Below, piece after piece: positions 1 through 64,000 of a DNA stretch of 64,000 nucleotides. The translations under genes and the position numbers were made by a program. Each line of letters begins with the position of its first letter. Within the stretch, counting starts at the first letter, position 1. The stretch is from NCBI GenBank assembly GCA_003024785.1, contig PUQB01000013.1, positions 744,001 through 808,000 on the forward strand, written 5' to 3'. Under the pieces are notes generated by a model. The model saw only the letters and a program-made list of their open reading frames with translations, made no database searches and was not told the origin of the DNA. The DNA comes from Selaginella tamariscina. Its lineage: Eukaryota > Streptophyta > Lycopodiopsida > Selaginellales > Selaginellaceae.

Positions 1-779
1 AAATAAAAAAGATTGTGTGTTTGATATAATATAACACTTCAAAAATATGCTACAATAATTATGAAACAAATATGCTGGAATTAAAATTTTGTTAATTTTA
101 ACTACCATAGTTAATCAAAATATGATTTAATTAAATATGTACTGCAAAAAATATGATAATTGAAATCATAATTAGTAACGTATATAAACAAGTTTGTTTC
201 ATCATATATATTAAATCGCATAAAAAAAGTTTAAGAAATATAATTAAAAGAAAAACCATGAGTAATACGAGTTTCTGTTGAGAATCATTTAAATTAAAAA
301 ATGCATTAATATTATAAAAAACCATATAACAAGAAAAATTTAATAATTTAGCTATATCCTTGTAATGAATGTTTTAAAATAGGACCACTTTAATTTTATA
401 AAAGTTTAATTAATTAATCCTTGTACTAATTTATTAATTTATTAAAACTTTATAATTTATTAACTAATTATTAAATTTATTAACTTATTATTAGATATTG
501 TTAATTCACTGTTTTTAAATATTATTAAATTCCACTTTCCACTAAGAATATTCATTAAATTAATTAATTAATTAATTAACTTAAATTAGTTTAGTTTATT
601 TAATTTAATTTATAATTTTATTAAAGTTTAATTAATTAATCCTTGTATTTAATTTTAATTCATACTTAACAAATTCGAGAACATGTTTAAAATTTTACAC
701 ACATCAAATTGAAAAGTATTTCTTATTATTAATTTTAAAATTTTTAAAAATTAAATTGACTAATCATTACTAGAGTTTT
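1..779. other. AT-rich intergenic stretch, no gene seen
   Basis: This stretch is dominated by TTAATTAA-like runs and simple A/T sequence. The only open frames are short, leucine/isoleucine-rich and AT-driven, with no family resemblance. I see no RNA gene or mobile element in it. Confidence 0.6.
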
Positions 780-822
780 TGAATCTACAAAAGCGTACGG
801 TCTCTGTTTTGCGCACTTCTTT

Positions 823-850
823 TAGGGTTCTTGCAGAAGATTCTAGGGTT
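823..850 (+). promoter_or_regulatory. Paired telo-box motifs in the NUDT3 5' leader
   Basis: Two TAGGGTT motifs lie at 823-829 and 844-850, 10-37 bases before the start codon. In plants telo-boxes (AAACCCTAA and its complement) are typical of promoters and leaders of translation-related and proliferation-linked genes. The function here is inferred from position only. Confidence 0.45.
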
Positions 851-859
851 TTCAGTGCG

Positions 860-3401
860 ATGGAATACCTGGACGTGCTGTCGCCTCAAGGATCTCACAC
901 AGGGGTCTCCAAATCCCGGTAAGAATACACGCACGCACATACACACGCACGCACGCACGCTTTGACTTTTTAGGGACTTGGTCCATAAAAATGGGGATTT
1001 TCATCGGGCAGTTCAAGTGTGTATATATGTAGAGAGCACGCGTGAGCTTTTGCTGCAGAAGAGAGCCGATGTTAAAGAGTCATGGCCTGGATTATGGGAT
1101 ATTTCAAGTGCTGGCCACATTTCTGCGGGAGATACATCCTTGGTCACTGCAAGGTATCACTATACACACATGCAGAGAGAGCATCTTATATGAATATACA
1201 TTATACATACGTTCATACATGTATTCGGACGTTTGACTTTTATCTATTTGTGTATATATGTATATCTTATTTATATGTCATGTTATATAGAAGTATATAT
1301 ACATAAATATTGAACTATCTTTTGATCTTTCAGGAGGGAGCTGGAGGAAGAGCTTGGAATAAGCCTACCTGAAGACTCATTTGAGCTTCTCTTTATTTGG
1401 CTACAAAAAGTGTAAGTGTTTAATTCTTACACACACACTATATAGTGTGTGTGTGTGTGTGTTGATATATAAGTTTTCAGTGTGATAAATAATGGAACGT
1501 ACATAAACAACGAGTTCAATGACGTATATCTTGTGACAATAGTTGATCCTATACCCTTGGAAGCCTTCACTCTTCAGGTGATTAATTTACTAGTTATGCA
1601 TATAATTTACTAGTTATGCATACTAGTTATAATTTTTATCTAATATGAATGGTAATATATGTAAGTATATGTTTATATATTTCTGGTTTTATAGGAGTCA
1701 GAGGTCTCAGCTGTGAAGTATATTCCCGTAAAAGAGTATGAGGAGGTTCTGAGAAGGCAGGATTCTGCATATCTTCCATATGACGTGGAGAAAGATTATC
1801 ACACACTGTTTTCCGCTCTTGAGAAGAGGTTATATATCAGTATATGTTTATATACATGTATATACACACATATACATAAAATTATACATTAAACATTACA
1901 CATAATATTGATTGCGCAGATATAACTCAAATACGAAAGCTAGAGTATCATTGTTGACAAGCCAACTGAGTCGTTATGCTCCTGTGAATCTAACCGGAGA
2001 GGTGTGTCCGTGCGTGTGCGTGTGCGTATGCGGGTGTGGGTGGTGTAACTATTGAACGGTGGATTTTGTTCTGTTTAAGCAGATTGGTGGTCTAAGTGAA
2101 GGAGATATCATAGCATTGTCTTATACAATTCATGCTGCACAGATTTTGGATAACTTGTTTATTGAACAGGTACCTTTAGTTTAAACTAGTTCTCTGCACA
2201 CACACACACACACACTTCTGCTAGGTTAGCCCAAGCAACCCAGACCTGAAAAGATGGCTGGAGGCCAATGGCGAGAACTCCGAGCTAGATCATCTCAAGT
2301 TTTCGTATTACCAGATAAATAAGAGTCCATGGTAAATATTATACGATGCACACCATATACTTATGTAATTCTTTATACTAGAGGGAGAGAGGGAGTAACG
2401 TTTTAGTGATAATATGTAACTATTTGTTTAATTTAGGTCGTGTTTGGATGAAAATGAAGCATATTTAACAACTTCTGATTCTGCTATTAAAAAAACGAAG
2501 TTAGGAGGTTTCACACTGCAATATAAGGCAGCATTTCCAGTTTCCAAGCCACCTGGAGCAAATTTCTATCCAGCAGATATGGACAAAGAGGTGAAAGAAT
2601 GTGTATATACATGTCTGTGTTTATTATCCGTTTTTTTGTTTGTGCGTGTGTGTTGTTAGAGTTTAGTACAAATATATATGGTCTATGAGGTCATATACTA
2701 AAAGGACAGTTATAGACATACCATACACATGCATACACACCATGTATACTGATATATCAACTTGTATTAGGAGTTTGAATTGTGGAAAGCTACACTAAGT
2801 GATGAACAAAAGGAGGAGGCTGTTGGTTTCTTCACGGTTATTCGTAGAAATCATGAACAGAAGTTATATTCAGTGAAATATTCGCAAGAATATGCCTCCT
2901 ACTTAGTGGAAGCGGCAAAGCTTCTTTATGCTGCTGCTGACGTTGCCGATAATCACAGGTAGTTGCTATATTATGTAAAGCTAATTATATCTGATAATAT
3001 ATATCCATTATAGTCTACTGATTTCATATCTTATTGTTGTATTATACTGTTTAATCTATTGTGCTACTTATAGAACCACGTATCTCTCTCTATACACACA
3101 CATTTTTAATAAAGTATTTTAGGCCAAGTTTTTACTCATGTCGTTTGCAAGTTTGAAGCGGTTGCTCAAGTCAAAGGCAGACGCATTCATATCCAACGAC
3201 TACTACAATTCCGACGTGGCATGGATTGAACTGGTATATATATACACGCACACATATTGTATACATATATGCACGTATATAATATACACACGTTCTTACC
3301 CACAGGATTCTCCTGTTGATATCACTATTGGACCATATGAGACATATGAAGATGCAATGTTTGGATACAAGGTGAGTGCGTGTGCCTGTGTGCGTGCGTG
3401 C

Positions 3402-3437
<36 letters not shown>

Positions 3438-5340
3438 TGTGTGTGTGTGTGTATGCACAGAGTACAGTTATATGTGTGTGTTTCATAGGCGACATTTGAA
3501 GCTTTTATTGGAGTGCGTGACCATGGAGCCACCGAACAAGTGAAGCTTTTCAGTGCAGAGTTGCAGGTAACCATAGTTTTATCTAAATAAAATAAATAAT
3601 AATATCTCTTTATGTGATTTTTCTTTTGTTTGTAGAATTTAGAAGATCACTTACCACTGGCTGATAAATACAAATCAAAGAATGTTAAATGCTCTCCAAT
3701 TCGTGTCATTCAGCTGATCTTCAACTCTGGTGTAAGTAAACTGCTCCCTCCTCTCCCTTCTCATACAGAACTAATATTTTTTTCTTATATATGAATTAAA
3801 TAGTTATTAACTCAAAAAACAGGATGTGGCAGGTCCACAAACTGTTGCATTTAACTTACCAAATGATGAGCGTATTGTCAAGGAGCGAGGAAGTGCAATG
3901 GTTATGCTAAAAAATGTCTCACAAGCAAAGTAAGTTCAAAGTTATAAACGTATTCGTTTTAATGTTTTATTATATTAAAGCAGTTTATACTAATAATAAT
4001 TATGCATGCAGGTTTGACCATATTTTGCAGCCAATAGCCAAAGTGTGTATTTCAGAATCACAGAAGAAATATGTCAATTTCGATTCATTTTTTTCACACA
4101 CAATTTGTCACGAGTGCTGCCATGGTATTGGTCCACACACTATTGTGCTTCCAGATGGGAAAGAGTCTACCGTCAGGCTGGTGCGTGTGTGTGCCTATGT
4201 GTGCATGCGTGTATTATTTATATACCTTCTGATACTAAGTTAAGTATCACTAAGAAAAAATTTGCATTTGCAGGAGCTCCAAGAATACCATTCTGCACTT
4301 GAAGAAGCAAAGGCAGATATTGTCGGTTTGTGGGCTCTTCAATATTTGTTAGAGCAGGTTCACACCACACACCACACACACACACAGAGTTTTGTTTAAG
4401 CATAGAACTTCTCAGGGTCATGTTTCGAAGGATTTGGAGAAATCTATGTACGTGTCGTTTCTTGCTGGATGCTTTAGATCCATTAGATTTGGTCTTGAAG
4501 AAGCTCACGGGTAAAAATACCTCATATATGTGTGTGTGTGTGTGCGCGCGCGCGCGCGCGTCTTTGGCTTCATATTCAGTGAAAAATGTACATATATGTT
4601 TGTAATATTCTAAGTGCTATTCTATACAGGAAAGGACAAGCACTACAGTTTAACTGGATTTATAACGAAGGAGGCTTTGAGCTAAATTCCGACGGCACAT
4701 TCTCTGTGCATTTTGATAAGGTTATTGCTATTATTATTATCATGATTATTATATTTATACATACATGTATGCATGCATATAGACACCAACGTACAGTGTG
4801 CTTTTCATGTATATTGTGTAACTTATATACCATTATTAAATAAGGTTATTCTGTTTGTTATTTGATGGTATATATAAGTATATGTATATAATAACGTATA
4901 CACGTATATACTTATGTGTTGCTTTTCATGTATAATGATGTGTTACAGACATCCAGCCATACATTCATGTACAAGTATTTAGCGTGGTTTTCTTTTATTT
5001 ATATTAGGTTAAGGATGCGGTTAAGAGCTTAAGCACAGAGATAATGACTATACAAGCTGAGGGTAATAAATCTGCTGCAAAAGCATTGCTTGCAAAATAC
5101 GGGATTTTAACACCGGCTTTGGAGCAAGTGTTGTCACGAATACAGAAGGAGAAGGTATTAAAACTCAAATAATAAAATATAATTATACTGTTAACACACA
5201 GCGTCAGTGTTATCTACATATTAATTATTTTTCTTATAATTTTTTTTAATAATTCTTATGTAATTTTTAATAAATGATTTTATTTACAGATACCGGTGGA
5301 CGTGGTGCCTTCATTCCCAGTGTTGGAGAGGATCATGTAG
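860..5340 (+). CDS. NUDT3: Nudix hydrolase 3-like / dipeptidyl peptidase III fusion, 21 exons
   Basis: The N-terminal Nudix domain hydrolyses nucleoside-diphosphate-linked substrates (the family acts on isopentenyl diphosphate and similar molecules); the rest is an M49 dipeptidyl peptidase III. By-eye exons: 860-918, 974-1153, 1334-1411, 1481-1577, 1695-1828, 1920-2001, 2083-2169, 2225-2331, 2437-2590, 2771-2958, 3152-3233, 3306-3371, 3489-3566, 3636-3731, 3823-3929, 4012-4180, 4274-4357, 4416-4510, 4630-4720, 5008-5154, 5290-5340. They sum to 2232 nt, an unbroken 743-aa frame, close to plant NUDT3 length. The Nudix box runs across exons 2-3 (GHISAGD...RELEEELGI), with Asp in place of the consensus first Glu. 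The zinc site HECCHGIGPH lies in exon 16 and EEAKADIVGL in exon 17. Exon 11 starts at 3152 rather than after the AG at 3122, because only the former keeps phase. Several introns open with (GT)n tracts. Confidence 0.95.
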
Positions 5341-5730
5341 ACCAGTTACCCATTATATATAAATATATTAAGAATATATATAAATATGCTATTAACCATT
5401 AATTAAGGAAAAATATGTTATTTATATCAGGAATAAATTAATAACTTTTGTCAATTTTTTAAAATAAATTTAAAATTTAAATGTTTAAAGTTTAAGCTAA
5501 TAATCGTATTAGTTATTAATTCACAATACATGATTCTAATAAAGCTTGTGTATGAATATACACATCTTTGACATTAAATCCATGGATAGATTAATATCAC
5601 AAAATTATCTGTTTAGAATTATATATATATATTTATATATATTTACATTAAACCAAATTATAAAAATAATAAAAAGATATAATGTGAAGCATTACCAATA
5701 TTATTAGAAAGAAACATATTCCAGGGTAAA
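5341..5730. other. Convergent intergenic spacer (NUDT3 and eIF1 3' ends)
   Basis: AT-rich spacer between two genes that end towards each other. It must hold both 3' untranslated regions. Candidate AATAAA-type signals are plentiful but cannot be told from background. No further gene is seen. Confidence 0.5.
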
Positions 5731-6274
5731 TTAAAACCCGTGTATCTTAATCAAATCCGGATCGATCCCAGAAGCAGTCAAAACATCAGCCACGTTCTTC
5801 CTCTGGTCCCCTTGCAGCTGAATTATACGACCGTATTCCTCGTGCTCCACAATATTCCCATTACAACAAAACTCTTTCCTAAACTTCCTCAGAAGCTTCT
5901 GCCCCAAGTCTTCTTCCTTCTTACCCTTTTTGCCCTTGTCCCCCTTGTCCTTGCCCTTGTCCCCCTTGTCCTTGCCCTTGTCACCCTTGTCGCCCTTACC
6001 ACCACCCTTGTCACCCTTCTCGTCCTTCTTCCCCTTATCTGGGTCGTCGTCCAGAGGGCCCTCAATGCCCTGAACGGTGGTCACAGACTTTCGTCCATTG
6101 CGTTGCTGTACCCTTATATGTATATTTTGCCTCAGTTGTTCCACCGAATTCCTCAGCAAAAGGATCTATATATACACCACACAACACACATATATGTCAC
6201 TATACGCACACACACATACACACACAAAGCTTACCGTATGCGCCGCCAAATTGAGTCTCAACTCCTTCGAACAT
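5731..6274 (-). CDS. SUI1: eIF1 (SUI1) homologue with a Lys-Gly-Asp repeat inserted in the SUI1 domain
   Basis: eIF1 binds the 40S subunit and governs start-codon selection. Two exons are seen: 6235-6274 (ATG at 6274) and 5731-6165, with a 69-nt intron opening GTAAGC. Family landmarks in order are DPFAEEFGG, HIRVQQRNGRKS, TTVQG, KEFCCNGNIVEHEEYG, IIQLQGDQRKN and the terminal IKIHGF. Where eIF1 normally has about 15 residues between TTVQG and the CCNG helix, this protein has some 50 extra, mostly repeats of KGDKGKD/KGK type, encoded by a CCCTTGTC minisatellite. The sequence after the insert (VEHEEYG) resembles animal eIF1 more than the usual plant form. The DPFAEE part and the IHIRVQQ part are in different frames; the offset equals one missing TA near 6118-6127. 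It may be an assembly error, otherwise the copy is broken. Confidence 0.82.
5935..6040 (-). repeat. CCCTTGTC minisatellite coding the KGD-rich insert of eIF1
   Basis: Variants of CCCTTGTC and CCTTGCCCTTGTC repeat head to tail on the plus strand. Read on the minus strand they give KGDKGKD-type repeats and keep the eIF1 frame open throughout. Confidence 0.8.
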
Positions 6275-6856
6275 GCGAAAGCTCGCTATCAATAACCTTT
6301 CCTTCCAAAAAGGCAACAAAGCCCTAAACTTCTATATATACCGCCCTCGAATTTGATCTGACCGTTCGTATTGTCGGCGGTCAATATCTACCCTACATGT
6401 GGCACCCAAACCGCCACGAATATTCCTGCAAACCGCCATGGATATTCTCAAGCATATTATAAAAAATAAAAAGTAGAATTTATTTCTTAATCACACACAC
6501 ACACACATATATATTGAATAAATGCATGTTTATTAATATGCAAATGTTGTACGTTGAGCAGAGACATACCAAACTCCAGTGCAGATTAACACACACTATA
6601 ATTATAATCCATAATATATGCATCTATGTATAAAATTATAATATACAGATAATAATAATCATAATAAATTAAATAAACTATATTTGGATTAGTTAATTAG
6701 TATTAGTTGAATTAGATAAACTATAATAAATGTATGTATATATGTCTATAAATGATAAACATACGATGCTTATTCATTAATAATACTACAGACACATGTG
6801 TATACATAATTGTATGATGGTTATTTATTAAACAACATTAATTACATATATTACCT
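6275..6856. other. eIF1 promoter side and downstream flank of the next gene
   Basis: The minus-strand TATATATA at 6332-6341, about 60 bases upstream of the eIF1 ATG, is a plausible TATA element. The rest is AT-rich with short (AC)n and no coding signal. Confidence 0.4.
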
Positions 6857-7346
6857 TCATTTTTTGAAGCTCTTTTTCTTCACATACACAATCTTCTGTG
6901 GCTTGAATGTGTACGTCCCATCTCGGAGCTCCTTTTGTGTCTTATAAAACCAATCCATTTTTATGTTGTCAATTGGTATTGACGTGCACTCTGTGCCCGG
7001 CCCAAGTTTCCTAGCCTTCACAACCCTGGGAAAGCACGTCATTGTGTGTATATGCACACACACACACAATGTAATAATACAATACGCATGTTATGCATGT
7101 GTGTATACATATAAACAAATATGTGTATAAATGTGATTTATCTTGAAGTAGTATAATTCATACAGGTACCTGTATGCATAAAGCAAAATATCAATGTCCG
7201 ATATAACATCAATAACATTCCTGTACACACCATCTGGGTCCGGTTTCATGGCTGATAACTTAGCCCTTACCCTTTCTACGTGCGGATCCGTTGAGAAAAA
7301 CCTGAAGATAGAACATTAACATATCCGTCTATCTATCTACCTATCA

Positions 7347-7381
<35 letters not shown>

Positions 7382-7447
7382 TTCAATGATTACAGCAAAA
7401 GCAATGTGGGGCATCCGTTCTAACGCTCTCTGAATGCACTCTTATCA

Positions 7448-7504
<57 letters not shown>

Positions 7505-7719
7505 GCGTGGATATATATAATAAAATGGTAATCAATTACCTAGGAGTGAAGTCCCACTGATTAATTATCCTTAAGTAGCGGTCTAACTCTTGCCTGTAAT
7601 ATCTCATACGCTCTTCATTAGCAGGTTCTCTAGGCATTTTTCTGTAGTGTGTTTCCTGAGCCTCATTTGGATTGTATGTCGGATCTCTCCCCCATCGTCT
7701 TTCCTCGGCCCTGTCCTGT

Positions 7720-7757
<38 letters not shown>

Positions 7758-9350
7758 CACACACACACAACTCACCGGGGGTTCGACGTAGTCAAGTTCT
7801 TCTATTGAGTCTGAAGGAAGCATACCAAACTGCCGTTTAAGCTCGGTCCATTTTTCAAAAGGAATATTCCCTCGCAGCTTTTCTTCGTCGAAGTCATCAT
7901 CATCTTCCTTCTTCTTAGGTAGAGAGTCGTACTGTTTCTTCATATTTGCCCATTCGTCGTACGGAACACCTGCTAGCTTAAATGGAGACCTTTCATAATC
8001 CTGTAAACACATTACTTATATATACATATATTTTTTGCTATATCATTATTATATTTGTACTTACCTCACATTATTGTATCATAGGCACAAATATATAGAC
8101 ACACACACATACATGCAGATCTGGATTTCTTGATACGTATATAAGAAATCTTGCTCTGTGTGCGCGTGAACAAGTACATGTACATTACTTACCATATGTG
8201 AGATATATCATATTACACATATGTGCATACACATACATACACATATATATAGTGTATGCGCGTATCTAAGTATGCATAACTGTTCCAGATATCTCTATAC
8301 AAATACGTACACAAATAGACGCATGCATATACATAACGAATATAAGTTTATTATGTAGCTGTGTGCAAGCAAGGTACACACACACACACACACTTGTATA
8401 TATGTTATATGCATGCACTCACGGATACACTGTAATACCAGCTCACATATGTATGCAGATTTCACCATCTATTACATAATTAAAGACTAGATTTTCATAC
8501 ATTGTTACATCTGTAACTTAAATTAACTACTACGTTGATACTATCTTCACACACGCACACGCACACATACAAAGACAGATATGTATGTAAACAAACCGTT
8601 GAGAAGAACTCCTCCAAGTCTTCGTCATCTGTATTACCTTCTTCTTCATCCTCAGCATCACTCGCTTCCTTCTTATCAGGGAAACCATAAAACTTTGTCT
8701 CTTTAATACTCGGAAACTCATAACTCGGATCCAGGTTTTTTACTCCCTCTAAATCCTATACATATATGCCTGTGTGTGTTAGTGGCACACACCCAGATGT
8801 ATATGTATATGCCCTATGCAAGTGTAGTTATCATATTACATTAAGATGTGTAATACGTGGGACGAGAATGCTATTCTATGTATAGTGTTACATGGATGTA
8901 TAAATAATGATCAGTATATACCTCGTCCCATACTTCAGGATCAATGTCTTCTTCCTCCTCATCGTCCTCACTTCCATCTTTGTATCCACTGCAATATCTT
9001 CTACGGCCTGAGAAAGAAATAAGAATATACTCTCTCACGAACAACTTGGTCACAGAAATCTATGCATGCACAACTAATGTGGAAGAATGATTAAGCATTA
9101 TAATGCACACATGCACATATTTGTGATCTACCTGAAAAACACATTGCAGGTATAATGCATACAAACATCTATACTAATATATATATATTTCGAAAATTTT
9201 ATTTTTACCATTAGAAAATGTGGCTGATTTCTTCAATTGAGAGGTGAAAATAGTCGGTTTGTCATTTTGAGCCTGAGAAAAACACATACACACGCGCATA
9301 TGTAGCCTCTTGAGCGTCCCCCTCATGACCATCGCCATAGCTCCCTGCAT
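6857..9350 (-). CDS. Acidic, probably mitochondrial protein with a C-terminal segment like the N-terminus of group II intron reverse transcriptases
   Basis: Seven exons read on the minus strand: 9209-9350, 8922-9007, 8597-8755, 7776-8000, 7540-7715, 7170-7301, 6857-7025. Together they make 1089 nt, an unbroken 362-aa frame. The first 30 residues are rich in Met, Arg and Leu and nearly free of acidic residues, as in a mitochondrial presequence. Long Asp/Glu runs follow (residues about 55-70 and 105-125). A repeated motif then appears twice: GVPYDEWANMKKQYDSLP and NIPFEKWTELKRQFGMLP. Next comes a segment of the form WGRDPTYNPNE. The last 90 residues (ISDIDILLYAYR, LGPGTE, DWFYKTQKELRDGTYTFKP, VYVKKK) match the RT0/first-block pattern of mitochondrial group II intron maturases, but the protein stops where the catalytic fingers would begin. 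I do not recognise a named family. The role may be intron or ribosome related (inference). The ATG at 9350 abuts a telo-box. Confidence 0.7.
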
Positions 9351-9359
9351 AAACCCTAA
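9351..9359 (-). promoter_or_regulatory. Telo-box abutting the start codon of the 362-aa protein
   Basis: AAACCCTAA on the plus strand ends directly before the ATG of the minus-strand gene. It is the same element as in the neighbouring bL33 gene. Confidence 0.45.
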
Positions 9360-9578
9360 GATAAACAGCTATCTACGTGTCAATATAATTATCCGAGGTG
9401 TCAAACACGTCATTTTGTTTTACTTGAACACTATGACATGAGCAACATTTCCATTGTTGTTACAATTTTATTGTTCAAGATCTTCATCAATTTCGTATTT
9501 AAATCAATCGATGAAGATGAAGAGCTTACCAATAACGAAGGAATTGAGAAATAATAATTAATTTTATTATGTATTTAT

Positions 9579-9755
9579 TTATTTCTTGCTTCGTGGCATC
9601 TTGACTTCATTGAACAGAACATGCTTGCGAATCTTAGGGTCGTATTTCATGAAACTGAGCTTCTGGGGAGTCTTCTTTGGATTCTTGGAAGTCACATAAA
9701 AGTAGCCCGTATTCGCCGAGGACACCAGACGGATCAACACGGTACTTACCGCCAT
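9579..9755 (-). CDS. Organellar ribosomal protein bL33, mitochondrial type
   Basis: A 58-residue, single-exon frame runs from ATG at 9755 to TAA at 9579. It contains [37 protein letters not shown] and [12 protein letters not shown]. These fit the bL33 pattern of bacterial and mitochondrial 50S subunits (LVSSAGTGxFY, KLxxxKYDPxxRxHV, xEAKxK). The family is 50-60 residues long, so this is full length. It has the C-terminal basic tail and lacks the Cys pairs of zinc-binding forms. The protein is presumably imported into mitochondria without a long presequence. A GTAAGT directly after the second codon could act as a donor, but the unspliced frame gives the expected protein. The gene lies upstream of the 362-aa gene on the same strand, and both have telo-boxes. 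Confidence 0.9.
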
Positions 9756-9774
9756 TCCCTCCTCAGAAGAAGAT

Positions 9775-9783
9775 AAACCCTAA
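9775..9783 (-). promoter_or_regulatory. Telo-box upstream of bL33
   Basis: AAACCCTAA stands 20 bases upstream of the bL33 start codon. In plants this motif is typical of ribosomal-protein gene promoters, which fits the gene it precedes. Confidence 0.55.
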
Positions 9784-10182
9784 TTCTGTTTATTCCTCAG
9801 ATATTCTCTACAGTTTGTGGTAGCTATTATTTGTATATAATAAATGTAATTTTATTTATTTTCCTGAAATATAGTGGATCAAATCAAATTTTTCCACTTG
9901 GAAACCGGTCTTTTTACACGTCACCTTTAAAGTGTGACATGTCATTTAACTTGGAATAATGAAAAATAAATTAAAGATTTAAAACTTGAGTATTATTAAT
10001 ACTTACAAAATATTAATATATGATTGACACGTGGTTAATACATAATAAAGGGAGATTTTTATTATGTAGTAAACATTGATATATTCAGTTAATAATTACT
10101 ATTGTTGGAAGGTTTCATCAGGTAAATAGTATCTGCATTTCTTTGCTAGTAGTGTACAATTGGTAGTATACATTATCTCTAT
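9784..10182. other. Intergenic spacer between bL33 and SULTR copy a
   Basis: AT-rich spacer holding the bL33 promoter on its left and the SULTR 3' flank on its right. No additional gene or repeat is recognised. Confidence 0.5.
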
Positions 10183-12034
10183 TTATGAATGTATGATAAC
10201 CTCTGGGATTTCCTTGAGTTCTTTTTCCTTTAGTAGATGAGCAGTACAGTACTCCACTGCATCATCCACTGTTAGAAACAGCCATTCTTCCCCCAGTTTC
10301 CCCACAAATCCCGACTTATGTAATGTTTCTATCACACTTGATCCTGGATTTGCAAAACCCAACTATACAAGTAGCACACATTAGTTATCTACATTCTCTG
10401 TGTGGTAATCAATATATATCTATATTGTTTATAGACATGAGCAGGTATCTTTTTGTGTGTTAAACACACACACACACACACGTGCATTTATAGCATTTAT
10501 ATACATGTGTGTGTGGTGTACATGATGTATATCTGTGACAATATGTCTCCATATCTAACACACGCAAACCCCCCCCTCTATATATACAGAGAGAGGGAGA
10601 GAGAGAGAGAGAGAGAGTTTACAGTGTTATTTACCTGCATGCCAAGGATACTAAGGGTTCTTTCAATCTCTCCTAAAGCATGAAGTCCCGACGTGTCAAT
10701 AGTCATAACTGGGGTGAGGTCCACTATGAGATACCTTAGGGGTATTTTCTGTCTGCTTTGTTCCTCTTCCACATACCTCATTAGTCTGCATAAAATATAT
10801 CAAATTTGCGTGCGTGCGTGTGTGTGTCTATATATAGATAGATACACACGCACACACACACACACGTGTATATGATTGGAGTTTAACTAACCTTTCTCTG
10901 ATGTAGTTGGAGTTAGTGAAATATAGAGGCATCAATGCGGACAATGAGGATCCCAGGGATGAGCAAAGCCTTTGGATACTGTTTAATGTTTCTGTAGATG
11001 TTTGTGCCGGCAAGCTTTCCAAGTACTGCTGTGTGTGGCCGGCTTACGTGCAGCAGTATCTTCCCCACAGAGATGGCAACCTGTTAACATATACATGGTG
11101 TGTGTGTGCGTGTGCGTGTGTGTATATGTGTGTTCTTACACTCAGTTTAGCTCAAACACACACACACACGTTACTACTTACAGCAATGAGAAGGCCGAGC
11201 TGAATAGATTGGAGGCATACACCGAGGAAGGCACCGAGACAAGCAAGGAAATCTATCTTATCGACCTTCCAAATGTGGTAAGCAGCAACTGGATCGATTA
11301 AACTAACTAAGGCCGCAAATATTATAACTGAGAGTATCACATTGGGTGTGTAATGAAATAATGGTGTGAGTGCCAAGAGTGTAACCATCACAATTAGTGC
11401 CATTACTATACATGAAACCGAGGTTTTGCACCCTGCACTGTTGTTCACTGCAGTTCTTGACATTGCTCCTGCATTTTTAAATTTAAATATTTGAATTTAA
11501 ATCCCACTATTATTATATAATTATAACCATTGATATATATGATTTTAATTATTGTTTTTAAACACATTGTAATATCTGTATTTATACATAGTTTAAATAC
11601 ATGTAATATTATATTAAACATGGACATTACCAGTTGTGATGTAACATGACATGCAGGACCCCGTTATGTTCATCATTCCGATTGCTATCATTTCTTTGTT
11701 TCCATCAATGTGGTAGTTTTTCAGTGATGCAAATGTTCTGCCAACTGCAATTGCTTCCTGCAAGGTAATAAATACACACACACATATATATGTATGTGTA
11801 TGTACACGTATATGTGTATATACACATCAAGTTTATTATATATTTACTTACCATGAGGGCAATGATAGAAATTATCACTCCATTTTTCATTGCTTTTGCA
11901 ACTAGAGGACCTGTCAAATGTAGCTCTTTGAAGGAAGGAGGGTTTAATCCTTTCCTGAGTTGCCCAACCTGTTAAGAAGTTTTAAGTTATATACATAATC
12001 TCTATATGTGTATATATATGATCAATGTGTGTGT

Positions 12035-12066
<32 letters not shown>

Positions 12067-13238
12067 CTCACAATGCTAAGATGCTCGTTTGCATGGGTTG
12101 CAAAGACACACACTGTTGCCAAAAAGACTGATGTCACAGGTGCAATTGCAGACAGCCAGAATAGTTTCTTGTTTCGCTTGCTCTGCAAATGTGAAAACAT
12201 TTGATATATATAACTTGTTATATATGTTTATATTAATGTATAGTTTAATTATATAATATAGTTATATTAATATAATAAATCTATAAACTTACGATTTGTT
12301 TCATTCCCATAAGAAAAGTGAGGAAGCATACTCCAATCACGATTGTTCTCCAGTTCCACTAAAACCATTTACTTAATGCATATTTATATTTACATTATAT
12401 TATTATTAAATATATATTATTGTATATGTTATATTATTATGTTTATATTAGTTTTACATGTGCAGGGTCTCTGAAGATGGAGTGTAAAACCGAGATAACG
12501 TCGGATTTCTTAGTGAACTTTTGTATTCCGAGAATGCCTTTCATTTGTTGGAGGCAAACTACAACAGCAACACCCCCTACAAAGCCCACTGTTGCTGCGT
12601 GTGATAGAAAGTCTATCACAAACCCAAGCCTTTAAACCACACAAAGTAAGTCATGTATACATATACGATGTTTTTAATATATATTCATTAGTATATTTAT
12701 TAAATATTATAATCTCTATATTTAATAATAAATGTAGTAATATAAAATAGAGTATTATACCTGAGGAACCCGAGGGAGAACTGGAATATTCCGGCAAAGA
12801 ACGTGGATGTCAAGGCAAGGCTTAAATGTGCCCGGACATCCGTATTGTCCGGGCCGAGGTCCTCGCGAATAAGCGTACCCAGCACAATAGAGATGACAGC
12901 AGCCGGACCAACTGCAAGGTCTCTTGAACTGCCAAATATTGCATATACCAGCGGAGGTAGAAAGCATGAATCTGCAAATACACGTTTGTCATTTTCTGTG
13001 TGTGCGTGTGTGTGTGTGTCTGTGTGTGTGTGACGTGCCTGTATACACATGATACACCTGAGATACATACACACACTCATATTGTCAGTAATACACAAGC
13101 AGGCACTTTCCATACTAACTATACCTGTCTTCTTTATGGCTCTTCCGTATACATGTAAATATGCACATATATAGCTCATAATATGGGTGTATAAACGTAC
13201 ATATATGCATTTACGTTAATGAATGATGACAGGAATGC

Positions 13239-13304
<66 letters not shown>

Positions 13305-14277
13305 TACACCCGTTATACATTTATATGCATGTGTGCAGTATATTCTTTACGTTGGCCATAAAGAGCAAATACGTGGTACCTTATTCTTTATATCTTTATT
13401 ACACACACACGCACACACGCACACATATACACAATGGGATAACAAGAAACAGGTATACATGCATGTATGCAGTTTATATATTTACTTTGGTCATAAAGAG
13501 GAAATATACGGTACATTTTCATATCTCTCGCCTTCATATCTATATGTACACACACACACACACACAAGCGTATGCATATAAAAACTTACAGAGTCCTACA
13601 ACGGGTGGTAAGTTCGCCAGTTTTGCATAAGCTATCCCCTGCAAATTAAATACATATATACTTCAATATTTTATATATATACGTGTATCGAGACTTCACG
13701 TGATAGTTAACAAAACACTCACTATAACAAGACAAAACATTCCAGTACAAAAACAGCTAATTAAACACTCAACCACACACTACTTATAACATCAACATAA
13801 TATGAATATTCCCACGTATCCTCAACATCATTTAAACTTGCTGGGTTTTACAACTCTCACAATATAAACCAAATATCCGCGCGTATAGATAGATATGTGC
13901 GTGAGTGTTTATATCTGAAACACGTAAACGTCACACGCAGACGTCTCTCTCTCTCTCTCTCTCTCCTGTGAGACACACACACACACCTGTGGGATGGAGA
14001 GACTAGCAGTAGTAACACCAGCGATGAAATCGTTTTTGAGATAGGTGAGTTTATAGGAAGGCAACCATTCGAGGATGGGAAGGAAATACTGCAGAAACAT
14101 GATGCATTTCCTGTGGGAGGACTGTCCCTTGAAGTGCCGGAACGGGTCGTCGGGGAACAGGGTCTCCTTAGACGTGGCCGAGAACCGCTGTAGTGTGCTC
14201 CTCGAGGGAGGCCTCTGTACCTCCTGGACGATCACCGTCTCCTTGCCGACTGATAGCTGTTCTCCGCCGGACGACAT
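10183..14277 (-). CDS. SULTR: SULTR-family (SLC26/SulP) anion transporter, copy a, 12 exons
   Basis: A membrane H+/sulfate-type symporter with a C-terminal STAS domain. By-eye exons: 13987-14277, 13590-13638, 12761-12971, 12458-12629, 12293-12358, 12072-12182, 11852-11968, 11631-11757, 11182-11468, 10892-11080, 10635-10785, 10183-10362. Landmarks are ETLFPDDPFRHF near the N-terminus, the TM1 motif AGVTTASLSIPQGIAYA, PPLVYAIFGSS, SRTAVNNSAGCKT and PNVILSVIIFAAL. The STAS signature is MTIDTSGLHALGEIERTL. The style is nearest to plant SULTR3-type transporters, and about 650 aa is normal length. In exon 10, near 10920, the frame slips by two bases where the partner gene reads VYFSNSNYIRER. The loss equals one TA unit and would cut off the STAS domain if real. 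Copy a has one exon where copy b has two in the STAS domain. Confidence 0.9.
13240..13301. repeat. Compound (GT)n(GA)n microsatellite in a SULTR intron
   Basis: A (GT)n run passes straight into a (GA)n run of about 40 bases inside intron 2 of SULTR copy a. Similar compound tracts occur in many introns of this window. Confidence 0.9.
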
Positions 14278-17200
14278 CTTTCTTCGCTCGGTTGCTTGCT
14301 TGTTCGCGTCTTTCTCACTCCTGCGATAAAAACCATCATGTAAGTCCACATTTATACATGCTTAAAGTAGTGGTAACACTCAGAATCATTACCTCAACAA
14401 CTGGGAATATCAGGAAAGTTGCACATAACTGTGTACAATGAAATAGTATGGGAGTTTCACATCCAGCGAGGGAAGTGTATATATGAGAACAAGGGATGGA
14501 TATGTATAATATATATACTGGAGAAATATAACGTGTTAAAACAGAGTAATCACGGGTTTCGTGGTGTGTTGTGTTTCGAGGAGCAACTAAATAAGGAAGC
14601 GATTGTGACGTCCACATTGTGTGTGTGTGTGCGTGTGTGTATCTACAGTAAAGGACAATGAGTATGCTGTGTAGAGAAACAACTAACTGTTAATGCATGT
14701 ACTACATAATGGATTATGACTTTGACAAACTTTTATGTATATATATATAAGTTTTGTATATATCAACATATATATGTGCAATTATGAATGTCCCACATGG
14801 AGATATGCAGAAAGTACAGTGAAAAAGTAAAGCTAAGTAAAATGTATGTTTAATTTTTTTCTACAAATTAATATACATATACAAATTCAATAATATATTA
14901 ACCCCAAGACTTGGAAAGGCACTATGTATACATAGCTCTGCAAAGCTAATAGCTTTGTACAGAGAATAATTGAAAAAATATAAAAGGAACAGGAGGATTT
15001 TATTCTTGCATGAGAAAGGTTTATTTATTTATTTATTTCCAGGAATATAGAAATAAATACGTATATATACGCGTGCGTGTGCGTGTGTGCGTGTGTGCAT
15101 ATGTGTCTAACGTTAAATGTTCAACATCATGGAAGGTGTCAACTTCTCATTGAAGTTTGAGTGGTGGATAGATTTTTAAATTTTTTAATTTATATTTATA
15201 TTTATATTAATTTATATTTATGCTAGGTGTTTGGACCAGAATATATACAAGCACAATATATATGTGTCTGCGTATACACATATCGACACGTCTGATTTCA
15301 TTCACTAGTGGCATATGACTTGCCTTAAATATATATATAACCTTTGGAATAGAAGGTCCTTCCATATCTTTTGCAAGATTTTCTGTTAGTGCTTATTTAT
15401 TATATATCATTGATATGTGTTGTGTGTGTGTGTGTGTGTAACTTACATATATGTAAACCATACTTTCAATTGGAAACAAAAGCACTCCAGAATATAAACA
15501 ACTAGCTTAAAATGAAGTCCACTATAGGCTGCGGGCGTGCGCACACACGCCTACATACGTGTGTGTTGCAGTTGCGTGATCTTATATATATATAGACACA
15601 CACACACACAAACCACATAGATGGTCTTTGTCAAACTAAAAAACTAGTTTGCCTCGTGAATGAGCATCTCGTATACAATAAAACTGCCAACAAGAAGTTT
15701 CAACCGTACATTCCTTAGATAATGCATTGAACACAAATTTAAACTATTTATTATTTATTTATTTATTTCTTAGTAAAAATTATTAATAAAATTATTATAT
15801 TTATCACACAGTCTGATATACTAAAAAAACATATACTTTGATATGATAGAATTTATAAATATTTATTATTTACTAAAGGCAAACTTGTTCATCAGGTATA
15901 TCAGGTCGGTAGTGGAGGCAAATTGTATTAAATATATTATTGGAAATACACTGTTTTCTCATATAAATAGCATACATGTGAAACATATAAAGGAGCCATT
16001 ATCTGTATTACTCTTTATAAAAGTTGGAATAATATTTTAATTATGAAATTGCAGCAGAAAACACCTTGACAAGTTCAAAGATACTTATCAAGATATATAA
16101 TTATATTCTCTTCATATGGTTGTGGTTGTTGACAGTTTGCTAATGCTACAGGGGTACCTGCTCAAGCCACGTGTATATACGTAGATACCCATTATACGTA
16201 TATACATATATACGTACAGCTGTTTTCAAATATATACAGATGAATGATTGGTGATCTACGTGTCGAATAGTCATAAGGAATCGTCAAAAGAAGGAGAACG
16301 CTGTATTCACTGGGAGATTCTCTAGGGACCATGTGAAGGCACCTTTGACAAATGAACAAATGGACCAACAATATAATGCAGCTATTTATTTATTTATTTA
16401 TTTATTTTTATAGATTTTTTAATTATTTAAACGAATCGTTTTGACACATACTTAGCACCATATAAATATATGATTCCATATATTTAGCAGATATTAGCCA
16501 TTGGATGTACTCGTGTCTTACATCAGGAGTTTTTATTTTTTTAATTTTTGAGCCGTTAATTATATATTAAAACAACATTTTTATTAAACTACCGAATTAA
16601 AAAGAATATACAGTAAGAATATTCTATGATGATAAATATAATATAAAAGCTTATTTAAATGTACTTATATGAAATCATAAATAAAATGTAATACATTATA
16701 ATCTTTATTATATAATTATATAGTTCTATAATGATCTGCAATTATTTTTATAATTAATTAATTTATTTATTTATATAAACTTACACCTTCATATACATTT
16801 ATGATAACTAATTATAATTTTTTTTTATTTCGTTCCAAAGAAATGCGGGTGAGACCCCCGTGGAATATACTCATAATCTTATATCTACTATATCTTCGTT
16901 TATATATATACGTGCATGTGCAATTATGTATGCCTATATATATAGATATAGTTACCTAATATAGTTATATAGTTATATTAAATGTAATAACTATGTGTAT
17001 ATATATATATGTGTAGAAAATCTGTGTTTAACAGTTTTTTTGTCAGGTTATATTAGAGAAATATATATTTTATAATAATAAAATAAAGATAATGCATCTC
17101 CATTGTGACATATATGTAAATATTGATTGTTAGGTTATGTGGAAAATGTGTGTTTAGAATGTTGATGTATATATATGTGTTTTACGTCACAGTTCCTACG

Positions 17201-19280
17201 TGTAAATCCTGGTATAATATATATTATATTCCGTTGTATAGTAAAATAATTAATATTTACTTACATGATAAAACTTAATTAAATGACAAATATTAAAAAT
17301 CATATTTAAAGAAAACATATATTCCAACTCATATATATAGATGAAACACATTAACCATGAAGCTCTTTTTAATTTATATTCTCAAAATGTATATCAAATT
17401 ATTAAAATAATTAACTATGATTAAAGGAGTGGGTCTGGATTGTGAAAACTAGCCTTGTAACATAGCTTTGTATTATTTATAAACATGTCATGATTCAAAG
17501 ATATCATTACATTTTATAATTGTTCTGTTTAAAATCCGACACAACCTCGGGATGACAATTGTCATATTTAGGTCAAAACTTGAAGTTTCAAACACAATAT
17601 AGTATTGATAAAGGATGTATATGTCAATTATTTAGTAAATCTTTATGAATGATTAAAGCAGGTGTCCCAATATATATATATATATATAATTAATTATAGT
17701 GGAGGTATGTAATTTAATTTCTAAAAAGGGAGGACCTGGTTATCGTTAATTGGTTTGGTCAAATATGAAGTTACTCTAATTAAATATTAAAATTTTACTT
17801 AAGAAATTTTAATCATAACAAACTAGAATATTAAAATCCTTTATTTTTATATGAATATATCTTAAGAATATGGCCTTAATGAAACTCAGCTTAAATTTAT
17901 TTTTAAAAATTATAATTAATTTTAACCTTAAATTTTACTTAAGAAAATTTAACAATATAAAAATTTATATAAGATGAATAATGATAGTAAAAGCTTGTTT
18001 CAATTATGAGAATACAACAAAAGTTTTCCCATTAATAAAATGGATATCAAACCACATGTATCAAACCTTAAAGGAGCTATAATATAAAAACTAAACCCAA
18101 ACATCACTTTCTATAATAGCATGTTAATGCTTATTTGTTAGTTGTGCAATAATGAACCTCTAATTATTAAATTTTAAATTAGTTAATACATAAAAATTTA
18201 ATTTTATTAAGTATATTGCATTTAATACATCTTTATGTTGCTATACACATGGATTTAATTGACAAATTTTCCTATCAAACATGTTTGCTTTAGTTTAAGT
18301 TTAGTTTAACAAATATAAGTTAGGTAAGCAAATATGTTTTGCAATACATTCTCTAATACACATTAGTTTTTAATGAAATATTATGGGTATATGTATAAAA
18401 TATTAGGGAATATCCTATAATTAAATATACTTTGAGCCTCATTTCAAAAGTTGCTCACGAATATACTCATAAATTTATTATCAAAAGTCACTTCAATATT
18501 CGTCTCATTAAACCACTAAAAATTTATTATTAAATCCATTTTAAAACTTAGTAGTTTATGACTCATTATGTTACTTGCAAAGCTATTTAATAAACTATTT
18601 CTCAAACCGTATAGAAATTTGTTCAATTCTATTAAAAAGACCACATTAAATGCTTGCATGTATAAAATGTTATGTATCACACTACAATAAGTCACTTCAA
18701 AATTCATTTATACATAGTGGTTTACATATTTGTTAGTCTTAATCACATTTAAGTTCATTTTTGAACGTCTTTTAAGCTAAATATCACAATGTATTTTTCT
18801 TATCTAAAGCATATATATTTTAGGTTACTTTCATACAAAACAATTGTAACTCATTATTTAAATAAACATTACATATCAAATAAAATTAAGATCATTTAAA
18901 TAAAACACTTTAAAAAATATTGCATCATCGATATTCAAAATCCATGGTCAAATCAAACAAATCATTCAAATTAGAGCATGTTTTTAAATATACTCCATTG
19001 ATATTTAAATTCCTTAATTGAAATATAGGATATAATAATATCTTTTAATTATTTTATTTCAAAATGAAATTTTAGATGGAATTGATTTTAATAATTACTA
19101 TTAAAAATCATAATCCTTTTACATTTGTACAACTTCAATTAAAAATAATATAATTCACAAACTCCACTATATAATTAATTAAAAGAACACTTCTTCAATT
19201 CCATCTCTTAGGTTAACCTATTGGTTAAATAAATTGTGTGGCAAAAGTTAAGTTTATAATGTTAAGACACACCTACCTAT
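14278..19280. other. Long AT-rich intergenic stretch without recognisable genes
   Basis: Upstream flank of SULTR copy a followed by about 4.5 kb of A/T-rich sequence with short microsatellites (ATTT near 15025 and 16385, GT near 15420, TA near 17005). Open frames are short and show no family resemblance. About 17400-18060 resembles 29340-29600 in the same orientation, so an old dispersed repeat is probably present. Confidence 0.5.
17400..18060. repeat. Old dispersed repeat, left copy
   Basis: Shares in order several blocks with 29340-29600: a TAGCTTT...TTATAAACAT segment, GATATCATTACATTT, GATTAAA(G/A)CAGGT and a GAGAATACA(A/G)CAAAAGTTTT segment ending ATGGATRTCAAACC. Identity is patchy. No termini are visible. 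Confidence 0.4.
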
Positions 19281-20619
19281 GTAGAAGTTATTAATGCTGA
19301 AAACCTAACCCTATCCTCCGTCTCTGGACATTCAATTTTAGATCTGAATCTGAACCTTTGATTTTGGATCTGAATTTGAATTATTAATTTTTTATTTTAG
19401 AATATTCTAAGAAAATATTTCAATGTTAGCATATATCAGCATCAACATCAATTTAGAATATTCAAATGAAATATTTTTAGTATTGACATATATCAACATT
19501 AGCATCAACTTGGTATATTATAGTGTTTTATGACACCATTGCCTCTTCAATGACGAGTTCCACAAGTCAGACCAAAGTGGGATCCAAGTTTTTCCAAGTA
19601 TTGAGCACGAAATGTGATAATGACTTGTTGAGCATTACCCAAATGCTTCACAGGCTCCCAAGTGCAGTCATTAGGAGAGTAATTAGTTCAATCAACAAGG
19701 TAATAAAGCTTACCACGAAGGAGTTTGGAATTCAAAATAGCATGAACTTCATATTTGAATTCATCATCGAGTTTAACAGGTGGTGGTGGTGGCACAATAC
19801 ATCCAGGAATGGTATATGGCTCAAGAACAAAAATGTGGAAAACTGGGTGAATCTTCATGGTAGACGGAAGTTGAAGACGAAATGCAACCTCATTAACCTT
19901 ACCGACGATTGGAAATGGTCCAAGGTGTTGATAGTCAAGCTTCTAAATTGGTTGAGTGGTTTGTAAACTTCATTGAAGAAGCTAAACCCGATCACCAACT
20001 TGGAAAATAGGACAGTTTAACGATGTCGGTCAGTAACTACCTTGTGGGGGCTTGGTGGAGGTGATGAACCAACTCCTTATGAATAAATTGAAGGTGGTTG
20101 AGGCAATCTTCTACTGATGGGTTGACCAAAACCTTAACACGAGCATTCAACGACCAACGAGGATGTTGACCATAAATTGCAAAGAATGGGGATTGACTTA
20201 TAAAAGCATGCACCAAGTTGTTGTACATAAACTTTGCAAGGGGCAAGAGATCGACTCAATTGTCTTGTTGGTAATTGCAGAAGTACCGAAGGTACTGCTC
20301 CAAGGTCTAAATGGTACGTTCAGATTAACCATCGGTTTGTGGATGATACCCCGAGGACAACTTATACTAAATGTTCAAAAGTTGGAAAAGTCGCTTCTAA
20401 AACTTGTGTTGAACAAAGAAAATTCCTATAGACTAAATTGTAGCAGTGGTTGCCACCAACAACCCATATTAAGGGTCTATCGAAATAAGGGAAATGAGAT
20501 AGAGAATAGGTCAGACTTCAGAAGGTCGGAAAAGGGTAAAGATGACAAGGTATATAACAAGTAGAACTATAGATCCCATCACAGTAGAAATAAAAGGAAA
20601 AGTGTAAGACAACACGTAA

Positions 20620-20980
20620 TATGGGTATAGCAGTAACACATACTCGTGTTAAGGGTATAGCATAAAAACAGACCCGTAATAAGGGTGACAGACAGATAAA
20701 CAAACCCGTAATAAGGGTGACAGTTAGATTGATAGACCCGTAATAAGGGTGATAAACAGACAAACAGACCCATAATAAGGGTGACAGACAGATTGATAGA
20801 CCCGTAATAAGGGTGATAAACAAACAGACAGACCCATAATAAGGGACAAACAAACAGACAAACCCGTAATAAGGGTGACAGATACATAGACAGACCTGTA
20901 ATAAGGGTGATTAACAAATAGACAAACCCGTAAAAGGGTGACAATAAATAGACAAACCTGTAATAAGGGTAATAGAAATA
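20620..20980. repeat. 33-bp minisatellite (CCCGTAATAAGGGTGACAGA type)
   Basis: About eleven imperfect copies of a unit built around CCGTAATAAGGGTGACAGA with variable RACAAACAGA linkers. The core CCNTAATAAGGG is nearly self-complementary. It sits in the R/U5 part of the solo LTR. Confidence 0.85.
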
Positions 20981-21039
20981 TGAAAGACCAACACACATTA
21001 GATATCAAACCTCAGATGGTCAAACGGGAGTGAGAAGAG

Positions 21040-21245
21040 AAAAGATATAACAAGTAATATTGCAAGCCTCGACAGTAGAAATGAGAAGTAAAAATCAAAG
21101 AATCAAATAAGATACCGTAGAGAGAGAGTAGATATAGCAAGTAGTATTGCGGATCCCGAACGCAGTAGAAATGAGAAATAGAAATCAACGAATCAAGTAA
21201 GATACTGTAGAGTAAGAGGAGAGTATGTATATATTGACAATACAT
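21040..21245. repeat. Two tandem copies of a ~90-bp unit
   Basis: Two adjacent copies share AGATATA(A/G)CAAGTA and GTAGAAATGAGAA and end AATCAA(A/G)TAAGATAC; a partial third copy is near 20549-20600. They belong to the same solo LTR as the minisatellite. Confidence 0.65.
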
Positions 21246-24200
21246 AGTACAATATTTAGTATACCCGGATGCTTTCTTATTCCTAACTTCATCTATTTAT
21301 ACCTACACTTCCAATCCAGTACGTTTAGTTATTGTAAACTTCCTTTGAATCTTATCTAGTTGGTTGCATAACTTCCTTAACGTCATTATGATAACTGCTC
21401 CCTTGGACGTAATATGCTGATATCTGGAACTGCCGTATTCCTGTTCCCTCTGGAACTGCCATATTACGCTAATAACTGAATCATTCTCATATTACGGTTA
21501 ACCCGTAATTCTATGTTCTTCTCTAACTCTCATATTTTCACCATATATATTATTTTTGTATTTTTCCTGTATATAACACGTGTAAACTTAGAAATTCTAT
21601 GATGCCTAAGTACTACTCTAACACTTGGCAGCAAAATGAGGGTCACGATCGGTAACAATATCATTAGGTAGACCATGCAGTCTTTAAGCACCAGTTTCGT
21701 TGTCTTTTCACTTGTGATAGACTTTGTGCATGGGAGAAAATGAGCCATCTTGAAAAATCAATTCATCATAATCAAAGCCGCATCAAACCCCTTCAATTGA
21801 TGAAGGTTAGTGATGAAGTCCATAGAGATTGATTTCCAAAGATTAGTTGGAATTGACAATGGCTAAAGCAACCCATATGGATGATGGCGAGGGGCCTTAG
21901 ATAAACAAAAAATCACAAGTGTGAATGAAGTCTGCGACGTACCTTTGAAGTTGGGGCCACTAGTACTCTTGAGTGACTAACTCAAATGTCTTATGGGTGC
22001 CAAAATGTTTAGTAACAAGACTATCATGACAATCTTGCAACACTCGAAGATGACATGGGCCATCTGGAATGTAAACAAGATTGTTGAAGTAACAACCCAT
22101 TCTGTAACTTGAACCAATTGTAGTTACCAAGGTTATATTTGGGAACTAGAAGGAGCAATATGGTTCATAACATTCTGAGCAATTGGATTTGTTGGTAGTG
22201 CCGCACAAACCATGTCAAGAATGTTAAAATCTAGTGGAACTTGCAACACCTTAGTAACCATCAATTTCAACTAATTTGATCCCAGAAGAACCTGCCATTG
22301 TTGGTCAAATGCCAAGTCACCAAGACAAGGAGCCAAGTAGGACCATCGGGATAGAGCATTTACTTTACCCTATTATGAACCTGGTTAATACATAATGACA
22401 AAGTTGAACTGGGCCCAATAAAATTGCCGACAACTCAAAACTCATGCCAACTGGAAGTACATGAGATTTTTATGGTCATTGTAGATTATGACTTGGTGTG
22501 GTGAACCCTTCAAGAAGTGCCTCCATTCTTCAAATGAATCCACAATAGTTAAAAGCTTCTTATCATGTACCTCATAATTAATCTTCGGTGCGAGAAACTT
22601 GTGGGAGTGAAATGTTACTGGGTGGAGTTGACCATCTTCACTAACTTAAGATAGAATGCTACCCAATGCAACGTCTGATGCATCAGCCTCGATGACAAAA
22701 GGCTTGGCAAGATTTGGATGAGCCAAGATTGAAGCATAGATGAAAGCCTGTTTTAAGACATTGAAGGCAGATTTCACCTCTGGTGTCCACATAAATGGCT
22801 TGTTTTTTTGCGTGAGTTTGGTGAGTGGTAACACAATTTTGGAGTAGTCCTTGATAACTTGCGGTAGAAGTTGGCGAAGTTGAGGAAACACTGAACATCT
22901 CGTATAGACCGTGGGACCTACTAATCCAACACAGTTCTCACCTTAGTAAGATCCATCAAAACTCTTTATGATGAAATGATGTACTTCAGGAATTCCACAT
23001 GATTTGCTCAAAATTGCACTTCTCAAGCTTGGCATAAAGGCCATGGTCACATAATTTTTGTAATACTTATCAAACATGCTCTTCATGCTCTTCCAATGTC
23101 TTGGAATATATGAGAATGTCATCAAGGTACAAAATCACAAACATGTTCAAGAACTTGCAGAAAATATCATTAGCCATGTATTGAAAAACAGTCGGTGCAT
23201 TGGTGAGACCAAACAGCATCATCGTATACTCAAAAATGTTCGTATTGTGTGCAAAATGCAATCTTCTACTCGTTTCCTGGGTAGATTCTAACTAAGTTAT
23301 ACTCACCTCGGAGGTCAATCTTGGTGAAGTACTTGGCATCGACAAGACACTCTAATAAGTTTGATATTAGTGGTAGGGGATACTAATTTCGCATCGTTAC
23401 CTTATTGAAGCCACAATAATCCATTACCAAATGCAATGAGCCATCTTTCTTTTAACAAAGAAGATGGGTGCACCAACTGGAGACTTTGAGTGTTGAATGA
23501 ACACAATCAAAAGGTTTTCCTCAATGTACGCCCGCAACACCTCAAGCTTTGTTTGAGAGAGCCCATAAATTGGTCCCCAAGGGGGTTGAGCACCTTCCAC
23601 CAAATCAATGTAACAATCATGTGGTCGATGTTATGAAAGTTTATTGACTTTGACCTTATCGAAAACATTAGTAAACTCATTGTACTTAGTTGGTAACTGG
23701 ACTTGAGATTTACATGGGCTGGACTCGGGTGCTAGGGTGATAGCTATAGCAAAATGTTTACCTTCTTAGATGAATTCATTTAACGAGATCGTGCAAACTT
23801 GCAAAGGTTTCCAAAGTTGGATCTAGAGAGTTAGAAACTTTGACCTCCCTCTGTAAACTGAAACATTGCTTGCGCCAATCGATGGTCAAATTGTGCATCT
23901 TGAACCATGGTGTACCAAGAATAATTGGATACTCATGATTGCTGATCATGTTGAAAGAGATCTTGTAAGAAGTATTTCCTAAGGTCACCTAGATGGCCTT
24001 AGACTCCTCAACAATAGCACCGGATTCCATAGGCCGAGAATCCATGACTAAGATAGGGACTTGGTACAAGAGCTTCCTCAAGGAAATAGAGTGTCGACAT
24101 GCAAAGGTACGATCCATGAAGCAAGCATTGGCTTCAAAGTCTAACAAAGTCGATGTTACAACCTTGCTACCCTTGGCCATGCAAAGCTCAACTTGGGCCG

Positions 24201-25739
24201 CAAATGACCTTCCCACTCAAGATGATGGAATGGAGCCAATTGTTTGTAGGGACTCTTTATGCTTGGGATTGTCCACCAAATGGCTCTTATTTTGGTTGGA
24301 CTTACTCGTTTAACTCCTCATAAATTTATTAAGAACTTCAAAACTATTGCTTCGACTCAAAGGCTTAGGACTCTCAAGGCTAACATGATTTATCATGATG
24401 GGTTGAGGATTTGCGGGGTGAAGTGGTTGATCGTGCGTCTTGGCTTGTTTGGGCAATTGACTGCAATATGATCAGAACCACCACAATAAAGACACAAACA
24501 TGGACCCTACAATGTTGCTTTTTAGCTGGGGTCAAGGGACCTCAGCATCGAACTTGGGTGACCTCGCACTCTATGGAGACTGGTCCTTGAGTTGGGGCTG
24601 GAACATGACCATGGTTTCCCATTGATGCTATTGGGAGTGAAGCCATTGCTGTAGCATAAGTTTATTTCCTCAAACGAGTTGAACGACTTTCAAATAATCT
24701 ATTATCGCATCATACAGCACAACTAATAGCCTTGGAGAGACTTACTGGGTCTTCATGGAATGTCAAGAAAAGGTCATTGACATTATTGCGGAGCCCTTGG
24801 TGAAATTGATCAATTAGGGCCTCCTCATCCCACGGTATGTTGCATGCTAGAAGGCAAAACTCTAATGCATATACTGAAGCCGGCTAGTTACCTTATTGAA
24901 GCTGATGAATCTTGTTAATTACTATTTGGATATTGTCGGTGTCTCCAAAGCAATGTTTAAACTCCAAAATGAACAATTCAAAGTTGTCCAACAGTAGTGA
25001 ATCTTTCTCAAAGAAAGGCACAAACCAAGCTTGAGCGGTACTGATGAGTAATAGTCCAACTAAACCTACCTTCGAGTGATCATCTGTGTAATGACTGGGG
25101 TTTATTCGGATGACCAAGCGAACCTAGTTCAACCCACAAAACTAGGACCTTGTGCCATTAAACCTTTCTAGTATATCAACCTTAAGTTCTCATGGTGTTA
25201 TAGAGGAATCTGAGCTTGAAGGCTTGCCTTGTATCTAGATCTATCATATGAGTTCAACCATTTGTTGCACTAGCTTTTGCCCTTCCTGATCCTGCCATTC
25301 TTTGATCCTAACAAGTTGCCATCAATCGTTGATTTTCACTTGTTAGTCAATGGTTCTCTTACTGTAACTTCAAAAGCACGCGCGCAAAAAAATTATTGCA
25401 TGATTTCTACCATTATCTTAGTGTGACTGAGTCGCGATTAACGTGAAAGGAATTCTAGTTCAAACTGTCATGGCCGAAGCCAATAACAAAATATAAGCGA
25501 AATTGTTTTAGCGAAAAAGAAAAGATGAAGAAGAAAAATACTAATTATTTATTATTAAAAGAGATTGGCCAACAACTGGTGTTGAACCAAAATGCTAAAA
25601 CCCTAACCCTAGCCTCTTTTATATATTATGACTTGGACCATTGGTATAAATCTAAATTTAGACCTTTGATTTTAAATCAAAATTTGAACCTCTAGTTCTA
25701 AATTTGAATATGGACCATCAATTCTTGATGATGCTCGAA

Positions 25740-26404
25740 CAAACGATTATCGCAGTGAATGGCCTATTACATGATCTCCACTAAGGTTTGGGCATTCGGT
25801 AATGTAAGGAGAAGGTCCTTCACATCATCCTTCAACCCAAAACGGAAGTGTTTAATCAATGCAGTCTCATCCCATAAAATGTTCGTGCAAAGTTGTTGAA
25901 ATTCGGATGCATAGACGGAAGTTGGTCGAAATCCTTGTGTGAGCTTCCTTAACTTCGTGCATGCAGAACGGTACTTATCAGGATCTCCAAAGCAAGCTTC
26001 AAAAGCTTTAAAGTTTTTCATCAATGGGTTGTCACACTTCAGCAAAGGGGCAACCCAAGCCTGTGGGGATTCAACTAGTAAGGATACCAAAAGGCCAACC
26101 TTTTATACATTAGTCGAGTAGCAGCATGGTTGCATGCGGATCAAAAGCCTGATCTGAGTTGAAAATCGGCACGATTGTCACTAAACTTCTTTGATATGTT
26201 GATCTTTGGCTCTGAAGAAGAGTTCGATGGAGAAGAAACCATAAATGATTGAGAAAGAGCATGCACAGCAGCCTTGGAGCATGCATCAGCAATTGCATGC
26301 GCCGCGTTGGTGGAACCTTACAAATATGTGACCACTTGGCGCAAAGTAGCCAGCTCATGAAGTAAGATTTGGTGCTCGCATTGAAATTGCTCAAAATCTG
26401 CCAT
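25740..26404 (-). mobile_element. Second Gypsy-type gag remnant (fossil)
   Basis: The minus strand from about 26404 down to 25767 resembles a Ty3/Gypsy gag capsid region (SPQAWVAPLL, FEACFGDPDKYR, YASEFQQL). It duplicates the gag part of element A but is distinct in sequence, so it is a separate element or an outer one split by element A. Only this portion is preserved, and it is broken. Some 26.6-26.9 kb sequence may belong to its leader or LTR, which I cannot prove. Confidence 0.6.
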
Positions 26405-28848
26405 GATCTGTGAAAGAAAGGAGAAAAACAAGGGAGAAAAGCTAAGGGGAAAAAAAGTAACTAGAAATCGGGGAGTTATAAAAACAGTTACTATTAAACT
26501 GTCAAGTCACGATTCAAGAGCAAGGAGACTTGACTCAAGAGCAAGACAGGAACTAAGAACAAGACGAGAACAAGAGTCAAAGAGCAAGATAAAAACAAGA
26601 CAAGAATGATCGTATAATAATTGGTGTTGATAGTAACTGATTGTACAACAATTAAGTCGGAGCTTTTATGCTCACACTCTAAGAGCTAATCTAAGCACGA
26701 GCTAAAAATATACTCCAAGAGCTAATCTAGTCATGAGCTAAAAATAATGTCCCTTATCCTGTAAATATATCCTATAAGCATATCCTATATCCTGTATCTT
26801 GTATCCAGCATTTGTATCATGTATCATGTATCCTATATCGGGTTGTGACATGTAATACTATAAGTAAAGATGCATCTCTCTTGCATAAGTGCATTTGTAC
26901 ATATGTATTTTGTTACATTAGAGTATCCATCATCTTCACTTACTCCAAATCCTATCAAGTCCCTCACTCATTTCAAATTGCCAGCCACCTCTTAAGTTTT
27001 GTTCAAGCTCAAGGTGAGCCTGGATAGAGCTTGCTCCAAACCCAGTTCTAGAAATAACCAAGCCTCCAACTTGCCCTTTTCATCAACTTGCAAAAGCTAA
27101 ACTAGACTAAGCTCAACCAAGCAAAACAACAAATGTAGTTGGGCTTTGGCCTAGCTTTGGAACTTAGCCATTGCTAGTTAAACTCAAGCCAATGCCATGG
27201 CCGAGCCCAAATTCAAGCTTGGTTATGGCACCAAAATATAAAAAGAAGAAAAAGGATAGGGTATATGATTATTTCAATTGGTTGTTCTTCTTGCTTTCAT
27301 GATTAAGCATCCATTTTTAAGACAATGCCATGTTTGACCACCAAAATTAGGGCACTCTTACATCAAAATGAAAGAGTCCCAAATCTTTGATGGGGCCTAA
27401 ATGACCCCTCCTCATTTAACTTTTCTATGTATTTATTTTTCTCCCTTAATTTTTTTGAAGGGGTGAATCCACTACCCTTTACCGGTTAGTGCAAATGCAA
27501 GCTAAGTCAAAACGAAATACCCTTTGTTCACTATATTTATTATAAAAAAGAATTTATATCAATGGCCCTTTATTAAGGATTAAACAAGAATAAGAATATA
27601 AAGCTTTTAGTATATTGATGTTCTTATATTTTGTGGTTCTTCAAATATCTCAAAACAAAAAAATTCCTAATTAGTTGCAACTTCTTGTAATATGTGAAAA
27701 AAAACTTATTAATATCGTTTTTATAACATTTTTAAAACTTCAATATAATTTAATACTACTACACTTTGATATTGGTGAAACTTCAATATAATTAAATACT
27801 GCTGCATTTCTACATCGATGCATCCTAAATGTTGAGGTGAAAACTACATCTTATAAAACATCTTTTATAAAACTATAAATTAAAAATGAAATAAAAATTT
27901 ATCACCTCAACATTTATATTATATATTGACTTTAATTGACTGTTATATATTTAAAGTTATATATCATTTATATATTTAAGTTAACAAATACATAAATATA
28001 AGCGTCTCTGCGTGTTCTTATCTTTATGTATCATATGCATACATACTATCTTAACTGGGGCCTGCACACACACACACACACACAATTGGACTTAATCTTG
28101 CTTAATAAAGAGTGTACGTGTTTATATGGCTTCTCACTTATATGGTTGAAGTATACATACTTAACTCGTCATACGGACTTAATGATGCTTTATAAAGGGT
28201 ATATGTGTATACGTATACAATCTACCTTCATTAAGAGTGTACATCTATTCGTAATTGTACATTTTCTTATTAGATTAATCATCATCGGGTGGGGTTTCAA
28301 CCGTGGTTGGTTAAGTACTAAGTTAATGAACCAGCTTAATCAAATTAACCATTCTAGTTTTTAACGAGATTAATGTGTGTTTAATATTGTGTGTGGTTTA
28401 CACATGTCAAAGCAGCTTATTGAGCATAGCAAAGAATACTGACATATGAGGTAATATGTACATATAATATAATATAGTATAAATTACGATATAATATTCT
28501 GCATAATATACTTAAAATTTAAAATAAAAAAGGGAAAATGTTAAACAAGGCTGGAATTTAAATAATTCAAATAAAATCAAAGTGGCAGGGCATAAGCGTA
28601 GAACAAGAAGTGGACAAGAAAACTTGTTTGTGGTGGTCCTTCAATAAGTGAGAATCCCTTAGTTTTTACAAGTCATACAAACAAGAATCATAATTTATGT
28701 AGTATTTATTATAATTATGTATAATATAAAGAACAATTTTAACATTAAATATAAGTATAAAACGGCTTTGTTGTTTGTGTTTATAGCATTGGCACTAGAG
28801 CTTATTCAATGTTGATATCAATCAGTCCCTTGCTCTGACATTATAAAA

Positions 28849-28879
<31 letters not shown>

Positions 28880-30160
28880 TCAGTTTTTTTTCATGAAGTT
28901 TACTGCAAGATATTATATAACACAGTATGATATCAGGAAAGTATTTGTTAGCTTTTTTTGACTTAATCATGAGGCTATATTGGAGAGTATAATGTTTTTG
29001 ACTTAACCATGATGCTATATGAGACTATTTGAATATATATACGTGTGTGTGTGTAGATATTGTGTGTTTACAAATTTTTTTGCATATATGTCTTTTACGT
29101 GACAGTTTCTCTGTCGTAATCATCAGAAGAATATAAATATTTTAATCATATTTAATGATGAAAATGTGGAAAGTTTTCTCCATTACAATAGATATTTTTA
29201 AGTTGTCTTACATGCATAATGCAATAGGTTATATATATATATATATTATTCTTACGTAAATAATTATTACAATTACAATCGAAATATACACATACAATAA
29301 AATGTGTGTATATATATATTATATAAAGTGATAGTAATTTAGAACTTAGCTTTACATTGTTATAAACATATTAACTCTAAGATATCATTACATTTATTAT
29401 TTAAAGTCTCAAATGCTATTTATGTGGTAAATCTATTTAAAAAAGTTTCTCCAATGTCATTGATAAAAAATATAGAAATGATTATAAATGATTAAAACAG
29501 GTTTTCCACTATCTATGCTTATATTGGAGTTCTATATTAATGATGAGAATACAGCAAAAGTTTTTCCATTACTAACATGGATGTCAAACCCTAGAATATC
29601 TAACACGTCTCAACAGAGTATTGTTGTCCGATATTCTTCTCTTACTTAATTGTACATAGTATATAAAACATTTTGAATACTTTAAGAATAATAACAATAT
29701 AATAATGATAATAATGCAAAAGAACGATGTGAAACTATACAGAATCCAGAGACATACAACTGTTTAAGTAACTAAGATATATAGTACTTTATAGCCAATC
29801 CCGTGTACAACACACCCTTTGTTCTCTAGACCTTTCTTTCGCCACCTTTCTACCTATATATATTCTTCCCCTAGCACAGACACACACATATGCGTGTGTA
29901 CGTGTGTACGTGTGTACGATCTTTCAATATTCTTTAGGACGATAGGAACTATGTCACACCTCTTTAGAGACCAAAATGCAGGATATACGTATATACCAAA
30001 GAATATGTTTGACCACGCAGAATGTTTGTTTGTTTATTCTTCTTTCTTACGTTCTTCTTTTTATTCTTTTTTTTTTCCAGTAAAGGAGGAAATTCTGCAC
30101 GTTTGATGTTACAAGTTTGGTTTTCTGACGTGTTATGCCTCGAGTATATCGCTCTCGTTT
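26405..30160. other. Intergenic stretch without recognised genes
   Basis: A purine-rich (ACAAGA) segment at 26500-26610, CCTATA/TCCTGTA runs near 26755-26840, unique-looking sequence to 28.0 kb, then AT-rich sequence with a (GT)n at 28853-28877. Short frames here (for example 28026-28364) are low in complexity or lack family resemblance. 29340-29600 is the right copy of the dispersed repeat at 17.4-18.06 kb. Confidence 0.45.
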
Positions 30161-30167
30161 TTCTTTG

Positions 30168-30405
30168 TCAGAGTTTGGATTCCAATGAGGCCATCCACTA
30201 TTGCTTATATATCAACACCTGTTACATGTGTGTGTATACACATAGTACATAGTATGTGTATTATAAACATGTGTATATACATATATTATTATAGTGGTAT
30301 ACTCGCAAAAGATTCAGTAGCTTTTCGTCAAAATCGAAAAAATTTCAATTGCAGTATATACAAATATATATAGATTAAATTATATTTTAAATTTATATAT
30401 ATATT
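30168..30405. repeat. 230-bp duplicated block, copy 1
   Basis: Starts GTCAGAGTTTGGATTCCAATG and runs through GGTATACTCGCAAAAGATTC to an AT-rich end. It recurs at 30779-31003 with a few indels. Confidence 0.85.
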
Positions 30406-30778
30406 TAATATTTTTTATAATCATTGTAAAATATTTTTGAAGTGTTATATATATATTACATTTATACTTTTTAAATTTACATATATACCCTTAGAAGTTT
30501 TATATTTATATATATATACCTTTTAAACTTCAATTTAAAACTTTATAAATTTTAAAATTAAAAATTAAAAAACATTTTTTAAAATTAATAAAAATTTATA
30601 ATTAATTTATATTTATTATTTTAGGTCCAAAATACAACCTATTAAACATATATATCACAATATAATAATTATTTTTTAAAATATTTCATTTTTTACTATG
30701 ATAATTTTTTAACATTTAAACTTTAATTATTTCATTTGCAATATAATATAAATGTAAAATTTTGAAAAGGGTATATAT

Positions 30779-31003
30779 GTCAGAGTTTGAATTCGAATCA
30801 ATGAGGCCATCCACTATTGCTTGTTACATGTGTATGTGTATTATAAACATGTGTATATACATATATACAATCCATATTATTACAGTGGTATACTCGCAAA
30901 AGATTCAGTAGCTTTTCGTTAAAATCTAGAAAAATTCAATTGCAGTATATACAAATATATATGTAGATTATATTATATCTTAAATTTATATATAATTTTT
31001 TAA
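30779..31003. repeat. 230-bp duplicated block, copy 2
   Basis: Direct repeat of 30168-30405, sharing GAGGCCATCCACTATTGCTT and GGTATACTCGCAAAAGATTC. About 370 bp of extremely AT-rich DNA separates the copies. It lies 430 bases upstream of SULTR copy b, in its probable promoter region. Confidence 0.85.
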
Positions 31004-31434
31004 CGTTGAAAATATATTTTTTGATGTGAAGTCCAAAACACCCTTAAATATATAAATGCTAATTAAATATATATATATATATAAAAGAAAATCTAAAGTG
31101 GTTTCATATCAAAATGATGCTGGACCACTAACATTACAAAACTAAATCATTATATTTAAAATATGAAAAGCTATATATTTGAAATACAATATTTACTAAA
31201 ATTCTTTTACCACTTGTGCACTCTAGCTGACATGGTATTCCACGTAAGCCATGGGGGTTCCATGTGATGAAAAATGCAAACTTCCGGGCTATGTATATGT
31301 ATAGCCATTGCATCTAGTGCATTCATCTTTCTTCACATCCCATTGCTTTCGACATATTATATATTTAGATTCGTTGTATATGGATTAGATTTAAATACAT
31401 TTTCCATAATTTATAGAAGTTTATAAATTTTACC

Positions 31435-31774
31435 ATGGACAATAATTCAACATATATAATACAGCAGAAGGAGCAAGTAATTGTACACAATATGCAAGAA
31501 GTGCAGAGGCCCCCCAAAAGGAGCACATTGAGCAATTTTTCAGCCACTTCCAAGGAGACGTTATTCCCAGACGATCCATTCAGGCACTTCAAGAATCAGA
31601 CTCCCAAGAGGAAGTTTATATTGGGCTTCCAATATGTATTTCCTATACTGGAGTGGCTCCCTAATTACAAGAAGAGATACCTTAAGAATGATCTTATTGC
31701 TGGTATAACAATTGCTAGTCTCTCCATTCCTCAGGTAGAAATGCGTGTGTGTGTGTGTGTGTGTGTGTGTTGTA

Positions 31775-31807
<33 letters not shown>

Positions 31808-32497
31808 TAATATTGTTAAACACATGGATAAGTTCAGACTTAGATGTAAAAGAGTATCAGTATGGTAATTGATTCAATTGATTTAAATATTACATTATAT
31901 GGTTATTACCTATAAGATTATGTTTGTGACATGAAAGTCAGAACGATAATTCTTTTTTTTAAAAGTTTTTAAAGGCAGTCAAGAACATTATATGAGTTTA
32001 ATATGTTTGATGTGTGTAGGGAATTGCTTATGCAAAAGTGGCTGGTTTGCCTTCTGTGCTTGGACTTTGTAAGTAAAACACACACGCACGCACGCACACA
32101 CGCACGCATATTGATACTTCAGTGTTTTCTTTTAGATACATGTGTGATACCACCAGTGGTGTATGCCATTTTCGGTAGCTCAAAAGATGCTGCCTTCGGT
32201 CCTGAGGCAGTCCAGTCTATCTTGTTAGGAAGCCTTGTGCGATCAGAATTCAATAATGCAAATCACGTGAGCAATCAGGATCACATGCGCCTCGCTTTTA
32301 CTTCTGTTTTCTTCGCTGGCTTGTTCCAGGCACTCCTTGGAATATTCAGGTGTGTGTGTGTCACGTATGCTTCTGCAGAGCGTTTGATATGTCTGTAAAT
32401 TCATATAGGGGTGTGTGCATGTGTGCGTGTGTGGATGAAGCTAAATAAGCATTCAAGATATGCATAGTTATGTACAGAGGGAAGTATACACACACAG

Positions 32498-32573
<76 letters not shown>

Positions 32574-33477
32574 AGTGTGGCTTTTACTTTACCTCCATTA
32601 TCTGTTGTCATTTCTACTACAGTAGATTCGCATTTGCAACGTGTATGTTTTCCAAGGCATATGTTGTAACGTGTATATCTATGATGGTTATCTGAAAATC
32701 TTATATAGTAATATAATAGAATATTGAAGTATACTTCTACTATGTCCTCTATCTCTCTCACAGACACACCCACGCACGCACACATGCACAGCAACTATAC
32801 AGAACTTGGTAGTGATAGGCTAGTATATCTTAACAAGGTATATAACCTTGTCTGTATACACATGTATATGGGTATATATAATAATATGGTTAAGATAACA
32901 TATTAGTATTAATAAGGTAATCGATTTGCAGGCTTGGATTTATCATAGACTTTTTATCTCATGCAACAACAGTAGGTTTTATGTCTGGAGCATCACTTGT
33001 GGTCGCTCTTCAGCAGTTCAAAGGCATTTTGGGATTAACACACTTCACTAATAAATCAGATATTATCTCTATTCTACATTCCATATTTCAGCATCCTTCT
33101 GAGGTAAATTAATATTTTTTTGAAATTCATTAATTTCTTTTCCATAGATGTTTTTAAATAATGCTGTTTTATGATAAAAATAAGTTTTATTTAAACTATT
33201 TATATTTAAAAGCATGTTCTTTCAGTATAACTGGCGGACTATCGTCTTTGGAGTGTGTTTTATATTTCTTGTTCTGGCTGCTAGGTGCATAGTAAGTTTA
33301 TAATATTATTTTAGTTCCTATCACAAAACCATAAATACTATGTTTTATTTATTACAGAGCAAAAGAAAAAGGAAGCTTTTCTGGGTATCTGCAATTGCTC
33401 CTGTAACATCTGTTGTTCTATCAACGTTAATTGTGTTCATAACACGTGCTGACCGTCACAATGTTGGAATTGTAAGT

Positions 33478-33545
<68 letters not shown>

Positions 33546-34404
33546 ACATAAAAGACATTCTTATGGTTAAATTTGTTTATATATATACAAAAATTGGCAA
33601 TAGGTTGGTAACTTGAAGAAAGGGTTGAATCCACCTTCAGTGGAGTACTTATCTTTCCATGGAGCATTTTTAACAAAAGCAGTGAAGATAGGTTCGGTGA
33701 TTGGACTCGTAGGACTCATGGTATATAAGTTTATAAATGTAATGCGTGTGTGTGTATGTCTATATATCTATCTACCTATAGTTGTTAAGGTATATACTTA
33801 ATTATATATTGCAGCAAGCAATCTTGGTAGGAAGAACATTTGCCTCGTTGAAGAACTATCATATAGATGGAAACAAGGAAATGATTGCTACTGGGATGAT
33901 TAACTTGATTGGTTCATGCACGTCTTGTATGGGATCCACTGGTAAGCTTATTATAAGCATTTTCTTACTATTATTAATGATAATATATATCACAGTCATA
34001 TTGGTAAAGATTAAGAAAAATTCCACCCTTAAAATTTTATATATTTCCATAATTGACCTTTTTTAAAAAAAAAAAATCAACTTATTATGTTTAAGTCAAA
34101 TTAATAAATTTAATAAGTAATTAATTTATTTTTAAAAAATTTCTGAAATAATAAATGAATAAACATTTAAATGGAAATCAATCTGATTCATTACTTTAAA
34201 AATTAAATTAATGAATTTAAATGGATATCCATACATTAAATGAATCTAAATGAATAGCATATATTATTTAAATAATTTTTTACCTTCGTGTATGCCAAGA
34301 ACATGTCTTTTAGTAACAAGCAATTACTCTGTTGTGATTATTTAATATGTAAATGACATGAAAATCGCATTATGTGGATTATATTATATATATATTAATA
34401 TATA

Positions 34405-34435
<31 letters not shown>

Positions 34436-35275
34436 ATTACATTACTAGCTTTAAAATTAATAAGAAATTTAATTATTATATTATCTATCAGTGGAAATGT
34501 TTTATATTTATAAAATAATTATGTTATTAATTTTTTAAATGATTTTAATGATTTTTATGTTGTTCAGCTGCAATGTCACGAACTGCAGTGAACCATAATG
34601 CAGGGTGTAAAACACAGGTTTCGTGCATAGTTATGTCGGTACTTGTGATGGCAACACTAGTGGCGCTTACTCCATTGTTTCATTACACTCCAAACGTTAT
34701 CCTTTCAGTGATTATATTCTGTGCATTAATCAGTTTAATCGATCCAATTGCAGCTTATGAGATATGGAAAGTCGATAAAATAGACTTCCTTGCTTGTATG
34801 GGAGCTTTCCTTGGCGTAATGTTCCAATCTATTCCTCTTGGCCTCCTCATTGCAGTAAGCACTATATATATAATGTATACACACAGATACACACGCGCGT
34901 GCACACATCAAAGTTACGTTCCTGATATCCATGAATATTATTTGTATATGTACCGTAACACGTGTAAAAGACATGTTAATGTTACAACTAATAGTGCGAC
35001 CACATATATACTGCTTATATATGCATGTATATTCAAACGTATAATATATGTAAATAGTTTTCTTATAGGTTGGTATCTCTGTGGGAAAATATTGCTGCAT
35101 GTTACAAGGCCACACACGGCAATATTGGGGAAAATCCCAGGTACAGGAATATATCGTAATGTTGAGCAGTATCCTCGTGCTATGAGGATTCCGGGGATTT
35201 TGGTAGTCCGCATAGATGCTGCAGTTTATTTCTCAAATTCTAACTACATCAGAGAAAGGTGCGTGCGTGTGAACA

Positions 35276-35325
<50 letters not shown>

Positions 35326-35676
35326 CTAAGCATTAAACAACGGGAGATAGTTTATGCTTCAGATACAATAATTAGGCAGATTTAATTCTGGAAGTAGAAT
35401 ATTTACTAATCTAATGTTTAAAAACAGGATCATGAGATGGATTGAACAGGAAACAATCGTGACAAAAAACATTGAGAAGCCTTCCTCACTCAAATACCTT
35501 GTGATTGACCTTACATGTAAGCATTTATTATATTTCTAATAATTAAGTTTATATCTAACTGTACAAATTAATTCAGCTGTTATGAGCATTGACACGTCTG
35601 GAATCCATGCCTTTGTGGAAATACACAGGACCCTTAACCTGCTAGACATTCAGGTATTCATCTCTATTGGTTACGC

Positions 35677-35741
<65 letters not shown>

Positions 35742-36067
35742 TAATATATATATATATATATATCCTGACCTCATGCATGTAAGACCACATGTACATAGCA
35801 TTTAGATATATATACTATGGTATGTATAAGTCTGGCATGTGTACATTTGTAAGTATATAAAACCTAATAAAATCTATGAGCAATCTGATATTAACTATTA
35901 ATTATTTAAATAAAATTGTACAGTTAGTTTTAGCAAATCCAGGAGCAGAAGTGATCGAACGACTGCATAGATCGGGATACGTGGAGAAATTAGGGCAAAA
36001 ATGGGTATTTCTGACCGTTGATGATGCAGTTCAATTTTGCTCCATGCACTTCCAAAGGATAGCCTAA
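31435..36067 (+). CDS. SULTR: SULTR-family (SLC26/SulP) anion transporter, copy b, 13 exons
   Basis: Paralogue of copy a with the same exon plan. By-eye exons: 31435-31734, 32020-32068, 32136-32349, 32932-33103, 33226-33291, 33358-33471, 33604-33720, 33815-33941, 34568-34854, 35069-35258, 35428-35516, 35577-35653, 35924-36067. The protein would be about 648 aa. It holds DDPFRHF, AGITIASLSIPQGIAYA, PPVVYAIFGSSKDAA, SRTAVNHNAGCKT, PNVILSVIIF and a STAS motif MSIDTSGIHAF. An extra intron (35517-35576) splits the STAS domain just before VMSIDTSG and is absent in copy a. Exon 10 is one base short in the A-run at 35086-35089 compared with copy a (GKILLHV). As read, the frame is lost there; an assembly indel is a simple explanation. 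The gene diverges head-to-head from copy a with 17 kb between. Confidence 0.9.
32501..32570. repeat. (CT)n(AT)n compound microsatellite
   Basis: About 40 bases of CT followed by about 28 of AT, inside intron 3 of SULTR copy b. Confidence 0.9.
33483..33541. repeat. (GT)n(GA)n compound microsatellite next to a splice donor
   Basis: Begins 12 bases after the intron 6 donor of SULTR copy b and passes from GT to GA units. Confidence 0.9.
35682..35732. repeat. (CT)n microsatellite
   Basis: Pure CT tract of about 50 bases in intron 12 of SULTR copy b, followed by TA repeats. Confidence 0.9.
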
Positions 36068-36685
36068 CTTATGAGGACACCGAGTGTGATGTAATCGTGC
36101 AAATTATACCAAAGCTAAATCTGTAAAATTAAAAACCATAATCACATATTGTAAACCTAATACGTACATGGGAATTCCATATAGTTTTTATGATTCTATA
36201 AAGATATATGCGGTTCCATTGTTGACCTATACTTGAGATCTATTTTGAAATATATATACAAGTTGCTTAGGTTATACATAATTAATATAATATATTAAAT
36301 GTATATGATTTACATTATTAATTTGACATTATTCATATGGAACAGTACCAAAGGTTCGACAAATGTGCACAGGAAGGACTGTTACTAGCTGACTTTCACA
36401 TAGTTGTTGAGATGTATCTATACACAAAACGTAAAATAACATATCGTCCATATTATAGTAATTTTATCATAATATTAAATTTGTTTATCGTTTTCTACCA
36501 TGAGAGTCGGATGACACAAATGAATAATGGATAAAAGCTGATGTGTAGATTAGACTAACCAGTAACAACATGTTTCACGAGGTCATTGAAATTAACATAC
36601 ATTCATTATTGCATTAATTATATATTGATGTAATTGCTGCTTTGTTATCATACCTTAATCGTACACTGAGCGGTACCTGAGCTTC
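36068..36685. other. Spacer between SULTR copy b and the P450 pseudogene
   Basis: AT-rich. The last 60 bases (ATCATACCTTAAT and GAGCTTCATGG) match the flank of the P450 at 57.4-58.9 kb, so the duplication reaches into the old promoter. Confidence 0.6.
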
Positions 36686-37695
36686 ATGGAGCTTCTTTCA
36701 GTTATTTTCTCCACAGCTTTGATTGCAGTAGTATTCAAGTGTTTGTTTAGTGCAATATTTGGTGAAATGGCCATCTTCATCATTTGGCAAAAGGTATTCC
36801 GAAACAGTCTTTCTTAGCAATCTCGAGAAAATACGGTCCCATTGTATTTCTACGGCTGGTTTTCAGTCAGCTGTGGTTGTTTCAACGCCGGAGTTAGCCA
36901 GAGAGGTGCCCAAGAACCAAGATTCAGCTTTTGCGTCGAGGCCGTTCATCATATATGCCAAGTATGTGTCATACATTTTCTCAGCTATTGTAGCCACGCC
37001 TCTCAACAAACACTGGAAAAATATGAGAAAGCTCTGCACGACCCAGCTTTTGGCTAGACATACCATTGATTCTTATCTTTCGGTGCGAATGGATGAGCTT
37101 TCACGCCTACTGTCCTCTCTAGTCGAAACTCATTGACGAGGTGAAACGGTCGATGTGAGAAAGCTCCTAAGGATATGACTTACAACGTTATGACTCGCAT
37201 ATTGATTAGCAAGAGTCATATGATAAACCCTGAAGCTAACTTGTCAAGGATGTTACAGTTGAAGTTGTTCATGAGTTTCTTTGGTTTCACATTAGCGAGT
37301 TTTTTTCACCATATCTAAGATGGATAGATTGGACCATCCCAAGAATGAAGGTTACTCAAGCTAAGCTCGATGGGTTCTTACAAAAGATTCTAAGTAAGCG
37401 CAGGTCAGAGCGTCGTGATGGGAAACTTAGAGACTTTCTGGATATCCTGATTGAATGTTTACAAGGCAGAAATGATGAGACCATTAAGGCATTAATCCTG
37501 GTAAGTTATAAATGAACATTTATAAATGATTTAACACTAGCTATTAAATTTTGTTATTATTATCACCACATTGCAGGAACTTATTCTTGCCGGGACTGAC
37601 ACAACTACTACTACATCTGAATGGATACTCATGGAACTTATTCAAAATCCAAAAGCTATGGAGAAAGTTGAAGAAGAGATTATGAACGTTGTGGA
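36686..37695 (+). pseudogene. Truncated cytochrome P450 pseudogene
   Basis: Closely related to the P450 at 57370-58918. It starts with the same MELLSVIFSTALIAVVFKC coding sequence and lacks about 34 bases of the PPSPWKLPLIGHL proline-rich hinge. It has further frame breaks and a stop in exon 1, then an intron (37501-37576). Exon 2 keeps the canonical I-helix motif AGTDTT and stops resembling P450 after EEEIMNVV (about 37695). The K helix, PERF region and heme-binding Cys loop are absent, so no working enzyme can be made. After 37695 the sequence is unrelated. Confidence 0.9.
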
Positions 37696-38708
37696 GAAGC
37701 TAAAGATATGTGTAAAGAAGATTATAAAGCATGAGATTGCCTTCAAAGCGGTGAGGGGCCTGAAGTAGTATGCAAAAGAGTTAAAAAGGGATATCGAGTT
37801 CTTTTATGAGTTCCTCCCTAACTATGTTATGAAGACTTAGTTAGACCACTTTTGCAATGTAACCTACGAGGAGGTGAAGCAAACCTTAAGAATTGACGCT
37901 GAGGTGGAGAAGAAATGAGTTGAATATCTATTTTCTTTGTTCATAATTTATGGAAAGAGAATCACAAATATGTTAATTATCCATCTTTCGATAAAATTCA
38001 CTTTGGCGATTCACTAAGAGATATAAGGAGTTAGTAATACTCAAAAAAGTAGAATGTGATAGAGGCATATCATTAAGAAAATGATCATAATTGGTCTTTA
38101 ATGGTTGTAATTGATGAAAATGACATAGACTCATTATGAATATTCATGATGAAGTGTGGACAAAACCTGAGGAGCTTCAAATATTGATTTAAAAGCTAAA
38201 TAAGGCAACCCAAGGAACAGAATATAGTGTTCTCTTTATAATGAAGCAAGAAGATTTGTTCTTGGGTTGCTGCTAGAGAAGATCATTCTAAAGAATTATA
38301 AAATTGGTTACATGGCAAATTCAGAGATAATTGACACACTTATTTACCTAGTTGAATTTGAGATCACTACTGTTAAGTACTTGAGATTGTTGAGTTTAAT
38401 ATCACCAAGAGATTCAGGCACCTGCTTAAGGTCTAAATGTAAGATTGAGTAGATTTTCTTAATAAAGTTAAGGAAAAATATGAAGAAATCCTAATAGAGG
38501 ACCATACTATGAACATAAGACTAGTATCAAAAATCCTAAAATGCTTCAAGCCTCATAAAGTGATGGAGGTATATTGTGTTGGATTTCTTTTTTAAAAAGG
38601 TATTATACACAATATATCCATCACAAGCATTCTCCAAGATAATAAGAAAATTGAAAAAACATGGACTTTTTTGAGGTCAATTAGAAAAGTTTGTTCCACT
38701 CTGTAGAT
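37696..38708. other. Unidentified sequence replacing the P450 3' half
   Basis: This kilobase is less AT-rich than the spacers and reads like decayed coding DNA (Lys/Glu-rich stretches on the plus strand such as AVRGLK and DAEVEKK, then stops). No family is recognised. It ends at the 8-bp target duplication of the hAT element. Confidence 0.35.
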
Positions 38709-38725
38709 CATACTTGCATTTGAAC
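38709..38725 (+). repeat. hAT 5' terminal inverted repeat
   Basis: CATACTTGCATTTGAAC, preceded by the target duplication CTGTAGAT. Confidence 0.9.
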
Positions 38726-38829
38726 GGGTACAATTAATAAAAAACGCCGTTTAAAACACATGTATAATACGGCATTTAAACACCAAGAATATTTTTAAAA
38801 AACCTTAAAGAATATGCTTTCTTTTACTT

Positions 38830-40010
38830 AGGATTAGGGTTCATGTAAAATTAGGGTTTGTGGGATCCGAAAGCGTTCGTGCTCACCTCCGGGATGGGGG
38901 GAGGAAGGCAGCCATGCTGGAGCTGGGCTCATCTGAGACAAGCCATGGCGTGAGTCCATGGAAGTATAAGTATTGCTCAAATACTTACACCGGCGCGGCT
39001 GAACAAGTTCGTGCTCATGCTTTCTTTTACTTAAGATTAGGGTTCATGTAAAATCAGGGTTCGCGGGATCCGAAAGCGTTCGTGCTCACCTCCGGGATGG
39101 GGGAAGGAAGGCAGCCATGCTGGAGCTGGGCTCATCTGAGACAAGCCATGGCGCGAGTCCATGGAAGTGTAAGTATTGCTCGAATACTTACACCGGCACG
39201 GCTAAACAAGTTCATGCTCACCTTTCACACCCTGAGTCCATGGAAGTGTAAGTATTCGAGGAAGTATAAGTATTGCTCGAATACTTACACCGGCGCGGTT
39301 GAACAAGTTCGTGCTCACCTTTCACACCCTGAGTCCATGGAAGTGTAAGTATTGCTCGAATACTTACACTGGCGCGGCTGAACAAGTTCGTGCTCACCTT
39401 GGGGGTGTGAAACACCAGCGCGGCTGAACAAGTTCGTGCTCACCTTGGGGTGTGAAAGGAAGGAATGTAGAATTCCTATACTTACACTGGCGCGGCTGAA
39501 CAAGTTCGTGCTCACCTTGGGGTGTGAAACACCAGCGCGGCTGAACAAGTTCGTGCTCACCTTTCACACCCTGAGTCCATGGAAGTGTAAGTATTGCTCG
39601 AATACTTACACCGGCGCGGCTGAACAAGTTCGTGCTCACCTTGGGGGTGTGAAAGGAAGGAATGTAGAATTCCTATACTTACACTGGCGCGGCTGAACAA
39701 GTTCGTGCTCACCTTGGCGTGCTCACCTTTCACACCCTGAGTCCATGGAAGTGTAAGTATTGCTCGAATACTTACACCGGCGCGGCTGAACAAGTTCGTG
39801 CTCACCTTGGGGGTGTGAAAGGAAGGAATGTAGAATTCCTATACTTACACTGGCGCGGCTGAACAAGTTCGTGCTCACCTTGGGGTGTGAAAGGAAGGAA
39901 TGTAGAGACTGAAATGTAGAATTCCTATACTTACACTGGCGCGGCTGAACAAGTTCGTGCTCATCTTGGGGGTGTGAAAGGAAGGAATGTAGAGACTTGT
40001 ATAGGACAGG
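38830..40010 (+). repeat. Mosaic array of BED zinc-finger exon pieces
   Basis: About twelve copies of a core GAACAAGTTCGTGCTCA occur in mosaic units of roughly 45-200 bp. In the frame of the longest pieces they read PWKCKYCSNTYTGAAEQVR, AHL, then GVKGRNVETC. This is the C-x2-C-x13-H-x11-C layout of plant hAT BED fingers. The first two units (38830-39010, 39030-39215) also carry a leader and MGSESVRAHLRD-like N-terminal sequence. At least five copies hold a perfect 11-bp inverted repeat, GTGTAAGTATT and its complement around GCTCG. Unit junctions fall at or beside these hairpins. The array is GC-richer than its surroundings. It is not one open frame throughout. Confidence 0.85.
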
Positions 40011-40385
40011 TGTAAGGATCATGAGTCATTTTTTACCTTTCACAGGACTTGAACCAGAGACCTTTTAATTAACACACACATGTGTTAACCAACTGGTCCG
40101 TATGATCCTGGATACTGAACTACACCATCAACAGCAAGGCGTATATTCATACGCATGTTCCAGACCAGTTATGGACCACACATTCCAGACCAGTTGTGGA
40201 CCATACAATCCTCAGGACCTCAGATATATAAACAGGGTTCCAGTTCCAGGTTTCTCAGAATCATTCAACACTAGTCTTCAGCCTTGTGTTTCATTTTGTA
40301 TTCATTTCTTTCTTGAATACAATCTCCTCCTTTCAAGGTTCCACCCTTGTTCTAAAGGTTTCGCCCTTTGCACAAGGTCGTGATA
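40011..40385 (+). repeat. Chromovirus copy 1, 5' LTR
   Basis: Starts TGTAAGGATC. A TATATAAA box stands at 40225-40232 and CTCAGAATCATTCAA at 40254-40268, about 30 bases downstream, where transcription should start. A tRNA-like block occupies 40016-40108 on the antisense strand. Confidence 0.9.
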
Positions 40386-40387
40386 GT

Positions 40388-40402
40388 TTGAATGATTCTG
40401 AG
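40388..40402 (+). promoter_or_regulatory. Self-complementary primer-binding-site candidate
   Basis: TTGAATGATTCTGAG, two bases after the LTR, is the exact reverse complement of LTR bases 40254-40268 at the predicted transcript 5' end. This resembles the self-priming site of Tf1-type elements rather than a tRNA-complementary site. Confidence 0.65.
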
Positions 40403-43400
40403 GTAGTGACAAGCTTCTGTTTCCACTTGTCATTGATCCCATTTTCTTTCTCTCTCTCTTTTCAATTTTCTTTTCGATTTCTTTTCTTTTCTTTTTCTTT
40501 TCTGATTTTCTTCTCTTTTTCTTTTTGATTCTTCTTCTTCAACTCATCATGTCCGAGCATGCTCTTCATGAGCAAGTTGTTGCCCTCCAGCAGCAGCTCA
40601 AACAACTACACCTGGAGAATGATCAGCTCCGACAGCGTGCGAATTCTCTAGAGTCGAAGATCAGCATGCTCGAAAAGTTTGATGGTACCCAATCGAAGTT
40701 CCAAGGTTTTCTTAATCAAGTTCGTCTGCGGATCGTGATGCAGCCAAGGCGCTACAGCACAGAACTCATTAAGGTTGGATTGATCGGGTCGCTGCTTTCT
40801 GGTTTTGCTCTTTCATGGTTCTCAGCCTTGCTGGAGAACAATAATCCAATCCTTGGGAATTTTGACGAGTTTGTGGAACGGTTCACGGATGTTCAGTGAC
40901 GTGGATCGTGAGAGTGCTGCCATCACCAAACTCCGTCAGCTTCACCAAGGGGGTATGTCGGTAGCAGAGTACGCATCGAAGTTTCAACTTCTTGCTTGTG
41001 ATGTCACATGGGGAGATCGTGCTCTCAAGGAGGTTTTCCGGTCGGGGTTGCAGGACGAGGTCAAAGACATGTTGCTGAATTTTGCGGTTCCGGAAACCCT
41101 CACCAGCATGATCGAGTTGGCAATTCGTTGTGACAACCGGTTGATCGAGCGGAAACAAGAACGTCGGCATCCTTCTTTCTTCTTGGTGCCGTCTTCTTCC
41201 ATTTCTGCAGTCCCTGTTCCCTCATCTGCTGATTCATCATCTTCCTCAGTAGAACCATCCCCGATGGAATTAGGGCGATCACGCCGAGGCAAGCTTTTGC
41301 CAACCGAACGTCAGAAGCGGATTCAGTACAAGCTTTGTTTGTACTGTGGGGACCCGTACACAAGTTGGAGAATTGTCATCGACGTCCAAAACAAGCTCGT
41401 GAAGTGGCCCTTGCTGTGCTGCCGGGAAACGAGAAGATCCAGCCCGAATAGGAGCCGTCCGGCTGGATTGCCGTGGAACAACTCATGTTCCTCAAGGCTC
41501 TTCACTCATAACATCTTCCCTTCCTCATCTTGGATCCATTCCATCCACGAAGGTGTGCAAGCCGTTCCATGTTCCGGTGCAGCTGAAGACACCAGAGGTG
41601 GAGTTCTCTGGTAAAGCTTTGGTGGATAGCGGAGCGAACGCAAATTTCATCGACAAGAATTTTGCTGTCAAACACGGGATCCGTCTACATCCTTTGAAGA
41701 CTCCTGGTTCTGTACGGGTCGTTGACGGACGAGATATCAAATCTGGAGCGGTAAAATGACACGGAGTTCGTTGAGGTCGTTGCTTGCGGTGTTGTGCAAC
41801 ATCTCCTTCAGTGTTGTTTCTATTCCAGACTCTACGATTATCCTTGGTTTGCCGTGGATCGAGTTGGTGGATCCTGGTTGGAGAGAACATTTCATGAACA
41901 GTTTCCCAACTGTTTTAACTCTAGCCACACTCTTTGATTTCGATCCTGTTCCAGTTCCTCTCCACTTCGAGTCTCGCATATCACCTTGAAGCAGTTCAAG
42001 AAAGATAGCCGACATGACCCAGCATCCGTGTTCGCGATCAAAGTCTATCCCTGCTCTGCTAAGGATGTTTCTATTCTTCCTGCCTTACCAAAGCAATATG
42101 TCGATTTCGCAGACGTCTTCGACAAAAAGAAAGCTTCTGGCCTTGCCACCGCACCGTGAGTACGACTGTCCTATCGATCTCGTTGAGGGTAAGCAGCCGT
42201 CCTCCGGTCCCATTTACGGTCTCTCACCAACGAGACATTGAGAGACATTGAGGACATTGAGGAATACATTGAGGAGAATCTTGTCACCGGATTTATCCGT
42301 CATTCGCGATCACCGGCTGGTGCTCCAGTATTCTTTGTTTCCAAGAAGGATGGAAGTCTCCGGCTCGTGGTGGACTACCGAGATCTGAATAAGGTCACCA
42401 TTCCAAACAAGTATCCTCTCCCGCTCGTCTCCGACATGCTCGAACGTCTTTCTGGTGCCCGTACTTCACAAAGATCGATTTAAGAGGAGCGTACAATCTC
42501 ATCCGAATTCGAGAAGGGGACGAGTGGAAAACAGCTTTCCGTACACGCTACGGACATTTCGAGTACGTAGTAATGCCGTTCGGCCTGACAAATGCACCTG
42601 CTGTGTTCCAGCACATGGCTAACGATATTTTGGGACTTCTTGGATTTGTTTGTCATCATGTACCTAGACGACATCCTGATATTTTCCAAGACTCGAGAAG
42701 AACACGAACGGCATGTACGGTTAGTCTTGGAGAGGCTCCGGAAGCACCACTTGTTTGCCAAGTTGGAGAAGTGCTCTTTCAGTCAGCAGTCTGTCGAGTT
42801 CCTGGGGTACATCATTTCAGCTGAAGGTGTTCACATGGATCCTGCAAAAGTCCGGACTGTATTGGAGTGGGAGAGACCATCAAATGTTCGTGATGTTCGA
42901 TGTTTTCCTCGGGTTTGCGAACTTCTATCGACGTTTCGTTCGGGATTTCTCCAAGATTGCATTGCCATTGACGAAGTTGACTGGCAAGGATGTTCCATTT
43001 GTCTGGTCCTCTGAGGCTGAGGAGGCGTTCGAGTTCCTAAAGAAGGCGTTCACCTCGGCACCTGTTCTTATCCATCCTGACCCTGCGAAGCCATATTTCG
43101 TGGAAGCTGATGCCTCTGACTTCGCCATTGGTGGAGTGTTGTCCCAGGAAGGTCCAGATCATCTTCTCCATCCCATTGCTTTCCATTCCCGCAAGTTCAC
43201 TGCACCTGAGATCAACTACGATGTCTACAACAAGGAGCTGCTGGCGATCGTCGATGCCTTTGAGGAGTGGCGCAGATTCCTTGAAGGTTCCCCGCATGTG
43301 GTTAAGGTGTATTGTGATCACAAGAACCTCCAGTACTGGGCAACAGCACGAGTTCTCAATCGACGTCAGGCGCGATGGGCACAGTCTTTGTCCCGGTTCC

Positions 43401-45079
43401 GATACGTGATTATTCATCGTCCCGGTCGTCTAAATGGCAAAGCAGATGCCTTATCTCGTCGCAGTTACCTAGCTCCAGTACCAGGTGAAATCCGATTTGA
43501 TCAACAAGAACAAGTCATCTGAGCTCCGACCAGTTGTTGGTGAACGCGCTTTCCCGTTCTTCTGCTCCAGTTGACACTTTTTGGATCTAATCCGAGAAAA
43601 TCTCCCTCAAGACGAGTTTGCTCGTGATGTCCTTGCACATGTTCGACGAGTTCAGCCATTGTCTTCAGGGTCACAACTACGAGATTATGCTGCTTTCCAT
43701 CTTCATAATGGGTTGCTGTACCACCACATCCAAATCTATGTTCCGGACGGAGAACTGAGGTTGCGAGCTGTCCAACACTGCCATGACAACACAGCTGCAG
43801 GACATTTTGGCATTCGGAAGACGATCGAGCTGGTACAACGGGTGTTCTGGTGGCCTCGGCTTCGCGTGTATGTTGAGAGATTTGTGCGATCTTGTGACAC
43901 GTGCCAGCGTACAAAGCTTCCTCGTCATCGACCGGTTGGACTACTACAGCCTCTTCCTATTGCTCAGCGGCCATGGTCATCCATCACCATGGATTTCCTC
44001 ACGGATTTACCGCCTTCTAGAGGGTTTGATGCTGTCCTAGTCATTGTTGATCGGTTCTCTAAGATGGCGCACTTTGTTCCCTGCAACAAGACATGTTCGG
44101 GTCCTGATGCTGCAGATCTGGTGTACCGGGAGGTGTTCCGCCTTCATGGTCTTCCTGATGAACTTGTCACTGATCGAGGTCCCCAGTTCACTTCGGCATT
44201 TTGGCGGAGATTCCTAGATCGGCTATGTATCACGGAAGCTGTTACTGCACATCATCCTAAACACAGATGGACAATCGGAGTGCACAATTCAGACTCTAGA
44301 ACAATATCTCCGGTGTTTCATTTCTCATCTACAAGATGATTGGGTCGATCTCCTTCCTGCTGCCGAGTTCGCGTACAACAACACGGCACACTCATCCATA
44401 GGTGTGTCGCCATTTTTCGCATTCTCTAGTGTTCATCCTCGCTGGTCCTACAGCTTGCCCGTGGTTCCTGGCCTCACCACTGCTGCTGATGATCATGTTG
44501 AGCATCTCCGACAGGTCCATGAAGAAGTGCAACATCATCTTCAACGCGCTCGGGATTTGCAACAACAAGCTGTTGATCGTTGCCGTTCTCTCCTCCAGCA
44601 TTCACAATTGGTGACCAAGTGTGGCTCCTCCGGTGTCATTGGCCAACCACACGTCCCTGTGATAGGGATTTGCAACAACAAGCTGCTGATCGTTCCCGTT
44701 CCTCTCCTCCAGCATTCACAATTGGTGACCAAGTGTGGCTCCTGCGGCGTCATTGGCCAACCACACGTCCCTGTGACAAGGAGGACTATCAACGCTTAGG
44801 GCCATTTCGCATCATCGACAAACTCTATGATGTGACGTTTCGTCTCGAGCTTCCGCCAACCATCCGGATCCATCCCGTGTTCCATGTTTCTTTGTTGGAG
44901 CCTTATCATGCTCCTTCTGAACCTGGCCGACTTCTTCCACCACCTCCTCCAGTTACAGTTGCTGGTAAACTTGAGTTCGAGGTTGCTACAATTCTTGACT
45001 CCAAACTTGTTCGTGGTCAGCTTCACTATTTCGTGGACTGGATCGGTTATACACCTGGTGAACGCACTTGGGATCAACG

Positions 45080-45490
45080 ATATCCTGCAAAACCTGGACC
45101 AGTGACACCTCATCTTGTTCATGCTCTTGATCTTGTTGCCGAGTTGATCCTGATCTTGTTGCCGAGTTCCATCAACGATATCCTGCAAAACCTAGACCAG
45201 TGACGCCTCATCTTGTTCATGCTCCTGATCTTGTTGCCGAGTTGATCCTGATCTTGTTGCCGAGTTCCATCAACGATATCCTGCAAAACCTTTGTTGCCG
45301 AGTTGATCCTGATCTTGTTGCCGAGTTCCATCAACGATATCCTGCAAAACCTAAACCAGTGACGCCTCATCTTGTTCATGCTCCTGATCTTGTTGTCGAG
45401 TTCCATCAATGATATCCAGGTTTTGGACGCCTCATCTTGTTCATGCTCCTGATCTTGTTGTCGAGTTCCATCAATGATATCCTGCAAAAC
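45080..45490 (+). repeat. Tandem repeat after the chromodomain of copy 1
   Basis: Four to five imperfect units of about 70-110 bp share CATCAACGATATCCTGCAAA and CATCTTGTTCATGCTCCTGA. The same array, differently rearranged, is in copy 2 at 49770-50150. Confidence 0.85.
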
Positions 45491-45517
45491 CTGGACCGGT
45501 GCTCGTAGGGGAGATCG

Positions 45518-45892
45518 TGTAAGGATCATGAGTCATTTTTTGTCTTTCACAGGACTTGAACCCGAGACCTTTTGGTTAACACACACATGTGTTAACCAAC
45601 TGGTCCATATGATCCTGGATGCTGAACTACACCATCAATAGCAAGGCGTATATTCATACGCATGTTCCAGACCAGTTATGGACCACACATTCCAGACCAG
45701 TTGTGGACCATACAATCCTCAGGACCTCAGATATATAAACAGGGTTCCAGTTCCAGGTTTCTCAGAATCATTCAACACCAGTCTTTGGCCTTGTATTTCA
45801 TTTTGTATTCATTTCTTTCTTGAATACAATCTCCTCCTTTCAAGGTTCCACCCTTGTTTTAAAGGTTTTGCCCTTTGCACAAGGTCGTGACA
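45518..45892 (+). repeat. Chromovirus copy 1, 3' LTR
   Basis: Preceded by a purine-rich AGGGGAGATCG. It holds the best-preserved tRNA-like block (45523-45615), including a perfect 12-bp stem with a 4-base loop at 45572-45599. Confidence 0.9.
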
Positions 45893-47891
45893 ATAGGTGC
45901 CACTGGAGGTGGTGAACAAGGCTCGGGCATCTTTTAATCGTGTGGAGCTCACGAAGAGCTCCATGATTGCAGCAAGTCCCCAAGAGAGACTTGCCATAGC
46001 TCACAAGACTGAGGTCGGTGAGGTGAGCGGCGGTGCCATCTGCGGGGCAAGTGGTGGGGCTACCGGAGGGCTGGGCGAGGCAAGCAGCGGCAGCGTTCCA
46101 CTTTCTGGGAGCAGCAGTCTTAAACGAAGTGCTGCACCAGCGCTAGATGGTGACATTCGAAAGATGATGAAGTCTGCAAAGGTTCAATGTTTGGATGATG
46201 CCGTGGCCGAGTTCTTCTACGTTGAAAATATCCCTTTCAACACCATTCGGAGGCCAAATCTGAGGAAGTTGCTTCAAGCTGCTATCGACTTCAACCCTGG
46301 AGCTCTTGCACAGATGATGGGATATGAGAAGCTGCGGAGTACACAACTGAAGAAGCTTTATGATAGTGTCAATGCTTGACTTGATCCAATCCGTGAGGGG
46401 TGGAGGTTAGCATCGTCACCGATGGCTGGTTTGACAACCGTAGCCGATCCTTGATCAACTTCATGGCCTCCAACGTCCAGTCTGTGGATTCCGAGGGCAG
46501 GACAAAGACGGGAGAGTGGATTTGGGTCGAGCTGAAGAAAGTGATTCAAGAAGCTGGCAAAGAAAACGTTGTTCAGGTGATCACTGACAATGCATCAAAC
46601 TGTGTGCAGATGGGAGAACTCATGACAACTAAGTATCCTCACATTCTCCATGGCCACAGCCAGTGTGTGTGCCACGTCTTGGACCTTCTCTTCGAAGACA
46701 TCGGGAGCTTGTTGTGGGTAAAACCATTGGTGAAAGGCTGCAACGAGGTGGTAACTTTTATCACCAAAAAACCTCGTGTTCTGGCTTTGTTTCGGAAGCT
46801 GAGCAATCGGGATCTCATCAAGCTGGCGAGCACAAGGTTCGTTTACATGTTTTTAGTGATGTCTCAGCTCCTGAATTTGACGACCTTGGAGGCATTGAAG
46901 GAGATGGTTGTGAGCTCCAAGTGGCGGCGATTGGACGTCACGAAGACTGCCAAAGCCCAATGAATTCGAACTTGGATCTTAGAAGAGACTCCAAACTCTT
47001 TCTGGACTAGGTGCCAGCACTTTTTGGTGCTGCTTGGACCGCTCGTCAAGGTCTTGAAGCTTGCGGACCGGAAGGGGGCAACTTCCGGTCTCATTTTCGA
47101 GGCTATGGACCGGATGAATGAGAAGCTTTCAGAGGCTATTGAGACTGGGATTTTAGCCGAGGAAGAGGTCGAGGAGATCAACATGTTCATGATGGAGGAT
47201 CATGGCGAGGGAGGTTGGAAAGCAGCTCGTTGGTTCCAGATGCATTCGATCTTGCATGGAGCTGCTTTTGTTCTGAACCCAGCTTTTCTTCATCTCCCTC
47301 CCGACCAGGAGGCTCAGGAAGATTTTGTGGAGTACCTAGAGTTGTATTGCAAAGGAGATTGAGGACAAGTTGCTGCACGAGTTTCAGAGTTTCCGTCAAC
47401 AACTTGGCCGTTTGTTCTCTTCGGAGGCAGCAAAGCAGGTGCGTATAAACTGTTTGTTTGTCAACTTTTTAGACTGATTCTCTTGTATAGATGGAGAACC
47501 GGAAACACCCGGTGAGTTGGTGGAGCAACTTTGGTGCAGGCACACTAGAACTTCAAAGGCTTGCTTTACGAATCTTGAGTCAGCCAGTTTGTGCTTCACC
47601 ATGCGAGCGCGAAACTGGAGCTCATGGAGCATGATCCAGACGAAGAGGAGGTCTCGACTGCTCTCCAAAAACTTGAAGAAGCTGGTTTTTGTGCACACAA
47701 ATATGCGTGTTGTACAGAAGATCGAGTCCGGGAGTTTGAGGCTTATCGAGCATGATCTTGATAACCTTGAGCTTGAGCCTCAGTGGCAAAGGATCCTTGC
47801 ATTTCAGGAGGTTGTTGAAGAACCTCTTCAACAATCTGATGACGGCGGCGCTAGTGGTGATGATGTTCTAGATTTGAAGGATGAAAATTAG
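45893..47891 (+). pseudogene. hAT transposase, BED/DUF659/dimerisation type, body of the coding region
   Basis: Continues the BED-finger reading frame of the hAT element across the chromovirus insertion point (VPLEVVNKARASF). Landmarks: SIVTDGWFDNRSRSLINF (first catalytic Asp region) and VQVITDNASNCV (second Asp) are typical of DUF659-type hAT transposases. STRFVYMFLVMSQL and AMDRMNEKLSEAI follow. After a 52-nt intron (47439-47490) comes the C-terminal dimerisation signature: VSWWSNFGAG, LQRLALRILSQPVCASPCE and LVFVHTNMRV. An in-frame TGA stands near 46376 and frame shifts near 46400 and 46960, with another in the C-terminal CERNWS region near 47600. The copy is probably inactive, though most of its length is preserved. 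Confidence 0.88.
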
Positions 47892-48041
47892 ATTAAACCT
47901 ATATTATATTATGTTAAACTTTGTTTAGTAACAGTTAATTATTTTTTAATTATATTAAAACTAAAAACCATTATACCCGTTCGAAAAAAGCTAAACGGGT
48001 ATTAACGTTCGATACCCGTTCGAATTCGGTTGCGTTCGAAT

Positions 48042-48058
48042 GTTCGGATGCAAGTATG
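48042..48058 (-). repeat. hAT 3' terminal inverted repeat
   Basis: Reverse complement of CATACTTGCATCCGAAC, followed by the target duplication CTGTAGAT. Direct and inverted CGAACGGGTA-type motifs lie just inside at 47979-48022. Confidence 0.9.
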
Positions 48059-48066
48059 CTGTAGAT

Positions 48067-49336
48067 TTCTAAAAAATGAAAGAGGGAAATTTAAAATCCA
48101 CTAGTGGTGCTATTGTCCCTTTTAGGATTCTTGCTGCATTGGCCTCTAATTACTCCATGTTTACTAATTTCGTGTTACACTTGGCTCTGAACATCCTACT
48201 GAAAAAGACATTTAATCCCCTAAAGCCTCCCATTGATCATGATCTAATAATTAGGAGCACTCATAGTTGGATGAAATAAGGAATTGTTTGTTTTCTATTA
48301 AGCTATACACTAAAATTAAAATTACAAGAATTTAAATTTACAAATAAAAACAACTATAGATCATCTTTTCCTTTTTTATACCCATGTGCCTTTTTTGATG
48401 AAGATGCTTTCATTTTCTATTCAAATTGATTTTCTTTTTTTTGCTCCTTATTTGTGTTGTTATTAACATTTTCTTCTTTTCCTTCCCCATCGCATGCAAA
48501 TCAAGGATATCAACAATACCAAACCTCATAAAATAAAAAGTTGTGTAATGAACCAAGTCAAGGATGTTCACCAGAGCAATAGGCAACTAGACAATGTGTG
48601 AAACTTGGCAAGGGGCTCATGGATGAACCCACTCAAGAAGAACTCTCAATATAACATAAGGTCTCCCAAAAAAATCTTTTTGATAGTTGACAATTATTTG
48701 TCTTCTTTGACCTTAATGAGGTGTTGGTTTATCATGAAAAATGAGGGCTAGGTTGTAAGGACACGTGCCATGAAATTTTCATGTTGACCTTTAATAAACG
48801 GCTCATGTTTGTGCATAAATAAATGGATAACTCTTCAAAACTCTCCAGTTGAAAGGATTTCATATGGATATTTTAATTTTAACTCAATTGCATGATGCAG
48901 AAGAAATGGTCTTAATAATTAAGCAATGTTACTTCTTTTTCACCTTAATTTTTTTTATTATAGTGGGAATATCATTGTTTACCGAGATTGCTACATAAAT
49001 TTGGGAAAAGTGGACTTAGAAGACATACTTGTAAAAGACTTCTCACTTCTCATCTAAAATAAAAGTCCCATATAAAGAATTACCAAGTGATTCTTGTGAA
49101 TAACAACCCATTAAAAATGTTCTCAACTTAAAAATTATTGGATTGTACTTAATTTCATACAACCTTTTTAAATTCAAACATGGGAAGGACAACAAGTGAT
49201 TAATAAGTTATTCACTTAATGTAGATAAACAATGAGCCTTTTCAACTATATTATAACTTAGCCATTCGAGACCTCATTCATAAAATGTAACTAAAGTTAT
49301 TCAACCCCCATTTTAACTCGAAATAGTCAAAGATAT
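48067..49336. other. Spacer between the hAT element and chromovirus copy 2
   Basis: Moderately AT-rich. A 67-codon frame at 48076-48279 shows no family resemblance, and nothing else coding is evident. Confidence 0.45.
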
Positions 49337-49733
49337 TGTCACAACCTTGTGCAAAGGGCAAAACCTTTAGAACAAGGGTGGAACCTTGAAAGGAGGAGAT
49401 TGTATTCAAGAAAGAGATGAATACAAAATGAAGCACAAGGCCGAAGACTGGTGTTGAATGATTCTGAAAAACCTGGAACTGGAACCCTGTTTATATATTT
49501 AGGTCCTGAGGATTGTATGGTCCATAACTGATTTGGAATGTGTGATCCACAACTGGTCTGGAATGTGTGCTCCATAACTGGTCTGGAACATGCGTATGAA
49601 TATACGCCTTGCTGTTGATGGTGTTTCAACATCCAGGATCATACGGACCAGTTGGTTAACACATGTGTGTGTTAGCCAAAAGGTCTCGGGTTCAAGTCCT
49701 ATGAAAGACAAAAAATAACCCATGATCCTTACA
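49337..49733 (-). repeat. Chromovirus copy 2, 3' LTR
   Basis: Minus-strand TGTAAGGATC start at 49733 and TGTCACAACC at the other edge on the plus strand. Contains the tRNA-like block near its 49.63-49.73 kb side. Confidence 0.88.
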
Positions 49734-49769
49734 CTATCTCCCCTTCGATGACGAGCATTGCGCGTCACT

Positions 49770-50150
49770 GGTCCAGGTTTTGCAGGATATCGTTGATGGA
49801 ACTTGGCAACAAGATCAGGAGCATGAACAAGATGTCCAGGTTTTGCAGGATATCGTTGATGGAACTTGGCAACAAGATCAGGAGCATGAACAAGATGTCC
49901 AGGTTTTGCAGGATATCGTTGATGGAACTTGGCAACAAGATCAGGAGCATGAACAAGATGAGCAGCATGGTCCAGGTTTTGCAGGATATCGTTGATGAAA
50001 CTCGGCAACAAGATCAGGAGCATGAGATATCGTTGATGGAACTTGGCAACAAGATCAGGAGCATGAACAAGATGAGCAGCATGGTCCAGGTTTTGCAGGA
50101 TATTGTTGATGGAACTCGGCAACAAGATCAAGAGCATGAACAAGATGAGC
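49770..50150 (-). repeat. Tandem repeat after the chromodomain of copy 2
   Basis: Five units of about 66-75 bp share TTTTGCAGGATATCGTTGAT and GGCAACAAGATCAGGAGCAT. This is the counterpart of 45080-45490 with a different copy number and order. Confidence 0.85.
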
Positions 50151-53100
50151 AGCAGGCTCCCAAGTGTGTTCGCCAGGTGGATAACCAATCCAGTCCACGA
50201 AATAGTGAAGCTGAGGTTCACCAGCAACTGTAACTGGAGGAGGTGGTGGAAGAAGTCGGCCAGGTTTAGAACTCAAGTTCACCAGCAACTGTAACTGGAG
50301 GAGGTGGTGGAAGAAGTCGGCCAGGTTCAGAAGGAGCATGATAAGGCTCCAACAAAGAACATGGAACACGGGATGGATCCGGATGGTTGGCAGAAGCTCG
50401 AGACGAAACATCACATCAGAGAGTTTGTCGATGATGCAAAATGGCCCCAAGCATTGATAGTCCAGCTTGTCACAGGGACATGTGGTTGGCCAATGATGCC
50501 GAAGGAGCCTGGTCACCAATTGTGAATGCTGGAGGAGAGGAACGGGAACGATCAGCAGCTTGTTGTTGCAAATCCCGAGCGCGTTGAAGATGATGCTGCA
50601 CTTCTTCATGGACCTGTCGGAGATCTAGTCCACGAAATAGTGAAGCTAACCGAACAAGTTTGGAGTCAAGAATTGCAGCAACCTTGACTCAGGTTCACCA
50701 GCAACTGTAACTGGAGGAGGTGGTGGAAGAAGTCGGCCAGGTTCAGAAGGAGCATGATAAGGCTCCAACAAAGAAACATGGAACACGGGATGGATTCGGA
50801 TGGTGGCAGAAGCTTGAGACAAAACGTCACATTAGAGAGTTTGTCGATGATGCGAAATGGCCCCAAGCGTTATAGTCCAGCTTGTCACAGGGACGTGTGG
50901 TTGGCCAATGACGCCGGGAGGAGCCACACTTAGTCACCAATTGGAATGCTGGAGGAGAGAAACGGCAACGATCAACAGCTTGTTGTTGCAAATCCCGAGC
51001 GCGTTGAGATGATGCTGCACTTCTTTATGGACTGTTGGAGATGCTCAACACGATCATCGACAGCTAGTGGTGAGGCCAGGAACCACGGGCAAGCTGTAGG
51101 ACCAGCGAGGATGAACACCAGAGAAGGCAAAAAATGGCGACACACCTATGGATGAGTGTGCCGTGTTGTTGTACGCGAACTCGGCAGCAGGAAGGAGATC
51201 GACCCAATCATCCTGTAGATGAGAAATGAAACACCGGAGATATTGTTCTAGAGTCTGAATTGTGCACTCCGATTGTCCATCTGTTTCAGGATGATGTGCA
51301 GTAGACATCTTCCCGGTGATACGTAGCCGATCTAGGAATCTCCGCCAGAATGCCGAAGTGAACTGGGGACCTCAATCAGTGACAAGTTCATAGGAAGACC
51401 ATGAAGACGGAACACCTCCGGTACACTAGATTTGCAGCATCAGGACCCGAACATGTCTTGTTGCAGGGAACAAAGTGCGCCATCTTAGAGAACCGATCAA
51501 CAATGACTAGGACAGCATCAAACCCTCTAGAAGGCGGTAAATCCGTGAGGAAATCCATGGTGATGGATGACCATGGCCGCTGAGCAATAGGAAGAGGCTG
51601 TAGTAGTCCAACGGTCGATGACGAGGAAGCTTTGTACGCTGGCACGTGTCACAAGATCGCACAAATCTCTCAACATACACGCGAAGCGAGGCCACCAAAC
51701 ACCCGTTGTACCAGCTCGATCGTCTTCCGAATGTCAAAATGTCCTGCAGTTGTGTTGTCATGCAGTGTTGGACAGCTCGCAACCTCAGTTCTCCGTCCGG
51801 AACATAGATTTGAATGTGGTGGTACAGCAACCCATTATGAAGATGGAAAGCAGCATAATCTCGTAGTTGTGACCCTGAAGACAATGGCTGAACTCGTCGA
51901 ACATGTGCAAGGACATCACGAGCAAACTCGTCTTGAGGGAGATTTTCTGGATTAGATCCAAAAACGAAGTGTCAACTGGAGCAGAAGAAGGGAAAGCGCG
52001 TTCACCAACAACTGGTCGGAGCTAGAATGACTTGTTCTTGTTGATCAAATCGGATTTCACCTGGTACTGGAGCTAGGTAACTGCGACGAGATAAGGCATC
52101 TGCTTTGCCATTTAGACGACCGGGACGATGAATAATCACGTATCGGAACCGGGACAAAGACTGTGCCCATCGCGCCTGACGTCGATTGAGAACTCGAGCT
52201 GTTGCCCAGTACTGGAGGTTTTGTATCACAATACACCTTAACCACATGCGGGGAACCTTCAAGGAATCTGCGCCACTCCTCAAAGGCATCGACGATCGCC
52301 AGCAGCTCCTTGTTGTAAACATCGTAGTTGATCTCAGGTGCAGTGAACTTGCAGGAATGGAAAGCAATGGGATGGAGAAGATGATCTGGACCTTCCTGGG
52401 ACAACACTCCACCAATGGCGAAGTCAGAGGCATCAGCTTCCACGAAATATGGCTTCGCAGGGTCAGGATGGATAAGAACAGGTGCCGAGGTGAACGCCTT
52501 CTTTAGGAACTCGAACGCCTCCTCAGCCTCAGAGGACCAGACAAATGGAACATCCTTGCCAGTCAACTTCGTCAATGGCAATGCAATCTTGGAGAAATCC
52601 CGAACGAAACGTCGATAGAAGTTCGCAAACCCGAGGAAACATCGAACATCACGAACATTTGATGGTCTCTCCCACTCCAATACAGTCCGGACTTTTGCAG
52701 GATCCATGTGAACACCTTCAGCTGAAATGATGTACCCAGGAACTCGACAGACTACTGACTGAAAGAGCACTTCTCCAACTTGGCAAACAAGTGGTGCTTC
52801 CGGATCTCCAAGACTAACCGTACATGCCGTTCGTGTTCTTCTCGAGTCTTGGAAAATATCAGGATGTCGTCTAGGTACATGATGACAAACAAATCCAAGA
52901 AGTCCCGGAAAATATCGTTAGCCATGTGCTGGAACACAGCAGGTGCATTTGTCAGGCCGAACGGCATTACTACTACTCGAAATGTCCGTAGCGTGTACGG
53001 AAAGCTTTTTCCACTCGTCCCCTTCTCGAATTCGGATGAGATTGTACGCTCCTCTTAAATCGATCTTTGTGAAGTATCGGCACCAGAAAGACGTTCGAGC

Positions 53101-55109
53101 ATGTCGGAGACGAGCGGGAGAGGATACTTGTTTGGAATGGTGACCTTATTCAGATCTCGGTAGTCCACCACGAGGGAGACTTCCATCCTTCTTAGAAACA
53201 AAGAATACTGGAGCACCAGCCGGTGATCGCGAATGACGGATAAATCCAGTGACAAGATTCTCCTCAATGTATTTCCTCAATGTCTCCAACTCTGTTGGTG
53301 AGAGACCGTAAATGGGACCGGAGGACGGCTACTTACCCTCAATGAGATCGATAGGACAGTCGTACTCACGGTGCGGTGGCAAGGCAGAAGCTTTCTTTTT
53401 GTCGAAGACGTCTGCGAAATCGGCATACTGCTTTGGTAAGGCAGGAGGAACAGAAACATCCTTAGCAGAGCAGGGATAGACTTTGATCGCGAACACGGAT
53501 GCTGGGTCATGTCGGCTATCTTTCTTGAACTGCTTCAAGGTGATATGCGAGACTCGAAGTGGAGAGGAACTGGAACAGGATCGGAATCAAAGAGTGTGGC
53601 TGGAGTTGAAACAGCTGGGAAACTGTTCATGAAACGTTCTCTCCAACCAGGATCCACCAACTCGATCCACGGCAAACCAAGGATAATCGTAGAGTCTGGA
53701 ATAAAACAACACTGAAGGAGATGTTCACAGCACCGCAAGCAACGACCTCAACGAACTCCGTGTCATTTACTACTGCTCCAGATTTGATATCTCGTCCGTC
53801 AACGACCCATACAGAACCAGGAGTCTTCAAAGGATGTAGACGGATCCGTGTTGACAGCAAAATTCTTGTCGATGAAATTTGCGTTCGCTCCGCTATCCAC
53901 CAAAGCTTTACCAGAGAACTCCACCTCTGGTGTCTTCAGCTGCACCGGAACATGGAACGGCTTGCACACCTTCGTGGATGGAATGGATCCAAGATGAGAA
54001 GGGAAGATGTTATGAGTGAAGAGCCTTGAGGAACATGAGTTGTTCCATGGCAATCCAGCCGGACGGCTCCTATTCGGGCTGGATCTTCTCGTTTCCCGAC
54101 AGCACAACAAGGGCCACTTCACGAGCTTGTTTTGGACGTCGATGACAATTCTCCAACTTGTGGTACGGGTCCCCACAGTACAAACAAAGCTTGTACTGAA
54201 TCCGCTTCTGACGTTCGGTTGGCAAAAGCTTGCCTCGGCGTGATCGCCCTAATTCCATGGGGATGGTTCTACTGAGGAAGATGATGAATCAGCAGATGAG
54301 GGAACAGGGACTGCAGAAATGGAGAAGACGGCACCAAGAAGAAAGAAGGATGCCGACGTTCTTGTTTCCGCTCGATCAACCGGTTGTCACAACGAATTGC
54401 CAACTCGATCATGCTGGTGAGGGTTTCCGGAACCGCAAAATTCAGCAACATGTCTTTGACCTCGTCCTGCAACCCCGACCGGAAAACCTCCTTGAGAGCA
54501 CGATCTCCCCATGTGACATCACAAGCAAGAAGTTGAAACTTCGATGCGTACTCTACTACCGACATACCCCCTTGGTGAAGCTGACGGATTTGGTGATGGC
54601 AGCACTCTCACGATCCACATCACTGAACATCGCCGTGAACCGTTCCACAAACTCGTCAAAATTCCCAAGGATCGGATCATTGTTCTCCAGCAAGGCTGAG
54701 AACCATGAAAGAGCAGAACCAGAAAGCAGCGACCCGATCAATCCAACCTTAATGTTCTGTGCTGTAGTGCCTCGGCTGCATCACGATCCGCAGACGAACT
54801 GATTGAGAAAACCTCGGAACTTCGATCGGGTACATCGAACTTTTCGGGCATGCTAATCTTCGGCTCTGGAGAATTCGCACGCTGTCGGAGCTGATCATTC
54901 TCCAGGTGTAGTTGTTTGAGCTGCTGCTGGAGGGCAGCAACTTGCTCATGAAGAGCATGCTCGGACATGATGAGTCGAAGAAGAAAAATCAAAAAGAAAA
55001 AGAGAAGAAAATCAGAAAAGAAAAAGAAAAGAAAAAATCGAAAAGAAAATTGAAAAGAGAGAAAGAAAGAAAATGGGATCGATGACAAGCGAAACAAAGC
55101 TTGTCACTA

Positions 55110-55124
55110 CTCAGAATCATTCAA
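55110..55124 (-). promoter_or_regulatory. Self-complementary primer-site candidate of copy 2
   Basis: Plus-strand CTCAGAATCATTCAA stands two bases from the 5' LTR edge at 55127. The exact complement lies in the same LTR at 55243-55257. Both the sequence and the 2-base spacing are conserved with copy 1. Confidence 0.65.
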
Positions 55125-55126
55125 AC

Positions 55127-55526
55127 TGTCACGACCTATGCAAAGGGCGAAACCTTTAGAACAAGGGTGGAACCTTGAAAGGAGGAGATTGTATTCAAGA
55201 AAGAAATGAATACAAAATGAAGCACAAGGCCGAAGACTGGTGTTGAATGATTCTGAGAAACCTGGAATTGAAACCCTGTTTATATATCTAAGGTCCTGAG
55301 GATTATATGGTCCACAACTGGTATGGAATGTGTGATCCACAACTGGTCTGGAATGTGTGCTCCATAACTGGTCTGGAACATGCGTATGAATATATGCCTT
55401 GCTGTTGATGGTGTAATTCAGCATCCAGGATCATACGGACCAGTTGGTTAAAACATGTGTTTTGTTAGCCAAAAGGTCTCAGATTCAAGTCCTATGAAAG
55501 GCAAAAAATAATTCATGATCCTTTCG
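55127..55526 (-). repeat. Chromovirus copy 2, 5' LTR
   Basis: About 400 bp, matching the other three LTRs including the TATATAAA box on the minus strand and the tRNA-like block; the outermost bases are altered. Confidence 0.85.
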
Positions 55527-55530
55527 TATA

Positions 55531-56015
55531 GAACACAAAAGATTAATAAACAAATAAGATTTAATTAAAGTCAAATTTTCTCAGAACACAAAAGATTAAT
55601 AAACAAATAAGATTTAATTAAAGTCAAATTTTCTCAAATATTACTAAGCTTTAGTAGTACCAATTGAAGAAAATTCATAACTTAAGATTTTAAGTCATAA
55701 ATGTAAAATTAATTATATATAAATTTGGGCAACAAATACAAAGAACAAAAAGATTAATAAACAAATAAGGTTTACTTAAAGTCAAATTTTCTCAACTATT
55801 ATTAAGCTTTAGTAGTACCAATTGAAGAAAATTCATAACTTAAGTCATAAATGTAAAATTAATTATATATAAATTTGGGCAACAAATACAAAGAACACAA
55901 AAGATTAATAAACAAATAAGATTTACTTAAAGTCAAATTTTCTCAAATATTACTAAGCTTTAGTAGTACCAATTGAAGAAAATTCATAACTTAAGATTTT
56001 TAAGTCATAAATGTA
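55531..56015. repeat. ~155-bp tandem repeat, three units plus a partial
   Basis: Units begin at about 55531 (partial, 52 bp), 55583, 55739 and 55893. Each holds AAAGATTAATAAACAAATAA, GTCAAATTTTCTCA, GCTTTAGTAGTACCAATTGA and, in the complete units, AAATTTGGGCAACAAATACA. The array abuts the outer edge of chromovirus copy 2. Confidence 0.9.
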
Positions 56016-56685
56016 AAATTAATTATTTACAATATTGTTCGTGTTTGCATAGATTCTATAAAGAAATAAATACATATAACTTTAGTGGGTTTATTTCAAA
56101 TGTCATATGAAGTATATTATATATAAACATGGCTTTACATATATAATAGATATGTACATGAATCTATATACTATAGAAACATGACTTTACATATATATGT
56201 TTATTATATTGATGTGTATACAAGTATACATTATTTATAATCTTAGGACTTTATTTTACATACATATTTGTGTTTGTCTAATTACAACATTGATAGACTT
56301 CTTGTATTACATCATTTAAAAATGTTATATGTAAATATGTAAAATTTTAAAAAGTTATATGTATAAATACTTAATACATACATATGTGCATTGTTAGTAC
56401 TAGATATATATTTAGTTTAATTTGACATTTATATGTGTGTGTGTGTGTGTGTTGTAAAAGAGAGATGAGTTATTTGCGATAAACTCTTGTGAATATTGGA
56501 CCCTTGGATAAAGCTATGTGATATATCCTATGTATATTTATATACATTTATATATATACCTTTGATTTCTTGATATGTCTCAAAACACGATCGTTGAAAA
56601 TCAAATTTAATATACAAACATGAATAATGTGCATATGCATGCATACATACATGCATATACCACATATATAGCAGAATGTATATAT
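56016..56685. other. AT-rich spacer with microsatellites
   Basis: TA-rich sequence with a short (GT)n at 56431-56453. No gene is seen. Confidence 0.5.
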
Positions 56686-56692
56686 ATAATTA

Positions 56693-56990
56693 GGGAATTG
56701 ATATTGCCACCACACACTTCTGCTAGTGTCACCACATCACACCACACCACACGGTACACTATGTTTTGCGACCTCTTTGTCAGCGGCCGGGTTCCTGGTC
56801 ACCGATGCAATGGGTATGCAGCACTGGCCAAGGGGTCTTTCCCGACTCGTGTCACCTGCTTTGCTTGTGGCAAACTACAAGAACTAGCGAACTACAAGAA
56901 GCACGTCGAGACAAAAGGTGCTATAAGATAATGAGGCTCAAGTATTTGTAATAATGAGGCTGTGGTGTGGTGGCAATAACAAAAGTCCCT
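56693..56990. mobile_element. MITE-like element with terminal inverted repeats and target duplication
   Basis: The left end GGGAATTGATATTGCCACCA and the right end, read inverted as GGGACTTTTGTTATTGCCAC, form imperfect terminal repeats of about 28 bases ending in CCACACnAC. ATAATTA flanks both sides (56686-56692 and 56991-56997). At 298 bp it is far too short to code a transposase. A short frame inside (from 56761) reads TCFACGK and NYKKHVETKG, a possible CxxC...H finger fragment. The superfamily is uncertain. Confidence 0.72.
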
Positions 56991-56999
56991 ATAATTAAG

Positions 57000-57369
57000 T
57001 CTAAAGATTTCAAAACTCTAAAGATTATAAAGGACAATAGTAATTGTGTGTTCTTTGTTAGAGCTTTCATACATGTATATGGGTTAATAATGTAAGTTCC
57101 ACATGTTTATAACATAATAGAATTTTTACCACCTCAAAGTCTTTCTTAAAGACCCCACCATTAGCAGAATCAAATATACTAAATGTTCTACATATTTTAT
57201 TAAAATATGCTGGCCGGGTGCCCTAGCCTGACCCTAAACAAGAACACACCTCTGAACCACAATTTTTGTATGAATTTAAAAACGCATTTTAACCTTATAC
57301 TCACGTATTATACTTGTAAAATTTATGTCCTCAAAGCTTTATTTGTTAGAAATCAAGTTATGTACTATT
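57000..57369. other. 3' flank of the P450 gene
   Basis: AT-rich, presumably holding the P450 3' untranslated region on the minus strand. Nothing else is seen. Confidence 0.45.
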
Positions 57370-58918
57370 TTATATTTCTATGGCAAACCTGGGAGAAACG
57401 ACAGCTTCTAACGGAGTCTTCAAACAGACCACACTCGCATTTGCCTCTTCCATGTCATATTTTCCCTGGCACAAAATTCCATTCGAAACCATGGACTAAG
57501 TTTGAAACTAGAAGCTGGACAGTTTTCAATCCCAATACCATTCCTGGACAAATGCGTCTTCCTGATCCAAACGGGAGTAATTCGAAATCTTGGCCTTTGA
57601 CATCTATAGAACTTTCAAGAAATCTCTCTGGTCGAAACTCCAAAGCGTCTTCTCCCCATACAGTTTTATCAGTTGTAATAGCGTACACATTAACAAATGT
57701 GCTACAACCACTTGGAATGTCATATCCTGCAAGCTTGCATGGCATAATTGTCATGTGTGGAGCTAACAAAGGTGCGGGAGGATGCAGCCTCAAACCCTCT
57801 TTAATAACTGCATTTAAATAAGATAGCTTATGAAACTCAGTTTCTTCAACCACTGGATTATGCCCCACAACGTTCATAATCTCTTCTTGAACTCTCTCCA
57901 TAGCTTTTGGATTTTGAAGAAGTTCCATGAGTATCCATTCAGATGTGATAGCAGCTGTGCCAGTCCCGGCAACAATAAGTTCCTGCAAATTATACTAATG
58001 TGAGTTCTACATATGAAATGTTAAAATTTAACAAGTTACCATGATTAATGACTTAATGGTCTCATCATTTCTGCCTTGGAAATATTCAATCATGATATCC
58101 AGAAAATCCTTAAGTTTCCTGTCACGGCGGTCTGACCTGCGCTCACTTAGAACCTTTTCTAAGAACTTATCGAGCTTAGCTTGATTAAGCTTCATTCTTG
58201 GGATTTCCCAATCTATCCATCTTAGATACGGTGGAACAAACTCGCTAATGTGAAACAGAAGAAACTCCTGAACAACTTCGTCTGAAACATCCTTAAACAA
58301 GTTAGCGTCAGGGTCAACTTCGCCTTCCTCATGTTTATCATAACTGAAGTACCTCTTGCTAATCAATATGCGAGTCATCACGTTGTGAGTCATACCCGTT
58401 AGGAGCTTCCTCACATCAACGGTTTCACCTCGTCGATGAGTTTCGACTAGAGAAGACAGTACGCGAGACATCTCATCCATTCTCACAGAAAGATAGGAAT
58501 CAATGCTTCGTGTAGTAAAAAGCTCGGTCGCGCAGAGCTTTCTCATATTTTTCCAGTGTTCGTTGAGAGGCGTGGCTACAATACCTGAGAAATTGTACGA
58601 GACATACTTGGCATATATGATGAACGGCCTCGACGCGAAAGCTGAATCTTGGTTCTTCAGCACCTCTCTGGCTAACTCCGGTGTTGAAACAACCACAGCT
58701 GGCTGGAAACCCAGCCGTAGAAATACAATGGGACCGTATTTTCTCGAGATTGCTAAGAAAGACTGTTTCGGAATACCTGTTGCCAAATGATGAAGATGGC
58801 CAATTAGGGGCAGTTTCCATGGTGATGGAGGTAACTTCGGACCAAATACTGCACTAAACAAACACTTGAATACTACTGCAATCAAAGCTGTGGAGAAAAT
58901 GACTGAAAGAAGCTCCAT
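57370..58918 (-). CDS. Microsomal cytochrome P450 (CYP71-clan-like), two exons
   Basis: A heme monooxygenase of the ER membrane; the substrate cannot be told. Exon 1 is 58040-58918 (ATG at 58918) and exon 2 is 57370-57982. The intron opens GTAACTTG and ends TTGCAG, at the position common in plant A-type P450s. Landmarks: N-terminal anchor LLSVIFSTALIAVVFKCLF, hinge PPSPWKLPLIGHL, C-helix WKNMRK, K-helix EGLR, EFRPERF, heme loop FGSGRRICPG and C-terminal MEEANASVV. Length is about 497 residues. The I-helix reads AGTGTA where the family has (A/G)Gx(D/E)T(T/S); the truncated relative at 36.7 kb keeps AGTDTT. A frame break at the T-run 57460-57463 ends the frame at 57455, about 28 residues early, after the heme loop. 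An A-homopolymer indel would explain it. Confidence 0.88.
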
Positions 58919-59232
58919 GAAGCTTGTGTATTAAGGTATGATGTAATTACATCACTATTTAATGTAATGTAATGTTTCGGGATAGGTACTACCAAAATTA
59001 ATTATGTCATGATAACCCATTCTCTTAATCTTTATATTAAATAATTTCTATATATATTATTAAATTTAATAATTTTAATACTTTAATTTAAAAGATATTT
59101 TAACTTTTTCTACTAGTCATTCATTTGCCTCATGGAGAAAACGTCAAACAAATTTATTTTACTTAATATTAAAATAATTATGGACGGCAATATATTGTAT
59201 GCTACTTTTTTGGGCAACGTCTCACCAAACAT

Positions 59233-59270
<38 letters not shown>

Positions 59271-59389
59271 TATATTCAGTTAAACAATTATGCTAATGTC
59301 ATTTAGTAACAGCCATGTGCACATTTGTCAAAGTCTTCGCCGAGTATAATACTGTTCCTTAGGGAATCTTTAAAAATGTCAATTTTAAT
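58919..59389. other. P450 upstream region, AT-rich
   Basis: The first 60 bases match the upstream of the P450 pseudogene. A (AT)n run lies at 59239-59275. Nothing else is recognised. Confidence 0.5.
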
Positions 59390-59740
59390 AATGTGAGAGC
59401 ATCTCCACCGGTGGGAAGTATATTAAAATATATGTAATGCACATATCTGTATAAAAAATTAATTAATTATTTATGCATGTGTAAATTATATATAAATTAA
59501 TTTGGACCATCGGATTAAACATGTGGCACATCAGATTAAACAACTGGTTATAATGTGAGGTAAAATGGTTTATCCGCACATACGTTGAGTAAATATGATC
59601 ATAAAATGTAATTAATTAATTAAATTTTATTAAATTTACTTCAGATGTAATTACACTGGTGGAGGTAGAAAAATTATATTTTTTAAGTAAAATAATTTAC
59701 TCATATGTTTAGTTACCACCGGTGGAGATGCTCTAACATT
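59390..59740. mobile_element. MITE with 19-bp perfect terminal inverted repeats
   Basis: AGAGCATCTCCACCGGTGG at 59396-59414 is perfectly inverted at 59716-59734. The pairing extends outward with one mismatch to 59390 and 59740. The 351-bp interior is AT-rich and non-coding. The terminal motif GAGCATCTCCACC is typical of plant MITEs. No convincing target duplication could be fixed. Confidence 0.8.
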
Positions 59741-60375
59741 TATAGTAGAGTATCAGCATTTTGAATTGTATGCGGATTGTGATCTATGGTGAAGATTAAT
59801 AGGCCAAACAGGATCGTAATAGAATGAATGTGTGCGTGTTTTGTTACACACAGACGCGTGTATATAGATGTGTTTAGGTTACAATATGTGCAACAATTAT
59901 AAGTTATAACCAGTGTAGTCGAAAAATGCTACAGAAATATTTAATTATTAATTTATTAATTATTAATTTAATTTAATTATTAATCCGTAACATTTTTTGA
60001 CTACGACATATATCACTGATTATAACTGCAGTAACAAGTGTTTATATTTTAACTTTACAGACATAGCTTTCGTATAATTTGATTAAATCACACTAGGTAG
60101 TCCTGCTATCCTTTGGATAGTAAAATTGAACTTCATCCTCAACGCTCAGATATACCATTTTTGCTCTTATCCCGATCTATGGACTTCTGCTCCTGGATTT
60201 GCTAAAAAGAACTGTACAATCATATTTAATTATTATATTTAAATAACTAATAATTATTTTCATAAAATTTATTAGTTTTTAATTTTGTTACAGACATAAA
60301 TAAATGTACACATGCCTGGTATGTATGTCTTTTGGTGAGACATACTAATATATATATAAATGCTATATACATGTG

Positions 60376-60413
<38 letters not shown>

Positions 60414-62867
60414 ACAGAGAGATTTAACTTAGTGTTATTAAGTAATAATTGTTACGAATATGTAACAGGTTAAGGGTTCTGTATATTTCCGTCAATGCTC
60501 ATAACAGCTGAAGTAAAATAAAGAAAAATGTACAGTTTCAATATAAACTTAATACAGATATAATAAATGCTTACATGTAAGATTGATATAGGTGTATGGA
60601 CTGGCAGGATTAAATATGCCTACTTATTGTATCTCAATCATAAACTCTCCCCTTGTGACATTGTGAAAAAACGAAAAGATGAATTTTAAGAGTATTTAAT
60701 AAGTTTATCGAGTGTTTGTTTGTTACAAATTTTCCATCCGATTAACATCCTAAATCTTATTGAACCTACCTTAGCATCTAGATGCGCATGGTTCATACAC
60801 TATCATGCATGTTATACATCTTAAATATTAAACATGTGTTATGAACGGTCATCCTAAATTTTATAGAATAGTCGTCTTAAATTTGATTGAATAGACATTT
60901 TAAATTTTAAGACGTTTTTTCTTAAATTTGATTCAACTGTTATTTTAAACTCATTTTAAATTCACGAGGTTAAAATGGGTTAAAGGTCCAACTTAAGGTT
61001 AAATTTGTCAAATTAAGAATAACAAGTTATCACATGCTATCAATAAATTCTCAATTAATAATAGAGCTATAAATTTTTAAGAACCAAAGGAGTTTAAGAC
61101 ACAGCTAGTGATTATGTTAAGAATAATTGGGTTAGTTAGGTCAGGTTAAGAATAATAATTAAATTAAGGAATAAGTTTAACAGGTTAAGGATAATAATTA
61201 GGTAAAGGATCATTAAATAATTAAACTTAGACATGGGTAAACTTAAGAGCTCAAGTATAAACTCACTATGTTAAGTTCACAATTGAGTTAAGAATTCAAC
61301 TTAGACATAAATTTATTGAGTTAAAGGATAATAATTAGGTTAAGGGTTTTAGCTTAGGGATAAATTTATTAAATTAAGAATAATAGTTATATTAAGAATC
61401 ATTAAATAGTTAAGCTCAGGTGTTATAGTTTTATTATGATTTTACTTTTATTTTGGAGTTAATTGTTGTTACTTACTAAACTATGTTGAGTTATTAGTTA
61501 CTTTCAGTGAGTTTAGCATGTTAGACACACCCTAAACCCCTTGAGTTAGGGTTTAGGGGATTGATGAATCATAAGGTTGAACTCACTAAGTATATTTCTA
61601 TTACGAACGATATTTCATGCTAACTCACTTTATAAAATAAAAAAAAAGGGGGAGCCTCTATTACATATATTAAGTAGAATATGTAATAAGGTTCATAACT
61701 AAGTTCATTATTCTTATACTAATGCAATTCTAACTTATGTTGTTAAGGCATAATCTTTTATTGTGTTGCCTCAACTTTCAAACGATAAGGGTACATCTCA
61801 CTTTTAGGGTAGCCCATCCTTAACATTAATAAATCTGTGCTTGAAAAGTCTTATTGGAATACACATTATAAGGGTTAGAAATTAAGGCATGTCTTTAACT
61901 TCTTTCTCTATGTCAAGTTAAGAACAACACTCGTAGTTAAGTAACACACATTCATGTTTTTATTGAATTATGAGTGTGGGATCTTGGTTGACAAGTTTTT
62001 TTACCAAAATTTCTAAGGGTTCACAAAGGGGTTTTAAAGTTAGCATATGTGAGCCATGTTCGTGACATCAAATGTAACTCTTGAATCTAAGGGGTTTCAT
62101 GCTTGAGGCATGCTCTTTAGGGTTGTGTAATGGGTTTAACACTAAGGAGTTGAATACTTTAGCAAACATACATGTTTGTACTTGTAACCTTGGGCATCCA
62201 CTTAAGGAAGGTTAGGTCTCGTAACTAGATGTGTTATTGGCACACTCGGCTAGGTCCTTGGGATCCAAGGGTTTAATTACTTAAGCTTGTTAATAAGAGC
62301 TTATTCATGAGACATTCATAAGGTCATGTATTTAGGATTATCCAAACCTAAGAATTTACTTAACAAAATATTTGTGTCTATCTATGACGTACACTCATGT
62401 CCTCACTAAATATTAACCTTAGGTCTAGAGTATGACTTGGCCATTCAACCCCTTAAGAGTTAGTTGTGGTTCATGGTACCCCTACACCCTAAAGGGGTTG
62501 TACTCCCCAATGAGGATGATTCTTCACGAGGTAAGTCATAGTGTTTTGGCTCTATCAAGGGGGTATGTGCAAGGCATGTCTTCGTAATGAAGTTAGGGTG
62601 TCAAAGTTTTTACCTAGAGCCACAAAGGCGGCTTGCCAGGTGCCAACCTTGGAATCCCCTATGTGGAAACCCCACAGAATCTGGTAAAGTAACCTGTATT
62701 AGGAACCCAACCCTTAGGAACTTAAGCCCCTAGCTAACCAAGTCCACGAACGAGGCTCACCTTGTAAATCAGGACACGCAAACTAGCCGAGCTCAGGTAT
62801 TGTTCCTAGCTTGGCGTGCTTGAGGCGGCCAAAGCAAGGCCTCAACCACTAGTTCTGCGGAACGTTG
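59741..62867. other. AT-rich intergenic DNA grading into retroelement-like non-coding sequence
   Basis: 59.74-61.4 kb is A/T-rich with a (TA)n tract at 60380-60411 and recurring GGTTAAG(G/A)ATAATAATTA phrases near 61.13-61.35 kb. From about 61.45 kb base composition becomes more even and no frames stay open. This part could be LTR or leader sequence of the chromovirus at the window edge, but no termini were found. Confidence 0.4.
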
Positions 62868-63050
62868 CAAAAAGTTCACAAGTTTTATTACCCCCCTTGC
62901 ATTACGCGAAGAGCCCCCGGTTCTAATCATTCTATAACAAAAAGTTCACAAGTTTTATTACCCCCCTTGCATTACGCGAAGAGCCCCGGTTCTAATCATT
63001 CTATAACAAAAAGTTCACAAGTTTTATTACCCCCCTTGCATTACGCGAAG
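62868..63050. repeat. Triplicated ~70-bp direct repeat
   Basis: Units start at 62868, 62938 and 63007 (periods 70 and 69; the third is cut short). They share CAAAAAGTTCACAAGTTTTA and CCCCCCTTGCATTACGCGAA and are nearly identical, so the expansion is recent. Confidence 0.95.
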
Positions 63051-63289
63051 CCAAATACTTTAGAACCATCATTCACTGAGCAAGAACTTAGTTACCAAAG
63101 GTACCACATGTGATAAAAAGTCATTTGGAGACCTTTTGCACGTCTGCAAAGTCTATCACCCGACACAGAAAAAAAGTTGATTAATTTCTTTTTAGTTAAC
63201 TAGAATTTATATCGAAGGCCTCTAGTTAATGTTGTCTGTTGACCCCTAGGTTAAAAAGAAATAACTTTATTTCTTAATCAGTTTGAGAC

Positions 63290-64000
63290 CTCGCCTCAAA
63301 CTCATTCACCAACTTCATTGCGTTCTGCAGATTCTCCAATGGTTCCATGTCGACTCGCATGCCGGGTACCCTTTCCACCTAACAAGATATTCACGTTTAT
63401 GTTTTCGTCGTCCATGAATGTTTCACCCCTTTAATATCGCCTCAACTTTGAATTCTTTTTCCGCACCAACTAACTCTAGAGGTGGACGTAAACTATGATA
63501 TCTATATGGATGTTTCTCATCCTTGTGAAATGGCTCGAGCAAATTGACATGAAACACATTGTGTATTGTTCCCAACTCTGAAGGAAGATCTAACCCATAA
63601 GTCATTTTCCTTACTCGCTTCACCACCTTGTATGAACCTATGTAGTGCGATAGAAACTTCTTCAAAAGAGTCATTGGAACCTTCAGGTTTTTGGTACTCA
63701 ATAATAGCATATCCCCAACATATTCTACATCCTGTCGATGTTTATCATATTGCTGACGATACCTTTTATATGCTGTAGCCATCACTTGACGAGCAGCTTC
63801 TCATGTTCGATACAACTATCCAGTGAACTCTGCTACATAGGGAACTTGATTAACATCGTCTTTCGGTAACACCATACCTTGAGGAATACCACTTTTATTC
63901 CTAGTTAACACTTCCATCGAGCTACACCTGATCGCAGTGTGTGTCGAGTTATTGTAACATATCTCAGCCATATCCTAAGTGTTCAACCCAATCAAGTTGA
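63290..64000 (-). mobile_element. Partial Ty3/Gypsy chromovirus (fossil), end of integrase and chromodomain
   Basis: The minus strand shows an integrase C-terminal region (YRQQYDKHRQDVEYVGDMLL, KFLSHYIGSYKVVKRV, HNVFHVNLLEPFH) running into a chromodomain start (EKEFKVEAILKG). It belongs to a different family from the two copies at 40-55 kb. The element continues past the window edge, and the visible part is broken at least a few times. Confidence 0.8.

Follow-up and report, generated by a model that had tools for sequence, protein, structure and literature searches.

Probable self-priming and a variable primer-binding-site edge in a chromovirus family of Selaginella tamariscina

Two copies of a Ty3/gypsy chromovirus family lie in opposite orientation in a 64,000-nucleotide stretch of the Selaginella tamariscina genome (contig PUQB01000013.1, positions 744,001 to 808,000), here called the window. 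Their features are listed in Table 1. The long terminal repeats (LTRs) have the general form TGTAAGG...GTGACA; the GTGACA end is found in three of the four, and the copy 1 5′ LTR has a TA end. Copy 1 is flanked by ACAGG and ATAGG, which resemble a 5-bp target duplication with one change. Its LTR pair differs by 14 transitions and 1 transversion (K2P 0.042), and that of copy 2 by 18 transitions and 5 transversions (K2P 0.061). Reading frames are broken in both copies. The Chromo match scores 23.7 bits, just under the cut-off of 25.1, and in a by-eye reading of this below-cut-off match F, W and Y occupy the expected aromatic-cage positions of a chromodomain.

Tandem repeats with units of 41–114 bp are located between the chromodomain region and the 3′ LTR at 45073–45482 and 49771–50332, and the arrays differ between copies. 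Further tandem arrays stop within 20 bp of the copy 1 5′ LTR (39163–39993) and start 4 bp past the copy 2 5′ LTR (55530–55995). A DUF659 fragment, a hAT-type transposase label, lies between the oppositely oriented copies (46400–46963, +). A cytochrome P450-like sequence beside the element is split over two frames (57455–58918, −), and its first ten matches are all from Selaginella moellendorffii at 41–49% identity (longer frame nearest). Sulfate permease is represented by two partial frames on opposite strands, 12703–13179 (−) and 34573–35382 (+).

Table 1. Positions of the element features in the window
Feature	Position	Strand	Basis or remark
Copy 1 5′ LTR	40011..40385	+	TG...TA; aligned to the window's three other LTRs
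Putative TATA box TATATAAA	40225..40232	+	Sequence; first T 32 nt ahead of the predicted RNA start
Candidate self-primer AGAATCATTCAA (RNA nt 1–12, counted from the predicted start)	40257..40268	+	Sequence
Spacer GT, 2 nt, between LTR and PBS	40386..40387	+	LTR alignment, boundaries
Primer binding site (PBS) TTGAATGATTCT, 12 nt	40388..40399	+	Exact complement of 40257–40268
Highly variable far PBS edge, GAGG in copy 1	40400..40403	+	19 forms in 106 copies
gag region, broken frames	40549..41614	+	Retrotrans_gag in ORF 40805–41614
RNase H part of pol	42755..43519	+	RT_RNaseH, RT_RNaseH_2
Integrase zinc-binding and core domains	43581..44336	+	Integrase_H2C2, rve; best PDB match is the Ty3 polyprotein
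Integrase C-terminal SH3 (Tf2-1-like) and chromodomain match	44580..45200	+	SH3_Tf2-1 above cut-off
Polypurine tract AGGGGAGA ahead of 3′ LTR	45507..45514	+	Common to copy 2
Copy 1 3′ LTR	45518..45892	+	375 bp, same length as 5′ LTR
Copy 2 3′ LTR	49337..49733	−	Boundary comparison
Copy 2 PBS	55113..55124	−	GAG edge at 55110–55112
Copy 2 5′ LTR	55127..55526	−	Decayed start; target duplication not recognised
Copy 2 self-primer segment	55243..55254	−	Sequence

The sequence TTGAATGATTCTGAG at 40388–40402 has its exact reverse complement, CTCAGAATCATTCAA, inside the copy 1 5′ LTR at 40254–40268. The same pair is found on the minus strand in copy 2 (55110–55124 and 55243–55257, 15/15), and the spacing from LTR to PBS is 2 nt (GT) in both. 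Both observations had been made in an earlier note on this DNA and were confirmed. The LTR segment also occurs in the 3′ LTRs; the copy 1 match is complete (15/15), and that of copy 2 differs at one base (14/15). Fifteen complementary bases were reached in 0 of 20,000 dinucleotide-shuffled LTRs (offsets 0–5 after the LTR; maximum 13) and at 0 of 13,000 other window positions (maximum 12). As in Tf1/sushi elements, the PBS next to the 5′ LTR is thus complementary to an LTR segment, at 15 of 15 bases in each copy.

The PBS of tRNA-primed plant chromoviruses (Reina, CRM, Tekay, Galadriel) starts with TGG, the complement of the tRNA 3′ end. TGG is absent from the first 65 nt of the copy 1 leader and the first 67 nt of the copy 2 leader, so these leader starts hold no site for a mature tRNA 3′ end, and tRNA priming was set aside. 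A comparison with tRNA 3′ ends had been suggested as a check on self-priming; the absence of TGG from these leader starts agrees with the Tf1/sushi type, in which a tRNA-type PBS is lacking. No tRNA gene was found within the 64-kb window, and no Rfam match in 39900–40800.

The host assembly (300,702,823 bases, 300.7 Mb, 1391 contigs) was searched for related copies. Of 968 candidates in a DNA search, 40 were scored, giving 41 matches, and 30 loci were cut from these; addition of copy 2 and removal of two 3′ LTRs gave 29 sequences with a leader or leader-like stretch. This search was not keyed to the PBS, and 26 of the 29 carry the 12-nt site without a mismatch. The exceptions are L099, L100 and L096, the last of which is probably not a true leader. 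Complementarity in other family members, another proposed check, is largely kept. A PBS-free pattern (GTGACAGT, 8–24 nt of any sequence, GTAGTGACAAGCTT), which misses copies with changed flanks, copy 1 included, had 232 matches, and among the first 100 of these by contig the PBS is exact in 92. Another pattern had 266 matches in the host genome. The 12-mer primer is exact in 83 of 99 family copies. Covariation was not seen within the family: the primer varies little, and where primer or PBS differs (e.g., L099) the partner is unchanged. An integrase search of IMG/VR gave one pattern match and no relative, and 54 viral-contig matches of the 15-mer were taken as chance and left unused.

A scan of genome contigs yielded a single relative, L001, whose bin carries the name of a cyanobacterium, Trichormus. 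The bin has 36 integrase matches, several with open frames >1000 aa, which are probably eukaryotic retroelements in a bacterial record (a contaminated bin). Twelve leader-side stretches from it were examined (L001, L064–L074); six of them come from the 8 best matches, and the other six are more distant. The self-priming geometry is present in three, C18 (L001), C127 (L067), and C361 (L064), whose integrases are 52–54% identical to that of the window. Among the other nine, the geometry is absent from C121, C204, and the six distant elements, and C263 begins inside gag. The primers are AAGGCGAACAA in C18 and C127 and ACTCTTGATCAA in C361, each with a perfect complement 2 nt after TGACA; C18 and C127 are not independent of each other, since their primer is identical. 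The LTR end of these relatives is predicted from the TGACA motif.

Window and relatives have a common layout of TATA, 32–33 nt, a primer of 11–12 nt, CAC, the LTR end TGACA (TGATA in copy 1), a 2-nt spacer, and the PBS. Relative to the window, both partners have changed in 6 of the first 11 pairs of C18, all still Watson-Crick, and the same count holds for C361. The covariation that the earlier note proposed to look for is therefore found between families and not within the family, where the partner does not follow. In the MFE fold of the predicted RNA, modeled without a shuffled control, primer and PBS pair over their full length in all five sequences folded, with a mean pair probability of 0.94–0.99.

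Both elements, with their broken frames, belong to a large family of apparently Tf1/sushi-like chromoviruses, probably of the Tcn1 clade. In a tree of 21 integrases that included no Tf1 sequence, the window joins, with moderate support (92/89), the three self-priming relatives, one basidiomycete element, and four unnamed proteins, and this group adjoins vertebrate elements. A clade of the window with the Adiantum (fern) and Tanacetum (angiosperm) elements was rejected (p-AU 0.014), and so was one in which the window is joined by no elements other than the three relatives (p-AU 0.017). The window's position is not fixed in a larger integrase tree, also without a Tf1 sequence. No protein named Tcn1 is among the best 120 listed matches of either protein search.

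Both elements very probably initiate reverse transcription by self-priming of the Tf1/sushi type (probability roughly 0.87). This reading is well supported because three distant relatives keep the layout with different yet perfectly complementary sequences. The earlier note had proposed it from the window; the geometry and the predicted fold favor it, and so do the covariation seen in distant relatives and the missing tRNA-type PBS. Transcription would start at A40257, about 32 nt below the TATA box, and the RNA would begin AGAAUCAUUCAA. Its first 12 nt would fold back onto the complementary PBS, 2 nt beyond the 5′ LTR, and an RNase H cut behind the last A, before CAC, would release these 12 nt as an RNA primer. 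As each cycle closes, the primer would be copied into plus-strand DNA (plus-strand strong-stop) and so enter the new PBS, so that primer and PBS would stay matched, a consequence drawn from the general scheme of reverse transcription.

A primer of 12 nt (40257–40268) is more likely than one of 15 nt. All 15 bases had been proposed as the site, with the RNA starting at about 40254. The pairing stands; CTC at 40254–40256 lengthens it to 15 in copy 1. Only the first 12 bases act as a fixed pair, the last three bases of the site (GAG) falling in the highly variable edge, and the 15-nt primer was dropped. The 12-nt primer is preferred because, with a start at A40257, it begins 32 nt after the first T of TATA in the window and 32, 33, and 32 nt after it in the relatives, and because in all four elements the primer then opens with A after C and closes with CAA before CAC. 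The TATA-like sequence is at the position noted earlier, and A40257 appears a better candidate for the first base than 40254. Indirect signs of an RNA 5′ end in this segment are the TATA 32–33 nt upstream and the C-A start shared by the four elements, and the variable edge at the matching base.

Two other accounts of the inverted repeat were weighed. The element could be tRNA-primed and the repeat merely a structural stem of the RNA leader, serving packaging or dimerization. Most plant chromoviruses are primed by tRNA-Met or other tRNAs (PMC6317226, available excerpt), and the predicted fold is stable by itself; however, TGG is missing from the leader starts of both copies (65 and 67 nt), and the stem arms begin at exactly LTR+2 nt and about TATA+32 in each of four elements, whose sequences are of three different kinds. 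The structural stem is considered highly improbable. Another highly improbable account has the site primed by a half-tRNA or an internal stretch of a tRNA, with the LTR match secondary. Such priming exists in some plant Ty1/copia groups (PMC6317226, available excerpt), and the leader here was checked against TGG alone. A site matching the element's own LTR speaks against it, as does the joint change of both partners in distant relatives, which is unexpected with a fixed cellular tRNA.

The unexpected part of the site is its variable far edge. The insert between the PBS and GTAGTG takes 15 forms of 0 to 3 nt among the 100 matches listed of 232, most commonly GG (23), GAG (19), AG (15), and G (14), then rarer forms. 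For a wider comparison, 121 sources (120 loci and copy 2) gave 118 alignable 5′ ends, 108 of them distinct and 106 with a readable edge; 24 of the 106 copies were not chosen by PBS, and the remainder were chosen by edge flanks. With flanking anchors, 455 positions were scored for diversity, and 40400 stands highest (0.855, median 0.19). Behind it come its neighbors, the polypyrimidine tract, a repeat inside the LTR, and position 40599. In copies <2% apart, the edge differs in 76 of 102 pairs, 62 of them in length and 14 in bases alone. The mean of 404 control positions in the same test is 12% of pairs. Four of the 404 reach the level of the edge. Three belong to the polypyrimidine tract (40474, 40475, and 40478; 65 of 78 close pairs differ at 40475) and one to gag (40599, 71 of 93 close pairs). 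In a smaller control set of 280 positions of 40025–40462, which omits the polypyrimidine tract and gag, none is as variable as the edge. The edge thus changes much faster than most of the region, without change in its LTR partner, and is not the sole fast site.

Homoplasy of the edge was scored on a poorly resolved tree of 100 copies (the 106 with an edge minus 6 long-branch rows), on which 61 changes were counted (mean of shuffles 66.3), with a retention index of 0.11. On the same poorly resolved tree, the index is 0.13–0.21 for three variable control sites and −0.01 to 1.00 for six others. The three closest pairs of copies (0.23–0.25% apart) have identical edges, probably as duplicated DNA.

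The RNA 5′ end may have left its footprint in the variable edge. A new PBS copy would stop at that end, and a variable start, the cap, and untemplated bases would leave short variable inserts. Copying of CTC from upstream starts accounts for G, GA, GAG, and no insert (37 of the 100 listed edges); the other 63 would need additions or imperfect joining. Rewriting of the edge from the copied RNA 5′ end, the last step of the explanation, is given slightly less than an even chance. The general proposal is held a shade more tentatively: that the far PBS edge of self-primed elements is a hypervariable, replication-coupled scar recording the parental RNA start together with reverse transcriptase additions at the capped end. 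Alternatively, the edge could be a spacer that is free of constraint or prone to mutation, or in part an artifact of assembly, and self-priming may hold regardless. The four equally variable control positions indicate that high variability arises elsewhere without a primer, and because the full control set holds them the scar was rated lower and the spacer or artifact higher. Residual long-read indel errors hit runs such as GG, and edges are shared by the closest pairs. Against a spacer or artifact, 74.5% of close pairs differ at the edge versus 2% at the median control position, the edge is not itself a long run and its bases vary besides its length, and CTC, the LTR counterpart and would-be template, is intact in 80 of 93 copies. 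Changes within LTR pairs are mostly transitions (14/15 and 18/23), unlike those at the edge. A spacer or artifact is considered rather unlikely.

The view, repeated in the earlier note, that plant Ty3/gypsy elements are tRNA-primed is correct in general, but an exception is published. According to the available excerpt of Neumann et al. 2019, the Tcn1 clade, found in mosses and club-mosses, is the one group of plant chromoviruses with predicted self-priming, and the prediction covers most of its members (PMC6317226). Going by that excerpt, self-priming is not new for plant Ty3/gypsy elements, and the site here is of a known kind. The spikemoss family also resembles the Tcn1 clade, as excerpted, in host group, in being a Ty3/gypsy element with a chromodomain match (here just below cut-off), and in a T-rich leader after the 5′ LTR. 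A search of SM-Tcn1 of S. moellendorffii by Novikova et al. 2010 brought up no primer site of either the tRNA or the self-priming type (PMC2864245, available excerpt), whereas the present family has a clear one; LTRs are 440 bp there versus 375–400 bp in the spikemoss copies. Classical-kind chromodomains have been described in Selaginella elements (PMC3350952, available excerpt).

In Tf1 of Schizosaccharomyces pombe, the first RNA nucleotides are complementary to the PBS, as they would be here with the RNA start predicted from sequence. The first 11 RNA bases of Tf1 pair with the PBS and RNase H cuts between bases 11 and 12, compared with a predicted 11–12 nt in the spikemoss family and its relatives; the available excerpt of this source mentions no variable PBS edge for Tf1/sushi (PMC7175516). 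Tj1 of Schizosaccharomyces japonicus has a PBS complementary to the RNA 5′ end, and self-priming was proposed; it is fungal and was shown to be active, and it is likened here by description alone (PMC4600332, available excerpt). The spikemoss integrase has a Tf1/sushi-like combination of a Tf2-1-like SH3 domain and a chromodomain match just below cut-off; the family differs from Tf1 in its plant host and its sequence, and is known here from sequence alone. TAR-lineage Ty1/copia elements (Houba, Osr-1) belong to another superfamily and are not known to have a chromodomain integrase. Self-priming is predicted for these plant elements as well (PMC6317226, available excerpt).

The present family adds a clear self-priming site and between-family covariation for a Selaginella chromovirus, in a genus for which the excerpted earlier paper found none (PMC2864245). 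Literature searches, in sources available in part, found no report of a variable PBS edge in self-primed elements, which is not proof of absence. Such an edge, if confirmed, would be a cheap, sequence-only signature of self-priming, and the RNA start and the copying of the primer end would become testable from genome sequence. If the edge is a replication scar, genome assemblies would hold a natural 5′-RACE of many past retrotranspositions. A second related family is present in the same genome (C754:58204-58938, C928:96488-97216, and C1193:634996-635730), with integrases 56–57% identical.
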